Shown here: in pieces, positions 1 through 64,000 of the stretch
How positions within the stretch are numbered: position 1 is the first letter of the stretch
How the letters are laid out: each line of letters opens with the position of its first letter
NCBI GenBank assembly: GCA_022539475.1
Contig: VCMS01000138.1
Span: 78,479 to 142,478 of the forward strand
Length of the DNA stretch: 64,000 bases
Source: Gracilaria domingensis
Lineage: Eukaryota; Rhodophyta; Florideophyceae; Gracilariales; Gracilariaceae
Direction: 5' to 3'
The notes under the pieces: generated by a model
The model's input: only the letters and a program-made list of their open reading frames with translations
What the model was told of the DNA's origin: nothing
Database searches by the model: none
Program-made: the position numbers and the translations under genes

Positions 1-1161
1 CACAGTCGGCCAATGGGCAACCAAAACAACTTCCGAAAACGGACAATGAGAGAACCGTAAGAACGGATATTCCCAACTATCTGGGCTCCAAACAAACGAA
101 CCAGCTCCAACGATTGTTGGCCAATAAAGCCGATTCTAAGTCGGGAGACCAGTTGGTGGTGCAAAACCCTTGACGGGAAAACAGCAAACCGCGTCGCGGA
201 CGAGCACCTCAGGGTGTTCAGGCCCTGCTCCCTGTGAAGGGCAGTCGAGCGGCAGAACCCTCCGATAGGGCCAACACGAGCCGGGTGTAAATCCGGGCGG
301 CCCCGATCTGGGCGTGCAGTCGGAGGTAGAAGGGGTAGAATCGGCGTAGGTATCCGGATGGTTCCGGCGAGCCACAGCGAGTGGGGGTATCCAGCCCAAC
401 GGTATGGGACGACAAAAGATCAACAAACGAGCCGCACTGCGGAGCACTGACTCGCGATAAGCGGGAAAACTCCCGAGACAAATAAAACAAACCTACAATG
501 TAGGGCAGAGTAGCAAAAGCCGTAAGACGGAAATGAAAACAATAAAATAGATAAGAAAAGTGCCGTGACGACGGATTAGTACTCCTCAGGGACGGAGGTT
601 GGTTGATCAGCCCGGAATTGCGGCGGTATTCCCCAGGATGGGGCTGGTGACTGTGCGCAAGCGGCAAGAAGATCAGAGCCAAAGGCCTCGTTGAGGTTTA
701 CTTCCCGTACAGTGGCGGCAAGTGCCGCCACTTATATACGGCACTTGAAAATATCAATTAAAATATCTAACTATCCGGCGCTGCCGGCCAATACACTACA
801 GGTGTGCCTCCGTGGCATGCTTGCCACGGGGCCCGCGCGATCGGGCCAACTTGGCACACGTGTGCAGAAATACTACCCTTCCTAGGCATACCCCAAAATA
901 GGGGCACTACCCCAGTAGCCTCTCATAACCTGAGGTGTCGAAGCCGGTAACGGATCAACAAACTATGAAAAGCACCTCGGTGCACCCCCACAAAGGGCGT
1001 TTTGCTCTACACTAAGCGCTCCAGAACGCCACGCGTCTTCTCCCTTTTTTTGTGACTGCGCTTCAGCTCCGCTAGTATTTTGATGTGGCGCGCATTTTTC
1101 TTGTCTATGAATGACTCGAGAAGAATTGTATGAGAAAGTTTTGCTCTCTTTCTTGAACTCG
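1..1161. other. Non-coding, hairpin-dense stretch
   Basis: No convincing gene. Two overlapping minus-strand ORFs (136-447 and 218-682) share the same DNA in different frames, have no recognisable domain and look like by-products of a stop-poor sequence. From about 230 to 983 the DNA is packed with short perfect inverted repeats, for example 230-241, 258-270, 354-367, 395-408, 492-504, 520-530, 631-643, 711-732, 775-787, 810-829, 854-865, 891-904 and 972-983. It could be a structured RNA or the untranslated end of a retroelement. I recognise no known RNA family, rRNA or tRNA here. Confidence 0.5.
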
Positions 1162-1737
1162 TCATCGGTTGATCGTTGTTGGAGGCGTCATCTGTTGAAA
1201 AATTGCTTGGGGGTCATGGCTTGCTTTTTTGCTTTCTAGCTCATGCATGAGAGCAAAGAATTCTGGCCGGTTGAACAGATCTTCGTCATCACCATCACGA
1301 CCGGACTGGTTGATTTTCGTCATGAATGCCGAGTACTCTGTCTTTATCCTCGTAAACTTCTTTTGCCACCCTTTTGCAGTTCCTTTCAGTCCGTGTTCTT
1401 TCTCTGCCATTTTCACAGCATCAGCAAAAACGTTCTTCAAACTCTTTTTTTGTTGCTTTATGTTTCCATATCCTGCTTTTTGCATCATTTTGATTTGCAG
1501 TGTAACCGTATCACTGTCATAGTGCTGCGCGTCCGATGTATTGCTCTGCCTTCTTGGAGAATTTATTTTTGTAACAGCAAGAGAGGATTGGTTGATAACA
1601 GTTTGGCAAGATAGCTTTGGATCAAGTGGCGGCGAAGATGATGGAATATGGGCGAAGATGCTCTTTGTTGACAAAGAAGGGTTCGGACTGGGTGCAGAAA
1701 GGTGTTTGAAATTCACCGAAGGAGAATTGTCTGCCAT
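1162..1737 (-). CDS. Hypothetical protein with Myb/SANT-like segment
   Basis: A 191-residue ORF with a Ser/Pro-rich N-terminus (about residues 1-65). The charged C-terminal half (about 95-175) resembles the Myb/SANT-like domains common in transposon-derived and plant/algal DNA-binding proteins: spaced Trp and aromatic residues around GWQKKFTRIKTEYSAF and an acidic stretch before FNRPEFFALMHEL. No transposase core is visible nearby, so it may be a lone DNA-binding protein or a remnant of a PIF/Harbinger-like element. The ATG at 1737 is the first in frame. The family assignment is from pattern only. Confidence 0.4.
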   Translation of the reverse strand: MADNSPSVNFKHLSAPSPNPSLSTKSIFAHIPSSSPPLDPKLSCQTVINQSSLAVTKINSPRRQSNTSDAQHYDSDTVTLQIKMMQKAGYGNIKQQKKSLKNVFADAVKMAEKEHGLKGTAKGWQKKFTRIKTEYSAFMTKINQSGRDGDDEDLFNRPEFFALMHELESKKASHDPQAIFQQMTPPTTINR

Positions 1738-2560
1738 TGTATGAATGGAAGAGACGTACTCTACGTCAGAAATAGTTCAGGAAGCGGCATCACATGTGGG
1801 TTCGGTTTATAGTGATGGCGTTGTAGCTGAAGTGAGAGAAGTGTTTCGCTTTCCCGCGAAACGATACCTGAAGGTTTTGGGTCTGTCCTTCGCGCGTTTC
1901 TACACATGGGGACGTGTCCAGGAAGCCGTGAAATGTCCATTGGACAATTCGTGGTGTCACTCTGTCCATGCGCCCTACTGTCCAATTTTGGTGTAGAACG
2001 GGCCTTAGCTGGAATAGGTATCCTTACCGTCGGTACCGTCGTACATGGAAGAGCTCTTCCATGTATGAAATCTTCATACAATTTAATTGTATTACTGTAG
2101 TACTCTCCTTTTTATTTATGAAACGATGGAGTTTAGGACAACTTCCACGCGTGGATTTGCTAAAATTTACGTCTTCATCCTGTATGCAAACCAAGTGCGA
2201 TTGTATCTACAATCCGAACTACAATCTCCTGTGACAATACTGCCGGGCAGTCCATGTTGCGACCAGAGATGATGTTTGATCTTTGCCCGGGGCAGAATAA
2301 GCATTTATCTTAAGCACAAGCGTTGCCCATGTGTCCTTAAGTGAATCGGCTACAAAAGCATCGCTGACCTAATGTGATCAGGGTTTTATAATGATGATGA
2401 TGTCTGCTCAGCTTGCGCGGTATCGAGCATGGGTACGATGCTCTTGAATCTAGAACTACTGCAACCTTCAAGCATAACAGTTTTGGAAGTCTTTTTTCAG
2501 TTGCGGATAGCACTTCCGTCTTCCATAGCAATGAGCAGTCTCATTGATACGAGCAACACT
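1738..2560. other. Intergenic spacer with chained palindromes
   Basis: No supportable gene; the short ORFs overlap each other in several frames. Its notable content is a run of palindromes at 2017-2105, listed separately. The 3' end of the Cys-rich gene lies at 2561. Confidence 0.5.
2017..2105. repeat. Chain of five adjacent palindromes
   Basis: In order: GGTA-TCCT-TACC (2017-2028); the CGGTACCG palindrome inside 2025-2044; a perfect 24-bp palindrome at 2042-2065 with arm TACATGGAAGAG; TATGAA-ATC-TTCATA just after it; and TACAAT-TTA-ATTGTA. The function is unknown. A GGTACC-containing motif like this recurs in other intergenic spaces of the window. Confidence 0.7.
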
Positions 2561-4207
2561 CTAGTGCGGGAAGCATTTCGCCGTCGACTCTGCAGTCTTG
2601 TAAACGCACTTGCCACGATCGCAGCGCTTGGTACTGCACTCGAACTCATTGCTGCACGGGTCACACTCAGCAGCAAAGCATCTCCTCAACGACGCATCGC
2701 TTCCGTCCGTGCACTTCTGCGGCCTACCCCAGCACTTTCCCTGCTCACAGTCGCTGTCCTTGTCACACCTATCACATTCCTTCTTCTTGAAACACTTGGC
2801 CTCAGACTCCCTCGTGTCGAACACACACTTGCCAGACTTGCAACGTTTGGTGCTGCAGTCAAAGTCTGAAGAGCAAGCATCACATTCTGCGGCAAAACAC
2901 CTCATTAGAGAAGCATCAGTGCCGTCAGTACACTTTCCTCCCCAGCATTTGCCAGCAGAACACTCGGAACCTTTGCGGCAAGGTTCACATTCTCCCTTCA
3001 GCAGTCCACACTTCTCCCTCGATGCCGTAGTGTCAAAAATGCACACTCCAGACTCACAGAGCTTGGTGCTGCATTCGGTGTCCGAGGCGCAAGCATCACA
3101 TTCTGCAGCGAAACACCTCATTAGAGAAGCATCAGTGCCGTCAGTACACTTTCCTCCCCAGCATTTGCCAGCAGAACACTCGGAACCTTTGCGGCAAGGT
3201 TCACATTCTCCCTTCAGCAGTCCGCACTTCTCCCTCGATGCTGTATTGTCAAAGATGCATACTCCAGACTCACAGAGCTTGGTGCTGCAGTCGGTGTCCG
3301 AGGAGCAAGCATCACATTCTGCGGCGAAACACCTCATTAGAGAAGCATCAGTGCCGTCAGTACACTTTCCTCCCCAGCATTTGCCAGCAGCACACTCGGA
3401 ACCCTCACGGCAAGGTTCACATTCTCCCTTCAGCAGTCCACACTTCTCCCTCGATGCTGTAGTGTCAAAGATGCACACTCCAGACTGACAGAGCTTGGTG
3501 CTGCAGTCGGTGTCCGAGGAGCAAGCGTCACACTCTGCCGCGAAACAACGCTTCAAACTCGCATCAGTGCCATCGGTACACTTTCCTCCCCAGCATTTGC
3601 CAGCAGCACACTCGGAACCCTCACGGCAAGGTTCACATTCTCCCTTCAGCAGTCCGCACTTCTCCCTCGATGCCGTGGTGTCAAAGATGCATACTCCAGA
3701 CTCGCAGAGCTTGGTACTGCATTCCAAATCCGACGAACAATCGGCACACTCTGGTTCAAAGCATCTGGCCAAGGAGGCGGCGCTCTTATCGGTACATTTT
3801 CCGCCCCAGCAGCTTCCTTGCAAGCATTCGTCACCTCGAGAACACGGAGCACATTCTGGTTTCTTGAAGCACTTCTCCATGGAAGATTTGGTGTTGAAAA
3901 CACATTTGCCGCCCCAGCACTTTGTGGTTATGCATTCATTGGACTTGTTGCACGGATCGCACTCGGAGAGAAAGCATTTCGCCTTGGATTGCGCGGTGTC
4001 GAAGACGCAGCGACCTCCCCAACACTTGCGGGTGATGCACTGATACCTGGAGAAACATTGGGAACACTCCGACTTTCTGAACAAGAGTGCTCGATCGACG
4101 ATCTGTACCTCATGGTTCGGATTGTGAACGAGCGTGGTGGCGGCAGTGGCACAGACGAGGGTGGACAGGACGATGGCCAAGATGGACTTGACGTGGACGG
4201 CATGCAT
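2561..4207 (-). CDS. Secreted cysteine-rich repeat protein
   Basis: I start it at the ATG at 4207 rather than the first in-frame ATG (4444), because 4207 opens a clean signal peptide (MHAVHVKSILAIVLSTLVCA...) and lies about 95 bp downstream of a TATA-like element. The mature protein of about 525 residues is a string of Cys-rich modules of about 36 residues built on CxxC, CWGGKC, CxSGVCIFDT and CFxxEC elements. The pattern suggests many disulphides and an extracellular, cell-wall or vacuolar place. Four central double modules are nearly identical at DNA level (216-bp unit), so they multiplied recently. I do not recognise a named family; structural, protective and adhesive roles are all possible. 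Confidence 0.7.
   Translation of the reverse strand: MHAVHVKSILAIVLSTLVCATAATTLVHNPNHEVQIVDRALLFRKSECSQCFSRYQCITRKCWGGRCVFDTAQSKAKCFLSECDPCNKSNECITTKCWGGKCVFNTKSSMEKCFKKPECAPCSRGDECLQGSCWGGKCTDKSAASLARCFEPECADCSSDLECSTKLCESGVCIFDTTASREKCGLLKGECEPCREGSECAAGKCWGGKCTDGTDASLKRCFAAECDACSSDTDCSTKLCQSGVCIFDTTASREKCGLLKGECEPCREGSECAAGKCWGGKCTDGTDASLMRCFAAECDACSSDTDCSTKLCESGVCIFDNTASREKCGLLKGECEPCRKGSECSAGKCWGGKCTDGTDASLMRCFAAECDACASDTECSTKLCESGVCIFDTTASREKCGLLKGECEPCRKGSECSAGKCWGGKCTDGTDASLMRCFAAECDACSSDFDCSTKRCKSGKCVFDTRESEAKCFKKKECDRCDKDSDCEQGKCWGRPQKCTDGSDASLRRCFAAECDPCSNEFECSTKRCDRGKCVYKTAESTAKCFPH
2870..3730 (-). repeat. 216-bp tandem repeats inside the Cys-rich gene
   Basis: The same stretch (ctcattagagaagcatcag) begins at 2901, 3117 and 3333, exactly 216 bp apart, and a more diverged unit follows around 3549. 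Each unit encodes 72 residues (two Cys-rich modules), so copy-number change keeps the reading frame. Confidence 0.85.
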
Positions 4208-4301
4208 GGTGGTTGAGCGAACAGAAGAAGGGCCTCTGATGGTGAACGGAAGTGGCACAGAAGCGAGTGCAAGTGCAGACGTGATGGGAAAGGTTGTTGC
4301 C

Positions 4302-4309
4302 TTTTTATA
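4302..4309 (-). promoter_or_regulatory. TATA-like box of the Cys-rich gene
   Basis: On the minus strand this reads TATAAAAA, about 95 bp upstream of the ATG at 4207. Transcription would then begin near 4275. Confidence 0.45.
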
Positions 4310-5786
4310 GCGCATCTGGAGGCTGCAATCACAGGCGTGGAAGACATGATATCCGCAGGGCTGGAAGCTCTGCCAGCTGCGGTGTGCTCGGCAAAAGCGA
4401 GGCGAGGGGGGTGAAATTGGTGTTCCACCGTTGCGGTGAATCAATCAGCGAGCAAGTTATGTGAAACACAAAGGCGGCGAGGAAGGAGCGATATGAGAGG
4501 AAATGTTAGTGTCGGTCGGAGAACGGCATCGCGAAAGAAATTCAAAAAGCGCCTCGAAGCAGCACATGATGACTGTGTGGGCGGGTTTTGACAAGTTGGT
4601 TGAAAGGCGGGTTCGGGAAAAGCGACGAGGTGTTGGAGAGCTGTTGGGGGTGAGAGCTGTTAGGGCTGTTAGGGAGGTAGTGAACGATAGGCGAACAACT
4701 CTCAGGCGAGAGACGGGTGGGCTTGATTTGATCGAGCTCTCGATCGAGAGTGGGCGAAGAGGTGTTGTTCGCCAGGGTTCAAAGGTAAGGGTAGCGTTGG
4801 TATGCGGCGCGTGGAATCGTTCCGAGAATAAAAATACGAGCAGCTTGTTCATTTTTTTCAACACGCTTCTCGCTCTCGCCCTCTTTCTCTCGCGAGTGTA
4901 AATTGTGGCATGGGCTACAAGGGTAGGTTTGCAGGTCTCACCATGCGTGGGGGTCCACGGTCTCAGTTTTGACGGTCGCGAAGTGGCGCGCGACGGCGAA
5001 CGGAGCTGATCACGGGGTGTGGAACTGCCAAGCGCAGAGCGGTTAGGGTTTGGCTCGGCCTGATTCAAGGCGGTGCGGCGGCGCCATGCGGCGGCTGTCG
5101 CTGTCGCGGGCGGTTGACAGGGTGCGGCGTGTTTCCAAATGGCAAGCACTGTATGTTTGGCGGCGGGACAGCGCCGCCGTTGGGGAATGCGCGGCACACG
5201 CGCGACTGATTGGCGCACGCGGACGGCGGCGCGCGCGAGCGCGTCCGTTAGGCAGCAGCGGCCGTTAGCGGCGCGGCGAGCAATTCAAATCGCGCGGCGC
5301 CGCCGGCGACATCGCGTCGCCGCGTCGCCGCCGCGCTTACAGCGGCGCGTGGCGCGCGCGCGCGCGCGCGGGTACGGACGCGGCGCGTTTGAAATTCCAA
5401 TTCAAAACGCGCGCGCGCCGCCGCGCGAGACTGTTGGCGCGGCGGGCGCCGCCACGCCCGCGCGTTGGCGCTGCGCAGCGGCCGCGGCCGCCGGCTACGT
5501 ACGGCGGGGCGCCGGCGCGGCGCGCTGGCGGCCCCGGCCGCGCAGAGAGAGATCTCGGCGCAGATTGAGCGCAGTCAGTCAAGTTGCGTTTTCGGGGCTG
5601 TTTTACGGCAAACGAGTTATCACGAGTTGTAGTAAAAAGTAGCGGCAACCTGTCGTGTTGTCACACACGCTATATACAAAACAGAGTTGCCGTCGCGCGC
5701 GCGCGCGCGCGCGCGCGCGCAAGTTAGAACATTCATGAGCAGTATATACACAAAGCGGCAGCCGTCGGCAGGCGGCACGGCCGCGC
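4310..5786. other. Intergenic, strongly GC-rich toward 5.7 kb
   Basis: No supportable gene. Long ORFs here (for example 4457-5218 minus and 5139-5642 plus) are Arg/Ala/Pro low-complexity products of GC-rich DNA. Alternating CG tracts occur near 5350-5370 and, uninterrupted for 27 bp, at 5694-5720. Confidence 0.5.
5694..5720. repeat. (CG)n dinucleotide tract
   Basis: An uninterrupted CG alternation of 27 bp, just past the 3' end of the LPMO gene. Such sequence can adopt Z-DNA. Confidence 0.9.
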
Positions 5787-7304
5787 TCACTCGCTCCGGA
5801 TCAACAAGATCTTCACATCCATCTCGTAGTCGCCCGAGCTCACGTTGAGGTCAAACTCCCTATTCACAATGGCGTCCTCCCAGTAGTTGGGCGTGCGTCC
5901 GCGGTTTCCATACAAAAAGTACGGCCGGTTGCTCTCCTTCCAGATCCTCTTCCCGTCGACGCTAAAGTACACGCCGCCCAGCGTGCGCGACGTCACGGCT
6001 TCCAGCGACACCTTCTCATACGCGCTGATGTCCACAGCCTTGTCATCTCCCGGCAAAATCTCCGACACCAGCTGGCCGTCGGCGATCACCGCCACGTGCA
6101 GGAACGGAGAGCTGCCGGGCAGCTGCATGGAGGACGCAATCTGCTCCGCCGACACCACGGGAGAGCGCGGCACCATGGGAGTGGGCGTAGTGGTGGGCGT
6201 AGCGGTGGGCGTAGCGGTGGGCGTAGCGGTGGGAGTGACCGTAGGCGCTGGAGTGCCGGTAGGCGTGGCAGTGGCAGTGGCAGTGGGCGTGGGCGTGGGC
6301 GTGGGCGTGGGCGTGGGCGGCGTGTCATCGTCGTCCGATTGCATCAGCACGTCGTCGCGAGGGACAGATCGGCCGCCATCCACGCGGTCGATGCGGATGT
6401 CGGCGCACTGATAATACTCCTCGGGGAACGTGCGGCCGCCGCACGCAATCTGGTTCTTTGCGTAGCCGCCGACGGCGCCACCTTGGCCGCGGCACGAGCC
6501 CCAGTTGCGCGGCGCGTCGGCGCCCTCAAAGTAGTCGACCACGCCCGGCGGGTTGCAGGTGTTGGCCGACACCCAGTACCAGTGCAGCACGCAGTGCGAG
6601 CAGTACAGGTGCGCCGGCAGGCTCCACACCATGTAGTCGCCGCCAAACTCGTCAAAGCGGCCGCCGTTGCTGCACGGCAGGTACCAGCGGCCGCGGTGGT
6701 TGCGGTCGATGGGGCCGCAGCGCGTGGACATTCCCGAGTCGCACTCGGGCAGCGGCGTGCGCTGCAGCTGGATGCAGGCGTCGGTGCGCGTGAAGCACTC
6801 GTGCGAAATGTCGCCGCCGGGGCACTTGGAGACGTCGCACACGTGCACCTCGACGTAGCCGTTGTGGTGCGCGGTGATGGCGTTCTTCATGTGCACAAAG
6901 CCGCCCTGCGGGTAGGCGCGCGTGATGAGGCCGTCAAAGTAGTAGCGGCCGCCCTTGAGGTGCTCCTGCGTGCCGGCGGCCAGATCGCCGCACACGCCGG
7001 CGCGCCAGGTGAGGCGCGGGTCGAACGGGTTGAACGGCGTCCAGCTGCCGCGCGCCGCGCGCTCCTGCGAGCGCTTGCCGGCGCCCGGCGCGGTGCTCTT
7101 GTCGCCGGCGGGGAAGTGCGCGAAGAAGTCGACGGGCGCGTCGGCGATGGGCTGCAGCGAAGGCGCGAACTGGTTGCCGGCCAGGATGCCGCGCTGCGGC
7201 GGGTCGGACATGAGCCCGTGCGCGGCGGCGCGCGCGGCGAGCAGCAGGAGGGCGGCCGCGAGCGGCGCGCCCGATAGGGTGCAATTACGATTGGGCAGGA
7301 GCAT
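5787..7304 (-). CDS. AA15-type lytic polysaccharide monooxygenase
   Basis: 505 residues. A signal peptide (1-28) ends so that the mature protein begins with His29, as copper-dependent LPMOs require. A second His comes from the AHHNGYV segment (His146/147), and the catalytic domain ends in the Cys-rich block CSHCVLHWYW...WGSC...YYQCADI (about 235-303) typical of PF03067/AA15 enzymes. A Pro/Thr repeat linker follows (about 324-380), then a C-terminal domain of about 120 residues (383-505) that could bind carbohydrate but that I cannot name. The family oxidatively cleaves chitin or cellulose. A secreted role in remodelling or attacking wall polysaccharide is inferred; the substrate is not readable from sequence. 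The GC content is extreme, like that of the GT61 gene upstream. Confidence 0.85.
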   Translation of the reverse strand: MLLPNRNCTLSGAPLAAALLLLAARAAAHGLMSDPPQRGILAGNQFAPSLQPIADAPVDFFAHFPAGDKSTAPGAGKRSQERAARGSWTPFNPFDPRLTWRAGVCGDLAAGTQEHLKGGRYYFDGLITRAYPQGGFVHMKNAITAHHNGYVEVHVCDVSKCPGGDISHECFTRTDACIQLQRTPLPECDSGMSTRCGPIDRNHRGRWYLPCSNGGRFDEFGGDYMVWSLPAHLYCSHCVLHWYWVSANTCNPPGVVDYFEGADAPRNWGSCRGQGGAVGGYAKNQIACGGRTFPEEYYQCADIRIDRVDGGRSVPRDDVLMQSDDDDTPPTPTPTPTPTPTATATATPTGTPAPTVTPTATPTATPTATPTTTPTPMVPRSPVVSAEQIASSMQLPGSSPFLHVAVIADGQLVSEILPGDDKAVDISAYEKVSLEAVTSRTLGGVYFSVDGKRIWKESNRPYFLYGNRGRTPNYWEDAIVNREFDLNVSSGDYEMDVKILLIRSE

Positions 7305-7319
7305 TGTAGCGCGCGGGGT

Positions 7320-7378
7320 GTGTGTGGTTGGTGGAGGGGGGGGGCACGGGGTGTGTGTGGGTGTGTGTGTGTGTGGGA
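7320..7378. repeat. GT-rich microsatellite in LPMO 5' region
   Basis: Interrupted (GT)n and G runs immediately upstream of the LPMO start codon (7304), in the probable 5' untranslated region or promoter. Confidence 0.7.
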
Positions 7379-7860
7379 GCGGGCGCGCGGTCGCGAGGGG
7401 GCGGCGCTTTAAATGGCGGGCGGGGCGGAGCGGAACGAGCGCGCGGGCGGCGCGCAGCAGGGAGGCCGGCTGCGTACGCGTGAATCGGAGCCGAAATCAG
7501 AGGCGCGGCCGCAACGCAGGCGCGGCGGCGCGGCGCGGCGCGATAAGCGCGGCGCGCGGCGCGCGGCGGGGGGGACGGGGGGACGGGGGCGGGGGGGCGT
7601 GCGTGGGCGGCGGCGGCGGCGACGGACGCCAGCCGCCACGTTGCGCGCGCGAGCGTCGCGGCGCGCGCTACGCGGCGGCGCGCGCGCGCGGCGCGGCGGG
7701 CCGGCGCGGCCGTTCGCGGCGGCGCGCGCGGGCGCGGCCGCGCGCGGCGGTCGCGCGCGCACGGCGGCTGCGGCGCGGCGGAGCGCGGCGCGCGCGCGCA
7801 GCTTTGCTGGTTGCGCGCGGCGCATCGCGCGGCGCCGATTCGGCGACGCGCGCGCGGCCG

Positions 7861-9345
7861 TCAGCGCGCGCGCTGCGCCGCCAGCCAGCGCGACAGCGCG
7901 GCGGCCACGGCGCGCGGGCGCGCCGCCAGCCGCTGCGCGCGCAGGCAGCGGCGCGCGGCGTGCACGGCGGACACGTTGGCGCTGGCGGCGGCCAGCGCGG
8001 CGCCGTCCGGCGGCAGCGCGCGCAGCGCCGCCCAGCGGCGGAACAGCGCGGCGCGGCGGCGCAGGCAGCGCCGCACGGTGCGGCCGTCCGCGCGCGCCGT
8101 CGACAGCGCGTACGTCGCGTTGGTCCACGGCGCGAACGCGCGGAACGCGCGGAAGTTGTAGCCGAACGGGAACACGTCCACCACCAGCGCGCGCGGCCGC
8201 GCCAGCACCATGAGCCCCAGCGCGGCGCCGTGCGCGCCCACCACCACGTGCGCGCGCGCCATCAGCGCCGCCTGCCGCGCGAACGGCTCGTCCTCGAAGA
8301 ACGCCGCGCGCACGCGGTGGCACAGCGCCGCGCGCGACAGCGCGCGCGACAGCGCGTCGGCCACCGCGCGCATGTTGACCAGCTGCCGCGTGCGCCGCCG
8401 CCCGATCAGCAGCACCGACAGCCGCCGCGAGCACGGCGGCCGCGCGCGCGCAAGCTCCGCGTCCAGCGCGCGGCCGCGCGCCACGTCGCCCATCTCGAAC
8501 CACTCGCCGCCGGCCGGCACGCGGTCGCGCAGGCAGTCCGTCAGCACCGCGCTGCGGAAGCACACCACGCCGCCGCCGTCGCCGCCGTCGCCGCCGTCGC
8601 CGCCGCGCTCCTCGCGCGGGTCGTGCACGATGCGCACGCCCGGCACGCGGCGCAGCAGCAGCGCGATGGTGCCCTCGATCCACGCGATGCCGCGGTGCCG
8701 CCGCGGCACCACGTACACCGCGCGCGGCACGTCGCACAGCGCGCGCAGCACCGCGCTCGCGCACGCGCGCTTGAGGAACAGCGCGCGCACGTACACCGTC
8801 CACAGGAAGAACGGGATGTGCGCCGAGTACGACGCCACGTTCATCACGTCCGCCGCCACATAGCGCCGCTTGGCGCGCGCCGGCAGCTGCGCCGCGTCGC
8901 GGATGTACCAGCGCTTGCCCGAGTGCTGCGCCTGCGCGTAGTACTCGCCCGACTTTTCGAGGTGCATCTCGCAGCCGCCCTCCGCGCCTGCCGCCAGCGT
9001 GGACGCCACCTCCAGCGCGTGCTCAAAGTACAGAACGTCGTCACGCGTTGAAACGCACGGCCGCTCAATGCGGCACACGGAGCACTTGAACTGCTTGTTG
9101 GTCGTCGGCGTCAACCCGTGCACGCTCCAGTGTCCGTGTATCTTGCGCACACGTCCGCCGAGATCCGCCTGTTGCCGTCGCGCCGCGGTGCGCCGCGCGT
9201 CAACGTACGCCAGCAGCAGCCACGCCAGCCACGAGCCCGCGCAAACCAAGCACGCCGCCACGCACGGCCGCCGCAGCAACCGCCGCGCGCTCTTCTCCGC
9301 GCGCTGCAGTCGAAACCCAACGCCCGCAACCGCCTTCATCTTCAC
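7861..9345 (-). CDS. GT61-family glycosyltransferase, type II membrane
   Basis: 494 residues. A short basic cytosolic tail is followed by one membrane anchor (about residues 29-48), as in Golgi enzymes. The luminal part has the GT61 (DUF563) pattern: a Cys-rich N-terminal subdomain, then a catalytic half with a GAHGAALG motif (about 365-372) and the LARPRALVVDVFP and FRAF segments after it. Relatives transfer xylose, arabinose or O-GlcNAc to cell-wall polysaccharides or glycoproteins; the donor sugar cannot be told here. A Gly/Asp repeat (GGDGGDGGDGG) reflects a GCC/GTC run at about 8568-8600. It is in the same orientation as the LPMO gene, in the same GC island. Confidence 0.75.
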   Translation of the reverse strand: MKMKAVAGVGFRLQRAEKSARRLLRRPCVAACLVCAGSWLAWLLLAYVDARRTAARRQQADLGGRVRKIHGHWSVHGLTPTTNKQFKCSVCRIERPCVSTRDDVLYFEHALEVASTLAAGAEGGCEMHLEKSGEYYAQAQHSGKRWYIRDAAQLPARAKRRYVAADVMNVASYSAHIPFFLWTVYVRALFLKRACASAVLRALCDVPRAVYVVPRRHRGIAWIEGTIALLLRRVPGVRIVHDPREERGGDGGDGGDGGGVVCFRSAVLTDCLRDRVPAGGEWFEMGDVARGRALDAELARARPPCSRRLSVLLIGRRRTRQLVNMRAVADALSRALSRAALCHRVRAAFFEDEPFARQAALMARAHVVVGAHGAALGLMVLARPRALVVDVFPFGYNFRAFRAFAPWTNATYALSTARADGRTVRRCLRRRAALFRRWAALRALPPDGAALAAASANVSAVHAARRCLRAQRLAARPRAVAAALSRWLAAQRAR

Positions 9346-9845
9346 GTCGAGGGCGTCGCCGTCCGCGGTGAACGACGCGCAAGCCCGTACGCCGCGCCGC
9401 CATCAGCGCGCGCGCGCGCGCGCCAAGCGCCGCCGTCGAACGCTTTTGTCGCCGACGCGCGCAGCTTGGCCCGACGCGCACGTCGCTCGCGCGCGGCGCG
9501 CCAAATCTCAGCCGCGCGCAAACGCGCGCGTGCAACGGCGCCGTCCACCCGCGTTGCCGTCGCGTGCGACCGCCGCCGGAGGCGGCGAGCCGCGGCGCCG
9601 AAAGCACCGAAACCGCCGCGCATGCAATGCGCGTGATGCGGGCGACCACGTCATAATAAACAACGGCACAACCGACGGCGCTTCGCCGGAATGTCGCTTT
9701 GTTGTCAACACAAGCTCGCGGCCGTGTCACACGCTGACACGTCAGCGCCTGTTCAATCACAAGCTCAAAGTTCACCTTCCCCCTGCGCGTTCCCCGCCGC
9801 GTCGAGCCGCGTCGAGCCGCGTCGCCCACCTTCAACGCGCGCGCC
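9346..9845. other. GC-rich divergent promoter region
   Basis: About 500 bp between the GT61 gene (minus) and the first LURP-one gene (plus). ORFs through it are Arg-rich shadows and I see no gene. It probably carries both promoters. Confidence 0.4.
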
Positions 9846-10445
9846 ATGTCCGACTCCGACCTCCCCTCCCCGACGCCGAGCGATCTCGTCGCCGCCCGCG
9901 CGCCTCGCTTTCCCACCGGCCAGGCCACTGAGTTCGACGTCGACATCCGCTTCCTGTCCGCGTCCGGCAAGTTCACCATCAAGCGTCGCGCCGATTCCAC
10001 CCCCGTCTTCAAGCTCAAGCGCGACAACTTCTCGCTACACAATCTCCGCTCTCTTTATGACGTGAATGGCACCGAAGTTTACTGGCTGCAGAAGCAACGG
10101 TTCTTCACTTCAAGTTTTCGTTCAAGTATTATCGAAGCCGTTAGCGGCCGCACCGTGCTCGTCATGCGCAGAAATGGCTCGCTTCCATGGAATGGTGGCA
10201 ACACAATCGTCGCTTGGCATGGCGAAAATGAGGACGGGGAGCCTTATCTGACCACGGAGACCGGCATTTTAAGGAGGCAGTTCACCATCAAGTCGCACGA
10301 CACAGGCAAGGTCATTGCTGAGGCACGTCGCAACACCATAGGTAGGAAGTTTGTGCTCACAGTGCAGCCGGGTTATGACGCTGCTTTGCTCGTGTTCTTT
10401 GCCATTGCAGTTGATGTCATCTATCAGCAGCTCAATGGCGCCTGA
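9846..10445 (+). CDS. LURP-one (tubby C-terminal-like) protein, copy 1
   Basis: 199 residues with a Ser/Pro N-terminus (1-20), then a full LURP-one/LOR fold (PF04525). The segments FTIKRRADSTPVFKLKRD, IVAWHGE and QFTIKSHDTGKVIAEARR correspond to successive beta strands, and the end GRKFVLTVQPGYDAALLVFFAIAVDVIY matches the hydrophobic central helix that closes this barrel. In plants the family includes LURP1, linked to pathogen response; scramblases and tubby share the fold. The biochemical role is unknown. It pairs with the paralogue at 13390-14013, similar along the whole length, so this is a local duplication. Confidence 0.8.
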   Translation: MSDSDLPSPTPSDLVAARAPRFPTGQATEFDVDIRFLSASGKFTIKRRADSTPVFKLKRDNFSLHNLRSLYDVNGTEVYWLQKQRFFTSSFRSSIIEAVSGRTVLVMRRNGSLPWNGGNTIVAWHGENEDGEPYLTTETGILRRQFTIKSHDTGKVIAEARRNTIGRKFVLTVQPGYDAALLVFFAIAVDVIYQQLNGA

Positions 10446-13389
10446 ACGGCTCCCAACGCGTTTGCGCTGCGTTCAAAAGTATATGCATGCCTGTGAGTGG
10501 AGCTCTACTTGGGTTCAGAACCACTCCCATACGTCAAAACATCGTCCCCTCGGAACGCATCAAACTCGCCCTGCTTCTTTTCTCCGCCGAATCCGCGAGT
10601 CCATCTCTCAACCATTACGTAATAAAGCCCTGTATAATTTCTTCACTGTCACGTGCATGTGGCCAGACTGCGGTGGGTACCTTTGTACCGACGGTACCTT
10701 TCATGAACCGCATTTTGAGCCGCGATATGTTGGAAATGTTGTCCTTGCCAAAATATGCCCATCGTATGGATGCAACTTCTGATTCAGAGGCCAGTGACAA
10801 TGTATACATTTTCTCCATCAACTTCACGCCTCTGGAGATAACTCATGCGCAAGCAGCACAGGAAACGTCGAGAGAGAGCGTGTCGACGCGGTGGGTGCCT
10901 TTGCATCGGAATCATCCGTCGTGTGGTCGTGTGGTAGACGTTCGCCCCTTTGCCAAGGGATACCCTTGGTACTCAGTCTTCCCGTTCTGTTACGGCTTAA
11001 AAGTTAGGCGAAATATGCTCGTGTGCACCTGGTGAGCAGGGAGATAGCTTGGAAGATATTTGTAACGGTTTTTATTCGCGATCATTTAACAAATATAATC
11101 GTAACATGAAGCCAAACAACAATCAGCGTCGTACAGTGTGTACCCGTTGTACCTTCGTACCTTCGCTCAAGCCCCGTTCGATGCGCTGATGCGCTGATTT
11201 GTTGTTTCGTGTCATGTAATTTGGGTACCGAGCCATTGGAATACCGGCTTCTTCGACCAAGCACGAGAATAGGTTGATACACTCGGAATAGCGCTGTTTA
11301 AGAGCATTGAGATACAAGTCAAAATGGATATGTTTGACGAAAAAGCGCAGGTTGCAATAAAGATCAAAGAGCAGCGCCTATTCCGAAACAAACAAGTACG
11401 CGGCCTCAGAAGAAAAACTGGGCCTTTAGTTCAGATACCTTCGGGACAAGTAGGATTTGAGCGGCCCAACCTGCATTCGATGCCGCAATACATCAACGGA
11501 AAGCTCTAACGGTGTGGGTGTGGAGCAATGGTCGCGAAGCACGCCGACAATTTGGCCTTGGCACCCCGTTTGATAAACGCCTCTCGTCGAGATAAGCTCT
11601 CACCGATATGTGTATCGGAAAGAGAATGTAACAAAAGCACGTGTCGCTAGTCTCTCATCGCCATGTGCAAAACAGATGCAGACCCAATAGCGAATCCTAT
11701 TTCAGGAACATCTTCGCATGGAAGATATCAAGTGGCCACAATGCTATTGAGGTCGAAATGACCGCCAATCTTAAAAGATTGCGGTAGAAAGCGCATACGT
11801 GGTCTTTGAGGGATGAAGAAAAACGGCGCACTTTGTGGGACGTCGCGAAGAGTGCTTTGAGAGATCAAAGTTGGTTTTTTTTTTTTTTTGTTTTGTGTGT
11901 GTGGCATTCTATAAATGAATTAGCTTGAGGCCTTGCACAGAACGTGGAGACGAGCCGGTTGACATAAACGATGAGAAGAGGCCCATCGCTATGCAAATTT
12001 GTTAATGCGCTCATCTTAGCCTGTATCCATAGCCGTCTCAACCTTTGGTTCAAGCGGGGTGTCGACATAGCCCAAAATAGCTGGCCTAGAAGGTTTGCTG
12101 CATTGCGCTTCCGGGAATTCGACCAAAAATTGTTGTATCTTAATGATGGTCATCAGATGATCTGGAGCAATTCGGTTTAACTTTGGCGTTTCCATTCAAT
12201 GCCTTCAACATCTATAGAGTACCTTCTTCGTAAGGACGAAGGTATACCGGGACCGTTCGTTCATCACATGCTATCGAAAAGCCGTAATTTCGGACATGTC
12301 ATTCGGCACGTGCAACATTACAGTGAACATAGAAACAGCAATACAGCGATTATGATCCTCACGTGATGATCACCGCATCACCACGGATAGGAAGAGTTGC
12401 GCTGGAGGCTACACGTAGAAGGCTACCCTTTTGTAAGATAACAAGGTAGCATTTCGTCAGATACGGGAGCCTCCCGTCGCCTGTAGGCATTTATCCGGAC
12501 GGCTAGCCGTTTGAATGCACCCGTTGCAAACCCATCCAAAATTGCCCTGGACGAATTTGGAAAATCGAAAACTACATTTTAATTTATCCGTCTTCGCCCA
12601 CATTATAAAAACTGTTTTCGCAAAACAACCGAGTCCAAACATTTATGATCTTATCGGTTCCGGAAAAAACCAATACGTCTGCGATTATGGATAATCCGAA
12701 ATAGTAAAAATTTCTAAACGGATTGTATCCGATGTTTTCTATTTGCAAAACTGCTTTGAAGATTTGAACTCCGTTTAAGTTCATAATCATTTAGTCTAAT
12801 AAGATGAAAAACTTCTTGTTGCCTTTTTATATGCAGTTTCTTTGTAAGTATATGCTAGAACACTGTATAAACACAGCAGGCAACGAAAGGTTTTATGTTC
12901 AGACCTGAAATCAATACCCCAGGAACGGCTTATTGACAAAAGAACTCAATGTTTTCACAATAAATATATAGTTGACACTTATAAAGACTCAGAAAAGGAA
13001 TTACAGTTCTTTGAGATAGCTTAGTTCAATTTTGAAAGCTACGTGTAGTTATTTGGAATTATTTGGTTAGCAATGAATATAATTTCTCGTTTAGAAAAAT
13101 TTGGTTACTTAACGAAAACGAATACTGTTAGTTTTTGGAAGAACACATATATCAAAACCGTGGCATCCGTTACTGCTTGAAAGTCTGCAGAAATCATTCT
13201 TTACGATCCATATTGGTTTGTTGTAGTTTTTCTCAAATTCATATCCGATTATGTCCGGAATTTCTACACGCCATTCTTGTTTCTAGTTGTTTATTATGCA
13301 TCGTACTTCAGAGCCTATATGGATAATATCCGTCCGAATAAACCCCTAGTCGCCTGTCCCAGCCCGTCACCGTCTTCAACGCGAGCGCC
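10446..13389. other. AT-rich spacer between the LURP-one paralogues
   Basis: About 2.9 kb with no supportable gene. A 182-codon ORF (10487-11035) has no recognisable feature. Palindromes occur at 10685-10698 (GTACCGACGGTACC), 10953-10969 (arms CCAAGGG) and 12220-12248. A T run lies near 11875-11889. From about 12500 the sequence is markedly AT-rich. It may be an eroded transposon or simply an old spacer. Confidence 0.45.
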
Positions 13390-14013
13390 ATGTCTGACTC
13401 GCCAGATTCCCCCTCACCATCGCCAGACGCTAGCGCCAGCGCTCCTCGTTTCCTTCTACAGCAAGCCACCGAGTACGACATCGATATTCGCACTCTGTCA
13501 ACGTCCGGGGAGTTCACCATCAAACGCATCACCGATTCTACGCCCTTCTTCAAGCTCAAACGCGAAAACTTCTCCATGCGCAATGTGCGTCGTCTCTATG
13601 ACATGGATGACGTCGCGCTTTACAAGATGGAGAAGAAAAGTCTTATCGACTTCCGCTACCGTACGCAGATCGTGGACGAGGTCAGCGGACACACCGTGCT
13701 CGTGCTGCGCAGAAAGGGCTACCTTCCTGGCAGAGGTGCCAACACAATCGTCGCTTGGAACGGCGAGAGTGAGGAGGGAGAACCCTATCTGATCGTGGAG
13801 ACTGGCGTTTTGAGGAGGCACTTTACCATCAAGGAGCATGCCACGGGTAAGGTGGTTGCTGAGGCGCGTCGCGAGAAGATCGGTAGGAAGTTTTTGCTCA
13901 ACGTTCAACCGGGTTATGATGCTGCCTTCTTTGTGTTCTTTGCCATTGCCGTCGACGTGAACTATCAAGATAGTAATGCTGCAGCGTCCTCGGCGGGGGC
14001 AGGAGCCTATTGA
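13390..14013 (+). CDS. LURP-one (tubby C-terminal-like) protein, copy 2
   Basis: 207 residues, collinear with copy 1: FTIKRITDSTPFFKLKREN, NTIVAWNGESEEGEPYL, HFTIKEHATGKVVAEARRE and a closing PGYDAAFFVFFAIAVDV helix. The tail is Ala/Gly-rich. Strand-forming segments are conserved while the Ser/Pro leader differs, so both copies appear under constraint. It converges on the BTB gene 297 bp downstream. Confidence 0.8.
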   Translation: MSDSPDSPSPSPDASASAPRFLLQQATEYDIDIRTLSTSGEFTIKRITDSTPFFKLKRENFSMRNVRRLYDMDDVALYKMEKKSLIDFRYRTQIVDEVSGHTVLVLRRKGYLPGRGANTIVAWNGESEEGEPYLIVETGVLRRHFTIKEHATGKVVAEARREKIGRKFLLNVQPGYDAAFFVFFAIAVDVNYQDSNAAASSAGAGAY

Positions 14014-14310
14014 TCTTCGTAAGATCATCCCTCCACTCGTGTGGAAAGGCGTTCCCGCAGCGCTCAATTCAATTGCTTGCGTGTGTCGCCTGCCTTGCGG
14101 ACGCAGACTGCAACATCATCTTTCACAGCTGCACGCTACCGTCATCCGAATCATGAGCTCCTCGTTCTACTGTGCAAATGCCAACATCTCAGAATCCACG
14201 AAAAGGACCAACAAAGGTTCAGTTTCATTGTGGCTTCACACTCAGGTCAAGACACACAAGTTGGAAACCATTCAGAAAATGGCAACGGATAGTCATACAT
14301 GTCCTTGTAC

Positions 14311-16107
14311 CTATCTCGATTCGCGCAGTTTCATTCTACTGCCGCTGCGTTTCTTTTGAATGGGAGTCTGCAGTCGTCCGGGACTAAGCGTTCTTGGAGC
14401 ACTTCGTCTAGCAGGGCCCTCAAACTGTCGTTTCGGATTAACAAACTGCAAAACTGTTGTAATAGCCAATCCGCAATTCTCCCCGTGAGCATGACGCCAT
14501 TCATCCAATCGCTTTTCTTCCAAAAACTGGCTCCACCCCAGACCAGGGTATCGTTCAAGCTTTCCTTCAAATCTCAAATTCTCCAGAAACCCATGCGACG
14601 AATCACTCCATTGCTTCGAACTGTCACACATGCAATTAACTTCCGTCGCGCGACATTTCACGCGTACAATCTCGTGACGAGCATCGTTCTTTAGTGGCTT
14701 ATTCTCTCGATTCCAGATATGAACAAACAACGAAACTTCCCTTCCTTCCCCTTTGCGTACATGGAGGTAACAGACATAGGGGCCACATGGTACGTGCTCT
14801 GTTTGGAAACTCCACACCTGTTGCTTGAGCAGACGTTGTAATGGAATGTTCCACGGAATGCGAACCTCCAGCGCAGCGGTTTGCGGGGTGTATGACGCAA
14901 GTGCAGCCAGACGGATTCCTCGGGGACTCCAGGACTTGCTTGCGCCGTCACTACCAAACACACCACTCACGTCAATATCATCCCAAGACAACTGACTAAG
15001 CATTCCCAGCAACTGATCATCCGTGGCATCACTCTGCCTTTCATAATGCTTTAAAATTACATCAAGAAGATATTCATCATACAAACAGGGTGAATACAGT
15101 GATATACAATGCAAAGCATGACTCATCATCTTCTGCTTGAAAATAGTCTTCCATAATCGCGGCGTACTGGTCGGATTTGCTTTCTTGGTAGCGCGCAGTC
15201 GCGGATACAATACATCGAAGTGATGTCCCACTGCAATGCAAAAGTATCGTCGAAAAGGTTCAGGAGTCTCCTCATGTGCGACCAAAGGCAGAAATGTTCG
15301 GATGCCCAAACCACCCGCCAGCAAATCTTGATCCATGACGTATGCAAACGTAGCGTGGTACAGGTCTGTAAGATTCCATCGATGAGCAGTAGTAGCAAGT
15401 GAAACTAATTCATCAAACGTCAGGTAGTTAAATCGAATCTCTTCACAGTAAAGAAACTTGACAACGATGGCAAAAGTGCGTGGTGTATCGTGCTCTGAAA
15501 GATCATACGGATCTGGTCGACGATAAGGATGGTCAGGATCTTCATCAACGGACACAGCTTTTGTGACAACATCAGCGATTGGCTTCTTGAGGGACTCATC
15601 TACCGCCGCATCATCCATAGCGTGATCTTCAGTATCCTTCGTTTCATCGTCCGCCCCACCATCCGCCATCGCAATATCGTTGCCAACGCCATCAGACTTG
15701 TTCGCAGGCGGCGAGGCAACGAGCTCCGCAAGCGGGCCACCAACCCAAGCCAATCTAGAATAATGGACGGCTACGCGTTGTTTGCTCTTATCAGTCACGT
15801 TGGGAAACCTGAACCACATGAGATTATCGGTGACTCTTCGACGAGCCAGCCCAGCACAGTATGACATGAAATAATCGCGTTTAGGTGCAAATGAATGTTG
15901 ATCAAGAACCCAATTGCCGACCGGGGTGGACGGCGCAGGAGCCGGCCATACGGTTTTGGCCGGCGACGGAAGCGTCGTGGGCTTCGTTGGCGACGGGATG
16001 ACGAGCTCGCGCTTGGCCTTTGTGGGGGGTAGTGGCGGCGCGTCGGAGGTCGTGGTGGTCATATCGGGAGGGTGGATCGACGGCCGTTGTTTGGGATCCG
16101 TTCTCAA
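14311..16107 (-). CDS. BTB/POZ-domain protein
   Basis: 598 residues from the first ATG; the ATG at 16062 (residue 16) is also possible. Residues 1-70 are a Pro/Thr-rich leader. A split BTB-like region follows: an early part ending VAHYSRLAWVGGPLAEL is separated by an acidic insertion (about 135-190) from the diagnostic second half TPRTFAIVVKFLYCEEIRFNYLTFDE...LATTAHRWNLTDLYHATFAYV. A BACK-like helical part comes next and a C-terminal MATH-like or unknown region of about 200 residues. BTB proteins often serve as cullin-3 adaptors; that role is inferred. It is divergent from RHL1, whose ATG lies 388 bp away. Confidence 0.6.
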   Translation of the reverse strand: MRTDPKQRPSIHPPDMTTTTSDAPPLPPTKAKRELVIPSPTKPTTLPSPAKTVWPAPAPSTPVGNWVLDQHSFAPKRDYFMSYCAGLARRRVTDNLMWFRFPNVTDKSKQRVAVHYSRLAWVGGPLAELVASPPANKSDGVGNDIAMADGGADDETKDTEDHAMDDAAVDESLKKPIADVVTKAVSVDEDPDHPYRRPDPYDLSEHDTPRTFAIVVKFLYCEEIRFNYLTFDELVSLATTAHRWNLTDLYHATFAYVMDQDLLAGGLGIRTFLPLVAHEETPEPFRRYFCIAVGHHFDVLYPRLRATKKANPTSTPRLWKTIFKQKMMSHALHCISLYSPCLYDEYLLDVILKHYERQSDATDDQLLGMLSQLSWDDIDVSGVFGSDGASKSWSPRGIRLAALASYTPQTAALEVRIPWNIPLQRLLKQQVWSFQTEHVPCGPYVCYLHVRKGEGREVSLFVHIWNRENKPLKNDARHEIVRVKCRATEVNCMCDSSKQWSDSSHGFLENLRFEGKLERYPGLGWSQFLEEKRLDEWRHAHGENCGLAITTVLQFVNPKRQFEGPARRSAPRTLSPGRLQTPIQKKRSGSRMKLRESR

Positions 16108-16494
16108 TGATGGGGTGACGTACGGCGTGCTATCAAACGCCGTGGAAGACGTAAAGCGGGATTAGATTTGGAGCGCAGGCGTCGGTTGAGTTTGATCCCC
16201 AGATCTTCTTGGCGATTTGGCGGCAAGCGCTTTTTCGGTCGCCTGTTTTTCGCGCCGATTTGGGGGGTTTTGGGTGCAAGAGCCAATCAAAATGTCGCAC
16301 AGATCATGGTGATGATCTGCCGTTGCTTTGGCCCGCTCGCGTCACTGAGGCCGCCTCCGCCTCCGCCGAAGCGGCACGCCGAGCATTGACCAAGGCATTC
16401 ATCGGTCGCGGCTAATCCGCTTCAGCCTTCCGCGCGATGCCCGGCATCGCCTGCTCAATCTCGTGAAATCCCGCTTGTCTTCGCACCGCCTGCA

Positions 16495-17607
16495 ATGGGC
16501 CCCAAACCAAAGAATGCGGAGCAGACAGAGGAAGAAGTTGAGGCGGAAAAGAGAAGCGCAGCACTGCGGAAAAAGTCGCACCGCACTGTGATAGCTGCCA
16601 AACCACCCGCGTCACAACATCGCATTCCGAAGGCCCTTCGGCAGTGTGATAATGCGGACATTACGAAGCGAAACGCATCTCGAAAGAAGAAGTACTTGTT
16701 TTTGTTTCCTGGCGCACTTGAATTGCCGCCTGGCGCCCGCATTGGGCAACTTGATAACTTGGACACAGCGACCCCAACTTTATGCGTCGAGGTTGATGGT
16801 GGCAAGATCATTATGAGCGGAACGTTAGTTTTGCCTAAGAACGCCTTGTTCACTTTGAAGGCGGGAAATCGACGGCGGGAGCTGAAGGTTATCGATAGCT
16901 TGGATACTATTGTTGCGTTCTCGGAGTGGCGCTTTTTGAAGAACGGAGTCGATCAGTCCGAAGCCTGTGCACTACCGAGTGCGCTGATTCAGAACTCGGA
17001 GAGGGGTTTGTGGAAGTCGGAACGTACAACGGCTCGTGTTCGACAGGATGATGAGGATGAGGAGGATGATGAACACAGTTGGGAAGCGGGGGAACGACAG
17101 GTTTCGCAGAGACCTGTGAGAAGCAATCGCGGTACAAAGGCGCGTGTGGACTATGTTGAGGCAGAGATGGACAGCGATGAGTTTGAGGACAGTGATGAAG
17201 CCGCCGAGGAAATGAGGCACGCGAGCAAAGTCATTGAGCATATCAACCTGGTTGACGACGAAGGCGATGTAACGAAGCCTACAAGTAGTTCTAATGAAGC
17301 GAAAAACGCAACGAATGAGACGAAACGGTGGACTCAAACATCCATCACCGACGCGCTTGGGAAGTCAAATAAAGGTAAATCTCGCGTTGGGCGTGGACGG
17401 CTGAAACGACAGGTGGGGGGCAGTGAGGAGGAAAGGGATGAGGTTGAGATCGTGGATGATAATGCCGTTGTTCAGGCAAGAAGTAGTGCGCGTAAACGGA
17501 AGAAAGTAACTTATACTCAGTCGGATGATGGGTCTGATAATAACGTTGATGAGGGCGACGATCAAGACGATGATTACGACTTTGGTGCTGACGACGAAGA
17601 CCTATGA
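16495..17607 (+). CDS. RHL1: DNA-binding protein RHL1 (topoisomerase VI subunit)
   Basis: 370 residues. The folded part (about 55-150) has the RHL1 signature: KYLFLFPGALEL, then TLCVEVDGGKIIMSGTLVLPKNALFTLK, then DSLDTIVAFSEWRFL. The rest is acidic and basic low-complexity sequence, with KRWTQTSITDALGK near 283-296 resembling a PIP-box-like peptide and a very acidic C-terminus. In plants RHL1 is part of the nuclear DNA topoisomerase VI complex needed for endoreduplication. Its presence points to an archaeplastid genome, since animals and fungi lack this complex. No intron is visible. Confidence 0.8.
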   Translation: MGPKPKNAEQTEEEVEAEKRSAALRKKSHRTVIAAKPPASQHRIPKALRQCDNADITKRNASRKKKYLFLFPGALELPPGARIGQLDNLDTATPTLCVEVDGGKIIMSGTLVLPKNALFTLKAGNRRRELKVIDSLDTIVAFSEWRFLKNGVDQSEACALPSALIQNSERGLWKSERTTARVRQDDEDEEDDEHSWEAGERQVSQRPVRSNRGTKARVDYVEAEMDSDEFEDSDEAAEEMRHASKVIEHINLVDDEGDVTKPTSSSNEAKNATNETKRWTQTSITDALGKSNKGKSRVGRGRLKRQVGGSEEERDEVEIVDDNAVVQARSSARKRKKVTYTQSDDGSDNNVDEGDDQDDDYDFGADDEDL

Positions 17608-18356
17608 GTTTAGGTCGTTCTGCAGGCAAATGGACGAACATGTAACTCTGATCATAGTAGACCACTAACCACTGGGGATCACGAAGAGCTGAGGTATTGC
17701 CATCCCCATTCTCACCTGCACATATCCAAACCTTGCACATATCGGAGCTTCGATGCGCTAAACCCTGGCTAGTGTTCTTCATCGCTCAACCCGTCTTCAC
17801 TTGAGTCAACTTTCTCTTTTGGTACTCTCGCAACATATGTATCTCTGCACCAGTGTGCAATATATGGACCACGACAACTGAACGCCATGTAATCCGCCAC
17901 CTATCGAATACTATATGTTCCTTCCACGTTGTCTTCCCTTTGCACCAGGATAAGCTGGAGAAAGCAGTTGTCGTGGAAAGGCAGTCAGATGAAAGCAGAG
18001 CCATATTGAACCAACCATGAAGTTCATGTCATCGTTTTCGTGATGAGGTTTCTGTTTGCCACTTACTTCAAGCCTCTCTTCCCACGTTTCGTATAGCCAA
18101 ACACTCCAAAGACACCAACAACTCGTCGCACAAGCCCACTATCCGTGACGTAGTCTATCCGAACACTGCTCACTACTTCCCACGCTACATCGTTTGAGAC
18201 CAAAAAACCGCGCTCTATTCCCGGTTCCAGAGGAGCTCACAAACAACGTCGAAACAAAATTTCCCGACAATCTAAGCTAGAATACGTAAACCAGACAGTT
18301 ATCTTAACGGACGGCGCTCAAGGCAAAAATTCTTGCTTTGGCGTCACTCATGGCCT
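17608..18356. other. Intergenic between convergent RHL1 and NDC80
   Basis: About 750 bp; no gene supported. It contains a perfect 13-bp odd palindrome at 18016-18028 (CATGAA-G-TTCATG). It presumably holds both 3' untranslated regions. Confidence 0.45.
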
Positions 18357-20144
18357 TCACTCCTCATCCATCAAAGCGGCTCGTCTTCCCTCAAAATACT
18401 TCCGAACGCCTCCTAATAAGCTTCTACAATCTCTCTGATGCTCCTCAAAAGCCAAGTTACACAGCTCTGTATTTTTAGTCCATCGTTCCTCATATCTCTT
18501 GCACATCTGCTTGTACTCGTTCATCTGATCTTCCAAATGCTTGAATTCCTTCAATCTACATCTCATCAACTCATGTAGTCGTTTCCGTTCAGCTTTGATT
18601 TTCTCACCGCCTTCCAAAACCATTTCATGTCGTTGTCGCAGCAATTCATTATTATGGCTTTTCTTTTCTTGATAGTCCGTCTCTAGTTTACTCTTCTTAG
18701 CCTCAAGCATCCCCAGAGAATGTCTTAAAAACATTAGACGCTCTTCAATCTCGTCACCACGTTCTTTCAATAAGTGAATCTCTTCTTGTAATTTTGGCGC
18801 CTTTGCTGCATATTCTTCCTTTTGTGCCATCAGTCTTGGAAGGATATCACCCTGCACATCCTTGTCTATCACAGCCTCTCGCAAATTGTCGTTCAAGTTG
18901 AGCTTAGTAATCCGTTCATCAAGCTGTAATGTTTCAATCGACTTATTGTACAACTTCAATATCTCCATTAGCTCGGCCTGTGCAATCGAAACCAGCTGTT
19001 GCGCGTCCGTACGTTCTGCGTCTGCATTCACGCGATCAGAAGAAGCCTTAGCGAGCGCTTTTCTGAGCATATCTCTGTCCGCCGACATTTGCTCCATATC
19101 AATCGCATCCTGTTCTTGACGATCCAATACTTCAGATAGTCTTTGCTTTTCTTCCTTCAGCTGGCTGATTTCGATATCTAAATCCGCAACCTCCGCCTCC
19201 TTCTCTCTCAAAAGCTTTCGCACTGCTTTAGCGTGTTCCATTAGCGAGGGAATGAGCAGCTTGAACTTTTTAATGTTTGTCGCAAGCGATTCCTTGTGCT
19301 CTAGAATAAGATTCAGGGGTGAAGGCTGCGTCTTCAAAGCTTGCAAGGTAGCGGCAAGCTGTTCCCGGTCTGATGAGAGCTTTTCAATCTCTCGTTCGCG
19401 ATTCTCGTTTTCGCCTGCAAAATGTTGCTCGAGCTCCTCATCAAGTTCGGGAAATGTATCTGCTCCTTTCAAGAATTGATCGTACGCCAGCTCAGTGTTT
19501 TCGGAAAACATCTTCTCGCGACGCGCCTGCGGATCCATAGTTGACCCAGAGGCCTGAGCAGCGATGTACGCCTCGCTATACTTGAGCATATTGACAAGCC
19601 ATGTAAGTACACCCAGCAGCGTGGGCCAAGTATGCGGCGAGCCAACAGCACTTAGCGCGCTCTTCGATATGGAGAACGGATAGCCAAGACCGCGCAGTAG
19701 CGCCGGAATCTCATCCTCAAAACGCTTGATGAAGTTGTACGTGGGGTCAAGACGGCGAACCAAGAACAGAAACAGCGTCTGAAAGTCTTTGGACGACGGA
19801 GAAGTAAGCATCTTTGGGGAGATAGGATGCTCGTAACCGCGCTCAATGACGAAGGAGATGAGTTCCTTCGCGCACTTGTGCATGTAGGAGCGGTCGTTGA
19901 GAGGACGTGGGTCGGTTCGTTTGACGGCCCTCGACAGCGCAAGCGACGAACGTGAAAGAGAACTCTGCCTGGTCTTCGCACCGCCCGTGGAACGCTTTCG
20001 GCCGAATGACGGGAATGCAGACGCACGACGATCCTCTGACGACTTGGAGGCCGCCAGACTGCCGCGCGCGCGCGAAGGAAGTCCGGCAGAAGAGCGACTG
20101 TTCATCTTGCTTCGCGAAAGTGCGCCAAGCGTGGAGCGTTCCAT
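18357..20144 (-). CDS. NDC80: Kinetochore protein NDC80 (HEC1)
   Basis: 595 residues from the ATG at 20144. The open frame continues upstream to 20372, but that part is a Pro-rich, promoter-like sequence. A basic Ser-rich tail (1-80) precedes the calponin-homology domain (about 85-210: DRSYMHKCAKELISFV, SKDFQTLFLFLVRRLDP, EIPALLRGLGYPFSISKSAL, SPHTWPTLLGVLTWLV), then about 350 residues of coiled coil. This is the standard layout of the outer-kinetochore microtubule binder, which pairs with NUF2 and the SPC24/SPC25 dimer. The basic tail is the expected microtubule contact and Aurora-B target. Length is close to that of other NDC80 proteins. Confidence 0.9.
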   Translation of the reverse strand: MERSTLGALSRSKMNSRSSAGLPSRARGSLAASKSSEDRRASAFPSFGRKRSTGGAKTRQSSLSRSSLALSRAVKRTDPRPLNDRSYMHKCAKELISFVIERGYEHPISPKMLTSPSSKDFQTLFLFLVRRLDPTYNFIKRFEDEIPALLRGLGYPFSISKSALSAVGSPHTWPTLLGVLTWLVNMLKYSEAYIAAQASGSTMDPQARREKMFSENTELAYDQFLKGADTFPELDEELEQHFAGENENREREIEKLSSDREQLAATLQALKTQPSPLNLILEHKESLATNIKKFKLLIPSLMEHAKAVRKLLREKEAEVADLDIEISQLKEEKQRLSEVLDRQEQDAIDMEQMSADRDMLRKALAKASSDRVNADAERTDAQQLVSIAQAELMEILKLYNKSIETLQLDERITKLNLNDNLREAVIDKDVQGDILPRLMAQKEEYAAKAPKLQEEIHLLKERGDEIEERLMFLRHSLGMLEAKKSKLETDYQEKKSHNNELLRQRHEMVLEGGEKIKAERKRLHELMRCRLKEFKHLEDQMNEYKQMCKRYEERWTKNTELCNLAFEEHQRDCRSLLGGVRKYFEGRRAALMDEE

Positions 20145-21099
20145 CCCAGCCGCGGGTGAAATGGGCGACGGAGATGAGCTGAGTCGGACGGTATGGATGG
20201 GGCGGCTGGGCTGTCGGGGAAGGGGAATGAGGGGAGGCCGTTGGGGAATGGTGATGGGAGAAGGAGGGGGTGTGGGCGCGCACGAGTGGCAACTGCGCTG
20301 GCGCACGCGACGAGGACGAACCAACGCGGACGGCAGTGGTGCTCGAGAGCTGGGAGCGCAACGCGATGGCACCAGTTTTCAAATTTTAAACTTTTGAAAC
20401 GGGCAGCGCGTTCTAGTGTGCGTTACACAGCGCGTAGTACGCGCCGCGTACCTTACATGCTCTTACCCGCGTAAGCCACGTCGAAGGTAAGTGATGCGCC
20501 GTCGCCCTCCCATCGGTTGCACCTCCTTTGTCTGCACGCCCTCACCATAAGCATGTCTTCTTCATCGCATGTCCTGCTTCAAGCGCTCGCCATCCGCTTC
20601 ATGTTTTGCTTCTGCTGTCTATGAATCGGTGCGCGATTACAGCAAATACGATCTTGAAGCACCATAACCTATCGGTACCGTCGTGCTTGTGCCATTCAGA
20701 AGATTCCAGTAGATCCAGGAGGGCTTTTTCAAACCGTTGGTGCGTGATGCGTTTGTGCGTCTCAAACGGACAAACAAATATTGGAACGGGATCAACTGTT
20801 CCAAGCTATAGGTTCCAAGTCCGTCCTGCCCTTAGGATAGTCCCAGTTATGAAACGACGAAACTGCCATCGGCACTACGTTTGCCCAGTGCGCCCTGCGC
20901 ACGTGTGAACGTGGCCGCTCGTAAGCGCCAGCGCCTTGCACCGAAGAAGAAGGGCGACCGCGCTCAGCAGCACAAGCGCCTAGATATGTACCGACGGTAC
21001 CCGTCGCCGCGCGTCTTCCACAAAACACATGAACCATGTGAACCAAGCATGCGTCACAACTTTCCCCCACCCCGCGTCAAATCTCAGCCCCAACACAAG
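20145..21099. other. Divergent intergenic region NDC80 / Hint gene
   Basis: About 950 bp with both promoters. Inverted repeats: 20430-20444 (GCGCGTA-G-TACGCGC), 20781-20804 (arms TTGGAAC), a CGGTACCGTCGTGC motif at 20673-20686 and GTACCGACGGTACC at 20988-21001. The open frame upstream of the Hint gene start (from 20881) is basic low-complexity and I treat it as 5' untranslated. Confidence 0.5.
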
Positions 21100-22353
21100 A
21101 TGCGCCGCCACACACTCCGCGCCTCGCTGCTTGCGTTCGCGCTTCACATGCTGCTGCCATTCGCGCACGCCATCTCGCTTGCCGCCGTGCGCATTCAAAC
21201 CACGTTCTTTCTGCTGCCATCCGCGGGCATCTGCCCGCAAACCATAACGCACGAGCGTCTTGCGCTGTACCGCGGCATCAACGCGGCCGATCCAAACGGC
21301 ACGTACGACGGCATTCTGTGGGACGATCTTGAGATCAATGGGCAGCCGTGCATCTCTCTCCACGACTCGCTACATTCAACGTTCTTCGAAGCGCAGCCAA
21401 CACCGCCGCCAGCGTCGCCGTCCGACACGCAGTCGCCCTGGTTCCTCATCGGCACTGACAACGCGCCGCGTCGCTGTCGCGCGTTTTCAACGCCTCTGCG
21501 CGCTTCGTACTTGTTCACCGACGACTTACCTCGCTTTCGCGCGCGACTGGTGCGCGACGGGCTGTTGCAAGCGGACGTGGCGACGGAGGCGAAGCGCGAC
21601 ACGCTGTTTATGTTCTCGGTTCCGTTCTCAAACGAAGGTACTCTACAAGGGCCGCCGTGCACGTACGTTGAAGAAGACGACGCGCAGGGCGCTGTGTCCG
21701 TGGTGGACGCGGCAAACGCCAACGACGAACCCGACGTGGAGCTGGTGCCCACGCCCGACGGGCAGCGCGGCGAGGGCGCGGCGGGCGGCGACGACGGGCC
21801 GGCGTGCGTGGCGGGCGACGTGCAGGTGGTGCTACGCGACGGGCGGTTGCGGCGCGTCGACGCGCTGCGCAGAGGCGACGCGGTGCAGGGCGCGGTCGAC
21901 GGCGATACGGTGGTGTCGTTCAGCCACGCCGACGCGTCGTTCGACGCGACGTTCATCGAGCTGTGGGTGCGGCTGTACGACGAGCGGGACGGCGCGTCGG
22001 AGCGCGCGGCGAGGGAGGTGCGGCTGAAGGTGACGGAGGACCACCTGCTGCTGGCGCGCGACGGGCGGCCGTTCGCGGCGCGGCGCGCGGCGGCGGGCAC
22101 GCGGCTGCGCGCGGTGGGCGGCGTGGCGGCGGTGGTGAACGCGACGCGGAGGGTGCGCGGGCGCGGCGTGTGGGCGCCCGTGACGGAGCAGGGCGTGATG
22201 GTGGTGCGCGGCGGCGTGGTGCTGAGCTGCTACAGCGCGGCGGTGGCGGAGCGCGTGGCGCACGCGCTGCTGGCGCCCGTGCGCGCGTTCCGCGTGCGGC
22301 GGTGGGACTGGGGCGTCGACGCGGCGCGCTGCGCGCGGCGGCTGCTTCATTGA
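21100..22353 (+). CDS. Secreted protein with C-terminal Hedgehog-type Hint (Hog) domain
   Basis: 417 residues from the ATG at 21100, chosen because it opens a signal peptide (MRRHTLRASLLAFALHMLLP, cleavage after FAHA). An unfamiliar N-terminal domain of about 200 residues follows. The C-terminal part from Cys236 is a Hint module: nucleophile in ACVAGDVQVVLRDGRLRRVDALRRGDAVQ, a T-x-x-H motif in VTEDHLLLA (Thr312, His315), and a closing GVWAPVTEQGVMVVRGGVVLSCYS that parallels the end of Hedgehog Hog domains. The family performs autocatalytic cleavage before the Cys, joining a nucleophile such as cholesterol to the N-terminal product. After the Hint core only about 40 residues remain, short for a sterol-recognition region. 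GC content climbs sharply in the Hint half. Confidence 0.8.
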   Translation: MRRHTLRASLLAFALHMLLPFAHAISLAAVRIQTTFFLLPSAGICPQTITHERLALYRGINAADPNGTYDGILWDDLEINGQPCISLHDSLHSTFFEAQPTPPPASPSDTQSPWFLIGTDNAPRRCRAFSTPLRASYLFTDDLPRFRARLVRDGLLQADVATEAKRDTLFMFSVPFSNEGTLQGPPCTYVEEDDAQGAVSVVDAANANDEPDVELVPTPDGQRGEGAAGGDDGPACVAGDVQVVLRDGRLRRVDALRRGDAVQGAVDGDTVVSFSHADASFDATFIELWVRLYDERDGASERAAREVRLKVTEDHLLLARDGRPFAARRAAAGTRLRAVGGVAAVVNATRRVRGRGVWAPVTEQGVMVVRGGVVLSCYSAAVAERVAHALLAPVRAFRVRRWDWGVDAARCARRLLH

Positions 22354-22694
22354 AGCAGCCGCGTGTGCGGCGGCGGCGCATCCACGTAGCCGCCGCAGCA
22401 ACGGCGCCGGCCGGGCCGGCGTTGATACGAAGCGGCTCTACCTTTGGTCAAGTTATCTAGATACGCGCCAAAGCGATCGCCACGCGTCGGTCAAAAATAG
22501 AGCCGTTTTGCGCTTGCGTGTGCGCAGCGAGGCGAGGCGCAGACGCAAGCGCGGCTGCTTCCCACCACGTTGCTCACCCGCCTCCCTCCGCCCCTTCCCC
22601 TCCTTTGTTTATGCACGCCTCGCTTCCCCGCCCCCCTCCGCGTCCTCCCATCCCCCCCCTTCCCCGCCCCCCATCGCGCCTCGCCCCCCCCGCC
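22354..22694. other. Intergenic / 5' leader
   Basis: 340 bp. The frame of the downstream gene stays open to 22518, but the encoded Pro/Ser-rich stretch looks like pyrimidine-rich leader rather than protein. A C-rich run lies just before the ATG at 22695. Confidence 0.4.
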
Positions 22695-25379
22695 ATGTAC
22701 CACTCCGCCTTGCACGTGTTTCAATCGCGTATCGAAGCCCGTCTCCCCACCGTGCTCATCTTCTATCGCGGCGAGCGCTCCTTCTTCTGCAAGCAGTGGC
22801 TGCGAAGATGGCTTTCCATCAGCGGCCTTTCCCCCCGTCTGCGGCAGTTGGACGCCATACTGATGCTCATTAGCTCGCAAAGTCAGGGAAAGGCCTTCAG
22901 TGTCGCCGATCAATTGGCTGCTTCCCGCCGCGATTTGCACCAAAACGTCTTCTTCTTCGGAGACCCTGATAACGCCCTCGTGCACTTTTTGACCACCAAT
23001 GCTTTCCCGGCGCCTGTCATTACCAATCCACACGTGCATCGCGCCCATGGCTGGCTTTTTGAACACGGTATGGTGCAGCCGGCTGTTGTCGCTCTCTTTC
23101 AACAAGCCGTACTATACCAGTGGTGTAGTCGCCCCTCATTTCTAAACGGCGCGGGAAAGCTAGACCGTCCAGATCCGTGGCATATTTGGGACACAATTGA
23201 GTCGGAGATGGACCGTTTGTTAAAGACACAGCATGCAATAGGTCTAACCCCTTTTCAATCGCCGTCCGATGCCTCTCATCGATCGGCCCACATACCCGCC
23301 ACGTCCACGTCCGCCACCGCGGAGACGCCGCAATCACCCGTTCTATCCGAGCTTAACGCCTCGAACCCCATTCACGTCGTGGAGGCCAAGATGCTTCCCG
23401 TACCGTCTACTGTGAATACTCACAGTTCGGAACGAAGCTCTTCGCCTGAACAGCTCAGCACTACCATTCGAAGATTGTCTTCCACTATGAATGCCTTGTC
23501 GTCGGATACTCGCAAGTTACCGAATGACACCGATGCAAATGACGTGATAGCTTTACCTCATATTCTCGAACAAGTTTTTTCGACGCCTGCAGTCACCAGC
23601 CTTGAACCCAGGCAACCGCAAAGTCCGCCTTCCAAAGACGCTCACCTGCAATCGTCCTCTTGGTATGACCGCCCTGACACGGAGCTCCATGCATCGGAAG
23701 GAAAGCTTCATCAATTCAATGCGGAGCATACCGCGCCATCCGAGGCTGTGGCGTGGGATCGCCTTCAATTACTTGGTAGAATTCAAGGCTCGCAATCGTC
23801 ATTGCAAAGCAGTGCCTCATCCGACCATAGATCGCCCGAACCGCAACTGACGAGCCCCGAAAAACCGGAGGCCAAATTTAGTACTAGTACATACGTGTTA
23901 AATGATGAATATGCTTCGTCAGAGACCGATGCCATATCGATCAAGGATATGAGGGACACGCATGAGAGTGACGAGCATCAATACTCGCAGCTCTTTGCTC
24001 GCGTCAGTGCGTTGGAACGTCAGAGCACGAACCGCAGCTTTCGAAGTCTGCTCAACGCCGAGTCCCAAGGCCCGTCGTCTGGCGACTTTCGAGAGCCGCT
24101 TGAAGGTAGCAACACCTCTCTTGGCTCAGATGTGGTCGATTCTCTGGTTCGAAAGGCACGCTCCGTTCGCACGTCAGATTCCAACCTGATGACTCAGTTG
24201 CGAGAGGGTATCTCGTTCCCTTCAATTCGAATCGAAGAGGAGGGGGGGCAGTTGGAGGCAGGCGTATTCGACATTCTCAAGGAACTTTCTGATCATCTAA
24301 ACATGCAAGAGAGGCGAAACAGCGGGAAATCACTCAAATCGACGGCGGTCCGACCGGTGAGTTACTTGGCGGACTCCAAACTCGACGGGGGTACGCTTTC
24401 TCTTGAGCGAAAGAGCAGCGTGGAAAACGGCCCTTTGACGTCTATGTCGTTCAGAAACGTTCCGAGGGTGGGACTTCGAGACTATGCAGCGCCGTCGAAC
24501 GAGCCCATGCCGGTGCGAAGAGACAGAACAACGAAGGGTATCGTCCCCGAACTGGGCGCGACGCAACCAAGCACAAAATCGATGGCCTCTCTGGCGTCGG
24601 AGGATACGCTGCTGGTATCGAGGATGCAACAGTCCCAGAGTGACGTGGCACGTCACGCAGCGTCACTTCAATCGGAAGGCAGCTCCGACAGCCGAACGCC
24701 GCTGGTGGACGTGGACTCTCTGAGGACGTCGGCCGACAAACGCCCAGAAATACAAATCCACGACGAATACGAGGCGTACGACGAATTCCTCGTGGCGGAG
24801 TACGAGGTGGAAGAGCGAGTGGAGGAGCACCAATCAGGCACGTCCAAAACAGGCGCGCAACGCGATCGTCCGCTTTCTGTTGGCCCGCACCATCTGTGGG
24901 TCGACGAAGAAAGAGAAGATCTACGCCCCATCAAGAGCGAGACATCGCCGCTAGACAAGGCGCTCGGCAACTTTAGCGGCACGCGGCGCACGGAGGGCGG
25001 CGTGAGAGGTGCATTCGGCCGGTTGAGGAAAAGCGTTCGTTATGAAGACGGCGACCGGCCGCGACGGCTGGATTCACTCAGGGCGATGGTGTTCGGCAGA
25101 AGTCGCACATCTGGCGTGCAGGACGGCACCGATCGTCCGGACGTGCTGAGGTTGGCGTCAGGGCCCGTGTTGAGCACTGGTGTGGACGATAGTGTGGCGG
25201 GTGTGAGGCGGGCAGAGGATGGCGGGAGAAATCGGGGATCGAGATCGACGAAGACGATGGGAAGGGGGGAGAGACGGTGGTGGACGAAACGGCGGGAGGG
25301 CGATACGGAGAGGGAGAAGGGGTTGGTGGTCACGGCGAGCATGGCGGCGTTTTTGCGGTCGAGGTGGAAAGCAAGATGA
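22695..25379 (+). CDS. Peroxiredoxin-like (PRXL2-type) domain protein with long disordered tail
   Basis: 894 residues from the ATG at 22695. Residues about 1-160 resemble the thioredoxin-fold PRXL2/AhpC-TSA group: PTVLIFYRGERSFFCKQWLRRW sits where these proteins have a strand then an active-site Cys, and NVFFFGDPDNALVHFL matches their GDP-x-x-L-A strand. There is one candidate peroxidatic Cys and no resolving Cys next to it. The remaining 730 residues are Ser/Glu-rich, largely disordered, with short charged helices and a basic C-terminus. A redox or scaffold role is inferred. The tail is far longer than in the known family (about 200-250 residues). Confidence 0.5.
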   Translation: MYHSALHVFQSRIEARLPTVLIFYRGERSFFCKQWLRRWLSISGLSPRLRQLDAILMLISSQSQGKAFSVADQLAASRRDLHQNVFFFGDPDNALVHFLTTNAFPAPVITNPHVHRAHGWLFEHGMVQPAVVALFQQAVLYQWCSRPSFLNGAGKLDRPDPWHIWDTIESEMDRLLKTQHAIGLTPFQSPSDASHRSAHIPATSTSATAETPQSPVLSELNASNPIHVVEAKMLPVPSTVNTHSSERSSSPEQLSTTIRRLSSTMNALSSDTRKLPNDTDANDVIALPHILEQVFSTPAVTSLEPRQPQSPPSKDAHLQSSSWYDRPDTELHASEGKLHQFNAEHTAPSEAVAWDRLQLLGRIQGSQSSLQSSASSDHRSPEPQLTSPEKPEAKFSTSTYVLNDEYASSETDAISIKDMRDTHESDEHQYSQLFARVSALERQSTNRSFRSLLNAESQGPSSGDFREPLEGSNTSLGSDVVDSLVRKARSVRTSDSNLMTQLREGISFPSIRIEEEGGQLEAGVFDILKELSDHLNMQERRNSGKSLKSTAVRPVSYLADSKLDGGTLSLERKSSVENGPLTSMSFRNVPRVGLRDYAAPSNEPMPVRRDRTTKGIVPELGATQPSTKSMASLASEDTLLVSRMQQSQSDVARHAASLQSEGSSDSRTPLVDVDSLRTSADKRPEIQIHDEYEAYDEFLVAEYEVEERVEEHQSGTSKTGAQRDRPLSVGPHHLWVDEEREDLRPIKSETSPLDKALGNFSGTRRTEGGVRGAFGRLRKSVRYEDGDRPRRLDSLRAMVFGRSRTSGVQDGTDRPDVLRLASGPVLSTGVDDSVAGVRRAEDGGRNRGSRSTKTMGRGERRWWTKRREGDTEREKGLVVTASMAAFLRSRWKAR

Positions 25380-25946
25380 CGTTTTTATGCGGCGGCGGTT
25401 TGTTTGGGCGCTTTGTGGTTGGTAGAGGCCGAGCGCACAGTGCTGACGTTTCGCAGAATCTGGCGAGCGCAGCCGGATCAGACCGCGCCGAGGCAAACCT
25501 TTTTCGTGCGGCCGACGTGGGATAAGCATCTTGCCGGTGGAGCTGCCGTTTTGAGCAATTCTTTTTCACCGAATAGGAACGTGATGGTGTGGGCCTAGAG
25601 AGTAAACGAAGTTGTTCCGGCGAAACTTGAGCGATGTAACAGTTGAGGGCTAATTGTACCGTTGTAACTTCGTATCCTTTCTTCTCGACGTCTCAGTCCT
25701 CTCTCTACAACGTGCTCGTGTAGAGGATATTGATCCTTGCTGGCTATCCAGTAATGACTCGTAGGACGAATCCCATTCTGCACTATCGCAGATTAGGAGT
25801 ACAAGCCATTTCCGCAGCAGTTGTTCTCGGTGCGCTTTAAGGAAGAACGGTCCATGACTAGCTAAGAAACGTAGAGCATCTTTTCCACACTTGGCAACTG
25901 TTTCATGGCATTTCTTCACGGACTATTGCCTAGCCCATTCTGAAGT
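25380..25946. other. Intergenic spacer
   Basis: About 570 bp. A minus-strand ORF (25650-25919, 89 codons) has no recognisable domain. I see nothing else that can be supported. Confidence 0.4.
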
Positions 25947-27186
25947 TTGGCGAGCAAACGTGACGTTCAAGCAGCGTATGAAGTTCTTTTTTTTTTTGTT
26001 CTCATTGCATTCGAAACGTGCGAATTAGCTACCAAGGGTACGTCGGAATCATGTGCTGCGGGCCGATATCTGGATGAAACTGGCGAATGTCTGGATTGCC
26101 CACTGGGTTTCTATCAACCGCTCCCTGACCAGAACGGATGTCTCAAGTGTCCTGAGACTTCGTACACCCCAGCGGAAGGGGCGACAAGCTGCGACGAATG
26201 TCTCGAGAACCAAGTGGCAAATGTGAACAAAAATGGATGTAGGTGTAGACCAGGCTTCAAACCAGGTTCACTTGATCGTGTGCCCATTTCATGTGAAGCA
26301 TGCGCTCCGGGTTTCCATTTGCTAAGCTCACCATTTATGGGAATCTATCTTTGTACGGAATGTTCCGCTAATACGTTCACCTCCGAGTTTGCCCAAACTA
26401 AGTGCAAACCGTGCCCCGAAGGTCAATCTGCACCTATAGGATCTGATAGATGCTATTCATGTGAGCCAGGCGAAATATTCACCGAAGGCAAATGCACCAA
26501 GTGCCCCGCCGGCTTTGAGAACTACAGCGGAGGATGCAGTCCATGCCGACCTGGTTTCTACAAACCAGTCGAAGGTTCGTATCCCTGTTTGCCATGCCCG
26601 CAATTCATGGTCGCGAACGAAGGTGCCACGGAATGCGTTAAGCCATGTCCTGGTGATGAAATCCTGATAAGCAGTAGCGTGACCGGGGAGGACGTCTATT
26701 GCGGTAAGTGCCCTGCTGGAAGTCGTCTTGACGTAACATATTCGCCTCCGATTTGCTCACAGTGCTCTCACAATCAGTTTATGCCATACGAGAACACGAG
26801 AACGTCCTGTTTTCGATGCGCAGGGGACAAAGTTGGTCGATACGCTCAAGGCTCGACGGAATGCGTTTGTAGAGAAGCGCTTGTCAACGGAACTTGCAAT
26901 GTTTGTGAGTCCTCTGCTGGTGATGGGTACTGAGGACTAGAAGGAGACGTTCCGGTTTCGACATGTGGTTCACACAGAGGCCATCGCAGACTCAAATTGT
27001 CATTTATGCGAAGTTGATTTCGTGACAACTTCACTGCCCTTAGTACTGGTCATTGCGATCTCAGTTTTGCCGGCAAGTACCACTAATGCTGCAAACATCA
27101 TGTTGACTTCGATAAAACGAAAGATTCAAATCATGTGGCAAAGTATGCGTAAGACGAAGAATGGCCGAAGCCATTATATTTATTGA
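25947..27186 (+). CDS. Ephrin-receptor-like Cys-rich single-pass membrane protein (spliced)
   Basis: Exon 25947-26904 encodes about seven Cys-rich modules of the GCC2/GCC3 (Ephrin_rec_like) type: repeated CxxCPxGxY..., EGATxC, CxPCPxG. A GTGAGT donor at 26905 and AG acceptor at 26988-26989 remove an 85-bp intron holding the in-frame stop at 26934. The frame then continues through NCHLCEVDF, a hydrophobic span (SLPLVLVIAISVLP) and a basic tail to the stop at 27186. So it is a receptor- or adhesion-like type I membrane protein. The start is unclear: the frame is open from 25944 without an ATG. The ATG at 25978 would give a good signal peptide only if the 11-T run at 25987-25997 were one base longer or two shorter, or if an upstream exon exists. 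Confidence 0.6.
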
Positions 27187-27894
27187 AGACTATCGATGTG
27201 TGTCTAAATCTGTAGTATCGATTCTATACTATAAACTGTCCTACCTACTTTACTCCCTCCACCCCGCCCCCCTTCCTCCTCAACTCCCCATCCCTTCCCA
27301 AAACCTCCCAAACGACCCCTGTTTCGCGCATACGAACGCAAGCAACAACAAAGGAAAAAAGAAGTATCAGTTGGACACGCACGCGCTCTACAACACTGGA
27401 CAAACATGCGGGACTCCACAACCCTACGCACCCAAGCGTAAGCAGGCCGATGTCGGTGATTTTGCAACGCTGCAGGCAGATGCTGCAGGAAACCCAGTTG
27501 ACTCGCGACCACGTCAAGCGCTCTTCTAGGACCGACACCGGAAATCTTCGCCACCCAACATGCCTCCCTGGAAACACACTAAACCCCATGCACCTAAGCA
27601 TGAACAGGACCGACTTCGTGTGCTAGCACCAAACCCCCACGCACCCAAGCGTGAGCGGGACCGACATCAGGAATTTCACATGAAACCAAAACCACAGGGG
27701 TTCACATCGAAATGCTTTGCATGGATTCAAAACCCTCGCACTCTAAGGAGTAGGACCGATATCGTGTGCCACCAGAGAGAAGACGGACAAGACAGTGACG
27801 TTAGAGTGCTCCTTTTTATACCAAATCCGACCGCCTCTCTGTCAGTCATTCGTGGCGAGATTCGAGACAGGAGAGGCGGGAGAGGCGGGAGAGG
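27187..27894. other. Intergenic with degenerate hairpin repeats
   Basis: No gene supported. Copies of a CACGC-ACCCAA-GCGTG type hairpin followed by a GGACCGAC-like tail occur at about 27425-27452, 27588-27615, 27639-27666 and, diverged, 27737-27765. A short GAGGCGGGA tandem (about 27871-27893) abuts the transposon. Confidence 0.55.
27425..27765. repeat. Four dispersed copies of a covarying hairpin motif
   Basis: Stems are TACGC/GCGTA (27425-27440), CATGC/GCATG (27588-27603) and CACGC/GCGTG (27639-27654), each with loop ACCCAA or ACCTAA. A diverged ACTC-TAAG-GAGT copy lies at about 27740-27751. After each stem comes a purine-rich tail like AGCGGGACCGACATC. Two stem positions change in a pair-preserving way between copies. 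Confidence 0.6.
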
Positions 27895-27919
27895 AGCCTT
27901 TCCAGGGGTCGGACGCAAT

Positions 27920-28030
27920 TCATTGCATTGCCAATATATTGCAATATCTTATTGCAATATAGAATTGCAACAACTCTGTTAATTGCAATAACAATTGCAA
28001 AGCGGTTGGATTATTGCAATTCTTATTGCA
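27920..28030. repeat. Left subterminal ATTGCAAT array
   Basis: Seven ATTGCAA copies, several extended to the palindrome ATTGCAAT, in about 110 bp inside the left end of the hAT element. Confidence 0.85.
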
Positions 28031-28517
28031 AAATCTTCTCGATGGCTCAGTTGAACTTGACTTCCAGTTTGATCTCAATCCAACGATCTCAACTGCGATC
28101 CTCCTCTTCAATCGTTCAACTCAGGCTTCAGATACATATTGCCAAATACGGATTGCACCCATGAAACCTAACGCCACACCAAGCCCAAAGTCAGTCGTAA
28201 CAATGCTCTGCAGACAGCTCCGAGAGAAAGCAAAATAGTTTGACAAAACTCAAGACTCTCGGTCAAAAACATATCTCGTGCTTCAATGCCCTAACAAACA
28301 CTGTAAAGAAAGAAAAAGAGAAATCTTCTTTCTCAAAAACACAAAGTACATGAAACCTTTACATCACCTCCGATCATGCATCGTGGGCGGAGACTTGCAG
28401 AAACTTCACGAACTGTACGAAGAAAATTCCAGAGCAAAGCAGCAATAACAATATCATTCCTTCTTCAAGCCAATTATCACACGAATAACCTCTTGAAAAC
28501 ACGCTCTTTATGACTAC

Positions 28518-29829
28518 ATGCGTATGATTACATTCAAAAATCTGCCGCATTCCTACGTCGAGGACTTCGAGTTCCGCAACTTTTCCAAGCACAAGGACTT
28601 GTTCTCAATTACGTTCTTCAAAAAGTCGCTTCTTAAGACGGTCAAACTCGTCGAGAAAAAGATATGAAAGGAACTCAAAGCAGCAGGTTGTGGAGCAATA
28701 CTTCATGACGGCTGGACTTGTGGGGGTGTCTATTACATTGGTTTATTTGCATCTTATGTTTTGCCAGCAGAAAGCACTGACGTTGGTAAGACTTCCAACA
28801 GCTAGGTATGTCTTTAATTGTTATCGTGCTCTCCTATGGCACAATATGATGCGACATTAGAACACACATCTGCATACGATGTGGGAAATATTCCAGAAAC
28901 TGTTGACTTTTCGGCATCAACACACCTTGATCATTTAAGGGAGATATCTTTGTTTTACGAAGTCGACGTTTATGAATGGGTGTTATGCCAAACTGCAGAT
29001 AACTGTGCAGTTAACAAGAAGGTTGCAAAGCAACTTGGAATACCTCATCTTGCATGCAAGAGCCACTTGCTGAATCTGGAAGTTAATCACATGGTCAACA
29101 TTACCGCTGATTTAGAAAGCACTCTAAACTGAGTTCATGAGACAATGACCCAATGTAAGCAAAGGCTTTGTAATGCCGCGTTGCTCCGGAACATCGTTAA
29201 CTTAAAGCCAATTGTTCACCATAAGACAAGGTGGTCTGGAAAGTTTTATATGCTTGAACGCTTTCTACGTATTCGCGATAACCTCATTGATGTCAGCCAG
29301 GATGAACGCTCCAATTTGGATGTTAATGATTCTGTTGCTTTTAGAGACAAAGTGACCCGGTATGTTCGTCATTTGCAAGAAATTGACCACACGACGAAAT
29401 ATTTGCAGGTGCGTAAACTAAGCTTGGCGAACTGTAGAGATGCATTGGACATGATGTCAATGGGGGGATTGAAAGCAGTGATGTACCGTTTCTTCACTGT
29501 TCTTTGCAGAACAAGTACATTACTGATGATGCGGAGATCTTGGCGTACCCTTTCTTTGAAAGTGGCGTATGTAAGATTTAGAACGATCGTGCGCATCAGT
29601 TGACCGAAGTGGAGGTGACAGCTTGCAACAGACTTCTCTTAACATCGAAGCCTGTTCACACATCATTGTCTCAAGTTGATGGACCTGCGTCATACACCGA
29701 GGGACTCTACCGCAGAAAGAAACAAAAGATCTCTGACGCACGCTACAGAGACTGCAGTTTTGTTCTTGGTTCTGTCGCAGAAGTGGAACGGCTATGGTCA
29801 GTAGCAGATAACATATTACGAGACTAGCG
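28518..29829 (+). pseudogene. hAT transposase remnant
   Basis: Reading from the ATG at 28518 gives hAT-like sequence (HDGWTCGGVYYIGLFASY, then TADNCAVNKKVAKQLGIPHLACKSHLLNLEVN, and HHKTRWSGKFYMLERFL) in a single frame. It is interrupted by stops at 28665-28667, near 28803, near 28815 and at 29130-29132. The C-terminal dimerisation part (SFVLGSVAEVERLWSVADNILRD) continues in another frame from about 29600. At least four stops and one frameshift make this a dead gene. Its coordinates and strand match the bounding hAT element. Confidence 0.85.
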
Positions 29830-30036
29830 AATTAGTTTTACTCTTTTGTTGTTCGAGGCAATCATATTTCTACGCGTTAATGCTCGGTTGTCGGATTTCC
29901 ATCTTGTTCGCGAAGCTTTGCACATTTGCAGAGGTGCCGAAAGCAGCTAGATTCTGTGTTTACATTTGGGAATGATATAAAGGGACCATGGACTTCAGAA
30001 GTTTTCTTTTATTGCTGTAGGTTTGTTCTTGGTGTC

Positions 30037-30147
30037 GTTATTGCAATAACTAATTGCGTCGGCATCCATTATTGCAATACATATTGCGAGAAGGAGATGT
30101 ATTGCAATGATATTGGTAATTGCACACCCTTGCAATGAGCCGCAATA
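30037..30147. repeat. Right subterminal ATTGCAAT array
   Basis: Mirrors the left array. It begins with a 14-bp perfect palindrome GTTATTGCAATAAC (30037-30050) and holds further ATTGCAAT and ATTGC copies up to the right terminal repeat. Confidence 0.85.
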
Positions 30148-30173
30148 ATATTGTCCCTAGCCCTGAGCCTTTC

Positions 30174-32243
30174 TCGAGCTATGCACGCTAACTGTCACAT
30201 GTCTGAATTGAAGCGCTGCAAACCCCGAATACACTCCTGTACCCTTGTAAAAGAGTATCCAAACCGCTTGTCCGTACCAAACGCAAAATTCTCTACTGCG
30301 CCACGGTACCGAGCTCATTTCCAGTCGTAATGCAACTGCGGACGTGAAAACGTTATCGTCAGCTCACTCAAGTCCAAGGTCGTCAAACAGCAATGGGCAA
30401 CATTAACAATGCGAAAAACGCATCAACGGAAGGTTCGTTTAAGAATCCACCTCATCTTTCGCCGCCTTCTGATTCCGCGATGGGCTGCAGTAACGAAGAT
30501 TCTCACGAAGATTGGGCTCTCAAATCCCACAACCGCTCCCAGAATCATTCAAAACCTTTTTCCTTCTGTTTTTCACCTTTCTCCTCTCCTTCACGGCTGC
30601 ATCGCCCGTGTCTTCCGGCAGAAGCGGCTCTACCGTAATGCCTGTCACAGTGAAAGTGACGAAGTGAGGGAGATTCAGAAATTAATCGGGAAGGAAAAGA
30701 AGTAGACGCGGATGTGAAAAGCTTTGGCGAGCAAGAAAAGAATTGGAGCTCGAATTGGAGCTCACGCAACGTGAATCTCGTCGCTCTCGCTGTTCACGAC
30801 GGTACGAATTGGGAGAGCTTGAACCAATTTTTCAGCCGTTCAAGCGCCTGCGCGTTGAGTGCATCCGTTTCGGGTTCCTGTCGTCGTCTTGCTCATCTGC
30901 AACTCAACGTTAGCCTTCTTCCACTTTTTATGCGCTCACCTTGACAATGTTTCAATCAGTTGACCTACTTGATGCCGCAACGGTGTTTGGAATGGCTGTC
31001 ATGCTTTTTGGAAAGTCTCCAGGTCTGGAAACATTTGGCACACTCCTGGATTGCGCTCATTATAAACATTGTCTAAAACTATATGTATCACTAGAGAAAA
31101 CCATAGCACCAAGAGGCCAATACACTCGATAATGGCCCGATAGAGTGCTGGGTTTTCTAGTGAAAGAGCGTTTCTTTCAACAGAAACGCTCTGCAGTATG
31201 TAGGAATTAGACTACTGCGCCCGTATTAGAGAGAGAGAGAATACACTCGATAAATGGTGAAAGAAAGGGAAATCGCAATATCAACGCGAATGTTTCCGCC
31301 TTTTGCGGCTTAATGGACGTTTCCATGGTAGCAAAATCATTTGAAGGATGCATCATGAGAAGGGAAAGCCGCTCCAAGCCCCACAACGCAACCGAGACGC
31401 CAGCTAATGGATCCAGTTCTACTGATGATCAACAGCCGTGCGTCGGAGACGAGTTGCGGGGCCTCTGGAACAACGCATAGCGGACAATGAAGCGCCAGAC
31501 TGTGAGCTCCCGAATAGGAGTGCGAGACGGCGCCGAGTCAAATACTAACATTGCGGCAGGCGAGGACAAACTCGTCAAGAGTGTTGGCATTTTAGGAGAG
31601 GAGGCAGTAGATGAGCGTTCTCAGCAAGACTAGTCTTCTAGTAGGTATTTAACTAAACAAACATGTGTATCGAATGTCCTTTGGGACGAGAGTTTGGGAC
31701 TGACTGAGAATGTAGAGTTTTGATCTAACATACATTTAGGCTTACGTACAAAAGATCTTGAGAAGATTCCCATGTTTTATACCCTTGTTATTATCCCTTC
31801 CTCATTGCTTTGATCCAGGAATCAATACTTTTCCCTCCCTCCCTCCTTACCAAGAATACAACTTCTACACTCCTGCGCAAAACAAACCTAATACAAAACG
31901 CCCGCGGTCGGAAACACCTAAGATATCTAATATTTCTCATCGTAGTCCAGTAAGTGTAGTACGGCTACGTCGTTCTGGTCAGTGGCTGCGATGTAGAGGT
32001 ATAATAGGTCGTTGGGTCTTGAGCAAACCCATGCGTAGGAGCGGAATTAGCTCCATCGTTTCCATAAATCACACACTAATTGTACACAAATCCTTCTCTG
32101 CACTTCGTCAGCACATTCATCTCTGACGATTCTGGAACCAACATTTGTCAGCGCTAGAAGCTGGTATAGTTGCCCGACGCCCCTAGAAGATGAAGTCACC
32201 TCCCTCCAGTATCGTATCACGAGAACGACGCCATTGCCACCCG
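30174..32243. other. Intergenic; possible old element remnants
   Basis: About 2.1 kb. Short overlapping ORFs (30409-30705, 30714-30944, 30941-31132, 31758-32126) have no recognisable domains and I do not call them. A strong hairpin at 31165-31192 lies between two copies of AATACACTCGATAA (31119 and 31240). A GA microsatellite sits near 31229-31240. Confidence 0.45.
31119..31257. repeat. Hairpin flanked by 14-bp direct repeats
   Basis: AATACACTCGATAA occurs at 31119 and again at 31240. Between them is a perfect 11-bp stem (AGAGCGTTTCT, loop TTCAAC) at 31165-31192. This could be a small mobile-element footprint or a regulatory RNA hairpin. Confidence 0.6.
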
Positions 32244-33626
32244 TCACAACATGCCAATAATGACGCTCGAAATCGATAGTAACGATAACAACCCTGCAGC
32301 CACGGCAATACCTCCTACTGAGGCGTCTTCGTTTCTCACTACGATCACCACCAGCGCGGATATCATCTCCAGAAACTCCTCCGCTGACTCATTAAAAATA
32401 GGCAGTATTGCCAGCTCGTTTCCTGCGCCTATCACTTCAACAGCAAATGTTTCAACGTGATTCCTCGCAGCTATTTCTTGTTGTAACAGGAAGTAAATTG
32501 GAATGTTCTCAATGGCTAACTCCCCCAGAATCAGAAACATGAGCGCCACACGAAATGGAAGCTTTCTTCGCCAGTTTCCGGCGGCTTTTATCTTGGTGCT
32601 TAGTTTTCTTGCCATTCCGAACCATTCGAAGGCCAGTACGGCAGTTAGAGCTGACGTTATGGTCAAGAATATTTCGCTGCGCCTCGCAGGAGTCTCTGCC
32701 AAATCAGATAGAATAGCTGCGTTGAGAGTTGTACCGATTTCTTCTTCCACTCTTGCCATCATGCGTCGTTCCAGATCACTTAGTCCTCTCGAAACAGTGC
32801 CGCATTCATCAACAGCGTTAACTAGGCGAAGCGATCTCAGAACTTCTCCCTGTACTAGTTGTTCACCGCGCCTGGGGAATATTCCTTTGCCAATTGGTGA
32901 TTGCGCTTCGAGAAGATTCTCTGAAAACCAGTCTGTGCCTGGCCTGTTGTTTCCTACTTCGCCATTCTCGAACTCGGATGCGTTGGCGATGGGCGACTCC
33001 GCAGTCTCTGCAAGCACCACGAAGTTGTTAATATTGCGCATTTGTGGTGGAGCAGCCGATGTGTCCTGGAAAACGGCGTTTAGCTGGGTACAGTTGCGCT
33101 CGCACCAGCATGCTTGTGTGCCGGTGCGAGCCGGTAGGTTGCTGTTGTTATCGTCTCCAATAAGCAGCAATGTCCCCAAGTTAGGATCGCACCTATCCTC
33201 CAGCGATTGCTGGGTTTGGTCTCCTGAAACAAATGAGATACAAAGAGAGTGGCGGTTTGGGCTATCCGCCCTAGCGAACTTTTCTGTGGCGCATGTCACA
33301 AGATGCGCCAACGCAGCTCCTGAACGCTCTTCGTTTTGCGCCGAAGACCACATATAAGACTGTGAATTATGACGGCGATTGAAAAGTTCGTCAAAGAAGG
33401 CAGAAGGGCGGTCGTCGAAGAGCTCATTCGGTAGGCGTCGAGATGACGCTGTGGCAAACTTGACTGTACTCGGAGCGCCGTCCTCTCCTGCAATGGAGGC
33501 GCTGACGGCAATTTCAGATGCAGCGTTCAAAGTGGAAGCGCTAGTGTTGAATATGCATTCGCTAGAAATAACGGTGTTCGAGAAGCAAGCAACCGCTAAT
33601 ACGAGCAGAAGCCAAGGAACCCACAT
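32244..33626 (-). CDS. Hypothetical secretory-pathway membrane protein
   Basis: 460 residues from the ATG at 33626, which opens a signal peptide (MWVPWLLLVLAVACFSNTVIS); the first in-frame ATG (33653) would add nine residues. A luminal/extracellular Ser/Asn-rich part with several Cys and N-glycosylation sequons (about 25-310) is followed by three or four hydrophobic spans: near TITSALTAVLAFEWFG, FRVALMFLILGELAI, EMISALVVIVV and AVAAGLLSLLSISSVIIGML, which ends the protein. I do not recognise the family; orthologues in related algae would be needed to assign a role. Confidence 0.55.
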   Translation of the reverse strand: MWVPWLLLVLAVACFSNTVISSECIFNTSASTLNAASEIAVSASIAGEDGAPSTVKFATASSRRLPNELFDDRPSAFFDELFNRRHNSQSYMWSSAQNEERSGAALAHLVTCATEKFARADSPNRHSLCISFVSGDQTQQSLEDRCDPNLGTLLLIGDDNNSNLPARTGTQACWCERNCTQLNAVFQDTSAAPPQMRNINNFVVLAETAESPIANASEFENGEVGNNRPGTDWFSENLLEAQSPIGKGIFPRRGEQLVQGEVLRSLRLVNAVDECGTVSRGLSDLERRMMARVEEEIGTTLNAAILSDLAETPARRSEIFLTITSALTAVLAFEWFGMARKLSTKIKAAGNWRRKLPFRVALMFLILGELAIENIPIYFLLQQEIAARNHVETFAVEVIGAGNELAILPIFNESAEEFLEMISALVVIVVRNEDASVGGIAVAAGLLSLLSISSVIIGML

Positions 33627-34760
33627 GATTGGTTGGGGTGAGGAAGAGCACACAAGAACTATAGGGGAAAAGTCTTGCTGATAATGAAGAGTTGAACATA
33701 AGCAGAAGCCAGGGAAGCGGCTAAATAAGAAACACGCAAGTGCAACGGTGGTGGTCCGGTGCGTCAGGCATGCGTGTTCTAAGCGGTGGCTGAAGGACGC
33801 GTTGCTGTGGAAATTCTAACCTGCAGCCTGGATGGTAACATGAAGAGATGCCGTTGGCTTGCGCGGGAAAAGCAAGGAGCATGGCCTTGCTATCCCATAG
33901 CCAAGATAGATAGTTGGCTCTTGAGCGTTCACAGTTGGCAGAGATCTTCATCCGGGCAAAGGGCTTGTCTCTAGCTCGGATTGGACGAGGGCAAAAAGTG
34001 TGGAGTCACCTCGTGAGGTGTTAATAAGGTTAACACTACGAGCAAGATGAAGGGCTGTGCAACGCGTGACGCAATGGGTGACGACAAGCTCGGCAGCATA
34101 GCAGCAGCCAGTGGAAACGACAAAATTGCTGCTTACGGCGACACTCGAAGCGATAACTTGGATCAAGTTGTCTGCGAACTTGTCATGGGGCAGCGATGTA
34201 GTTTTGTCAAAAAGTTGAGCAATGGGCAGCTGTCACTCTACGATGGTATCCAAAGGCGTTACAACGCCTGAGAGACGGAGCAATCCAGTGGAGACTCTCC
34301 ACTGGAGAGGTCCTTGGTCAACTCACGTAACTGACATTTGTCCATCACATCCACCCAGAGGCGTTCTTGATCCATGTACATGACGCTTTTCTTTTCCACG
34401 AAGCAAACAGACTGCGGGATCCTCGCAAAGAAGCGATGATCTTGATCAAGAGGGATCCTATTTCAAGGAATGTGCCATCGCGTGACTGCTTTGTCTGACT
34501 GCTTCCCGTGACAGCGGTCGCGCGAGTGGGCAAGCATTTTAAAAAAAACTTAACGTTTTCATGATCTGTACGCAAAACAAGCCTGCGAAGGGTAAGAGAT
34601 GATCTTTTGATCCCATGATGGGATCAAGCTGTCTGCGAGCGCGTGCCGCGAAAGCGCAGGCGAACAGCAGCAACCAACTTGGTTGAAGAACCATGCCTTG
34701 ATCCGTCGCATCCATCCAGCGCCGGGTGACGCCATCGCTCCGCTCACCGTCCCCAACAAC
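33627..34760. other. Divergent intergenic region rich in perfect palindromes
   Basis: No gene supported. It holds five clean inverted repeats within about 620 bp: 34007-34020 (CACCTC-GT-GAGGTG), 34018-34036 (arms GTGTTAA), 34285-34305 (arms CCAGTGGAGA around one C), 34440-34451 (TCTTGATCAAGA) and 34607-34627 (arms TTGATCCCAT around one G). The PUS7 frame stays open to 34683 but the first ATG is at 34761. Confidence 0.6.
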
Positions 34761-37520
34761 ATGCCCGTCACCGAGGCCGATGTGGCCATCACCGAGCGCC
34801 TCAGCGCCCACAAACCCTTCCGCGCCGTGCTCAAGCAAACCGTGGACGACTTCATTGTAAATGAAATCAGCCAGAACAATCACGTGCTCACGCTGTCCAC
34901 ACTGCCGCGCACCACTCCCAAGCGTCCACGTCCGCCGCCCCTGTCACCTTCGGACATACCCTTTTCTCAAGTCGATCAGTTGTTCCCGTCTCACGATCCT
35001 CCGCCATCTGCAGCGCTCTCCTCCGCAATCACTCAAACCAAATCATCCCATTCTTTCCCGGTGCTCAAAGACAAGGAGTCAAGAACGAAGCTGCATCAAT
35101 GGGTGCGAGAGTATCTTCCGTCCTATATCGGCGATACCCTGCAGACCGATGAGGGACAGGTGATTCGCATTCGTCCGCGCTCTGCGACAAGGCCCTGGAA
35201 ACGTCGTCGCAAGAATGGCGACGCCGGTGATAATACCTACGATCCAAGAGAGCATCACAACGACTATGAAGATTCGTTTCCGCGCAATTCCTTGGTTAAT
35301 TTCGTGCTCTGGAAGAAGAATCGTGATACCACAGAAGCGTTAACCTTGCTCAGCAAGGTCTTGTCAAGGAACGTCAAGAACTTTTTTTACGCGGGTACAA
35401 AAGACAAGCGTGCTGTTACCACGCAGCTCGTGCAAATACGTGGAGTGCAAGAACGGGACTTAGCGCGTGCCAATTCCAAATTGTTGTACCGAGACCACTA
35501 TCGTCCCTCCGTTCTGGTCGGAAATGTCTCCTTGGCCACGACTACTAAATCGTCACACCTTCGTCTTGGTGATTTGAAGGGCAATCGCTTTACGCTTGTC
35601 CTACGGGATGCCGAAAAGAACTGCGATGACAGCCTTGAGACTGCATCAAATAGCATTCGACAAGTGGGCTTCATCAACTATTTTGGTTTGCAACGTTTTG
35701 GATCTGGTGTATCCCCAACCCATGAAACTGGATTTGCTCTACTACGGGCGGATTTTAAAGAAGTCTGCCGTCGACTTCTTCTGCCGCTGCGAATTGGCGA
35801 GGATGAAACCAAGATGAATCCCGATCGAAAACGGTTTGTGCAAGCGTTGGACAAGTTTGCAAATGATGAGATCACCGCAACTCAGCTATTACCGGAACTT
35901 GCACCATGGCAACGTATTGAGCGCTCCATCGTTGAGTCGTTGGCCCATGATGAGAAGAAAGGCGTTTCTGTCCCAGACTACCGGAAAGCCTTCGGAAGGC
36001 TACCCAGGTTTTTGCGTATGATGTACGGACATGCGGTACAGAGCTATCTGTGGAATGTTATGGCGTCAGAACGAATTAGGCTCAGCAGGCCAGATCCGAA
36101 CCGAGAAAATATGCATGCGATTGAGGGTGACATAATTGCAGGAGCGGATTCGCCTGAAGGTGAGTTATCCTTCAAGACGAAGGTGCGACAGGTGACTAAG
36201 GAAGAGGAAAAGAGCAAGTCCATTTCCGTGCATCGCGTATTGATACCCGTACTTGGGTCGGAAATTCAAATGCCGTCTGTTCCGTATGCGAGTAAGGTGC
36301 AAAAAATACTTGAAGCGGAGAAGCTGGATTTTAAGGCACAGGCCAGGTCAGAATACCAGGTGAAAGGAACTTATCGTCGTTTGCTTTCAGTTCCAAAAGA
36401 TTTTGAATCCAAGTTTGTTTCGTATAGCGACAAGCGTGAAATCGTAGTACCGTCACAAGTTGAAGCTCTTGTGGCTGAGCTAAAGGACAGGAAGCCAACC
36501 TCGCCTCAAGCAAATGGTTCAAAGAAAGGCGAGGGATCAAATCAAGCGCAACGGATCGAAGACAAAATGGATGTCGAGAGAATGAATGGAGAGAGCGGAG
36601 TAGTAGATGATATTGCGAAGCAGTCCAAGGGGGAAGAACGCAAGACAAGCCCCAAAGAGCATGAGGGGGATAACTCCAATTGCGCAGCAAAGGAATCTTC
36701 AAAGCAAGGTAAAGAAAACAGAAAGGAGATGATGAATGACCAAAGGAAAGAAGAATCGAGTGCAGCTGAGACAGTTCGTGAAGACGCAGAGGAAGACGCA
36801 GAAATCCAGAATGATTCAGATGAGGGGATCAGATTTGAACCGGCTAATGTGTGCAAAGACGATAACAGCGCCCAATCAAAGGAGGAAGGAAAGGTTCATA
36901 AGAATAATGCCGGCGTTCAAATGGAGGGCGTGGGAAAGTATCAAGGGGGCGACCAGACGAAGGAAGCTAGCGAAGCGAAAGCCGTCAAAAGAGCAGGAAC
37001 AAGCAACAAGACACGCACCGGACATGGAACCAGCGCTGAAGTGGAAGGTGAACGAGGAACTGGAAGTCAAGAGCAAAATAAGGAAGGTGTAGACTGTAAT
37101 GCTACGGTCTCGATTCCGCAAGCGGTCTCCACAGCGGAACGGACAGGGGGTGACGGCGTCGGCGAAGTCCAGAAATCGGAGGGGAATGCTGTTCCAAGGA
37201 AAGTTGTCAAAGAACTAGATGACAAGCAAATGGTACTTGTAGAGGATGCTTCCCACGACAAAGCGGAAGACGCAAGCGGTGAAGAGGTTGTGCCTCATCT
37301 ACTCTCGGCCACCACGGAGGATGGTGTTAACCTCGACAGAGAAGCTCGAGACCCAAGCGTGTCTCAAGGCAAAGGAGACCACGGCGGAGGTGAGTCCCGA
37401 AGAGCTCTGGTAATCTCTTTTAGCCTGGGTTGTGCGGAGTACGCTACGATGTTGGTTCGTGAGCTAACTGGTAACGAAAGTTCAACAGCAGCGCAAAAGG
37501 CTCTAGAAAGAAGTGTATAG
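34761..37520 (+). CDS. PUS7: tRNA pseudouridine synthase, TruD/PUS7 family
   Basis: 919 residues. The fold is complete: an N-terminal PFRAVLKQTVDDFIVNEI segment; the catalytic loop FFYAGTKDKRAVTTQ with the nucleophilic Asp at about residue 215; the INYFGLQRFGSG motif; the TRUD insertion domain (about 300-400); and a return to the catalytic fold. A Lys/Glu-rich, probably disordered stretch of roughly 300 residues (about 575-870) then separates the core from its expected last strand-helix RALVISFSLGCAEYATMLVREL near the C-terminus. The family makes pseudouridine in tRNAs and other RNAs (U13/U35 in yeast). The gene has no visible intron. Confidence 0.85.
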   Translation: MPVTEADVAITERLSAHKPFRAVLKQTVDDFIVNEISQNNHVLTLSTLPRTTPKRPRPPPLSPSDIPFSQVDQLFPSHDPPPSAALSSAITQTKSSHSFPVLKDKESRTKLHQWVREYLPSYIGDTLQTDEGQVIRIRPRSATRPWKRRRKNGDAGDNTYDPREHHNDYEDSFPRNSLVNFVLWKKNRDTTEALTLLSKVLSRNVKNFFYAGTKDKRAVTTQLVQIRGVQERDLARANSKLLYRDHYRPSVLVGNVSLATTTKSSHLRLGDLKGNRFTLVLRDAEKNCDDSLETASNSIRQVGFINYFGLQRFGSGVSPTHETGFALLRADFKEVCRRLLLPLRIGEDETKMNPDRKRFVQALDKFANDEITATQLLPELAPWQRIERSIVESLAHDEKKGVSVPDYRKAFGRLPRFLRMMYGHAVQSYLWNVMASERIRLSRPDPNRENMHAIEGDIIAGADSPEGELSFKTKVRQVTKEEEKSKSISVHRVLIPVLGSEIQMPSVPYASKVQKILEAEKLDFKAQARSEYQVKGTYRRLLSVPKDFESKFVSYSDKREIVVPSQVEALVAELKDRKPTSPQANGSKKGEGSNQAQRIEDKMDVERMNGESGVVDDIAKQSKGEERKTSPKEHEGDNSNCAAKESSKQGKENRKEMMNDQRKEESSAAETVREDAEEDAEIQNDSDEGIRFEPANVCKDDNSAQSKEEGKVHKNNAGVQMEGVGKYQGGDQTKEASEAKAVKRAGTSNKTRTGHGTSAEVEGERGTGSQEQNKEGVDCNATVSIPQAVSTAERTGGDGVGEVQKSEGNAVPRKVVKELDDKQMVLVEDASHDKAEDASGEEVVPHLLSATTEDGVNLDREARDPSVSQGKGDHGGGESRRALVISFSLGCAEYATMLVRELTGNESSTAAQKALERSV

Positions 37521-37733
37521 CAGGAACGTTCACAGATAAGCGATAAATTTGTTCTAGCGGGCTAACGGTGTGCAGCAAGTGTGACAACGAAGCTCAGTCA
37601 TTCGCGAAGCGAGCAGGTTTGTCAAGACCAAAAGCGGAACAGAAGGGAAAGTGAGAAACAGATGTCGGTAGAATTCCGGAGTTTGTTGGCTCGCAACTTG
37701 CGACTTGATCACGTAGATACCTTCGGCTAATGT

Positions 37734-39059
37734 TTACAAGAGGTCCAATTCATCTAACGCAGAGTACACGGCTTCCATTTGTCGCTCTGTGCCCATGGAT
37801 ATTCGTATGCAATCCGTCAAACCAGGCGCGGTATAGTAGCGTATCAAGATGCCGCGATCAGCAAGTTGTTGCTTAATCTGCGCAGCATCGCGGCCTTCTC
37901 CAACTCGGCAGAGCACGTAATTCGATTGCGACGGATAGGGTGTGAGCCATTGATACTTTTCAATCTTGTTATAGAATATGTGGCGTTGGCGGACCACGCG
38001 GTCGACCTTCTCCAACAAATCATGTTTTTCCCTGATGGACGCTATGGCGGCAACCTGACCGGCGACAGACACGTTGTAAGGCTGCTTGATTTTCCACATA
38101 TGCTTCATGATTGGGAGAGGAAAGGCTCCGTATCCAACGCGCATGCCCGCCAGTGCAGCCCACTTAGAAAATGTTCGCAGCACGACAAGATTATCGTGAG
38201 AGGGAACCCATGAAAGCATGCTGACGTTGGCAAATTCAAAATATGCTTCATCGATGACAACCACTGTTGGAAGGGCAAGAAGACGCTTGAGATCATTTTC
38301 TGGCAATAAACTACCGTCCGGGTTATTCGGACTGGCGACAAAAAGAAGCTTTGGAGGAGCACGCTCTTCAGCGAACACACGTTCAATGGCAGTGATATCC
38401 ACCGCAAAATCAGAGCGTCTAGGTACGTTAATAATACGGGCGCCGTTTACATCGGCGTCAAACCTGTACATGCCAAAGGTAGGTGGACAATTGATGATAC
38501 TGTCGTCGGTACCAGGCGTGACAAACAGTCGAAACAACAAGTCGATGAGCTCATCAGCGCCGGCACCCGCCATGATATACTCCTTCGGCACACGGGCATA
38601 ATCCGCAATAGCGTCTCGCAAGAAAGACGACTCAGGGTCCGGATAAATGTGGAGGTACTTTGCGTCTGCAAGCGCGGTCGCCACGGACGGCGCAGGACCG
38701 AAGGGATTCTCGTTGGCATCGAGTTTGACAATCTCTGAAGGGTGGCGACCGAGCTTTTCGGCAAGCACTTCGTACGGGACAATGGGCGAGTATGGGGCGA
38801 TTTGACGGAGCGCGGGCCGGATAGATTCTTCGGGCGAGAAGCTCTTGGTGGGGTTCATCACGGCCTTCGGGGACAAGCGTGGCTGCACCGAGGGCGTTGC
38901 GGCGGGCGTGGAGCTGGAGCGGGAGAGCCGAAACGGCAAGCATGTCTGGAACGCCGGCGCAGACGAGATCATTGTGGAGCTGGCTCGGAGGTGCGTACGT
39001 GCTTGACGCAAGTGGTGATGCATTGAGCTAACGCAGACTGGGAGCGGATCAACCTTCAT
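37734..39059 (-). CDS. Histidinol-phosphate aminotransferase, plastid-targeted
   Basis: A fold-type I PLP aminotransferase of the HisC family: KLDANENPFGPAPSV, YPDPESSFLRDAIADY, MAGAGADELIDLLFRLF, SPNNPDGSLL, VIDEAYFEF, RTFSKWAALAGMRVGYG (with the PLP-binding Lys) and the C-terminal IRISMGT substrate-binding Arg. It catalyses the aminotransfer step of histidine synthesis, from imidazole-acetol phosphate and glutamate. The enzyme begins near PALRQIAPYSPIVPYEVL, so the Ser/Arg/Pro-rich 75-85 residues before it fit a plastid transit peptide. I start at the ATG at 39059; 39023 and 38972 are alternatives and the frame is open to 39386. It is divergent from IST1. Confidence 0.85.
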   Translation of the reverse strand: MKVDPLPVCVSSMHHHLRQARTHLRASSTMISSAPAFQTCLPFRLSRSSSTPAATPSVQPRLSPKAVMNPTKSFSPEESIRPALRQIAPYSPIVPYEVLAEKLGRHPSEIVKLDANENPFGPAPSVATALADAKYLHIYPDPESSFLRDAIADYARVPKEYIMAGAGADELIDLLFRLFVTPGTDDSIINCPPTFGMYRFDADVNGARIINVPRRSDFAVDITAIERVFAEERAPPKLLFVASPNNPDGSLLPENDLKRLLALPTVVVIDEAYFEFANVSMLSWVPSHDNLVVLRTFSKWAALAGMRVGYGAFPLPIMKHMWKIKQPYNVSVAGQVAAIASIREKHDLLEKVDRVVRQRHIFYNKIEKYQWLTPYPSQSNYVLCRVGEGRDAAQIKQQLADRGILIRYYTAPGLTDCIRISMGTERQMEAVYSALDELDLL

Positions 39060-39472
39060 CGGTCCGATAGATCGGGGGGGTGAAACGAAGTGTCGACGCG
39101 GCCGACGCAGCGACGTGGCCGCGTGGCCACGACGAGAGAGAGGCGCAAGGTGGTGTAAGCAGGTGAAGGGGAAAAAGCGGGTGTAAAAATTTATGGCGCA
39201 CCAGCCAAGGGGTGGCAACAAACTTGTTGGCGTGCTGGAGCGCACGTACCTTGCTGGCGCTCCGCCCTCAGCTGCACTTGCCGCGCTGGTCAACGCCGCG
39301 TGCGCCCGCGCTTTTAACGAGTCCGGCCGACACTCGTCGCTTCCTCGACAACAGCTCGCGCTCTCATAACTCACCGCGCCTTGCAAGCGCGCCGCTTCTG
39401 CACTTGCCTCTGCCCAACACCAACTCCCAGCCCCTCCCCCTACCGCCCACCCGCTTACGGTCGCCCGCCGAG
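39060..39472. promoter_or_regulatory. Bidirectional promoter region HisC / IST1
   Basis: About 410 bp between two divergent ATGs. An AT-rich patch at 39185-39200 (CATAAATTTTTA on the minus strand) is the only TATA-like element and faces HisC. The IST1-side leader is pyrimidine-rich just before its ATG. Confidence 0.4.
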
Positions 39473-40567
39473 ATGAAGGCCATGAAGGGCGCCTTTGCGC
39501 GCAAGCTCGCGCGCTCCCACGAACAACCCGCCGCCGCGCCTGCCCTCGCGCCCGCCGCGGCCGCCATGAAGGCCGCGCCCGTGTGGGACGCCACGCGCTT
39601 CCGTGTCCAGCTCAAGATGGCGAAGAACCGCATCGACATCCAACGCGGGAAGAAGGACAATGAGATTCAGGCCACTCGAATTGTCATTGCGGGCCATTTG
39701 CGCTCGCACAAGGAGACGCTGGCGCGCATTCAAGCGGAGCGAATTCTGCGCGAACTCGCGCAGATAACCGCTTTTGACGTCGTTGATACCTTTATTCAAC
39801 TGCTGCAAACGCAGAATAACGTGCTTGCCGTGCAGAAGGATTTTGATGCTGCTCCTCGCGACGTCAAGGAGAACGTCGCTTCGGTGGTGTTTGCCTCATC
39901 GAGAGTTAATGTACCCGAGTTGCAAACCGTGTGCGCCATGCTTCGCGAACACTTTGGCCCGGCTGTGATCGACCCATTACTCACGCTCACCGGCCCGAAC
40001 ATCAAGTACATCAACAAGATTCTCGCCATCAATCTGGAAGGCTCCACCCCTGATGGCTATCGCGTGCTGGAGGAACTCTCAAGTATTGCCGCAGAACATC
40101 AAATTAACTGGATTCCACCGCCAGAGGATATTCACCTCGATCAAGGAAGCGGTTCACGCACATCAGACCCAGGATACTATCGACCGGAGCGCTTCCCACA
40201 GGCCACCAACATTCCGGGCATGGCTGCACCATCAGCGCCACCATTCAATATACCGGGCCATAACCCGTACGACAACACGCACTATGGCGGCGCACCGTCT
40301 GCCCCACCGCCAGGAATCCCTCCATCCGCACCTTCCTTTAATCCGTCTTCTGGCGCGTCTGGAACATTTTATTCGTACACAGATCCTAATATACCTGGAC
40401 AGCCACTGAGCTACATTCCACCACCGCCGCCAGCGCCGCACAGTTCCACAAGTCGGAATGATCGCGGCCCTGACGAAGGCGGAGCATCGTTACCGAATCT
40501 CCCGAACCCCTCGTTTTTGAATGACGATGCACTGGAAGCAAGATTCAGGAACTTGAAAAAGAAGTAG
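39473..40567 (+). CDS. IST1: IST1-like ESCRT-III regulator
   Basis: 364 residues from the ATG at 39473. After a short Ala/Pro leader (1-35) comes the IST1 domain (about 36-200): WDATRFRVQLKMAKNRIDIQRGKKDNEIQATRIVIAGHLRSHKETLARIQAERILRE-type helices, here read in pieces, then VPELQTVCAMLREHFGP. A long Pro/Tyr-rich linker (about 210-345) leads to a C-terminal DALEARFRNLKKK that fits the MIT-interacting motif used to recruit VPS4. Role: endosomal sorting and membrane scission. The last ~78 coding bases plus the stop and downstream DNA are duplicated in tandem just after the gene. Confidence 0.85.
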   Translation: MKAMKGAFARKLARSHEQPAAAPALAPAAAAMKAAPVWDATRFRVQLKMAKNRIDIQRGKKDNEIQATRIVIAGHLRSHKETLARIQAERILRELAQITAFDVVDTFIQLLQTQNNVLAVQKDFDAAPRDVKENVASVVFASSRVNVPELQTVCAMLREHFGPAVIDPLLTLTGPNIKYINKILAINLEGSTPDGYRVLEELSSIAAEHQINWIPPPEDIHLDQGSGSRTSDPGYYRPERFPQATNIPGMAAPSAPPFNIPGHNPYDNTHYGGAPSAPPPGIPPSAPSFNPSSGASGTFYSYTDPNIPGQPLSYIPPPPPAPHSSTSRNDRGPDEGGASLPNLPNPSFLNDDALEARFRNLKKK

Positions 40568-40701
40568 AGAGCGGAAGGGTATATACAAAGTACATTTACC
40601 GAATCCCCCGAACCCCTCGTTTTTGAATGGCGATGCACTGGAAGCAAGATTCAGGAACTTGAAAAAGAAGTAGAGAGCGGAAGGGTATATACAACGTACA
40701 T
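40490..40701 (+). repeat. 106-bp tandem duplication of the IST1 3' end
   Basis: 40490-40595 and 40596-40701 are nearly identical; I count three substitutions. The first copy encodes the MIM1-like C-terminus, the stop and 28 bp of 3' sequence. The second lies wholly in the 3' untranslated region, out of frame. Few mutations imply a recent event. Confidence 0.9.
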
Positions 40702-40923
40702 GTAAAAGAAACATAGACGAAACAAATCCAACAAAAGTGTATAAACGTTCGAACGAATACAAGCCCCATGTGTGACAGTAGAGATTTGTACTTAAGAGAC
40801 GCAAATGTGTACAACAGAGGGAAAAACTGTAGTGATGGGTCGCTAGCGCTCCCCATCCTTGGTTTACTGCTACAAGAGAGAACACACTGAGAGACAAAGC
40901 TTTCGTACCGATACCAAGGGTAG

Positions 40924-41478
40924 CTACTCATCCTCGAGGCTCTTCTCGTATTCCTCCGCACTCATAAGCGGCTCCATCTCGCCAGGATCGGAAAGCTTGA
41001 CCTGGAAGATCCATCCATCCCCATGGGGTTCGCTATTAATCAGATCTGGGGCTTCTTCTAGACGTTCATTGACGCCAACGATCTCACCATTGAAAGGCGA
41101 GTATATGTCTGCAGCTGCCTTCACGGATTCGACAGTAGCAGCGCGTTCACCTGATACAGCCTCGGAACCCTTTTCCGGCAAATCCGCAAACACAATATCG
41201 CCCAGTGCGACCTGAGCGTGCTCAGTGATGCCCACAGTGGCTACATCGCCTTCCATCTTTGCCCATTCATGGGACTTATTGTACTTGCGATCACTTGGGT
41301 CTTCGCGGGCACGAGCACACAGTTAGCCAAGGCTGCACGCAAACCGAAGGCATCACGCGCAGCAGGGAGACGGACGCAACTTACAACTCGAGAAAGCACG
41401 CACCAACGTTGGGCGCGCAAGAGCGGGCGCGGTTTGCACAATACGGCGCAACGGAAGAGAGCGAAGAAGGGAAGCCAT
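40924..41478 (-). CDS. Glycine cleavage system H protein, mitochondrial (spliced)
   Basis: Two exons: 41478-41385 and 41300-40924, total 471 nt, 156 residues. The 84-bp intron has a GTAAGT donor, a CTAAC branch-like site and an AG acceptor, and splicing joins the frame exactly (T/AC gives Tyr32). Exon 1 encodes a typical Arg/Leu-rich mitochondrial presequence (MASLLRSLPLRRIV...). The mature protein has KSHEWAKMEGDVATVGIT, the lipoyl site ATVESVKAAADIYSP (Lys92) and the C-terminal GDGWIFQVKL. It carries the aminomethyl group between the P, T and L proteins of the glycine decarboxylase, central to photorespiration in algae. Confidence 0.9.
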
Positions 41479-41774
41479 GGAGGTTTAACGCTCGAACGCC
41501 GAAGATATAAACGCTGGGACTCAGACGGATCGACAAGACGGACAAGCAAAGATTATGGCAAAGACGAGAGTGCAGCTTTATCCCTCCTCCGAGGCGTAAC
41601 GGTGGGCTAAAGGCCAGAAGCAAACGCTCACAGATGAGCGCAGAAGAAGCCATTGTGTGGCTGGCGATGCAGATCGCGTGCATCACCTGCGCCAGATCGG
41701 CGCGTAGCGCATCGCGCCACCGCGAGCACGTGTCCAGGGGCGTCTGGCGAGTGGTGTCCCATGGGCGCGGCCAA

Positions 41775-44039
41775 TCATCGCGCATGCCACTTGCGCGCCA
41801 GACTACGCGAGAGCGCCGAGGCCAGCGCGCTCACCTTGTTGGACGCCATCAGCGCCGGTTGCACCTCGCGCGTGTGCTCCGCCTCGCGCTGCGGCTCTCC
41901 ATCGTGATTCTGCTGCGACTCGTGCTTCTGCTCGGCCGCTTCGTGCTTGTGTCGTGACTTCTTCTTCTTCTTCCGCTCACTGCTCTCTCCCTCGCCCTTC
42001 TCACGCTTCCGCTTCTTCTTTTTCCTCTCGCTCTTGTCCTGTGAGCCGCGTCTAAATGAACCCTCCTCTCCACTTTCCTTCGCCCCCTTCTTGCCACGCT
42101 CCCTCTCCCCACGCTCGCTGCCCTCCATTTTCCCCTCATCGCCCGAAATTTCTCTATCAGCGCCCGCCCGCTGTGTCTTGACAGCTACATCTCCATTGCC
42201 ATGCACAGCCCCTCTCACTCGACCTTGCACCTGAGTACGGAACTGAACATGTCCATCCCTCACAGGCTCGCTCTTTGTCTCTCCTGATTCCTGTGACACC
42301 AGCGGAGCGAGATTCACTGCCTCCAACGCAGACTCGTACTTAGTAGAAAGCACATGATTCTGAGATGAACTTCTCTCCCTATCATCACTTTCGCTTTTTT
42401 CTTTCGCGTCAGATGCTTTGCGCTTCTTCTCCGGTGGAACGCCAGCTTGTGAAGATGCCGTGCCTTTCGAAGAACTCTGCTTTTTGTCGCCCTGATTTTG
42501 CTGACTTTCTCTGTAGCTCTCACTGAGATCATACGCGTGACGCTTTCTTTTCTCTTTGCTTCTGTGCTTCTCTTTCTTCTTCTTTTCCTTATCACCTCGT
42601 TTCGCTTTTTGCTTTTCCTTTTCCTTTCGCTTTTCCTTGTCCTTGCTCTTCTTCTTCTTTTTCAGTTCCGTCAGACCCAAGTGAACGCCTTCAGACTCAA
42701 CCTTAGGCTCAACTTTGCGCACCTCCAGCACGGAGTCCGAGTGCCGTCTCTTCTTCTTCCGTTTGGAGCTCGGTGTTCCGTGCTTTTCCTTCTCGTCCTT
42801 GCTCCTCTTTCGCTTTTTGTCATGCTTGCTTTTGCAAGTCTTATCCTTGCTTTTCTCTTCGCTCCTTTCGGATGGTTGAGATTTTTCCACCGTAATTGGC
42901 GTTTGAGGTGCAAGTTGCAACTCTTCCTTCTGTTTCAATATTGGGTGTACCGCGCTTTCAGGAGTTGTATTCTCGTCGTTGGAGCCATTGTCGATGTTCT
43001 CGGCTGCTTGGCGTTGGGAAGGTTGAGGACCATCTCGTGGTGCTTCAGTACGTTGAATGTTTTGCGGTTCCTCCTCCATGGTATCTGGCGTCCCTGCTTG
43101 TAGCGGCTCGGGTAGCTCCTCTTGCGACTCGCCATCGTCGTCATCCGCGAAAACCGTATGTTGGGCGGGCATCGCATCCATGGTGTCCGCTTCTGCGTCC
43201 GCCACTCCATTAGCTCGCCGTTGCAGGGGCTGTTTGCTGCTTAGCAGATTCGGGTTGACGGGCTCGAGCACGTCGCCGAAGGGGTTGTCTGCTGCCAAAA
43301 GCAGTTGCTCCGCATCGCGCTGGGCATGGCGCTTCGCCCTCTCGATGGCAGAGCGCTTGGTGACGTTGAACACATCGACGTTGGGCGTGTCGCTGTCCTC
43401 ATGGCGCTCTGGCTGTTGCGGGGATACGAACTGGCCGGGCACTTCTTCCGGTGGCATGAGAAGTCCCAGCGAACTTGGCGGGGTAGGTTCGTAGCACAGA
43501 CGATGGTCAAGAGATGCCAAGATCTGAAACAGACCTTCGCGAGTGGCCTTTGTGTGGGTGACGACGAATCGAAGCTGCCTGCCCATGGTGAGGTCGTTTT
43601 CAGGCGCGGCGTGGTGATCGGATCTGGTCCACTGATACGGGCGATTCGCGTCGTACTGAAACATGTTGCGCACGGCATGGAGCGGAAGAACGGCGTGAAA
43701 GGTGCGAAACACGCGAAGCGCAAGATGATCCGGGCCGACGTAGTTGATGACGCCCACCATAACGGAGCCGACGGGCGGGTTGAACAGCAGCAGTCTCAGG
43801 CGCGCCGCCACGTGCGCAAACGGCGACGCGTCGACGAAGGCCGGAGGGTGCAGCAGCTTGAGCGGCCCGATGTGCGCAACCACCACGCCGTTGAGGCTGT
43901 GGTTGTACCGCATGAGCAGATTGCCAAACGCCATCTGCGTCGCAGAGCACACCGGGTCCGCCAGCTGCGCCGGGCTCAGCGACAGATGCACGCGCGCGTC
44001 GACGCGTCGCCACGCCGCGCGAAGCGGCGGCGACGGCAT
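41775..44039 (-). CDS. RNA polymerase I subunit RPA43-like protein
   Basis: 754 residues from the ATG at 44039; the open frame upstream is Arg-rich shadow. The first 200 residues match the RPA43/Rpb7-N plus OB arrangement: VHLSLSPAQLADP, LLMRYNHSLNGVVVAHI, SPFAHVAARLRLLLFNPPVGSVMVGVINYVGPDHLALRVFRTFHAVLPL. The rest is acidic then overwhelmingly Lys/Glu/Arg-rich (KKKKSKDKEKRKEKEK-like), as in RPA43 tails but much longer than the human protein (338 residues). RPA43 pairs with RPA14-type partners in the Pol I stalk and contacts RRN3. Identification rests on the N-terminal fold pattern. Confidence 0.6.
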   Translation of the reverse strand: MPSPPLRAAWRRVDARVHLSLSPAQLADPVCSATQMAFGNLLMRYNHSLNGVVVAHIGPLKLLHPPAFVDASPFAHVAARLRLLLFNPPVGSVMVGVINYVGPDHLALRVFRTFHAVLPLHAVRNMFQYDANRPYQWTRSDHHAAPENDLTMGRQLRFVVTHTKATREGLFQILASLDHRLCYEPTPPSSLGLLMPPEEVPGQFVSPQQPERHEDSDTPNVDVFNVTKRSAIERAKRHAQRDAEQLLLAADNPFGDVLEPVNPNLLSSKQPLQRRANGVADAEADTMDAMPAQHTVFADDDDGESQEELPEPLQAGTPDTMEEEPQNIQRTEAPRDGPQPSQRQAAENIDNGSNDENTTPESAVHPILKQKEELQLAPQTPITVEKSQPSERSEEKSKDKTCKSKHDKKRKRSKDEKEKHGTPSSKRKKKRRHSDSVLEVRKVEPKVESEGVHLGLTELKKKKKSKDKEKRKEKEKQKAKRGDKEKKKKEKHRSKEKRKRHAYDLSESYRESQQNQGDKKQSSSKGTASSQAGVPPEKKRKASDAKEKSESDDRERSSSQNHVLSTKYESALEAVNLAPLVSQESGETKSEPVRDGHVQFRTQVQGRVRGAVHGNGDVAVKTQRAGADREISGDEGKMEGSERGERERGKKGAKESGEEGSFRRGSQDKSERKKKKRKREKGEGESSERKKKKKSRHKHEAAEQKHESQQNHDGEPQREAEHTREVQPALMASNKVSALASALSRSLARKWHAR

Positions 44040-44470
44040 TTTCGAGAGTGCGCGGTGCGCGCGCGGCTGCGGCAACCTCCTCGCGCCCCCCGTCGTGCGT
44101 CCAACTCGCCGCGCTGCGCAGTGCGTGCGTTTGGTATCGTCGTGCGCGCGCCGCGCGCGGCCGGGCGATGCACGGCGCGGCGGCGCACCGGCGCGTGCAC
44201 CGGTGCCCACGGCGGCATGCGTGCGGAAAGCAGTGCGCGAGTGCCGCACGTTTTGATCGCTCGCAGTCGCAGGCGCGCAATCGCTCGGCCGACCGCTGGA
44301 CCGGTGGACATCGGGGGCGTGTGGAGTCATCTCGCGACGCGATGCGCTGGCAGGTAAGACCTTCTTCGTGTGCTCTAGCCGGGCTTCGTGGATAGGGAGA
44401 AGGGCGCGCGCTTGTGTGCTTGTCGTGGCGTGTCTGAGGCGCGCGCTCGCGCTTGCTTGCCGCTGCCGCC
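44040..44470. promoter_or_regulatory. Divergent promoter region RPA43-like / thiol dioxygenase
   Basis: 430 bp, GC-rich. ORFs through it are Arg/Ala-rich shadows. No TATA box is evident. Confidence 0.35.
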
Positions 44471-45312
44471 ATGGGTCGACTGCGCGCGTTCATCTCGTCC
44501 ATTGTGCCGCGATTCGTCCGCTCGTACGCCACGGCGCCGCGCTGCTCCCTGCCGCACGTCGCCGATGTCGCCAACTCCGTCGTGCAGCACGCGCGCGCCG
44601 CCGCGCCGGACAAGCAGCTTGCGCTCAGCGCGAGTCAGATTGAGCAGTTGGTGCACGCGGTCTCCACCATGAACGCGCACGATCTGGCCATTGACAAGCA
44701 GCGCTTCATCGATGAGGCAACGCACTGCGACGACTTTGAGTCCGTCGTGTACGTCCCCATCTCGGAGAATGAGAACTGTACCATAGCCGTTTTTGTCATT
44801 CCGCCCGGAAGAAGCATTCCTCTGCATGACCACCCGCACATGTATGTCGTTTCGCGCGTTTTGTGGGGCCAGCTTCGGGTCAAGGCTTATGATATCTTTC
44901 CCGATGATTCTGCCTCACTTGCTGACGGCCTCATGTTTGCGAGGGAAAACGGCGAGCAGCTCGTGCCTGCCGACCACGTCGAGATGCTCACCCCCACGTC
45001 GGGCAACGTCCACTCTTTCGCCACTTCGGAATGGACCGCTGTCTTTGATGTGCTGCTCCCGCCTTATGATTCCGAGCAAAATAGAGATTGCACCTACTAT
45101 CACGTTGAGCGTCTGGACCAATCTCGAAAACATGACCAAGCGAATGTCATCTTGAAGGTATGTTTTGACTATCTTGCTCAGTTTTTGTCTTTATTTCCCA
45201 TCCAACTCACTTACGAACACCACTTTCTATCTTATCAAAAATGCAGGAGGCCCCGTGTCCTGATTCCTTCAACACAGTTTCGTCGGAATACGTCGGTGTC
45301 CAAATCAACTAG
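44471..45312 (+). CDS. Thiol dioxygenase (PCO/ADO family), spliced
   Basis: Exons 44471-45157 and 45247-45312 (229 + 21 residues plus stop). The 89-bp intron runs from GTATGT to GCAG. The cupin core is clear: FVIPPGRSIPLHDHPHMYVVSRVLWGQLRVKAYD, with the His-x-His of the iron triad near residues 118-120, and SGNVHSFAT with the third His near 180. The exon 2 end (EAPCPDSFNTVSSEYVGVQIN) completes the C-terminus. Family members oxidise cysteamine or N-terminal Cys of proteins and act as oxygen sensors in plants and animals. The first ~25 residues (MGRLRAFISSIVPRFVRSYA) could be a mitochondrial presequence. Its stop overlaps the stop of the next gene. Confidence 0.85.
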
Positions 45313-45866
45313 TCCTCCAGTTCATCCAGCATCGTCGCCTTATGACCCCAGAAACCCGCATACTTCTCCAGTGTCACATCACTATCGCCTGCTCTGATTT
45401 GGCATGCCAATCGAAGTCTTCGTTCCGTTGTGTTCAGCATGCTATGCGGCGGGAAAGACAATCTTGCCTTCTCTCGCCATGAAATGGTTGGAGGTTCCAC
45501 TGTACCACTCACAACTGAAACCGCACATGTACCACAAGTACCAAGTCCCCTACATGTAACAACCAACCCTCCGTTGTGCGGATGACTGCCGTTGCGAATG
45601 AGCGTTGTACGAAGCTTTTCACCTCGTTGAACAGCGATTTTGCGCCCGCGATATGTCACCACCACAGTCTTGTCAGCTTCACACGCCATCGCTCTGATGT
45701 GCTCCACTCTGCGTTTGAAGCCCCAACATGGTACGTTTGATGTAAAAGCCCCATACCACCTTGTGCCTTCGCCGTTGCTTGCAATAAGGCGTCGCATGCC
45801 GTTGTGCTCAAGTCTCTGCTTGTGGCACAACCGTCCAACAGTCATTTGATGTAGACTGATACTCAT
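45309..45866 (-). CDS. 2Fe-2S ferredoxin-like protein, probably plastidial
   Basis: 185 residues. The cluster motif is CX5CX2C (TCRGLGTCGTCAV) plus a distal Cys about 40 residues on (RLACQI), wider than in photosynthetic ferredoxin PetF (CX4CX2CX29C). It ends GDSDVTLEKYAGFWGHK, a tail seen in plant/cyanobacterial ferredoxin-like proteins outside the PetF group. Residues 1-58 are basic and Ser/Thr-containing, compatible with a plastid transit peptide, and later Met residues (8, 24, 59) are alternative starts. An electron-transfer role is inferred. Its TAG (45311-45309) is interlocked with the TAG of the convergent dioxygenase. Confidence 0.7.
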   Translation of the reverse strand: MSISLHQMTVGRLCHKQRLEHNGMRRLIASNGEGTRWYGAFTSNVPCWGFKRRVEHIRAMACEADKTVVVTYRGRKIAVQRGEKLRTTLIRNGSHPHNGGLVVTCRGLGTCGTCAVSVVSGTVEPPTISWREKARLSFPPHSMLNTTERRLRLACQIRAGDSDVTLEKYAGFWGHKATMLDELED

Positions 45867-46392
45867 GCTGGGCCCCAGCAGCTGGGGTGTGCGAAGGCAT
45901 CAGCTGTGCAGCGTCGGGCAATGCGAGTCGCCACAGGGCTAATCATTTTGCAATACGGAAGCAATGTCCACCACTCGTGTGTTAAGTTAACACTGTTAAC
46001 CATCACGCACATGATGTGCGTTACGCGTTCGCAAGTTTATCTCGTTACGTTACCTGGGATTAGCTCAAATTTAATTAGCAATCCACAAATCACACTTGTC
46101 TGTCGGTCAGACCGCTTCGATCGTACTGGATTCGATTCGACAGCTTCTACGATATCATGGGTAAATCCGGCGAAGCAGAGCAAAGGGGGAAACGGGAAAC
46201 GAACAAACGAGACCTTTTCTAAGGGCATTTGAGGGGGAAACGATGTACAAGGGCACCTTTGGCACCGAAGGTACAGGTACTGTACGAAAGAATAAACTTT
46301 GCGAATGTTGCTCTTTCGGTTCACACAAATCCTCTTCTTCTTTAGTATTGCCCTCTACTAGTTTTCTTCACCAAGATCTCGCGCCATAGTCC
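45867..46392. other. Intergenic with a cluster of perfect palindromes
   Basis: 525 bp without a gene. Palindromes: 45873-45887 (CCCCAGC-A-GCTGGGG, overlapping the ferredoxin leader), 45979-45993 (GTGTTAA-G-TTAACAC), 45986-46000 (GTTAAC-ACT-GTTAAC), 46005-46021 (ACGCACAT-G-ATGTGCGT) and 46271-46285 (GTACAG-GTA-CTGTAC). Confidence 0.6.
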
Positions 46393-47670
46393 TTACTTGC
46401 TGCCACGATCATCATCAGGATCTTTGTATGTGTACGGCTTGCTCTTCGTGTTCAATCTTCTATTCTCATAAGAGTCTCTTGATGAAGCTCTGTATAGACA
46501 TTTTTCTTGACTCAACCCGTAAATGTCCTCATATACCGTTACCATTTTTCTTAGTGCACGCGACGCTTGGAAGTGAAAGAAATCCGTCTCAAAAGTAATA
46601 CTAACCACTTCTTCCGCACTGCTTTCCAGCCCCTTGATGACACGATCCATTATTTCCTTCAACGGCTGCTGTAGCATTAACAAGTTGATCTTTTTACGCG
46701 CCTTGCCGGGACTTTTGTTACGTCCATATCTTTTTTGTGCGACTGCCGCTCCTTCAAGCACAGCTTTATGTGCGATACATAAGGCTTGTTCGAGGCAGAT
46801 AGACGCGTCTTTGTCAGACAACTCTGCTAGTATGTTCCAAGGTTGAAAACTTAAAACTTCTCTTCCGTTGCCATCTCGTTCTAGTTGTATACGCTCTTCA
46901 ATTAAAGAAGGAAATGCAGCACGGTCGTCCCGTTGTTTCGATATAAAGGCGCAGCGAAGTATGTATTCCGAAATAGCCAACATATGAAACACAGTTTCCT
47001 GCATTTTCGCGTGTGTGTCATCTTCAAACCATTCTTTCAGTGCTTTGCAGCTTTTAATGGAAGAACTAAACACAGCAACTGCGTTCTTCGAGAGTGTAAT
47101 TCGTTGGATTTTCTCGTTCCCAATCATCATTTGTTTCCCAAAAACATTCTTTAGACCCCAGTAGACCAAAGCAGAAGAGGGGTATCGCTTCATCGCTTCG
47201 AGAACAACATCTGCTGCTCCGCCAGATGGCAACCTCGCCGCTAGGGAGCACACATTTTGCAAGAGACGTATGTCGGCCTTCGAGATTATCCTTCCAGTCA
47301 TGACTCCAATTTCATACTCTGCATGCAGACGTCTCGCGATCGCGTTGCCACGCAACTGTTTCGAGCTATGGTGTTGTTCCTTGTGTTTAGTGCTATTCGT
47401 ATTTGGACTGTGCTCATCCATTTTCTTTCGTGTCCATTCTAACATAGATGGAATCGTTCCCTGAAGTATAATCTCAGGCTTCGAGATCTCACTACGGCCT
47501 TCTTCGACAACTATAGAATATGTAGTCGAAGATGCTTCTTCATTACGACAACTTTGGGTTTTGAGAGGTTGGCAGGTAGGAGACCTGATCTTTTTACCAA
47601 TTCGATCTCTAACACCTCTCCCTTTTATACAAGGGGATTTAGACCTTAGCTTGGTCGTTTCGGGAGACAT
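46393..47670 (-). CDS. Hypothetical protein
   Basis: 425 residues from the ATG at 47670 (MSPETTKLRSK); the frame is open to 47814, but the extra 48 residues run through the palindromic GTACCC-rich leader. A basic, disordered N-terminal third (to about residue 115) is followed by mostly helical sequence with no recognised domain: ISKADIRLLQNVCSLAARLPSGGAADVVLEAMKRYPSSALVYWGLKN, here cited in part, suggests helical-repeat packing. The end is basic (KPYTYKDPDDDRGSK). Composition and codon usage look genuinely coding. I cannot suggest a function. Confidence 0.55.
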   Translation of the reverse strand: MSPETTKLRSKSPCIKGRGVRDRIGKKIRSPTCQPLKTQSCRNEEASSTTYSIVVEEGRSEISKPEIILQGTIPSMLEWTRKKMDEHSPNTNSTKHKEQHHSSKQLRGNAIARRLHAEYEIGVMTGRIISKADIRLLQNVCSLAARLPSGGAADVVLEAMKRYPSSALVYWGLKNVFGKQMMIGNEKIQRITLSKNAVAVFSSSIKSCKALKEWFEDDTHAKMQETVFHMLAISEYILRCAFISKQRDDRAAFPSLIEERIQLERDGNGREVLSFQPWNILAELSDKDASICLEQALCIAHKAVLEGAAVAQKRYGRNKSPGKARKKINLLMLQQPLKEIMDRVIKGLESSAEEVVSITFETDFFHFQASRALRKMVTVYEDIYGLSQEKCLYRASSRDSYENRRLNTKSKPYTYKDPDDDRGSK

Positions 47671-48859
47671 ATCTTTGGTATGTCGATCGTGACTCACGAT
47701 TCGTGAGGGAGCGCAATAAGAGCTACAGTACCCTTGTACCTTGGGCACTACCCTTGTGATACAAGATATTATAGCTCGACGCGCTACACGGTACCGTACA
47801 TTCGGGAATCTCAAATCGGGACAGCGTACCCATTCTACGCCGAAGAGGAAAAACTTTCATCATTATCTGGCACTCTCGCTGCCGTTCCGATAAATCTTCT
47901 TCTTGGTACCTCGAAATTCCATGAAAGTTCCATGTGCGTCATGATGACGCAGAAAATCGGATCAAAGTTCGAATTTCGAAGCACTTGGTAAGTCTTGGTT
48001 ATATCATCTGCCCATGCACGTGACAAATCTTCCCGCCGTGAGCTTATACAAAGATCTACCCTTTGTAATAACTTCGAGATCCCAAGGCACGTCAATCCTC
48101 GTGCGATTCGCGCGAATGGACGTTGCTGTGACGCCTAGGCCCTTGTATTTCTGCATCTTGAGGCGCTCTGCGTATTGTGCGGCGTTTAACAGCCTTAATC
48201 ATTGTCGCTCTCGGAAAGGTATATCATATACTTGCACGATAAAGCAGTGGACCAAGAAAGTGCAGCATCATGCGGCATGATGTCATTCGTGCGGCGCCGT
48301 GGTGCCATCGCCTTCATTGTGTAAGCGGAGTGTCTCAAAGGGAACAGAAGTTAACAAGTTCAGTATCAGTGGTCACCAGATAGTACCGGTTCTAGACCTT
48401 CTTCCTAAAAGGGACATGTTCTGTTTCGTTTTGACATGCGAACACGCAAAACGTTACACTGCTTGCACGCGTACATTTTACATCTATCGACAACTTTAGG
48501 ACATCTATTGTTTAGTTAGAAAGGCCTCCTTTCCGACAAGAAGGCTTAGCGCAAAAGGAACTATAACACTTTGTTCACACCTTGATCTCGAGTTGCAGAG
48601 AGAACTATACAGACCTTCAACCCAATGCTTCTTAAGGTTTCCCGCAATTATCTTCTTGTCGGCACTCGGAAGGCAGATGTCAATCGACCCCTGAAAACAA
48701 CATGGCCTTTGGCTCCTTCAATCATACGGAACTCAACCCAAAAGACCTGGAACGACTCTGCATGCTTACCACGCCGTCATGTATGGAGCTTTCCTCACGA
48801 CAGAGGACAAAAAGATTTGCCACATAGTTCATTCACAGTGCATCCCCAGATACGAAAAG
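47671..48859. other. Intergenic spacer
   Basis: About 1.2 kb with no gene supported. It contains CTTGT-GAT-ACAAG (about 47753-47765), ACGGTACCGT (about 47790-47799) and a perfect 17-bp palindrome at 48266-48282 (CATCATGC-G-GCATGATG). Confidence 0.5.
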
Positions 48860-51535
48860 TTATGCCACTTTGAGCTCGTCCATACGATCCATACGACTGA
48901 GGGCCTGGGTAATGCTTTCGGGCAACACATCTTTGCGAGTCATGATACCACACACTCTTCCACCCCGCATGTTTGCAACAAGGATATGTCGAGCTCCTGT
49001 GCGACGAAATAGCACATATGCCGTGGATGGCATTGCTCTGTCTGACATCAACAGCGGATCTGGATCAATATGCGGCTTGAGGTCGATCACAATGTGCAGT
49101 AACTTTAATTCCTTTGCCCGATTTATGACGACACTCTCATTTTTGTTCTTCACTAACGCTGAGTTTGGCCATGCAGAATCAAGATTTTCCCTTGAGATTT
49201 GGCTCTGATCCACTTCAATCTCGCCTGCTTCACGCTCATGCCTGTCGCATTCATACTTAATGAGCGCAACCAGTGTTCCTCTATCAATGCTGCCCATGAG
49301 CTCGAACTCAGGTACCTCACTTTCAGCTGACGGACTCTTCCGTGGATATCCTTGGAACGACGCGGAAGACGTATCTCGAGAATCATCATCGTCTTTTGAA
49401 CGTTTGGCAGGTACGTCATTGACGAAACTTTCCGCCGGGCCTCGTCTGTTGTCGAACCTCTTGTAGTTCAGCACCTCCTTCTTTTCCGTTAGAGTAACGC
49501 TCTGAGTCTTACCTTCGTCAAAAATTGTTGCCTGTAGACCAACGTGACCGGGCGTAATAATGACTGACGGTGGAACCATCTTGTCGATTTCGTGGGCTTC
49601 ACGTTGATCTAGCTGAGAGGCGAGCAGCGAATCACTGGAATCGTTTGCCGTCTGTGCTAATTTTGCACTGGCACCTCCTACATCTGGAATATCTAGCGGC
49701 GAAGTGCTCGTTCGTGGAGTAAGCTTCAGAAAAACAGGGAATGAATGATGCTCGTTTGTTGCAAGCATCCGAACCAACGCAGAGATTCTGGACCAGCGGC
49801 GAACCCCGATTACTTTGCTCTGCATTACATCGGATACACGAAGGCGAACGTATGACTCAAGCTGGGGGATTGCGTTCAATAAGAAAGGAATCCCCTTCAA
49901 GTCGATGTGAAGATCGTAGATTCCTTGTCTGTAGAGAAAATCACTTGTAAGCTTGGCTATAACAGAAACGAAAACAGCTGCAAAAGCACCAGTGTAGCCG
50001 CCAACGGCTTCCAGAGCAATGACTGAAACTGATATGGTCCTGGTAAATCCAGCAAGCGCGGAGACGGCTCCAACAAACGCAAAGCCTCCCAAGGAAACAT
50101 CAGTACGAGATGGGAAAATCGCCTGCACTGCTATACCAATGAGACGGCCGTATACACTGCCCAATAAAAACCCAGGAAAGAAGACACCGGCGGGTACTGC
50201 AACCCCATACGTCCAGATAATGAAGACCAGATAGAATACAACTGCAACTCCGACCGCAGCAGCAGAGAAATTTCCAGCACCTTCGGCAAAGAGAAGAGAA
50301 CGAACCACTGTATCTGAAGGATTGTATATCGCAGTCGCCCACGGTGAAAACTCACCCTCCTCACAACGAAATCGAGAAAAGTCTTTTGCACTCTTGAGAA
50401 CTTCGGCAAGAGTGGAATTGATAGGCTGACAGTCGTTTGCAATGTATGGGATAGCAATCCGAAAGAAAGCTGTGGTTATAGCGATAAGCGCACTTTCAAA
50501 CAAACGGCGTCTAGGCTGTTTGACGTGATCATACCGGAACAATGTGATGTATTTGTTGATGAGAGGTAGAAGTGCCCCCGCCACTCCACCGACGAGTCCT
50601 ATAATGAGGTACACGGGCGCATCCTTGAGGAAGAAGGTCGATCCTTGCAATGGAGCAAGCTTACCAATGTCGTTGAGAAGGAAGTCGTCAAACCCATTTG
50701 CCGGGATGCCTTTGGCAAGGAAGTTGAGAATGCGTACGACGGTACTACCGACGAGGCAAGCACCCAAAGTGATAATGCCAAGGTCCCAGTTCCAGTGTGT
50801 GGCGGCATCTTCATATACCCACATCCAAGCTCCCATAGGCGAACCAAAAGCGACGGCGACTCCAACAGCAGCACCAACAGCGGTGAAATCACGCTTCCAC
50901 GCCTCTGTTCTGAACACGCGAAAAAGAGAAGTATTCCAACGCCATGAGAAACGCGAACTAGCAGCCTGACTCATGCCGGCGGCCAAAATGGCGCCGGCAT
51001 GGATCATGGGACCCTGCTTTCCGCACACGAGGCCTCCAGCAAGACTAAATGCTATACCGATTGCCTTGACGAAGAAAGAGTTGATAGCAAGAAAGCCCGG
51101 CACTCTCACACCGTTAAGGTAACTCTTCAGTTCCGGAATTCCAGAGCCAGCTCCGAGCGGTGCCACATAGACGACCATGAGCGAGGCAATGAGAACAAAC
51201 GCGGTGGATAGGAAGACAAAGAATAGAGCGGCGACCCAGAAGTTTGTGAGGCGAAACAGACGAGCTGTGGCTGAGTAGAGGCCAATGGTGAGGCCCCTGG
51301 TGAGCTGATCAACAGCAAAACCAACAAGAGCAAACACGAAACCCACGGCCATTCCTAACAGACCTGCAAGGCGAAGATGGCGAATGCGCTGCCTGGAAGA
51401 TTTTGGAAAGTAAGATTCGATGTTGGCCCGTGATGGCGATAGGCGAAAGTCTATGGTATCAAACTTGTGCGTGCGCGGCGCAAAGAAGGCAGCATAGGAC
51501 AAGGTATAGTTGTCATGGTCCTGTGATTGTGCCAT
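48860..51535 (-). CDS. CLC chloride channel/exchanger with CBS domains
   Basis: 891 residues. The CLC membrane domain (about 50-560) has GSGIPELKSYLNG (Ser, chloride-type), the GKxGPxxH motif as CGKQGPMIHAG (Gln at residue 174), YEDAATHW, and AGVFFPGFLLGSVYGR. A cytosolic tail follows with two CBS motifs (VSDVMQSKVIGVRRWSRISAL and TAYVLFRRTGARHILVANMRGGRVCGIMTRKDVL, each cited in part). It most resembles the CLC-6/7 endolysosomal type. That group normally has Glu at the gating position (GKEGP) and SLEE at the proton site; here these read GKQGP and VYED. Expected role: anion movement across an endosomal, vacuolar or plasma membrane. It is divergent from CHO2. Confidence 0.85.
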   Translation of the reverse strand: MAQSQDHDNYTLSYAAFFAPRTHKFDTIDFRLSPSRANIESYFPKSSRQRIRHLRLAGLLGMAVGFVFALVGFAVDQLTRGLTIGLYSATARLFRLTNFWVAALFFVFLSTAFVLIASLMVVYVAPLGAGSGIPELKSYLNGVRVPGFLAINSFFVKAIGIAFSLAGGLVCGKQGPMIHAGAILAAGMSQAASSRFSWRWNTSLFRVFRTEAWKRDFTAVGAAVGVAVAFGSPMGAWMWVYEDAATHWNWDLGIITLGACLVGSTVVRILNFLAKGIPANGFDDFLLNDIGKLAPLQGSTFFLKDAPVYLIIGLVGGVAGALLPLINKYITLFRYDHVKQPRRRLFESALIAITTAFFRIAIPYIANDCQPINSTLAEVLKSAKDFSRFRCEEGEFSPWATAIYNPSDTVVRSLLFAEGAGNFSAAAVGVAVVFYLVFIIWTYGVAVPAGVFFPGFLLGSVYGRLIGIAVQAIFPSRTDVSLGGFAFVGAVSALAGFTRTISVSVIALEAVGGYTGAFAAVFVSVIAKLTSDFLYRQGIYDLHIDLKGIPFLLNAIPQLESYVRLRVSDVMQSKVIGVRRWSRISALVRMLATNEHHSFPVFLKLTPRTSTSPLDIPDVGGASAKLAQTANDSSDSLLASQLDQREAHEIDKMVPPSVIITPGHVGLQATIFDEGKTQSVTLTEKKEVLNYKRFDNRRGPAESFVNDVPAKRSKDDDDSRDTSSASFQGYPRKSPSAESEVPEFELMGSIDRGTLVALIKYECDRHEREAGEIEVDQSQISRENLDSAWPNSALVKNKNESVVINRAKELKLLHIVIDLKPHIDPDPLLMSDRAMPSTAYVLFRRTGARHILVANMRGGRVCGIMTRKDVLPESITQALSRMDRMDELKVA

Positions 51536-52457
51536 GAGCGGTTACAAGCGGGAGCGGAGAGGAACTGGGATGCAAAGGACGGAAGGGGTGGTGGGCGTTT
51601 AAAGCGTACCAATTGCGCAGAAGGCAACAGGCGGGGGCGGTGAGATTGTCGGCGTGTCTCCGCGCGGCGACGAGATGAGACAGTGGTCACGTGGGAAGTG
51701 GGTAACGAAGAGTATGTTCCAACTCGAGACGTGACTGGAGATATTTTAACGGAGCGAAGCGCAATTGGCTACGACAGAAGTGCTAGACAGGCAGACGAGC
51801 AGAGCTGCGCGCGGGGTTGGAAGGGAGGTGGACGAAGGAATGAGCAGGCGGCGACATCGGTACGACGGCACCACGTAGGCGAGCATTCCGAAGCGCGGAA
51901 CAGCGAAGGGAGACGTGCGCCGAATGCATGCCCAAGGCAAATGGGTTGCGAATGACGAGACGAGCCACATGAAAGGCGGGCGACACGAAGCGTGCAACGG
52001 GCGCGTCAACGCGAATGGGAGACGGCGCTATCCGCTTGACTTGCACACTTGCGTTTCTGCGGTTCGGACCCGTCCAGGCGCGCCGGGCCTCATCGCCGCG
52101 CCAACGGCTCGCAGTGTGCAGGCGCCCAATGCTGCTGCACGCGCCTCGCGCCTGCCGCTCTCGCGTCTCGTCGCTCGCACGCGCCGATGCACCTTGCTCT
52201 GGCGTACGTGTGCGCCGTGGCGCCGCGTGTAAAACCCTGCAGCGCATGTCAGGCTTACATACCTACACTCGCTTAGGGCTGGCGTGTCCGCGCTTCGGTC
52301 GAGTGCGCTGCTGACGAGCCCCACCACACACACACGCGCCGTTCCCCGCGCCGTTCCCCGCACCGTTCACCGCTTTCCGCGCTTTCGATCAGCCCCCCCC
52401 ATTCCCGTCCCCTTCCTTCGTAGTCGTCGCCCCGCGCAGCGCTTCCCATCCGATACA
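51536..52457. other. Divergent region CLC / CHO2
   Basis: About 920 bp, GC-rich near CHO2. ORFs in several frames overlap (51783-52247 and others) and are Arg-rich shadows. A CACACACAC run lies at about 52323-52333. No gene supported. Confidence 0.4.
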
Positions 52458-54401
52458 ATGTGTCCGTCGTCAAGAAAAGGTCGCACTGCCGCTGGCTTCG
52501 TGTTCGAACTGCCTGCCACCACGGACATGTTTCAAACCTTGGCGTCGCCTGCCAAGTGGGGTCCTGCCGAGTATCTTACCATACTGCTTGTCTTGTCGCA
52601 AGTCTGCACCATTCCCGTCATGTGGCTCCTTCCGCGTTTCTACTTCATCGCCGTGTTTGCATTTTGGCGTCTTGCATACAACGTTGGAATTGGCACATTG
52701 CTTCACGTTCAATCAAAACGCGCCGTTATTACCACATGGCTTCACGCTCTTTCTCCCTCCGCTCGCGCGCTCGTGCATTGGGCGAGCACCAAGTCGATGC
52801 GGAACGACTATTCGTGGGAGAAGCTCCCGTCGTCCTACAATGCCTGGATTGCGTTTCGCGCTCTGTCGATGTTGATACTCACCAACGATGGCCTGTCGTA
52901 CATCGTACTTGCCGTCAACTGCTTCAATCCGCTGCACACCTCACCGTTTTGGAAGCTCCTCATCTGCATTCCAACTGGCGTTGCGCTCATCGTGCTTTCG
53001 TTTTGGTCAAAGGGTGCCGCCCATCACGTTCTCGGCGACTTTGCCTGGTATTGGGGTGATTTCTTCTTCACGGTCGACGCTGATCTCAAGTTTGATGGTG
53101 TCTTTGAGTTGTTTCCTCACCCGATGTATACTGTGGGCTATGCCGCTTATTACGGAGCTGCTCTCATATGTCGTTCTCACACCCTCCTCGCCATATCTTT
53201 GCTGGCTCATATATCGCAACTTTTGTTCCTTGCCCTCGTCGAAGAACCCCATATTCAAAAGATTTACGGCCCGAGTTCGTCCAATTCTGCCGAGGAACGG
53301 TCAAGCGCTGCGTATGAACCGCTCACGCCTGATCGCCCGCTTCGTTCGTTTTCTGCATCGTACGATGACTTTATGCATGCGGCTCCCCGTTTGCCAGTCA
53401 TAACCTCACTGGCCGTTGCGTTCAGCACCGTCGCAGCGTTGGCCATGTCGTCGCGCCCATCCACAGCTAATGCTGTGCTTTTGTTACTTTCTTGGTGTGT
53501 AGCTCATTGGACGCTTCTGTTTTGTGCCTTGCATGCAACTGATGATGAGTTTCCAAATCGATGGATGCGACTGTTCTCATCAAGAGGCTATTCAGCTTTC
53601 CATGCCTTCTCTGCCTGGCAGCACACTTATCTAGCCTCTTTCGTTGTAATGCACGCCCTGTTTCTCATCGCTGCATCTACTTTTGGTCCTTCCAAGGCTG
53701 CTAGTAGTGTTTCTGTCTCGGAAACCATATCCGGTGTCCTGGCTGGTTTCTCACTTACCGCCATCGCAGTAGTTAGCTTAGCGTCTACCTGGAACGATAT
53801 TGGCTACTTTGGCTTCTTTTATGGAGATTTCTTTGTGGCACCACAGGAGCACAAGTTGCGATCGTCTGGAATGTTTCGATACGTCACTCATCCTGAAGCC
53901 ACTTTGGGTTACTTAGCATACTATGGTATTGCTTTTATCAAACAGTCACGTGCATTGTTTATGCTCGCACTTGTTTGTCAATCGCTTCATATGATGTTTG
54001 TGGTCACGAATGAATCCAAGCATATCGCACGGACGTACCGGACAGCAAGAGATTTCACTGCTCTAGAGAGAGCCGTGGTGACTCTCCCGATTGTTTCGAC
54101 AGTGTATAAGATGATGCATGACTTGTTCGGCCAATTGTCACATTATGTAGACACTGTTGGGAAGCCACAAGCACAGCAAACTGTTCGACAGCTCAGTGTA
54201 CGCAAAGAGAGGCTGAAGGCTGACTTAAACAAATCGATCGCGAATGCTCGCGATAAACATATGAAACCGAGAACTGATGAACTGCGTTCACGAGCAAAAT
54301 CCGTCGTGGGGGATCTTGATTGTGCCAGCATTGTCTCCATGTTGGGCAATAGAGGGATACGCGTTGAACCCGTGTCTCAATCTCGAGTTGATGGACAGTG
54401 A
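52458..54401 (+). CDS. CHO2: Phosphatidylethanolamine N-methyltransferase, CHO2 type
   Basis: 647 residues from the ATG at 52458. There are many membrane spans and two tandem PEMT-like modules. Module one ends FDGVFELFPHPMYTVGYAAYYG...LVEEPHIQKIYG (about 200-275); module two ends LRSSGMFRYVTHPEATLGYLAYYG...TNESKHIARTYR (about 480-535). This double-module layout is that of fungal Cho2, not of single-domain PEMT/OPI3. It uses S-adenosyl-methionine to convert phosphatidylethanolamine to its monomethyl form in the endoplasmic reticulum, the first step to phosphatidylcholine. After the second module comes a basic cytosolic tail of about 110 residues. No intron visible. Confidence 0.85.
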   Translation: MCPSSRKGRTAAGFVFELPATTDMFQTLASPAKWGPAEYLTILLVLSQVCTIPVMWLLPRFYFIAVFAFWRLAYNVGIGTLLHVQSKRAVITTWLHALSPSARALVHWASTKSMRNDYSWEKLPSSYNAWIAFRALSMLILTNDGLSYIVLAVNCFNPLHTSPFWKLLICIPTGVALIVLSFWSKGAAHHVLGDFAWYWGDFFFTVDADLKFDGVFELFPHPMYTVGYAAYYGAALICRSHTLLAISLLAHISQLLFLALVEEPHIQKIYGPSSSNSAEERSSAAYEPLTPDRPLRSFSASYDDFMHAAPRLPVITSLAVAFSTVAALAMSSRPSTANAVLLLLSWCVAHWTLLFCALHATDDEFPNRWMRLFSSRGYSAFHAFSAWQHTYLASFVVMHALFLIAASTFGPSKAASSVSVSETISGVLAGFSLTAIAVVSLASTWNDIGYFGFFYGDFFVAPQEHKLRSSGMFRYVTHPEATLGYLAYYGIAFIKQSRALFMLALVCQSLHMMFVVTNESKHIARTYRTARDFTALERAVVTLPIVSTVYKMMHDLFGQLSHYVDTVGKPQAQQTVRQLSVRKERLKADLNKSIANARDKHMKPRTDELRSRAKSVVGDLDCASIVSMLGNRGIRVEPVSQSRVDGQ

Positions 54402-55035
54402 ATATGATTCTTGGAAGACTTCTGTGTGTTATTATTCCCTATCAGCACCGGTTGAGGATTTCTTTTGTTTGAACTGTTTACCCCAAGGTACAACAAATGC
54501 ATGGGTCGGTCCCAAAATATCAACATTGGTGCGAACTAGGAAGAAGTCTCAGAGACCCACTTGTTTTATCTTTTTATTCCTTTACCACGTATTTGCGATG
54601 CACTTTGGACAACTCTGCATCCTCGCAAAATTAATTATAAACGAGAACCAAGGACGAAGGTATGGAAGCTCATCATGATTTTGTAGAATCTACTACGAGG
54701 CTGGCCATGCCTGACTCTGGTCAATGTTCATTCTTTGGGCATTGATGTCATCATACAACGTCGCTTAGGTCGCTAACAGTTTTAATCCTTTAGCTCAACG
54801 AAAACTGAAAAGAAAGAAACTAAACACATTGCTCCTGCACAATCACAAACTGCAAATAATGTGACGTGCTCAGGATGCCTCTTTTTGACAGATTGATATA
54901 TTCTTGTAAAAATATCCAACCTTCCTTCAAGTGCTTTGATATGACAGTGATAGTGACTATAACAAAAAGCAACTATGCAATCGATGCGAGCGAACTTGTT
55001 TGCTCAAAGTTTGCGATGTTACTGAAAGCACTTTG
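54402..55035. other. Intergenic between convergent CHO2 and transporter
   Basis: About 630 bp, AT-rich, probably two 3' untranslated regions. One short palindrome at 54683-54693 (GTAGA-A-TCTAC). No gene seen. Confidence 0.45.
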
Positions 55036-56061
55036 CTACTTGGTTTCCTTAGCCTCTCCACCTTCTGCAAGCAGAGGCCTGTTGTCCTCGGAAACCTTAG
55101 ATGTCAGAGCCTCTTGTGCAGCAAGCTTCTTCTTCATTTCTGCTCTCCGAACCAGCGTATAGAACAGAGAGCCGGCCAAAATTACCGCGACGCTGGCAGC
55201 GCCCCATATGTTAATAGGATTTCTATATACAATAAGTCCCAAGACTGTCTGGGCTGCAGCTTTGGCAGTTGCAGAAACGTTATGAGTAAGTGGTGACGTG
55301 TACTTGATCTGGGCGGCCACTGCGAAAGATATGCATATACCAAAAACACCTCCGATAATCATCATAAGCCAGAACTTCAGTTTGAGAATGTTCTCTGACA
55401 TCAGGATCACTTGTGGTTCGCCGAAAGAGAATATGAGAGGAATGAAAATGATGGCTGCGTTCATGTTATTGTACAGGGTGAGCTTCCATGGATTGTTATC
55501 AACTATCGGAAACTTCTTCTTGACGTAAATGGCGTTCATGGCAACGAAGAAACTAGCGGCAACACCAAAAAGAACTCCTTGAAAGGACCATCGCATTTCG
55601 TTTTGATTTCCGACAAGAAACCCGGATACAACCAATGAGCAGCAAAGCATTGCCGGAAGAGATGTCCGCTGCCCAAGAATGATGAAGTCGAAGATCACGT
55701 TGAAAACGATAGTAAGGGAACGCGCCACTTGATAGAACGAAATCTCAACAAACTTGAGACAAAGATTGTTGCACACCATCATCATGGTAAACACGCATGA
55801 CAGCGGCAGCATCTGCATCAAAATATCCCTCTTAAGTTCGAACTTTGGTACATTGGCAATACCCAGCTCGCCAAGAACGTAGCATCCCATCACAGTTACA
55901 ACACACTGAAACCATGTGATAAACAAAGGAGCATCAAGCTTGCCTTCGGGATCGGACAAAAGAGTTTTGTTGACGAACACCATGGTGATACTAATAAACC
56001 AGTAAAAGGCTACTGCAAAGAAGACAGCATGCATTGCAGCCGACGTGACGTTCTTCGCCAT
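55036..56061 (-). CDS. GDP-fucose transporter-like protein (SLC35C1/NST family)
   Basis: 341 residues from the ATG at 56061 (MAKNVTSAAMHAVFFAVAFY). The first in-frame ATG at 56109 would add 16 polar residues. About ten membrane spans in the drug/metabolite-transporter fold. Signature parts include FVNKTLLS, DAPLFITWFQCVVTV, LCLKFVEISFYQVARSLTIVFNVIFDFIILG, MNAIYVKKKFP, WKLTLYNNMNAAIIFIPL and TSPLTHNVSATAKAAAQTVLG. Together they match GDP-fucose transporters of the Golgi better than triose-phosphate translocators. It would bring GDP-fucose into the Golgi lumen in exchange for GMP, supplying fucosyltransferases; in red algae a GDP-galactose or GDP-mannose substrate is also conceivable. Confidence 0.8.
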   Translation of the reverse strand: MAKNVTSAAMHAVFFAVAFYWFISITMVFVNKTLLSDPEGKLDAPLFITWFQCVVTVMGCYVLGELGIANVPKFELKRDILMQMLPLSCVFTMMMVCNNLCLKFVEISFYQVARSLTIVFNVIFDFIILGQRTSLPAMLCCSLVVSGFLVGNQNEMRWSFQGVLFGVAASFFVAMNAIYVKKKFPIVDNNPWKLTLYNNMNAAIIFIPLIFSFGEPQVILMSENILKLKFWLMMIIGGVFGICISFAVAAQIKYTSPLTHNVSATAKAAAQTVLGLIVYRNPINIWGAASVAVILAGSLFYTLVRRAEMKKKLAAQEALTSKVSEDNRPLLAEGGEAKETK

Positions 56062-57406
56062 GGTTGGCTTTCGGTTAGAAGAGTAGATGAAGAGAACCCT
56101 GGGATACACGATGGACAGGAGTACCCCAATGGGTGATGCACTTTCGTCGGTGGTTTAGAAGCTGATAGTTTCGCAGCGGAAGAGATATACAGTGTAGACG
56201 GTTCGTTTCTCCAGGTGCAAACAGCCTGCTGGGTTCTTGGACGTGTCCGAAAGAAGCTGGCGGGGAAATGAAAGCAGAAGCAAAAGACTCCGGGAACATG
56301 TGAATCACCGGTTGGTTGCGAAGGGGGCTCAGTCTGGGGCATTTACAGTGAATGGTTTTTTGCTCCCTTCGCGTTTCTCTTTTGCGGCTGTCTCCGGGGA
56401 GATGCGGAAAATAGCGCGTAGTTATTACTTGGGTTATTACAGTCAATGAAAACAGTTTATTAGAAAATAGTGCAGTACACGTCATAGCTTACAAAATAGC
56501 AGCGAAACACAAGTTCAATAAATTTATAGGCTCCAGAGAAAATTTATTGCGGTGGTCTCTTCGTCCTCTGTGACGGTGTCACGGCCTCTTACACGCCTAA
56601 TAGTTTGGTTCCTATTCAACGTGTAACACTCCTTATGAGGGTATACAATGAATACAAGAGCAAGCGCCCATTTAGAGTGAACTGACAGTCAGTTACTAAT
56701 GCAAGCACAGTGTGAGTCGCACACGTAGTCCTTCCAGGACCAACCGATTCGCGAGATACGCTCCCAAAAACGAGCCTCAAGTTGCACGATTATATCGGTC
56801 ATGCGTTGCCCCTAGCAAATAGTTTACTTCACTTGAATGCATTGGCGCACAGACTTCTCTTCATATCGCAATACCGACATGATTCACGCAACTACCGTCC
56901 TCTCCAACCTGCTAAACGTCACCGTCAGACCCATTTCTATTGACCTTGTTCTTTGTACTTTTCACGCGACATTGGGTGACAACATAGTACGTTAAAGCAT
57001 TGGTGAACATCTTTTTCAATCATCAGCCTGCTTCATATCCGTAGACAATCGTAGCGCTCTTTTAAGCACGCAGTCTTCCACGTCGCGAAAAGCCGGTCAA
57101 AAACGAAGCTGGTAGCCTTCCGAATGTTTTATTCTCCAACGAGACGCTGACAAAACTTCAATAACCGACAACTTTTGCACAACTTGCAATAGTTGTAACT
57201 GGAGAACAAAGTCGAGTAATACGAATGCCACCTAACTTTGGCAACATTTGTTAAAATGTTCATTTACTCCGCCGCACACAATCTTCCGCCTCCTCAAGTC
57301 CTCTCCATCTCTAGCTCGCTCTTACCAAAGCCGAGGATTCTCCTTTAAGTGTTTCGGAATACCTCTAACGCCGGCTAGACGACGTCGTGAAAGTTCGGGA
57401 GCTTCT
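56062..57406. other. Intergenic upstream of the hAT transposase ORF
   Basis: About 1.3 kb. I looked for terminal inverted repeats or an 8-bp duplication that would bound the transposase to the right and found none. The frame of the transposase stays open to 57248 without an ATG. Confidence 0.4.
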
Positions 57407-59506
57407 ATGTCCCACTTCCAGGCGACACAACCGCATACAGTTGCTGCTGTTGCGTCTCATTCGGGGAACAGGGCGGTCGTTTCTCGTGAGCAAAACGGGT
57501 TTGCAGCCAAACTAACCCGATTTAATGAGCTGCTGTCGCTGCTGGTGGTGAACCATATGCTCCTCTTCAGCACTTTGACTCGTAAGGAGGACGAAAACGA
57601 GCTTTATCAGCTCATAAGGCTGCTTGATCTACGTATGGAGGAACACGTACCAACGATATCTCGAATAGCAGGTAAGAATATCAATGCATACTACGAGAAA
57701 ATACTGACGTTTTTCAAGTGCGCAATTACGTCCTCGCTGAGTCAAACTTATGTCATATTAATCTTTGATGGGTGGACCGACGCTAGCACTGAGAATGTTA
57801 CTAATGTACTTCTCAGTATAACAGGTATAAAGCGGCCCAGGAAGACGTACTTTCTACGATCAATTTACACGGGGTCGTCTAATTGCGACTCGTCACTCTA
57901 CGCGGACGTGGTAGAATCTGTCTTCTTGCAGTTTGATGAAATGGGACGCATAACGGCCGTCATAAGTGATAATACGAGCTCGTGCGTGAAGGCCAAAGAG
58001 CAGCTTTCTAGGAAACACAATCACATTATTCCCGGCCAGGACCAGACCCATGTATCGAATTTGTTAATGCAGGATGTGGGGCAGCTTCAATGGGTAAGTG
58101 AAATTCTGAACACAGTATCTGGAATTGTCAGCGACATGCGGAAACAGTCGAAGCTCTACTTCCGCTTTAAACAACTGAAAGAACAGTACAACAACAACCT
58201 CCGCAATAGTGGATACGAGACATCTCACCGAGAGCTGGACGAATATGGTAGGGTTCGTCCGCTGAGAACAACAGTTTTGCCTATGCTGATGGCTACTAAA
58301 AGATTTGCTAGTTCTGAGGGGATGCTTTGTTCTTTTATAAGAGGCCAGAATGTTTCTCGGGAACTTGTGGACTGTCCAGACTTTTCCAAAACCTTGTACG
58401 GTGGAAGACGTTCGGACAAACGAGATCATTTCGAGGCTACAATTAGAGACAACACCCTCTTTACCAAGTGCCTGGACTTGTACTATGCCTTCCGACTAAT
58501 GCGACATTACTTACGCATCTTTGACGAAGAGACCTCTGTTATATCTCAGGTCTACCCCGCAACGAAGCAGTTGCAACGTGAGCTATGTTCTTTGCCTTTG
58601 ACTCCTTTTTTCACTGCAGAGAGAGAGGAGCAAATCATGAGTTGCTTTCGTGGTCGTCTAGATGAAGAAGGTCGAAAGATACCACTGCTAAGATCTCTAC
58701 ATTATGCCGCGTACTTTTTGGACATACGAAGTACTAATGATGAGTGCGCTGAATATAGTGCGCCAATTCTGAAACATATCCGATCATATGTCGAATCTAA
58801 TGTGTTTCCACCGACACAGAAGCTAACGAGTTCTGGAGGTGTAGATGGGGCCGTACACCGTCTCTTTGAGAAGCTTAATTATGTTCGTCTATCTTGGAGG
58901 GCGCAGGCAGACAACCCTGCTCAGAGAGACGTACTTATGGCTTTCAAGAATATCCCCGTGGTGTACTGGATGAAGTACAGGGAAAGTCCTACACTGAGGG
59001 ACTTTGCTCTTCGTATATTATCGGTAAGTCCATCCACCTCCAGCGTAGAGAGAAGTTTCAGTCTCCAGGGGACAATAAGAACTCCCACTCGAAACAGACT
59101 TCACCCAGTGAAGGTGGAGAAGATGATCTTTTGCGCCTTTAATCTGGCTCTCACCTCCCGGAAACGGAGCGGCATGATCGACAGGCGTAGAGCAAACACC
59201 GGTTATTCTACTCAGCAGCAGGTCTCTGTATCTGTTCACCAGAACGCGACTGGAACAGCTTCACAAGTGCTGGATTCTACAGCTACCGTGGGCTCTGCGG
59301 CACAAGCACAGACACCGGAAATGACCCCCGGTAACACAGAAGATTTTGTGTCGTACTTCGAGGTGGACAATGAAATCGAAACCTATGATGACGACGTCGT
59401 TGGGGAAGGGGCGAATGTAGACTATAGCTTTTCGGATATGGATGATGACGACGATGAAAGCGGGCAGCTTCCCGACTCTGCTGTTATGCGTCGTCTATTT
59501 GCATAG
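57407..59506 (+). CDS. hAT-family transposase, intact ORF (possibly domesticated)
   Basis: 699 residues, uninterrupted from the ATG at 57407. RNase-H-like core: LIFDGWTDASTENVTNVLLS (first Asp), TAVISDNTSSCVKAKEQL (second Asp), and the late Glu in SVERSFSLQG. The C-terminal hAT dimerisation region reads LRDFALRILSVSPSTSSVERSFS...KVEKMIFCAFNLAL. An acidic tail (YFEVDNEIETYDDDV, DMDDDDDESG) ends the protein. No BED zinc finger is visible at the N-terminus, although most active hATs have one. It is not closely similar to the dead element at 28-30 kb. No terminal repeats were found, so it may be a host-adopted gene or a copy whose ends I missed. Confidence 0.75.
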   Translation: MSHFQATQPHTVAAVASHSGNRAVVSREQNGFAAKLTRFNELLSLLVVNHMLLFSTLTRKEDENELYQLIRLLDLRMEEHVPTISRIAGKNINAYYEKILTFFKCAITSSLSQTYVILIFDGWTDASTENVTNVLLSITGIKRPRKTYFLRSIYTGSSNCDSSLYADVVESVFLQFDEMGRITAVISDNTSSCVKAKEQLSRKHNHIIPGQDQTHVSNLLMQDVGQLQWVSEILNTVSGIVSDMRKQSKLYFRFKQLKEQYNNNLRNSGYETSHRELDEYGRVRPLRTTVLPMLMATKRFASSEGMLCSFIRGQNVSRELVDCPDFSKTLYGGRRSDKRDHFEATIRDNTLFTKCLDLYYAFRLMRHYLRIFDEETSVISQVYPATKQLQRELCSLPLTPFFTAEREEQIMSCFRGRLDEEGRKIPLLRSLHYAAYFLDIRSTNDECAEYSAPILKHIRSYVESNVFPPTQKLTSSGGVDGAVHRLFEKLNYVRLSWRAQADNPAQRDVLMAFKNIPVVYWMKYRESPTLRDFALRILSVSPSTSSVERSFSLQGTIRTPTRNRLHPVKVEKMIFCAFNLALTSRKRSGMIDRRRANTGYSTQQQVSVSVHQNATGTASQVLDSTATVGSAAQAQTPEMTPGNTEDFVSYFEVDNEIETYDDDVVGEGANVDYSFSDMDDDDDESGQLPDSAVMRRLFA

Positions 59507-59598
59507 AACGGGAAACACCAGCGGCATGTTATGCGACAGACGGGTCTCTGTGCGTTGCAGCGCGTCAGTACCCGGGTACACCAGCTGCGGTGATCTCA

Positions 59599-59634
59599 GA
59601 AAGATGTGCTCAAACAAAGATGTGCTCAAGCGCA
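59599..59634. repeat. Short tandem duplication
   Basis: AAAGATGTGCTCAA occurs twice back to back between the transposase and the kinase remnant. Confidence 0.7.
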
Positions 59635-59652
59635 TGCGAGTGGTCGTGATTT

Positions 59653-60713
<1,061 letters not shown>

Positions 60714-60921
60714 TAGGTTGAGCTGCACCCCGTGCTGGGGAAGTAAACAAGACAGTGAGACAGGGGGGGAGTTCCACGTAACAGCCTTTCAAACGCTATT
60801 TCTTTTGTAACTAGAAGACAAAAATAAAAAACCGCACTCTCTTGAACAGCTTCAGCTCGAGTAGAACCGTCTTCACGTGTCTTCGCTTCTCCAGCATTTG
60901 GTCCCAGTAGAAAGCCAAAGT

Positions 60922-61642
60922 TTTCTTCCGAGGGGTGGACTGGGTGCGCGTGGCGAGGAAGGAAGCGCACGCGGACGACGTGAGCAAACTGGTGGCCAGC
61001 GAGGAGAACAACAAGAAGGTGGAGCAGTTGGCCGAGGCGCGCGCGCAGCAGTTTGGAGTGGAATCGACGAACACTGGACTGTACGGGCGCGTGGACGCGC
61101 AGGTACTCAGCTCCATGACGCTTGACCGTTACCTACTACGCAAAATCAACGCGGAGGAGTGGCGACATGTGAGCGTCAGCGACGACGACAACTGGTCGGC
61201 GACGGCGGAATTCCTGGCGATTATCCACAACAAGGGCACGGAAATGGAAACATGGGCGATCGCGGGATGGGCGTGGACCTGTAGCGAAGCGAGTGAACAC
61301 GCGGCGATCCGCCAAAATGTGCGCGAGGGTCTTGTAGGCCACAAGTTGTGGCGGCCTCGGCGGGACGGCGCGGAGGAAGCGGCGGGCAACGGAGGCGGCC
61401 CGGCGTCACGCGTGCGAGCGCCAGGCGCTTACGTGGCGCGACACAGAAATAACCGCTCGGCTCTGTCGCACAACCGACTGGTGAACAGGTTCTACGGAGT
61501 TGGGGGGGAGCTGGGAGGGGCGGTGGCACGGGGGAGAAGGTCAGAGCGGGAACCGGAGCGCGACGTGGGGAAGTCCATCAACTTTAAAAAAGGCGACAAA
61601 GTACTCAAATCAAGGATACAAATGTGCTTGGAAATCCATTGA
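60922..61642 (+). CDS. Orphan ORF, possibly partial gene
   Basis: Open for about 240 codons, without an early ATG; the first in-frame Met is in SSMTLDRYLLRKINAEEW. Composition is protein-like in the first 140 residues (SKLVASEENNKKVEQLAEARAQQFGV, TAEFLAIIHNKGTEMETWAIAGWAW, in part), then turns Arg/Gly-rich and weak. It could be the 3' part of a spliced or truncated gene next to the broken kinase. No domain recognised. Confidence 0.3.
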
Positions 61643-63447
61643 AATGACTAATGTGACTAATGAAATGACTAATGTGGAAAGTGAGTTCATAGCTTTAACA
61701 GATTATCTATTGTTTCTTACTAATCATTTAAAACATTTGTCACTTAGATTAGACGTTTTTTGAGATGAACTCATGAGACCTTTCTGTGTCTCAATGTATA
61801 GAGAACTAAGCATGTCGGAAGATAGGTTTGAGTTTACAGACAAAAACTGTTAGTCATGTTAGGAATGTACACTAAAGGAAAAGTGAACTTACTCTTTGTC
61901 TCTTAGACATCTACCTGCATTGTAGCAAGCAGTAGATAGAGCTTTGTTTCCACATTTACAATCGTGTGTAACCACATATCCGGGAATGTTTAATGGGCTG
62001 TTTGTTGGAACCTTTGGATTTGTCGTTCGTAGCAAACGCGTTCGGTATGGGCGATGTGAATTGTTTTGCGTAGGAGGGGTTATGGATGTGAGAGTGTTGC
62101 TTTCACTTTCTGAGGAACCCTGCATCTTTAGTGAAAAGGGAATTCGCAAATGACGTAAGTTGTAGCACAAACGGAGATGCACAAGAGTATTTGCACAAAA
62201 GTCTTCACTAGTGTTCACTGATCAGTGGCAGTAACACTTGTTCAGATCTGCGTTCTATCGCAAAGTTGTTGGCGTTGTGTAGTGTAGGCGTCACAGTGAA
62301 GAGTTTTTGAGATGTGTGGCGTACACTTGTAGGCGTTTTTACTTTTTGCTGAAGACAATGGGAAGTAAACGCGTCTATGTGCTTACATAATGACTGGCGC
62401 TTATTGGACTTATCATGCTTATGCTAAAAGTGTCAGAGGCCTGAGTGAACTCTTGAAATGCATGTTTGGCAAAAACACGTAACTGTTTTCTGGTTTTGTA
62501 TAAGTTTGTTCAAAACCGAGACAGAGGCCTGTGACTGACAAAGTTTATGAGTCCGGAGGTGTGACGGAGGGGAGAAGCAATAAATTTATTCAAGTTGTGC
62601 AACCCTGCAAAATAGTGCGTCAATTACAGTGCTACATATTTCTTGAGGCAAAAGGTTTTCTACCCCTAACTGAATTAAACATCTGTCTGATTTAAGCACA
62701 GTAGCCCTTTTTAAATAAGAAGTTTTCCCCTTTAAACCGTTGTTTCCAGCGCGTTTCTACATTTTGAAATAAGGTTCAGCCTTACATCGTGTACACGTGG
62801 CGCCAAGAAGAGAATACATTGCATAGTTTTAGGCGGTGTCTAAACAGACCGTGAACGTGAACGCGTGAATCAACGTGTCAAACACGTGGGCTGTAAGATG
62901 CGGCGTTTCTTTAAACATATGGGCCACTAGTGGGCCTACCAGTAAATACGTAGTATGCACACATTCCTGACGGCGACGGAGTATCTGCGAATTAGGTAAT
63001 GCACCGACTGTGCAATACATCTTGTCACTATTGTTTTATGAGCAGCACTGACTTCACAACGGCAAAATGCGCCTGTGGATGAAGTCTATAGCGATAACAA
63101 CGGCTTCAATCATGCGTCTGTCTCTTGCAGATGCTAGTTTTTGGCGAGGGTCGTCCAGAAATTGGCAAGGGTCGTCCAGTAAATTTTTTGAAAAAATATC
63201 GAGATCAATTATTTCAAAATTTGCAGATAATTGCTTGGGTCGTCCAGAATCTCTGTGGAGTAAATACTGGGGGGTTTTCCACTCGTGCTAGTTCTTTAGT
63301 CGAGGCTACCTGAACCGTATTTCGCGAAGTCTAGGTCGTTTCCATTGAGGTGCACATTACACAGATAGCCTTCTGCGGAATGATACCTGCAACGCATGGA
63401 ATACTAGCTGCTTAGTTACAGATGACCCCTTATGAAACATACCGTGT
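61643..63447. other. AT-rich non-coding region
   Basis: About 1.8 kb with only short unrelated ORFs. Near 61644-61678 ATGACTAATG-like words repeat three times. At 63148, 63169 and 63237 the word GGGTCGTCCAG occurs three times, with an A/T palindrome (63183-63197) between the second and third. No tRNA-like cloverleaf found. Confidence 0.45.
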
Positions 63448-63952
63448 TTATTCGATATCTATTCTTCTATCGACCGCTTTTGCTAAAACCACTACTCGCT
63501 TAATACAGGTACCATTCCAATGGAGCGGGTAGGCGCAGATCTCCGCAGATGCCGCAGACTGCACCTCCACCATATGCTGGATCGGATTAGAAACACACAT
63601 ACGCACTCCGACGAGGATTGAGGCGCGACGAAGCGCCTCATTCCTCTCCGTTCCGCACGGTAGGAACCAGGCCCAGATGCTGTTCCCTACCTTGAGGAAC
63701 CTCTGCACCTGCAACTCGTGAGCTAACCCGTCCGCATCAAAAAGTCATACCTGTTACGCAAGCAGAAAAAGTATCCATTAAGTAGTCAATGACCGTTAGA
63801 TACATTGAAAGGCGATGGAACGTTACCATTGATAAAACCGAAACAAGAAACGTTGCGCTAGACAAGTCGAGGGACCTCGTTGAACTCGCCGATACGGCAA
63901 AGAAGAGAAGCAGGAAAGGTAGTCGGGTTAGATTACCATGCCCGACCAACAT
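63448..63952 (-). other. Possible coding fragments at window edge
   Basis: Two minus-strand open stretches (63952-63737 and 63714-63448) have protein-like composition, the first with hydrophobic runs. The only splice joining I can see would use a 28-bp intron, far below the 84-89 bp seen elsewhere, so I do not call a gene. It might belong to a gene extending past 64000. Confidence 0.2.
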
Positions 63953-64000
63953 CGTAATATGCTGCAGCGAAGCAGAGAACTCACAACCAAGGACACCGAG

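Follow-up and report, generated by a model that had tools for sequence, protein, structure and literature searches.

The open frame at positions 21100..22353 of the + strand, on which the features described below also lie, raises a question of identity and of function: Does this frame (417 codons and a TGA stop, taken as a single exon) encode a true autoprocessing protein of the Hedgehog type, as an earlier note made from the DNA letters had claimed, and if so, what would the protein do with the part that precedes its Hint module? The window, by which we mean the whole stretch of 64,000 nt that was analyzed, has the gene content of a eukaryote and contains many long uninterrupted frames. At the Hog locus the overlapping frames are long too, reaching 301 codons on the opposite strand, and codons 226-417 of the Hog frame have a GC3 of 0.97. 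In such GC-rich DNA, with other long frames around, an open frame is by itself weak proof of a gene, and one might argue that the present one arose by chance from base composition. We consider this practically negligible as an explanation, since the product matches the Hedgehog Hint module of Pfam (PF01079) with an E value of 4.3e-13, none of five controls (residues 226-417 in four shuffled versions, and the full protein reversed) has a Pfam match, and the catalytic set of residues is present in order. The start codon is uncertain, because two more in-frame ATGs lie upstream of 21100, at 20986 and 21049.

The match to PF01079 reaches 49.8 bits for the full protein, against a curated cut-off of 29.7, and aligns residues 235-398 with positions 12-180 of the 213 in the profile, thereby placing the Hint module at residues 236 to ~398 (21805..22293). 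A profile check had been named beforehand for the Hint/Hog assignment, and its outcome bears the assignment out: On its own, the fragment 226-417 reaches 53.3 bits. Local alignment to the Hog part of fly Hedgehog has a score of 90, compared with a mean of 30.3 (SD 5.0) and a maximum of 52 in 500 shuffles; in a further pairwise alignment the identity to fly Hog is low (29%). Among PDB sequences, phmmer returned up to E 10 a sole and weak match, fly Hedgehog 6td6_B (E 0.0024, residues 350-398). Other classes of Hint-bearing proteins do not fit equally well. For Vint, PF14623 stays at 12.7 bits, below its cut-off of 27, and no VWA domain is matched in Pfam; no intein family appears among the profile matches of the protein, and the frame ends 40 residues past the cysteine of motif J, which is not the arrangement of an intein with a C-terminal extein. 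Searches with the Hog protein found no relatives in viral contigs, prokaryote genomes or phage records, nor did its alignment with fly Hog, used as query, find any in viral contigs or prokaryote genomes; these five scans carry little weight, because no eukaryote genome collection was among them.

The catalytic residues singled out in the earlier note (C236, T312, H315 and the motif S376-C377-Y378-S379) are located where it had put them. Their conservation was evaluated by rescoring single substitutions against the PF01079 profile, taking as baseline the 53.3 bits of fragment 226-417. Cys236 (21805..21807), the predicted nucleophile, occupies profile position 13, equivalent to Cys1 (C258) of fly Hog, and its change to alanine lowers the score to 49.4 bits (-3.9) and shifts the start of the match four residues later. 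Within the block B motif T312-E-D-H315 (TxxH, 22033..22044), T312A leaves 50.5 bits (-2.8) and H315A 49.8 bits (-3.5), while in motif J (22225..22236) C377A leaves 48.2 bits (-5.1) and C377S 48.7 bits (-4.6). The equivalent changes in fly Hog, starting from 246.1 bits, give 241.0 for C1A (-5.1), 242.1 for T69A (-4.0), 239.3 for H72A (-6.8) and 241.0 for C143A (-5.1), so that C236, T312 and H315 each lose fewer bits than the matching fly positions. In the pairwise alignments to fly Hog, T312 and H315 do not fall on T69 and H72, and it is the profile, together with the motif as such, that supports the assignment of TxxH. With this qualification, the profile treats Cys236, Thr312, His315 and Cys377 as conserved, and the claim that the Cys, Thr and His positions are kept finds agreement in both the profile alignment and the substitution drops. 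The scissile bond predicted from the position of the nucleophile is probably Ala235-Cys236.

These results bear also on the view that the Hint module has decayed, in which case the protein would not cut itself and would stay whole. The low identity to fly Hog and the single weak match in the PDB would be in keeping with decay, yet the four catalytic positions that were tested are intact and penalized when changed, and the frame has remained open for 417 codons; hence, we judge a decayed module to be quite improbable. Modeling adds little here. The single-sequence AlphaFold2 model of the Hint part has a low mean pLDDT of 37.0, and among the 167 matches that the PDB fold search returned for it up to E 10 there is none at E <= 0.001, and no Hint protein in the 50 matches listed; because the Hint model is so poor, we do not take this search as evidence either way.

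Upstream of the module, the protein begins with a putative signal peptide (residues 1-24, 21100..21171), recognized by hydropathy and inspection. The five most hydrophobic windows of 19 residues start at residues 8-12 and are followed by A-H-A at 22-24, immediately before I25, and the sixth falls in the Hint part, at residue 365; the Hog protein is probably secreted. The N-terminal part that would follow the signal peptide (residues 25-235, 21172..21804) has four cysteines (45, 84, 126 and 187), one N-glycosylation sequon (N66) and, from about residue 190, a linker that is first acidic and then Gly-rich. It matches nothing up to E 10 in either Pfam or the PDB sequences, so that neither a Hedge domain, in agreement with the earlier note, nor a kelch domain is found in it; the only NCBIfam match of the full protein is far under its cut-off (12.9 vs 166). 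The same note had spoken of an undescribed N-terminal domain, and this holds only insofar as no match is found in Pfam or the PDB. A single-sequence AlphaFold2 model of residues 25-205 has a low mean pLDDT of 32.7.

The base composition of the gene changes along its length, with a GC3 of 0.75 up to codon 210 and of 0.98 beyond it, a step that lies 25 codons before Cys236. The log-likelihood ratio of this step is 26.0, a value that 0 of 1000 permutations reach, their largest being 11.0. A grafted module was considered on this basis and dropped: Ratios above 11 are found also in 6 of the 11 other genes of the window that were compared, which were taken as listed open frames, may contain some untranslated 5' sequence and had no permutations of their own. 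For this reason the step is not used as evidence of grafting.

The general base of fly Hedgehog is Asp303, Asp46 of the module (PMC9163320). Both pairwise alignments to fly Hog place His276 (21925..21927) at this position, F-S-H against F-M-D, and the profile panel is consistent with His276 lying at or near it. At position 276 the profile gives 53.3 bits with His, 53.8 with Asp (+0.5), 52.5 with Asn as well as Lys (-0.8 each) and 51.6 with Ala (-1.7). At fly position 46 the values are 246.1 bits with Asp, 246.2 with His (+0.1), 243.7 with Asn (-2.4), 243.1 with Lys (-3.0) and 242.4 with Ala (-3.7). The order of residues is nearly the same in the two proteins, Asp and His being about equal, followed by Asn and Lys and then by Ala, with smaller steps in the Hog protein studied here. 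Because the profile scores His much like Asp, a histidine at the general-base position is probably a common natural state within the family. According to a review, fly Hog with the change D303H retains structure and activity and has a broader range of sterols (PMC9163320). Asp278, two residues past His276, may also play a part, as D278A costs 0.8 bits.

The earlier note had put the length of the C-terminal tail at about 40 residues, and exactly 40 are counted after C377, 31 fewer than the 71 that follow the SCY cysteine in fly Hog. Past the SCY motif lies A387-H388-A-L-L-A-P393-V-R395 (22258..22284), which aligns with AHWGLAPMR of fly Hog and to which we give the name motif K on the grounds of this sequence (AHALLAPVR) and of its location. 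What remains, residues 396-417 (22285..22350), has no detectable motif L: The profile match stops at position 180 of 213, the HWY of the sterol recognition region is not detected, and neither is HWY seen by eye in the three translated frames over ~600 bases past the Hog stop. A compact second helix, with W404 standing for the HWY tyrosine and L415/L416 for the later leucines, was tried and rejected, as 1080 of 2000 shuffles score at least as well as the last 22 residues do in their best ungapped match to the second helix of the fly protein. The first helix is altered as well, for fly Hog has leucines 1, 5 and 9 residues past the motif-K arginine where the present protein has Ala396, Arg400 and Trp404. 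In human SHH, the first-helix leucines L382, L386 and L390 are needed in cells as a set, and cholesterolysis requires the second helix with H433 and Y435 (PMC7242414); the replacement of the leucines thus argues against a docking to membranes like that of SHH.

The main rival to transfer to a sterol-like alcohol is cleavage by hydrolysis alone, that is, cutting without tagging: For want of a complete adduct-recognition region in the tail, water or a small thiol would resolve the thioester and the N-terminal part would simply be freed. This proposal draws on the shortness of the tail, on the missing motif L and the replaced leucines, and on the report that Hh proteins lacking the SRR undergo cleavage with no cholesterol attached (PMC7242414). 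Set against it are the retention of motif K, which would presumably be needless for plain proteolysis, and the description of untruncated red-algal and moss Hogs by motifs J and K, with no mention of motif L (Burglin 2008, PMC2362128). A tail with motif K only may therefore be normal for algal Hogs. We regard cleavage without tagging as possible, though somewhat doubtful. The step of the earlier note from a short tail to an adduct other than cholesterol stands only in part: The second helix with HWY is indeed undetected, but motif K is present and human SHH deprived of its 32-residue connector works like wild type, both helices being needed (PMC7242414).

The reading that we prefer, with moderate confidence, is that of a Hog protein outside Hedgehog proper, which would cut itself ahead of Cys236 and join its N-terminal part to a sterol-like alcohol. 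The signal peptide would bring the protein into the ER, where the Hint module would fold; Cys236 would then attack the carbonyl of Ala235 in an N-S acyl shift aided by T312 and H315. An alcohol, most likely a sterol, would subsequently attack the thioester, with His276 in the general-base role of Asp46, and the N-terminal part (residues 25-235) would be released with the alcohol esterified to Ala235, hence remaining associated with the membrane or the wall; it may have an extracellular function. Of all this, the sequence analysis shows the module, its catalytic positions and motif K, and the remaining steps are inferred. In favor of this sequence of events are the PF01079 score well over the cut-off with no match in the controls, the losses at C236, T312, H315 and C377 that are penalized as in fly Hog, the retained motif K, the profile order at His276, like that of fly position 46, and the activity that fly Hog keeps with D303H. 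We count also in its favor that cholesterol was the most abundant compound isolated in a survey of Madagascan red algae (PMC4515612). Against the same reading are the undetectable motif L with its HWY and the missing first-helix leucines, the alignment of T312 and H315 by the profile only, with drops below those of fly Hog, the low pLDDT of the models of both halves with no Hint protein among the listed fold matches, and the lack of relatives in the viral, prokaryote and phage collections. A variant with a histidine base and a compact tail with motif K only, which would place something other than cholesterol, such as another sterol or a lipid alcohol, on a secreted domain of unseen fold, seems to us rather unlikely.

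In comparative terms, the protein has the features of a Hog (Hint/SRR or Hint/ARR) protein, namely PF01079, the N-terminal Cys of the module, TxxH (by profile only), motif J and motif K, whereas of the features of Hedgehog proper no Hedge domain and no motif L with HWY are detected, and His276 stands at or near the place of the general base Asp46. It shares with metazoan Hedgehog (fly Hh, 6td6_B and 1at0) the Cys nucleophile, TxxH, SCY and motif K, while differing from it by the absence of the Hedge domain, by a His at or near the place of Asp46 and, with respect to the fly protein, by its shorter tail without detectable motif L. Hog sequences have been known in five red algae (Chondrus, Griffithsia, two of Porphyra and Gracilaria) and also in mosses, alveolates, a haptophyte, a cryptophyte, a jakobid, a cercozoan and a fungus (Burglin 2008, PMC2362128). 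Their N-termini are diverse and often cysteine-bearing, with signal peptides in those cases whose start can be placed with some confidence, and the same work postulates that a secreted Hog protein was ancestral (PMC2362128). Like the red-algal non-Hh Hogs of that work, the present protein combines an upstream part without known family with a Hint/Hog module and motifs J and K. The layout is not a surprise, since red-algal Hogs with lineage-specific N-termini were published in 2008 (PMC2362128). One difference lies in motif J, where the untruncated red-algal and moss Hogs have Ser, Thr or Asp (PMC2362128) and the present protein keeps the cysteine (C377), a comparison made by description only.

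Among red algae, Hint modules without a Hedge domain are also present in the Hog and kelch+Hog proteins of Cyanidiophyceae. In Cyanidiales, combinations of kelch, trefoil and Hint occur in subtelomeres (PMC9812998) and Hogs form gene families (PMC9812998, PMC13353863); most Hogs of Cyanidiophyceae are subtelomeric and multigene (PMC13353863). In Cyanidiococcus yangmingshanensis, 8 of the 10 Hog genes are expressed mainly in haploid cells, and in C. merolae some Hog genes carry H3K27me3 (PMC13353863; PMC5405695, respectively); the 2026 paper on Cyanidiophyceae still calls the function of Hogs unknown (PMC13353863). Unlike the kelch+Hog proteins, the present one has no kelch match in Pfam, and unlike the mostly subtelomeric and multigene Hogs of Cyanidiophyceae neither of its halves recurs in the window, where the other tblastn matches have E values of 0.99 or worse. 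Its gene adjoins instead that of Ndc80 (18357-20300 as scanned, PF03801, E 2.2e-46), which lies on the opposite strand.

Other neighbors encode TruD, a HisC-type aminotransferase, IST1, PCO/ADO, a CLC channel, PEMT, a TPT-type transporter and a hAT transposase, the last in a frame of 752 codons at 57248-59506 with DUF659 and hAT dimerization matches. The HisC-type protein (37734-39386) matches 8bj4 and 8bj1 with E values of 3.5e-117 and 5.3e-117, the next solved sequence being 7szp at 4.7e-47; 8bj1-8bj4 we take to be a legume enzyme, and the match suggests a gene of plant or algal type without pointing to any one group of algae. For the CLC protein the best solved match is 7jm6, and CmCLC (3org), presumably a red-algal protein, comes eighteenth of 47, a rank that speaks neither for nor against a red alga. 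The source is thus a eukaryote and perhaps an alga, and the gene content does not single out the red alga of the earlier note. No tRNA genes were found, and Rfam at gathering thresholds gave no match. Elsewhere in the window, a GC-rich island at 5787-9345 has an LPMO_10-like protein (PF03067, E 3.9e-07) next to a GT61 glycosyltransferase (PF04577, E 3e-08), with GC3 values of 0.89 and 0.95. An open frame at 2561-4444 contains tandem cysteine-rich repeats of the ECSAGKCWGGKC type with no Pfam match at E 0.001, and a cysteine-rich protein at 25947-26933 has ephrin-receptor-like repeats (PF07699, E 6.4e-17) and an NCD3G match. A perfect inverted repeat of 12 bases with a 1-base loop (22338-22362) spans the stop codon of the Hog gene.

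Judged by its sequence, the Hog protein is real, one more Hog of an already known kind, with a few unusual details. It is in these details that its value lies: With the tested catalytic positions and the cysteine of motif J intact, a His at or near the place of the base, and a tail that is very short, it offers a small protein on which to examine what portions of a Hog tail determine the adduct.
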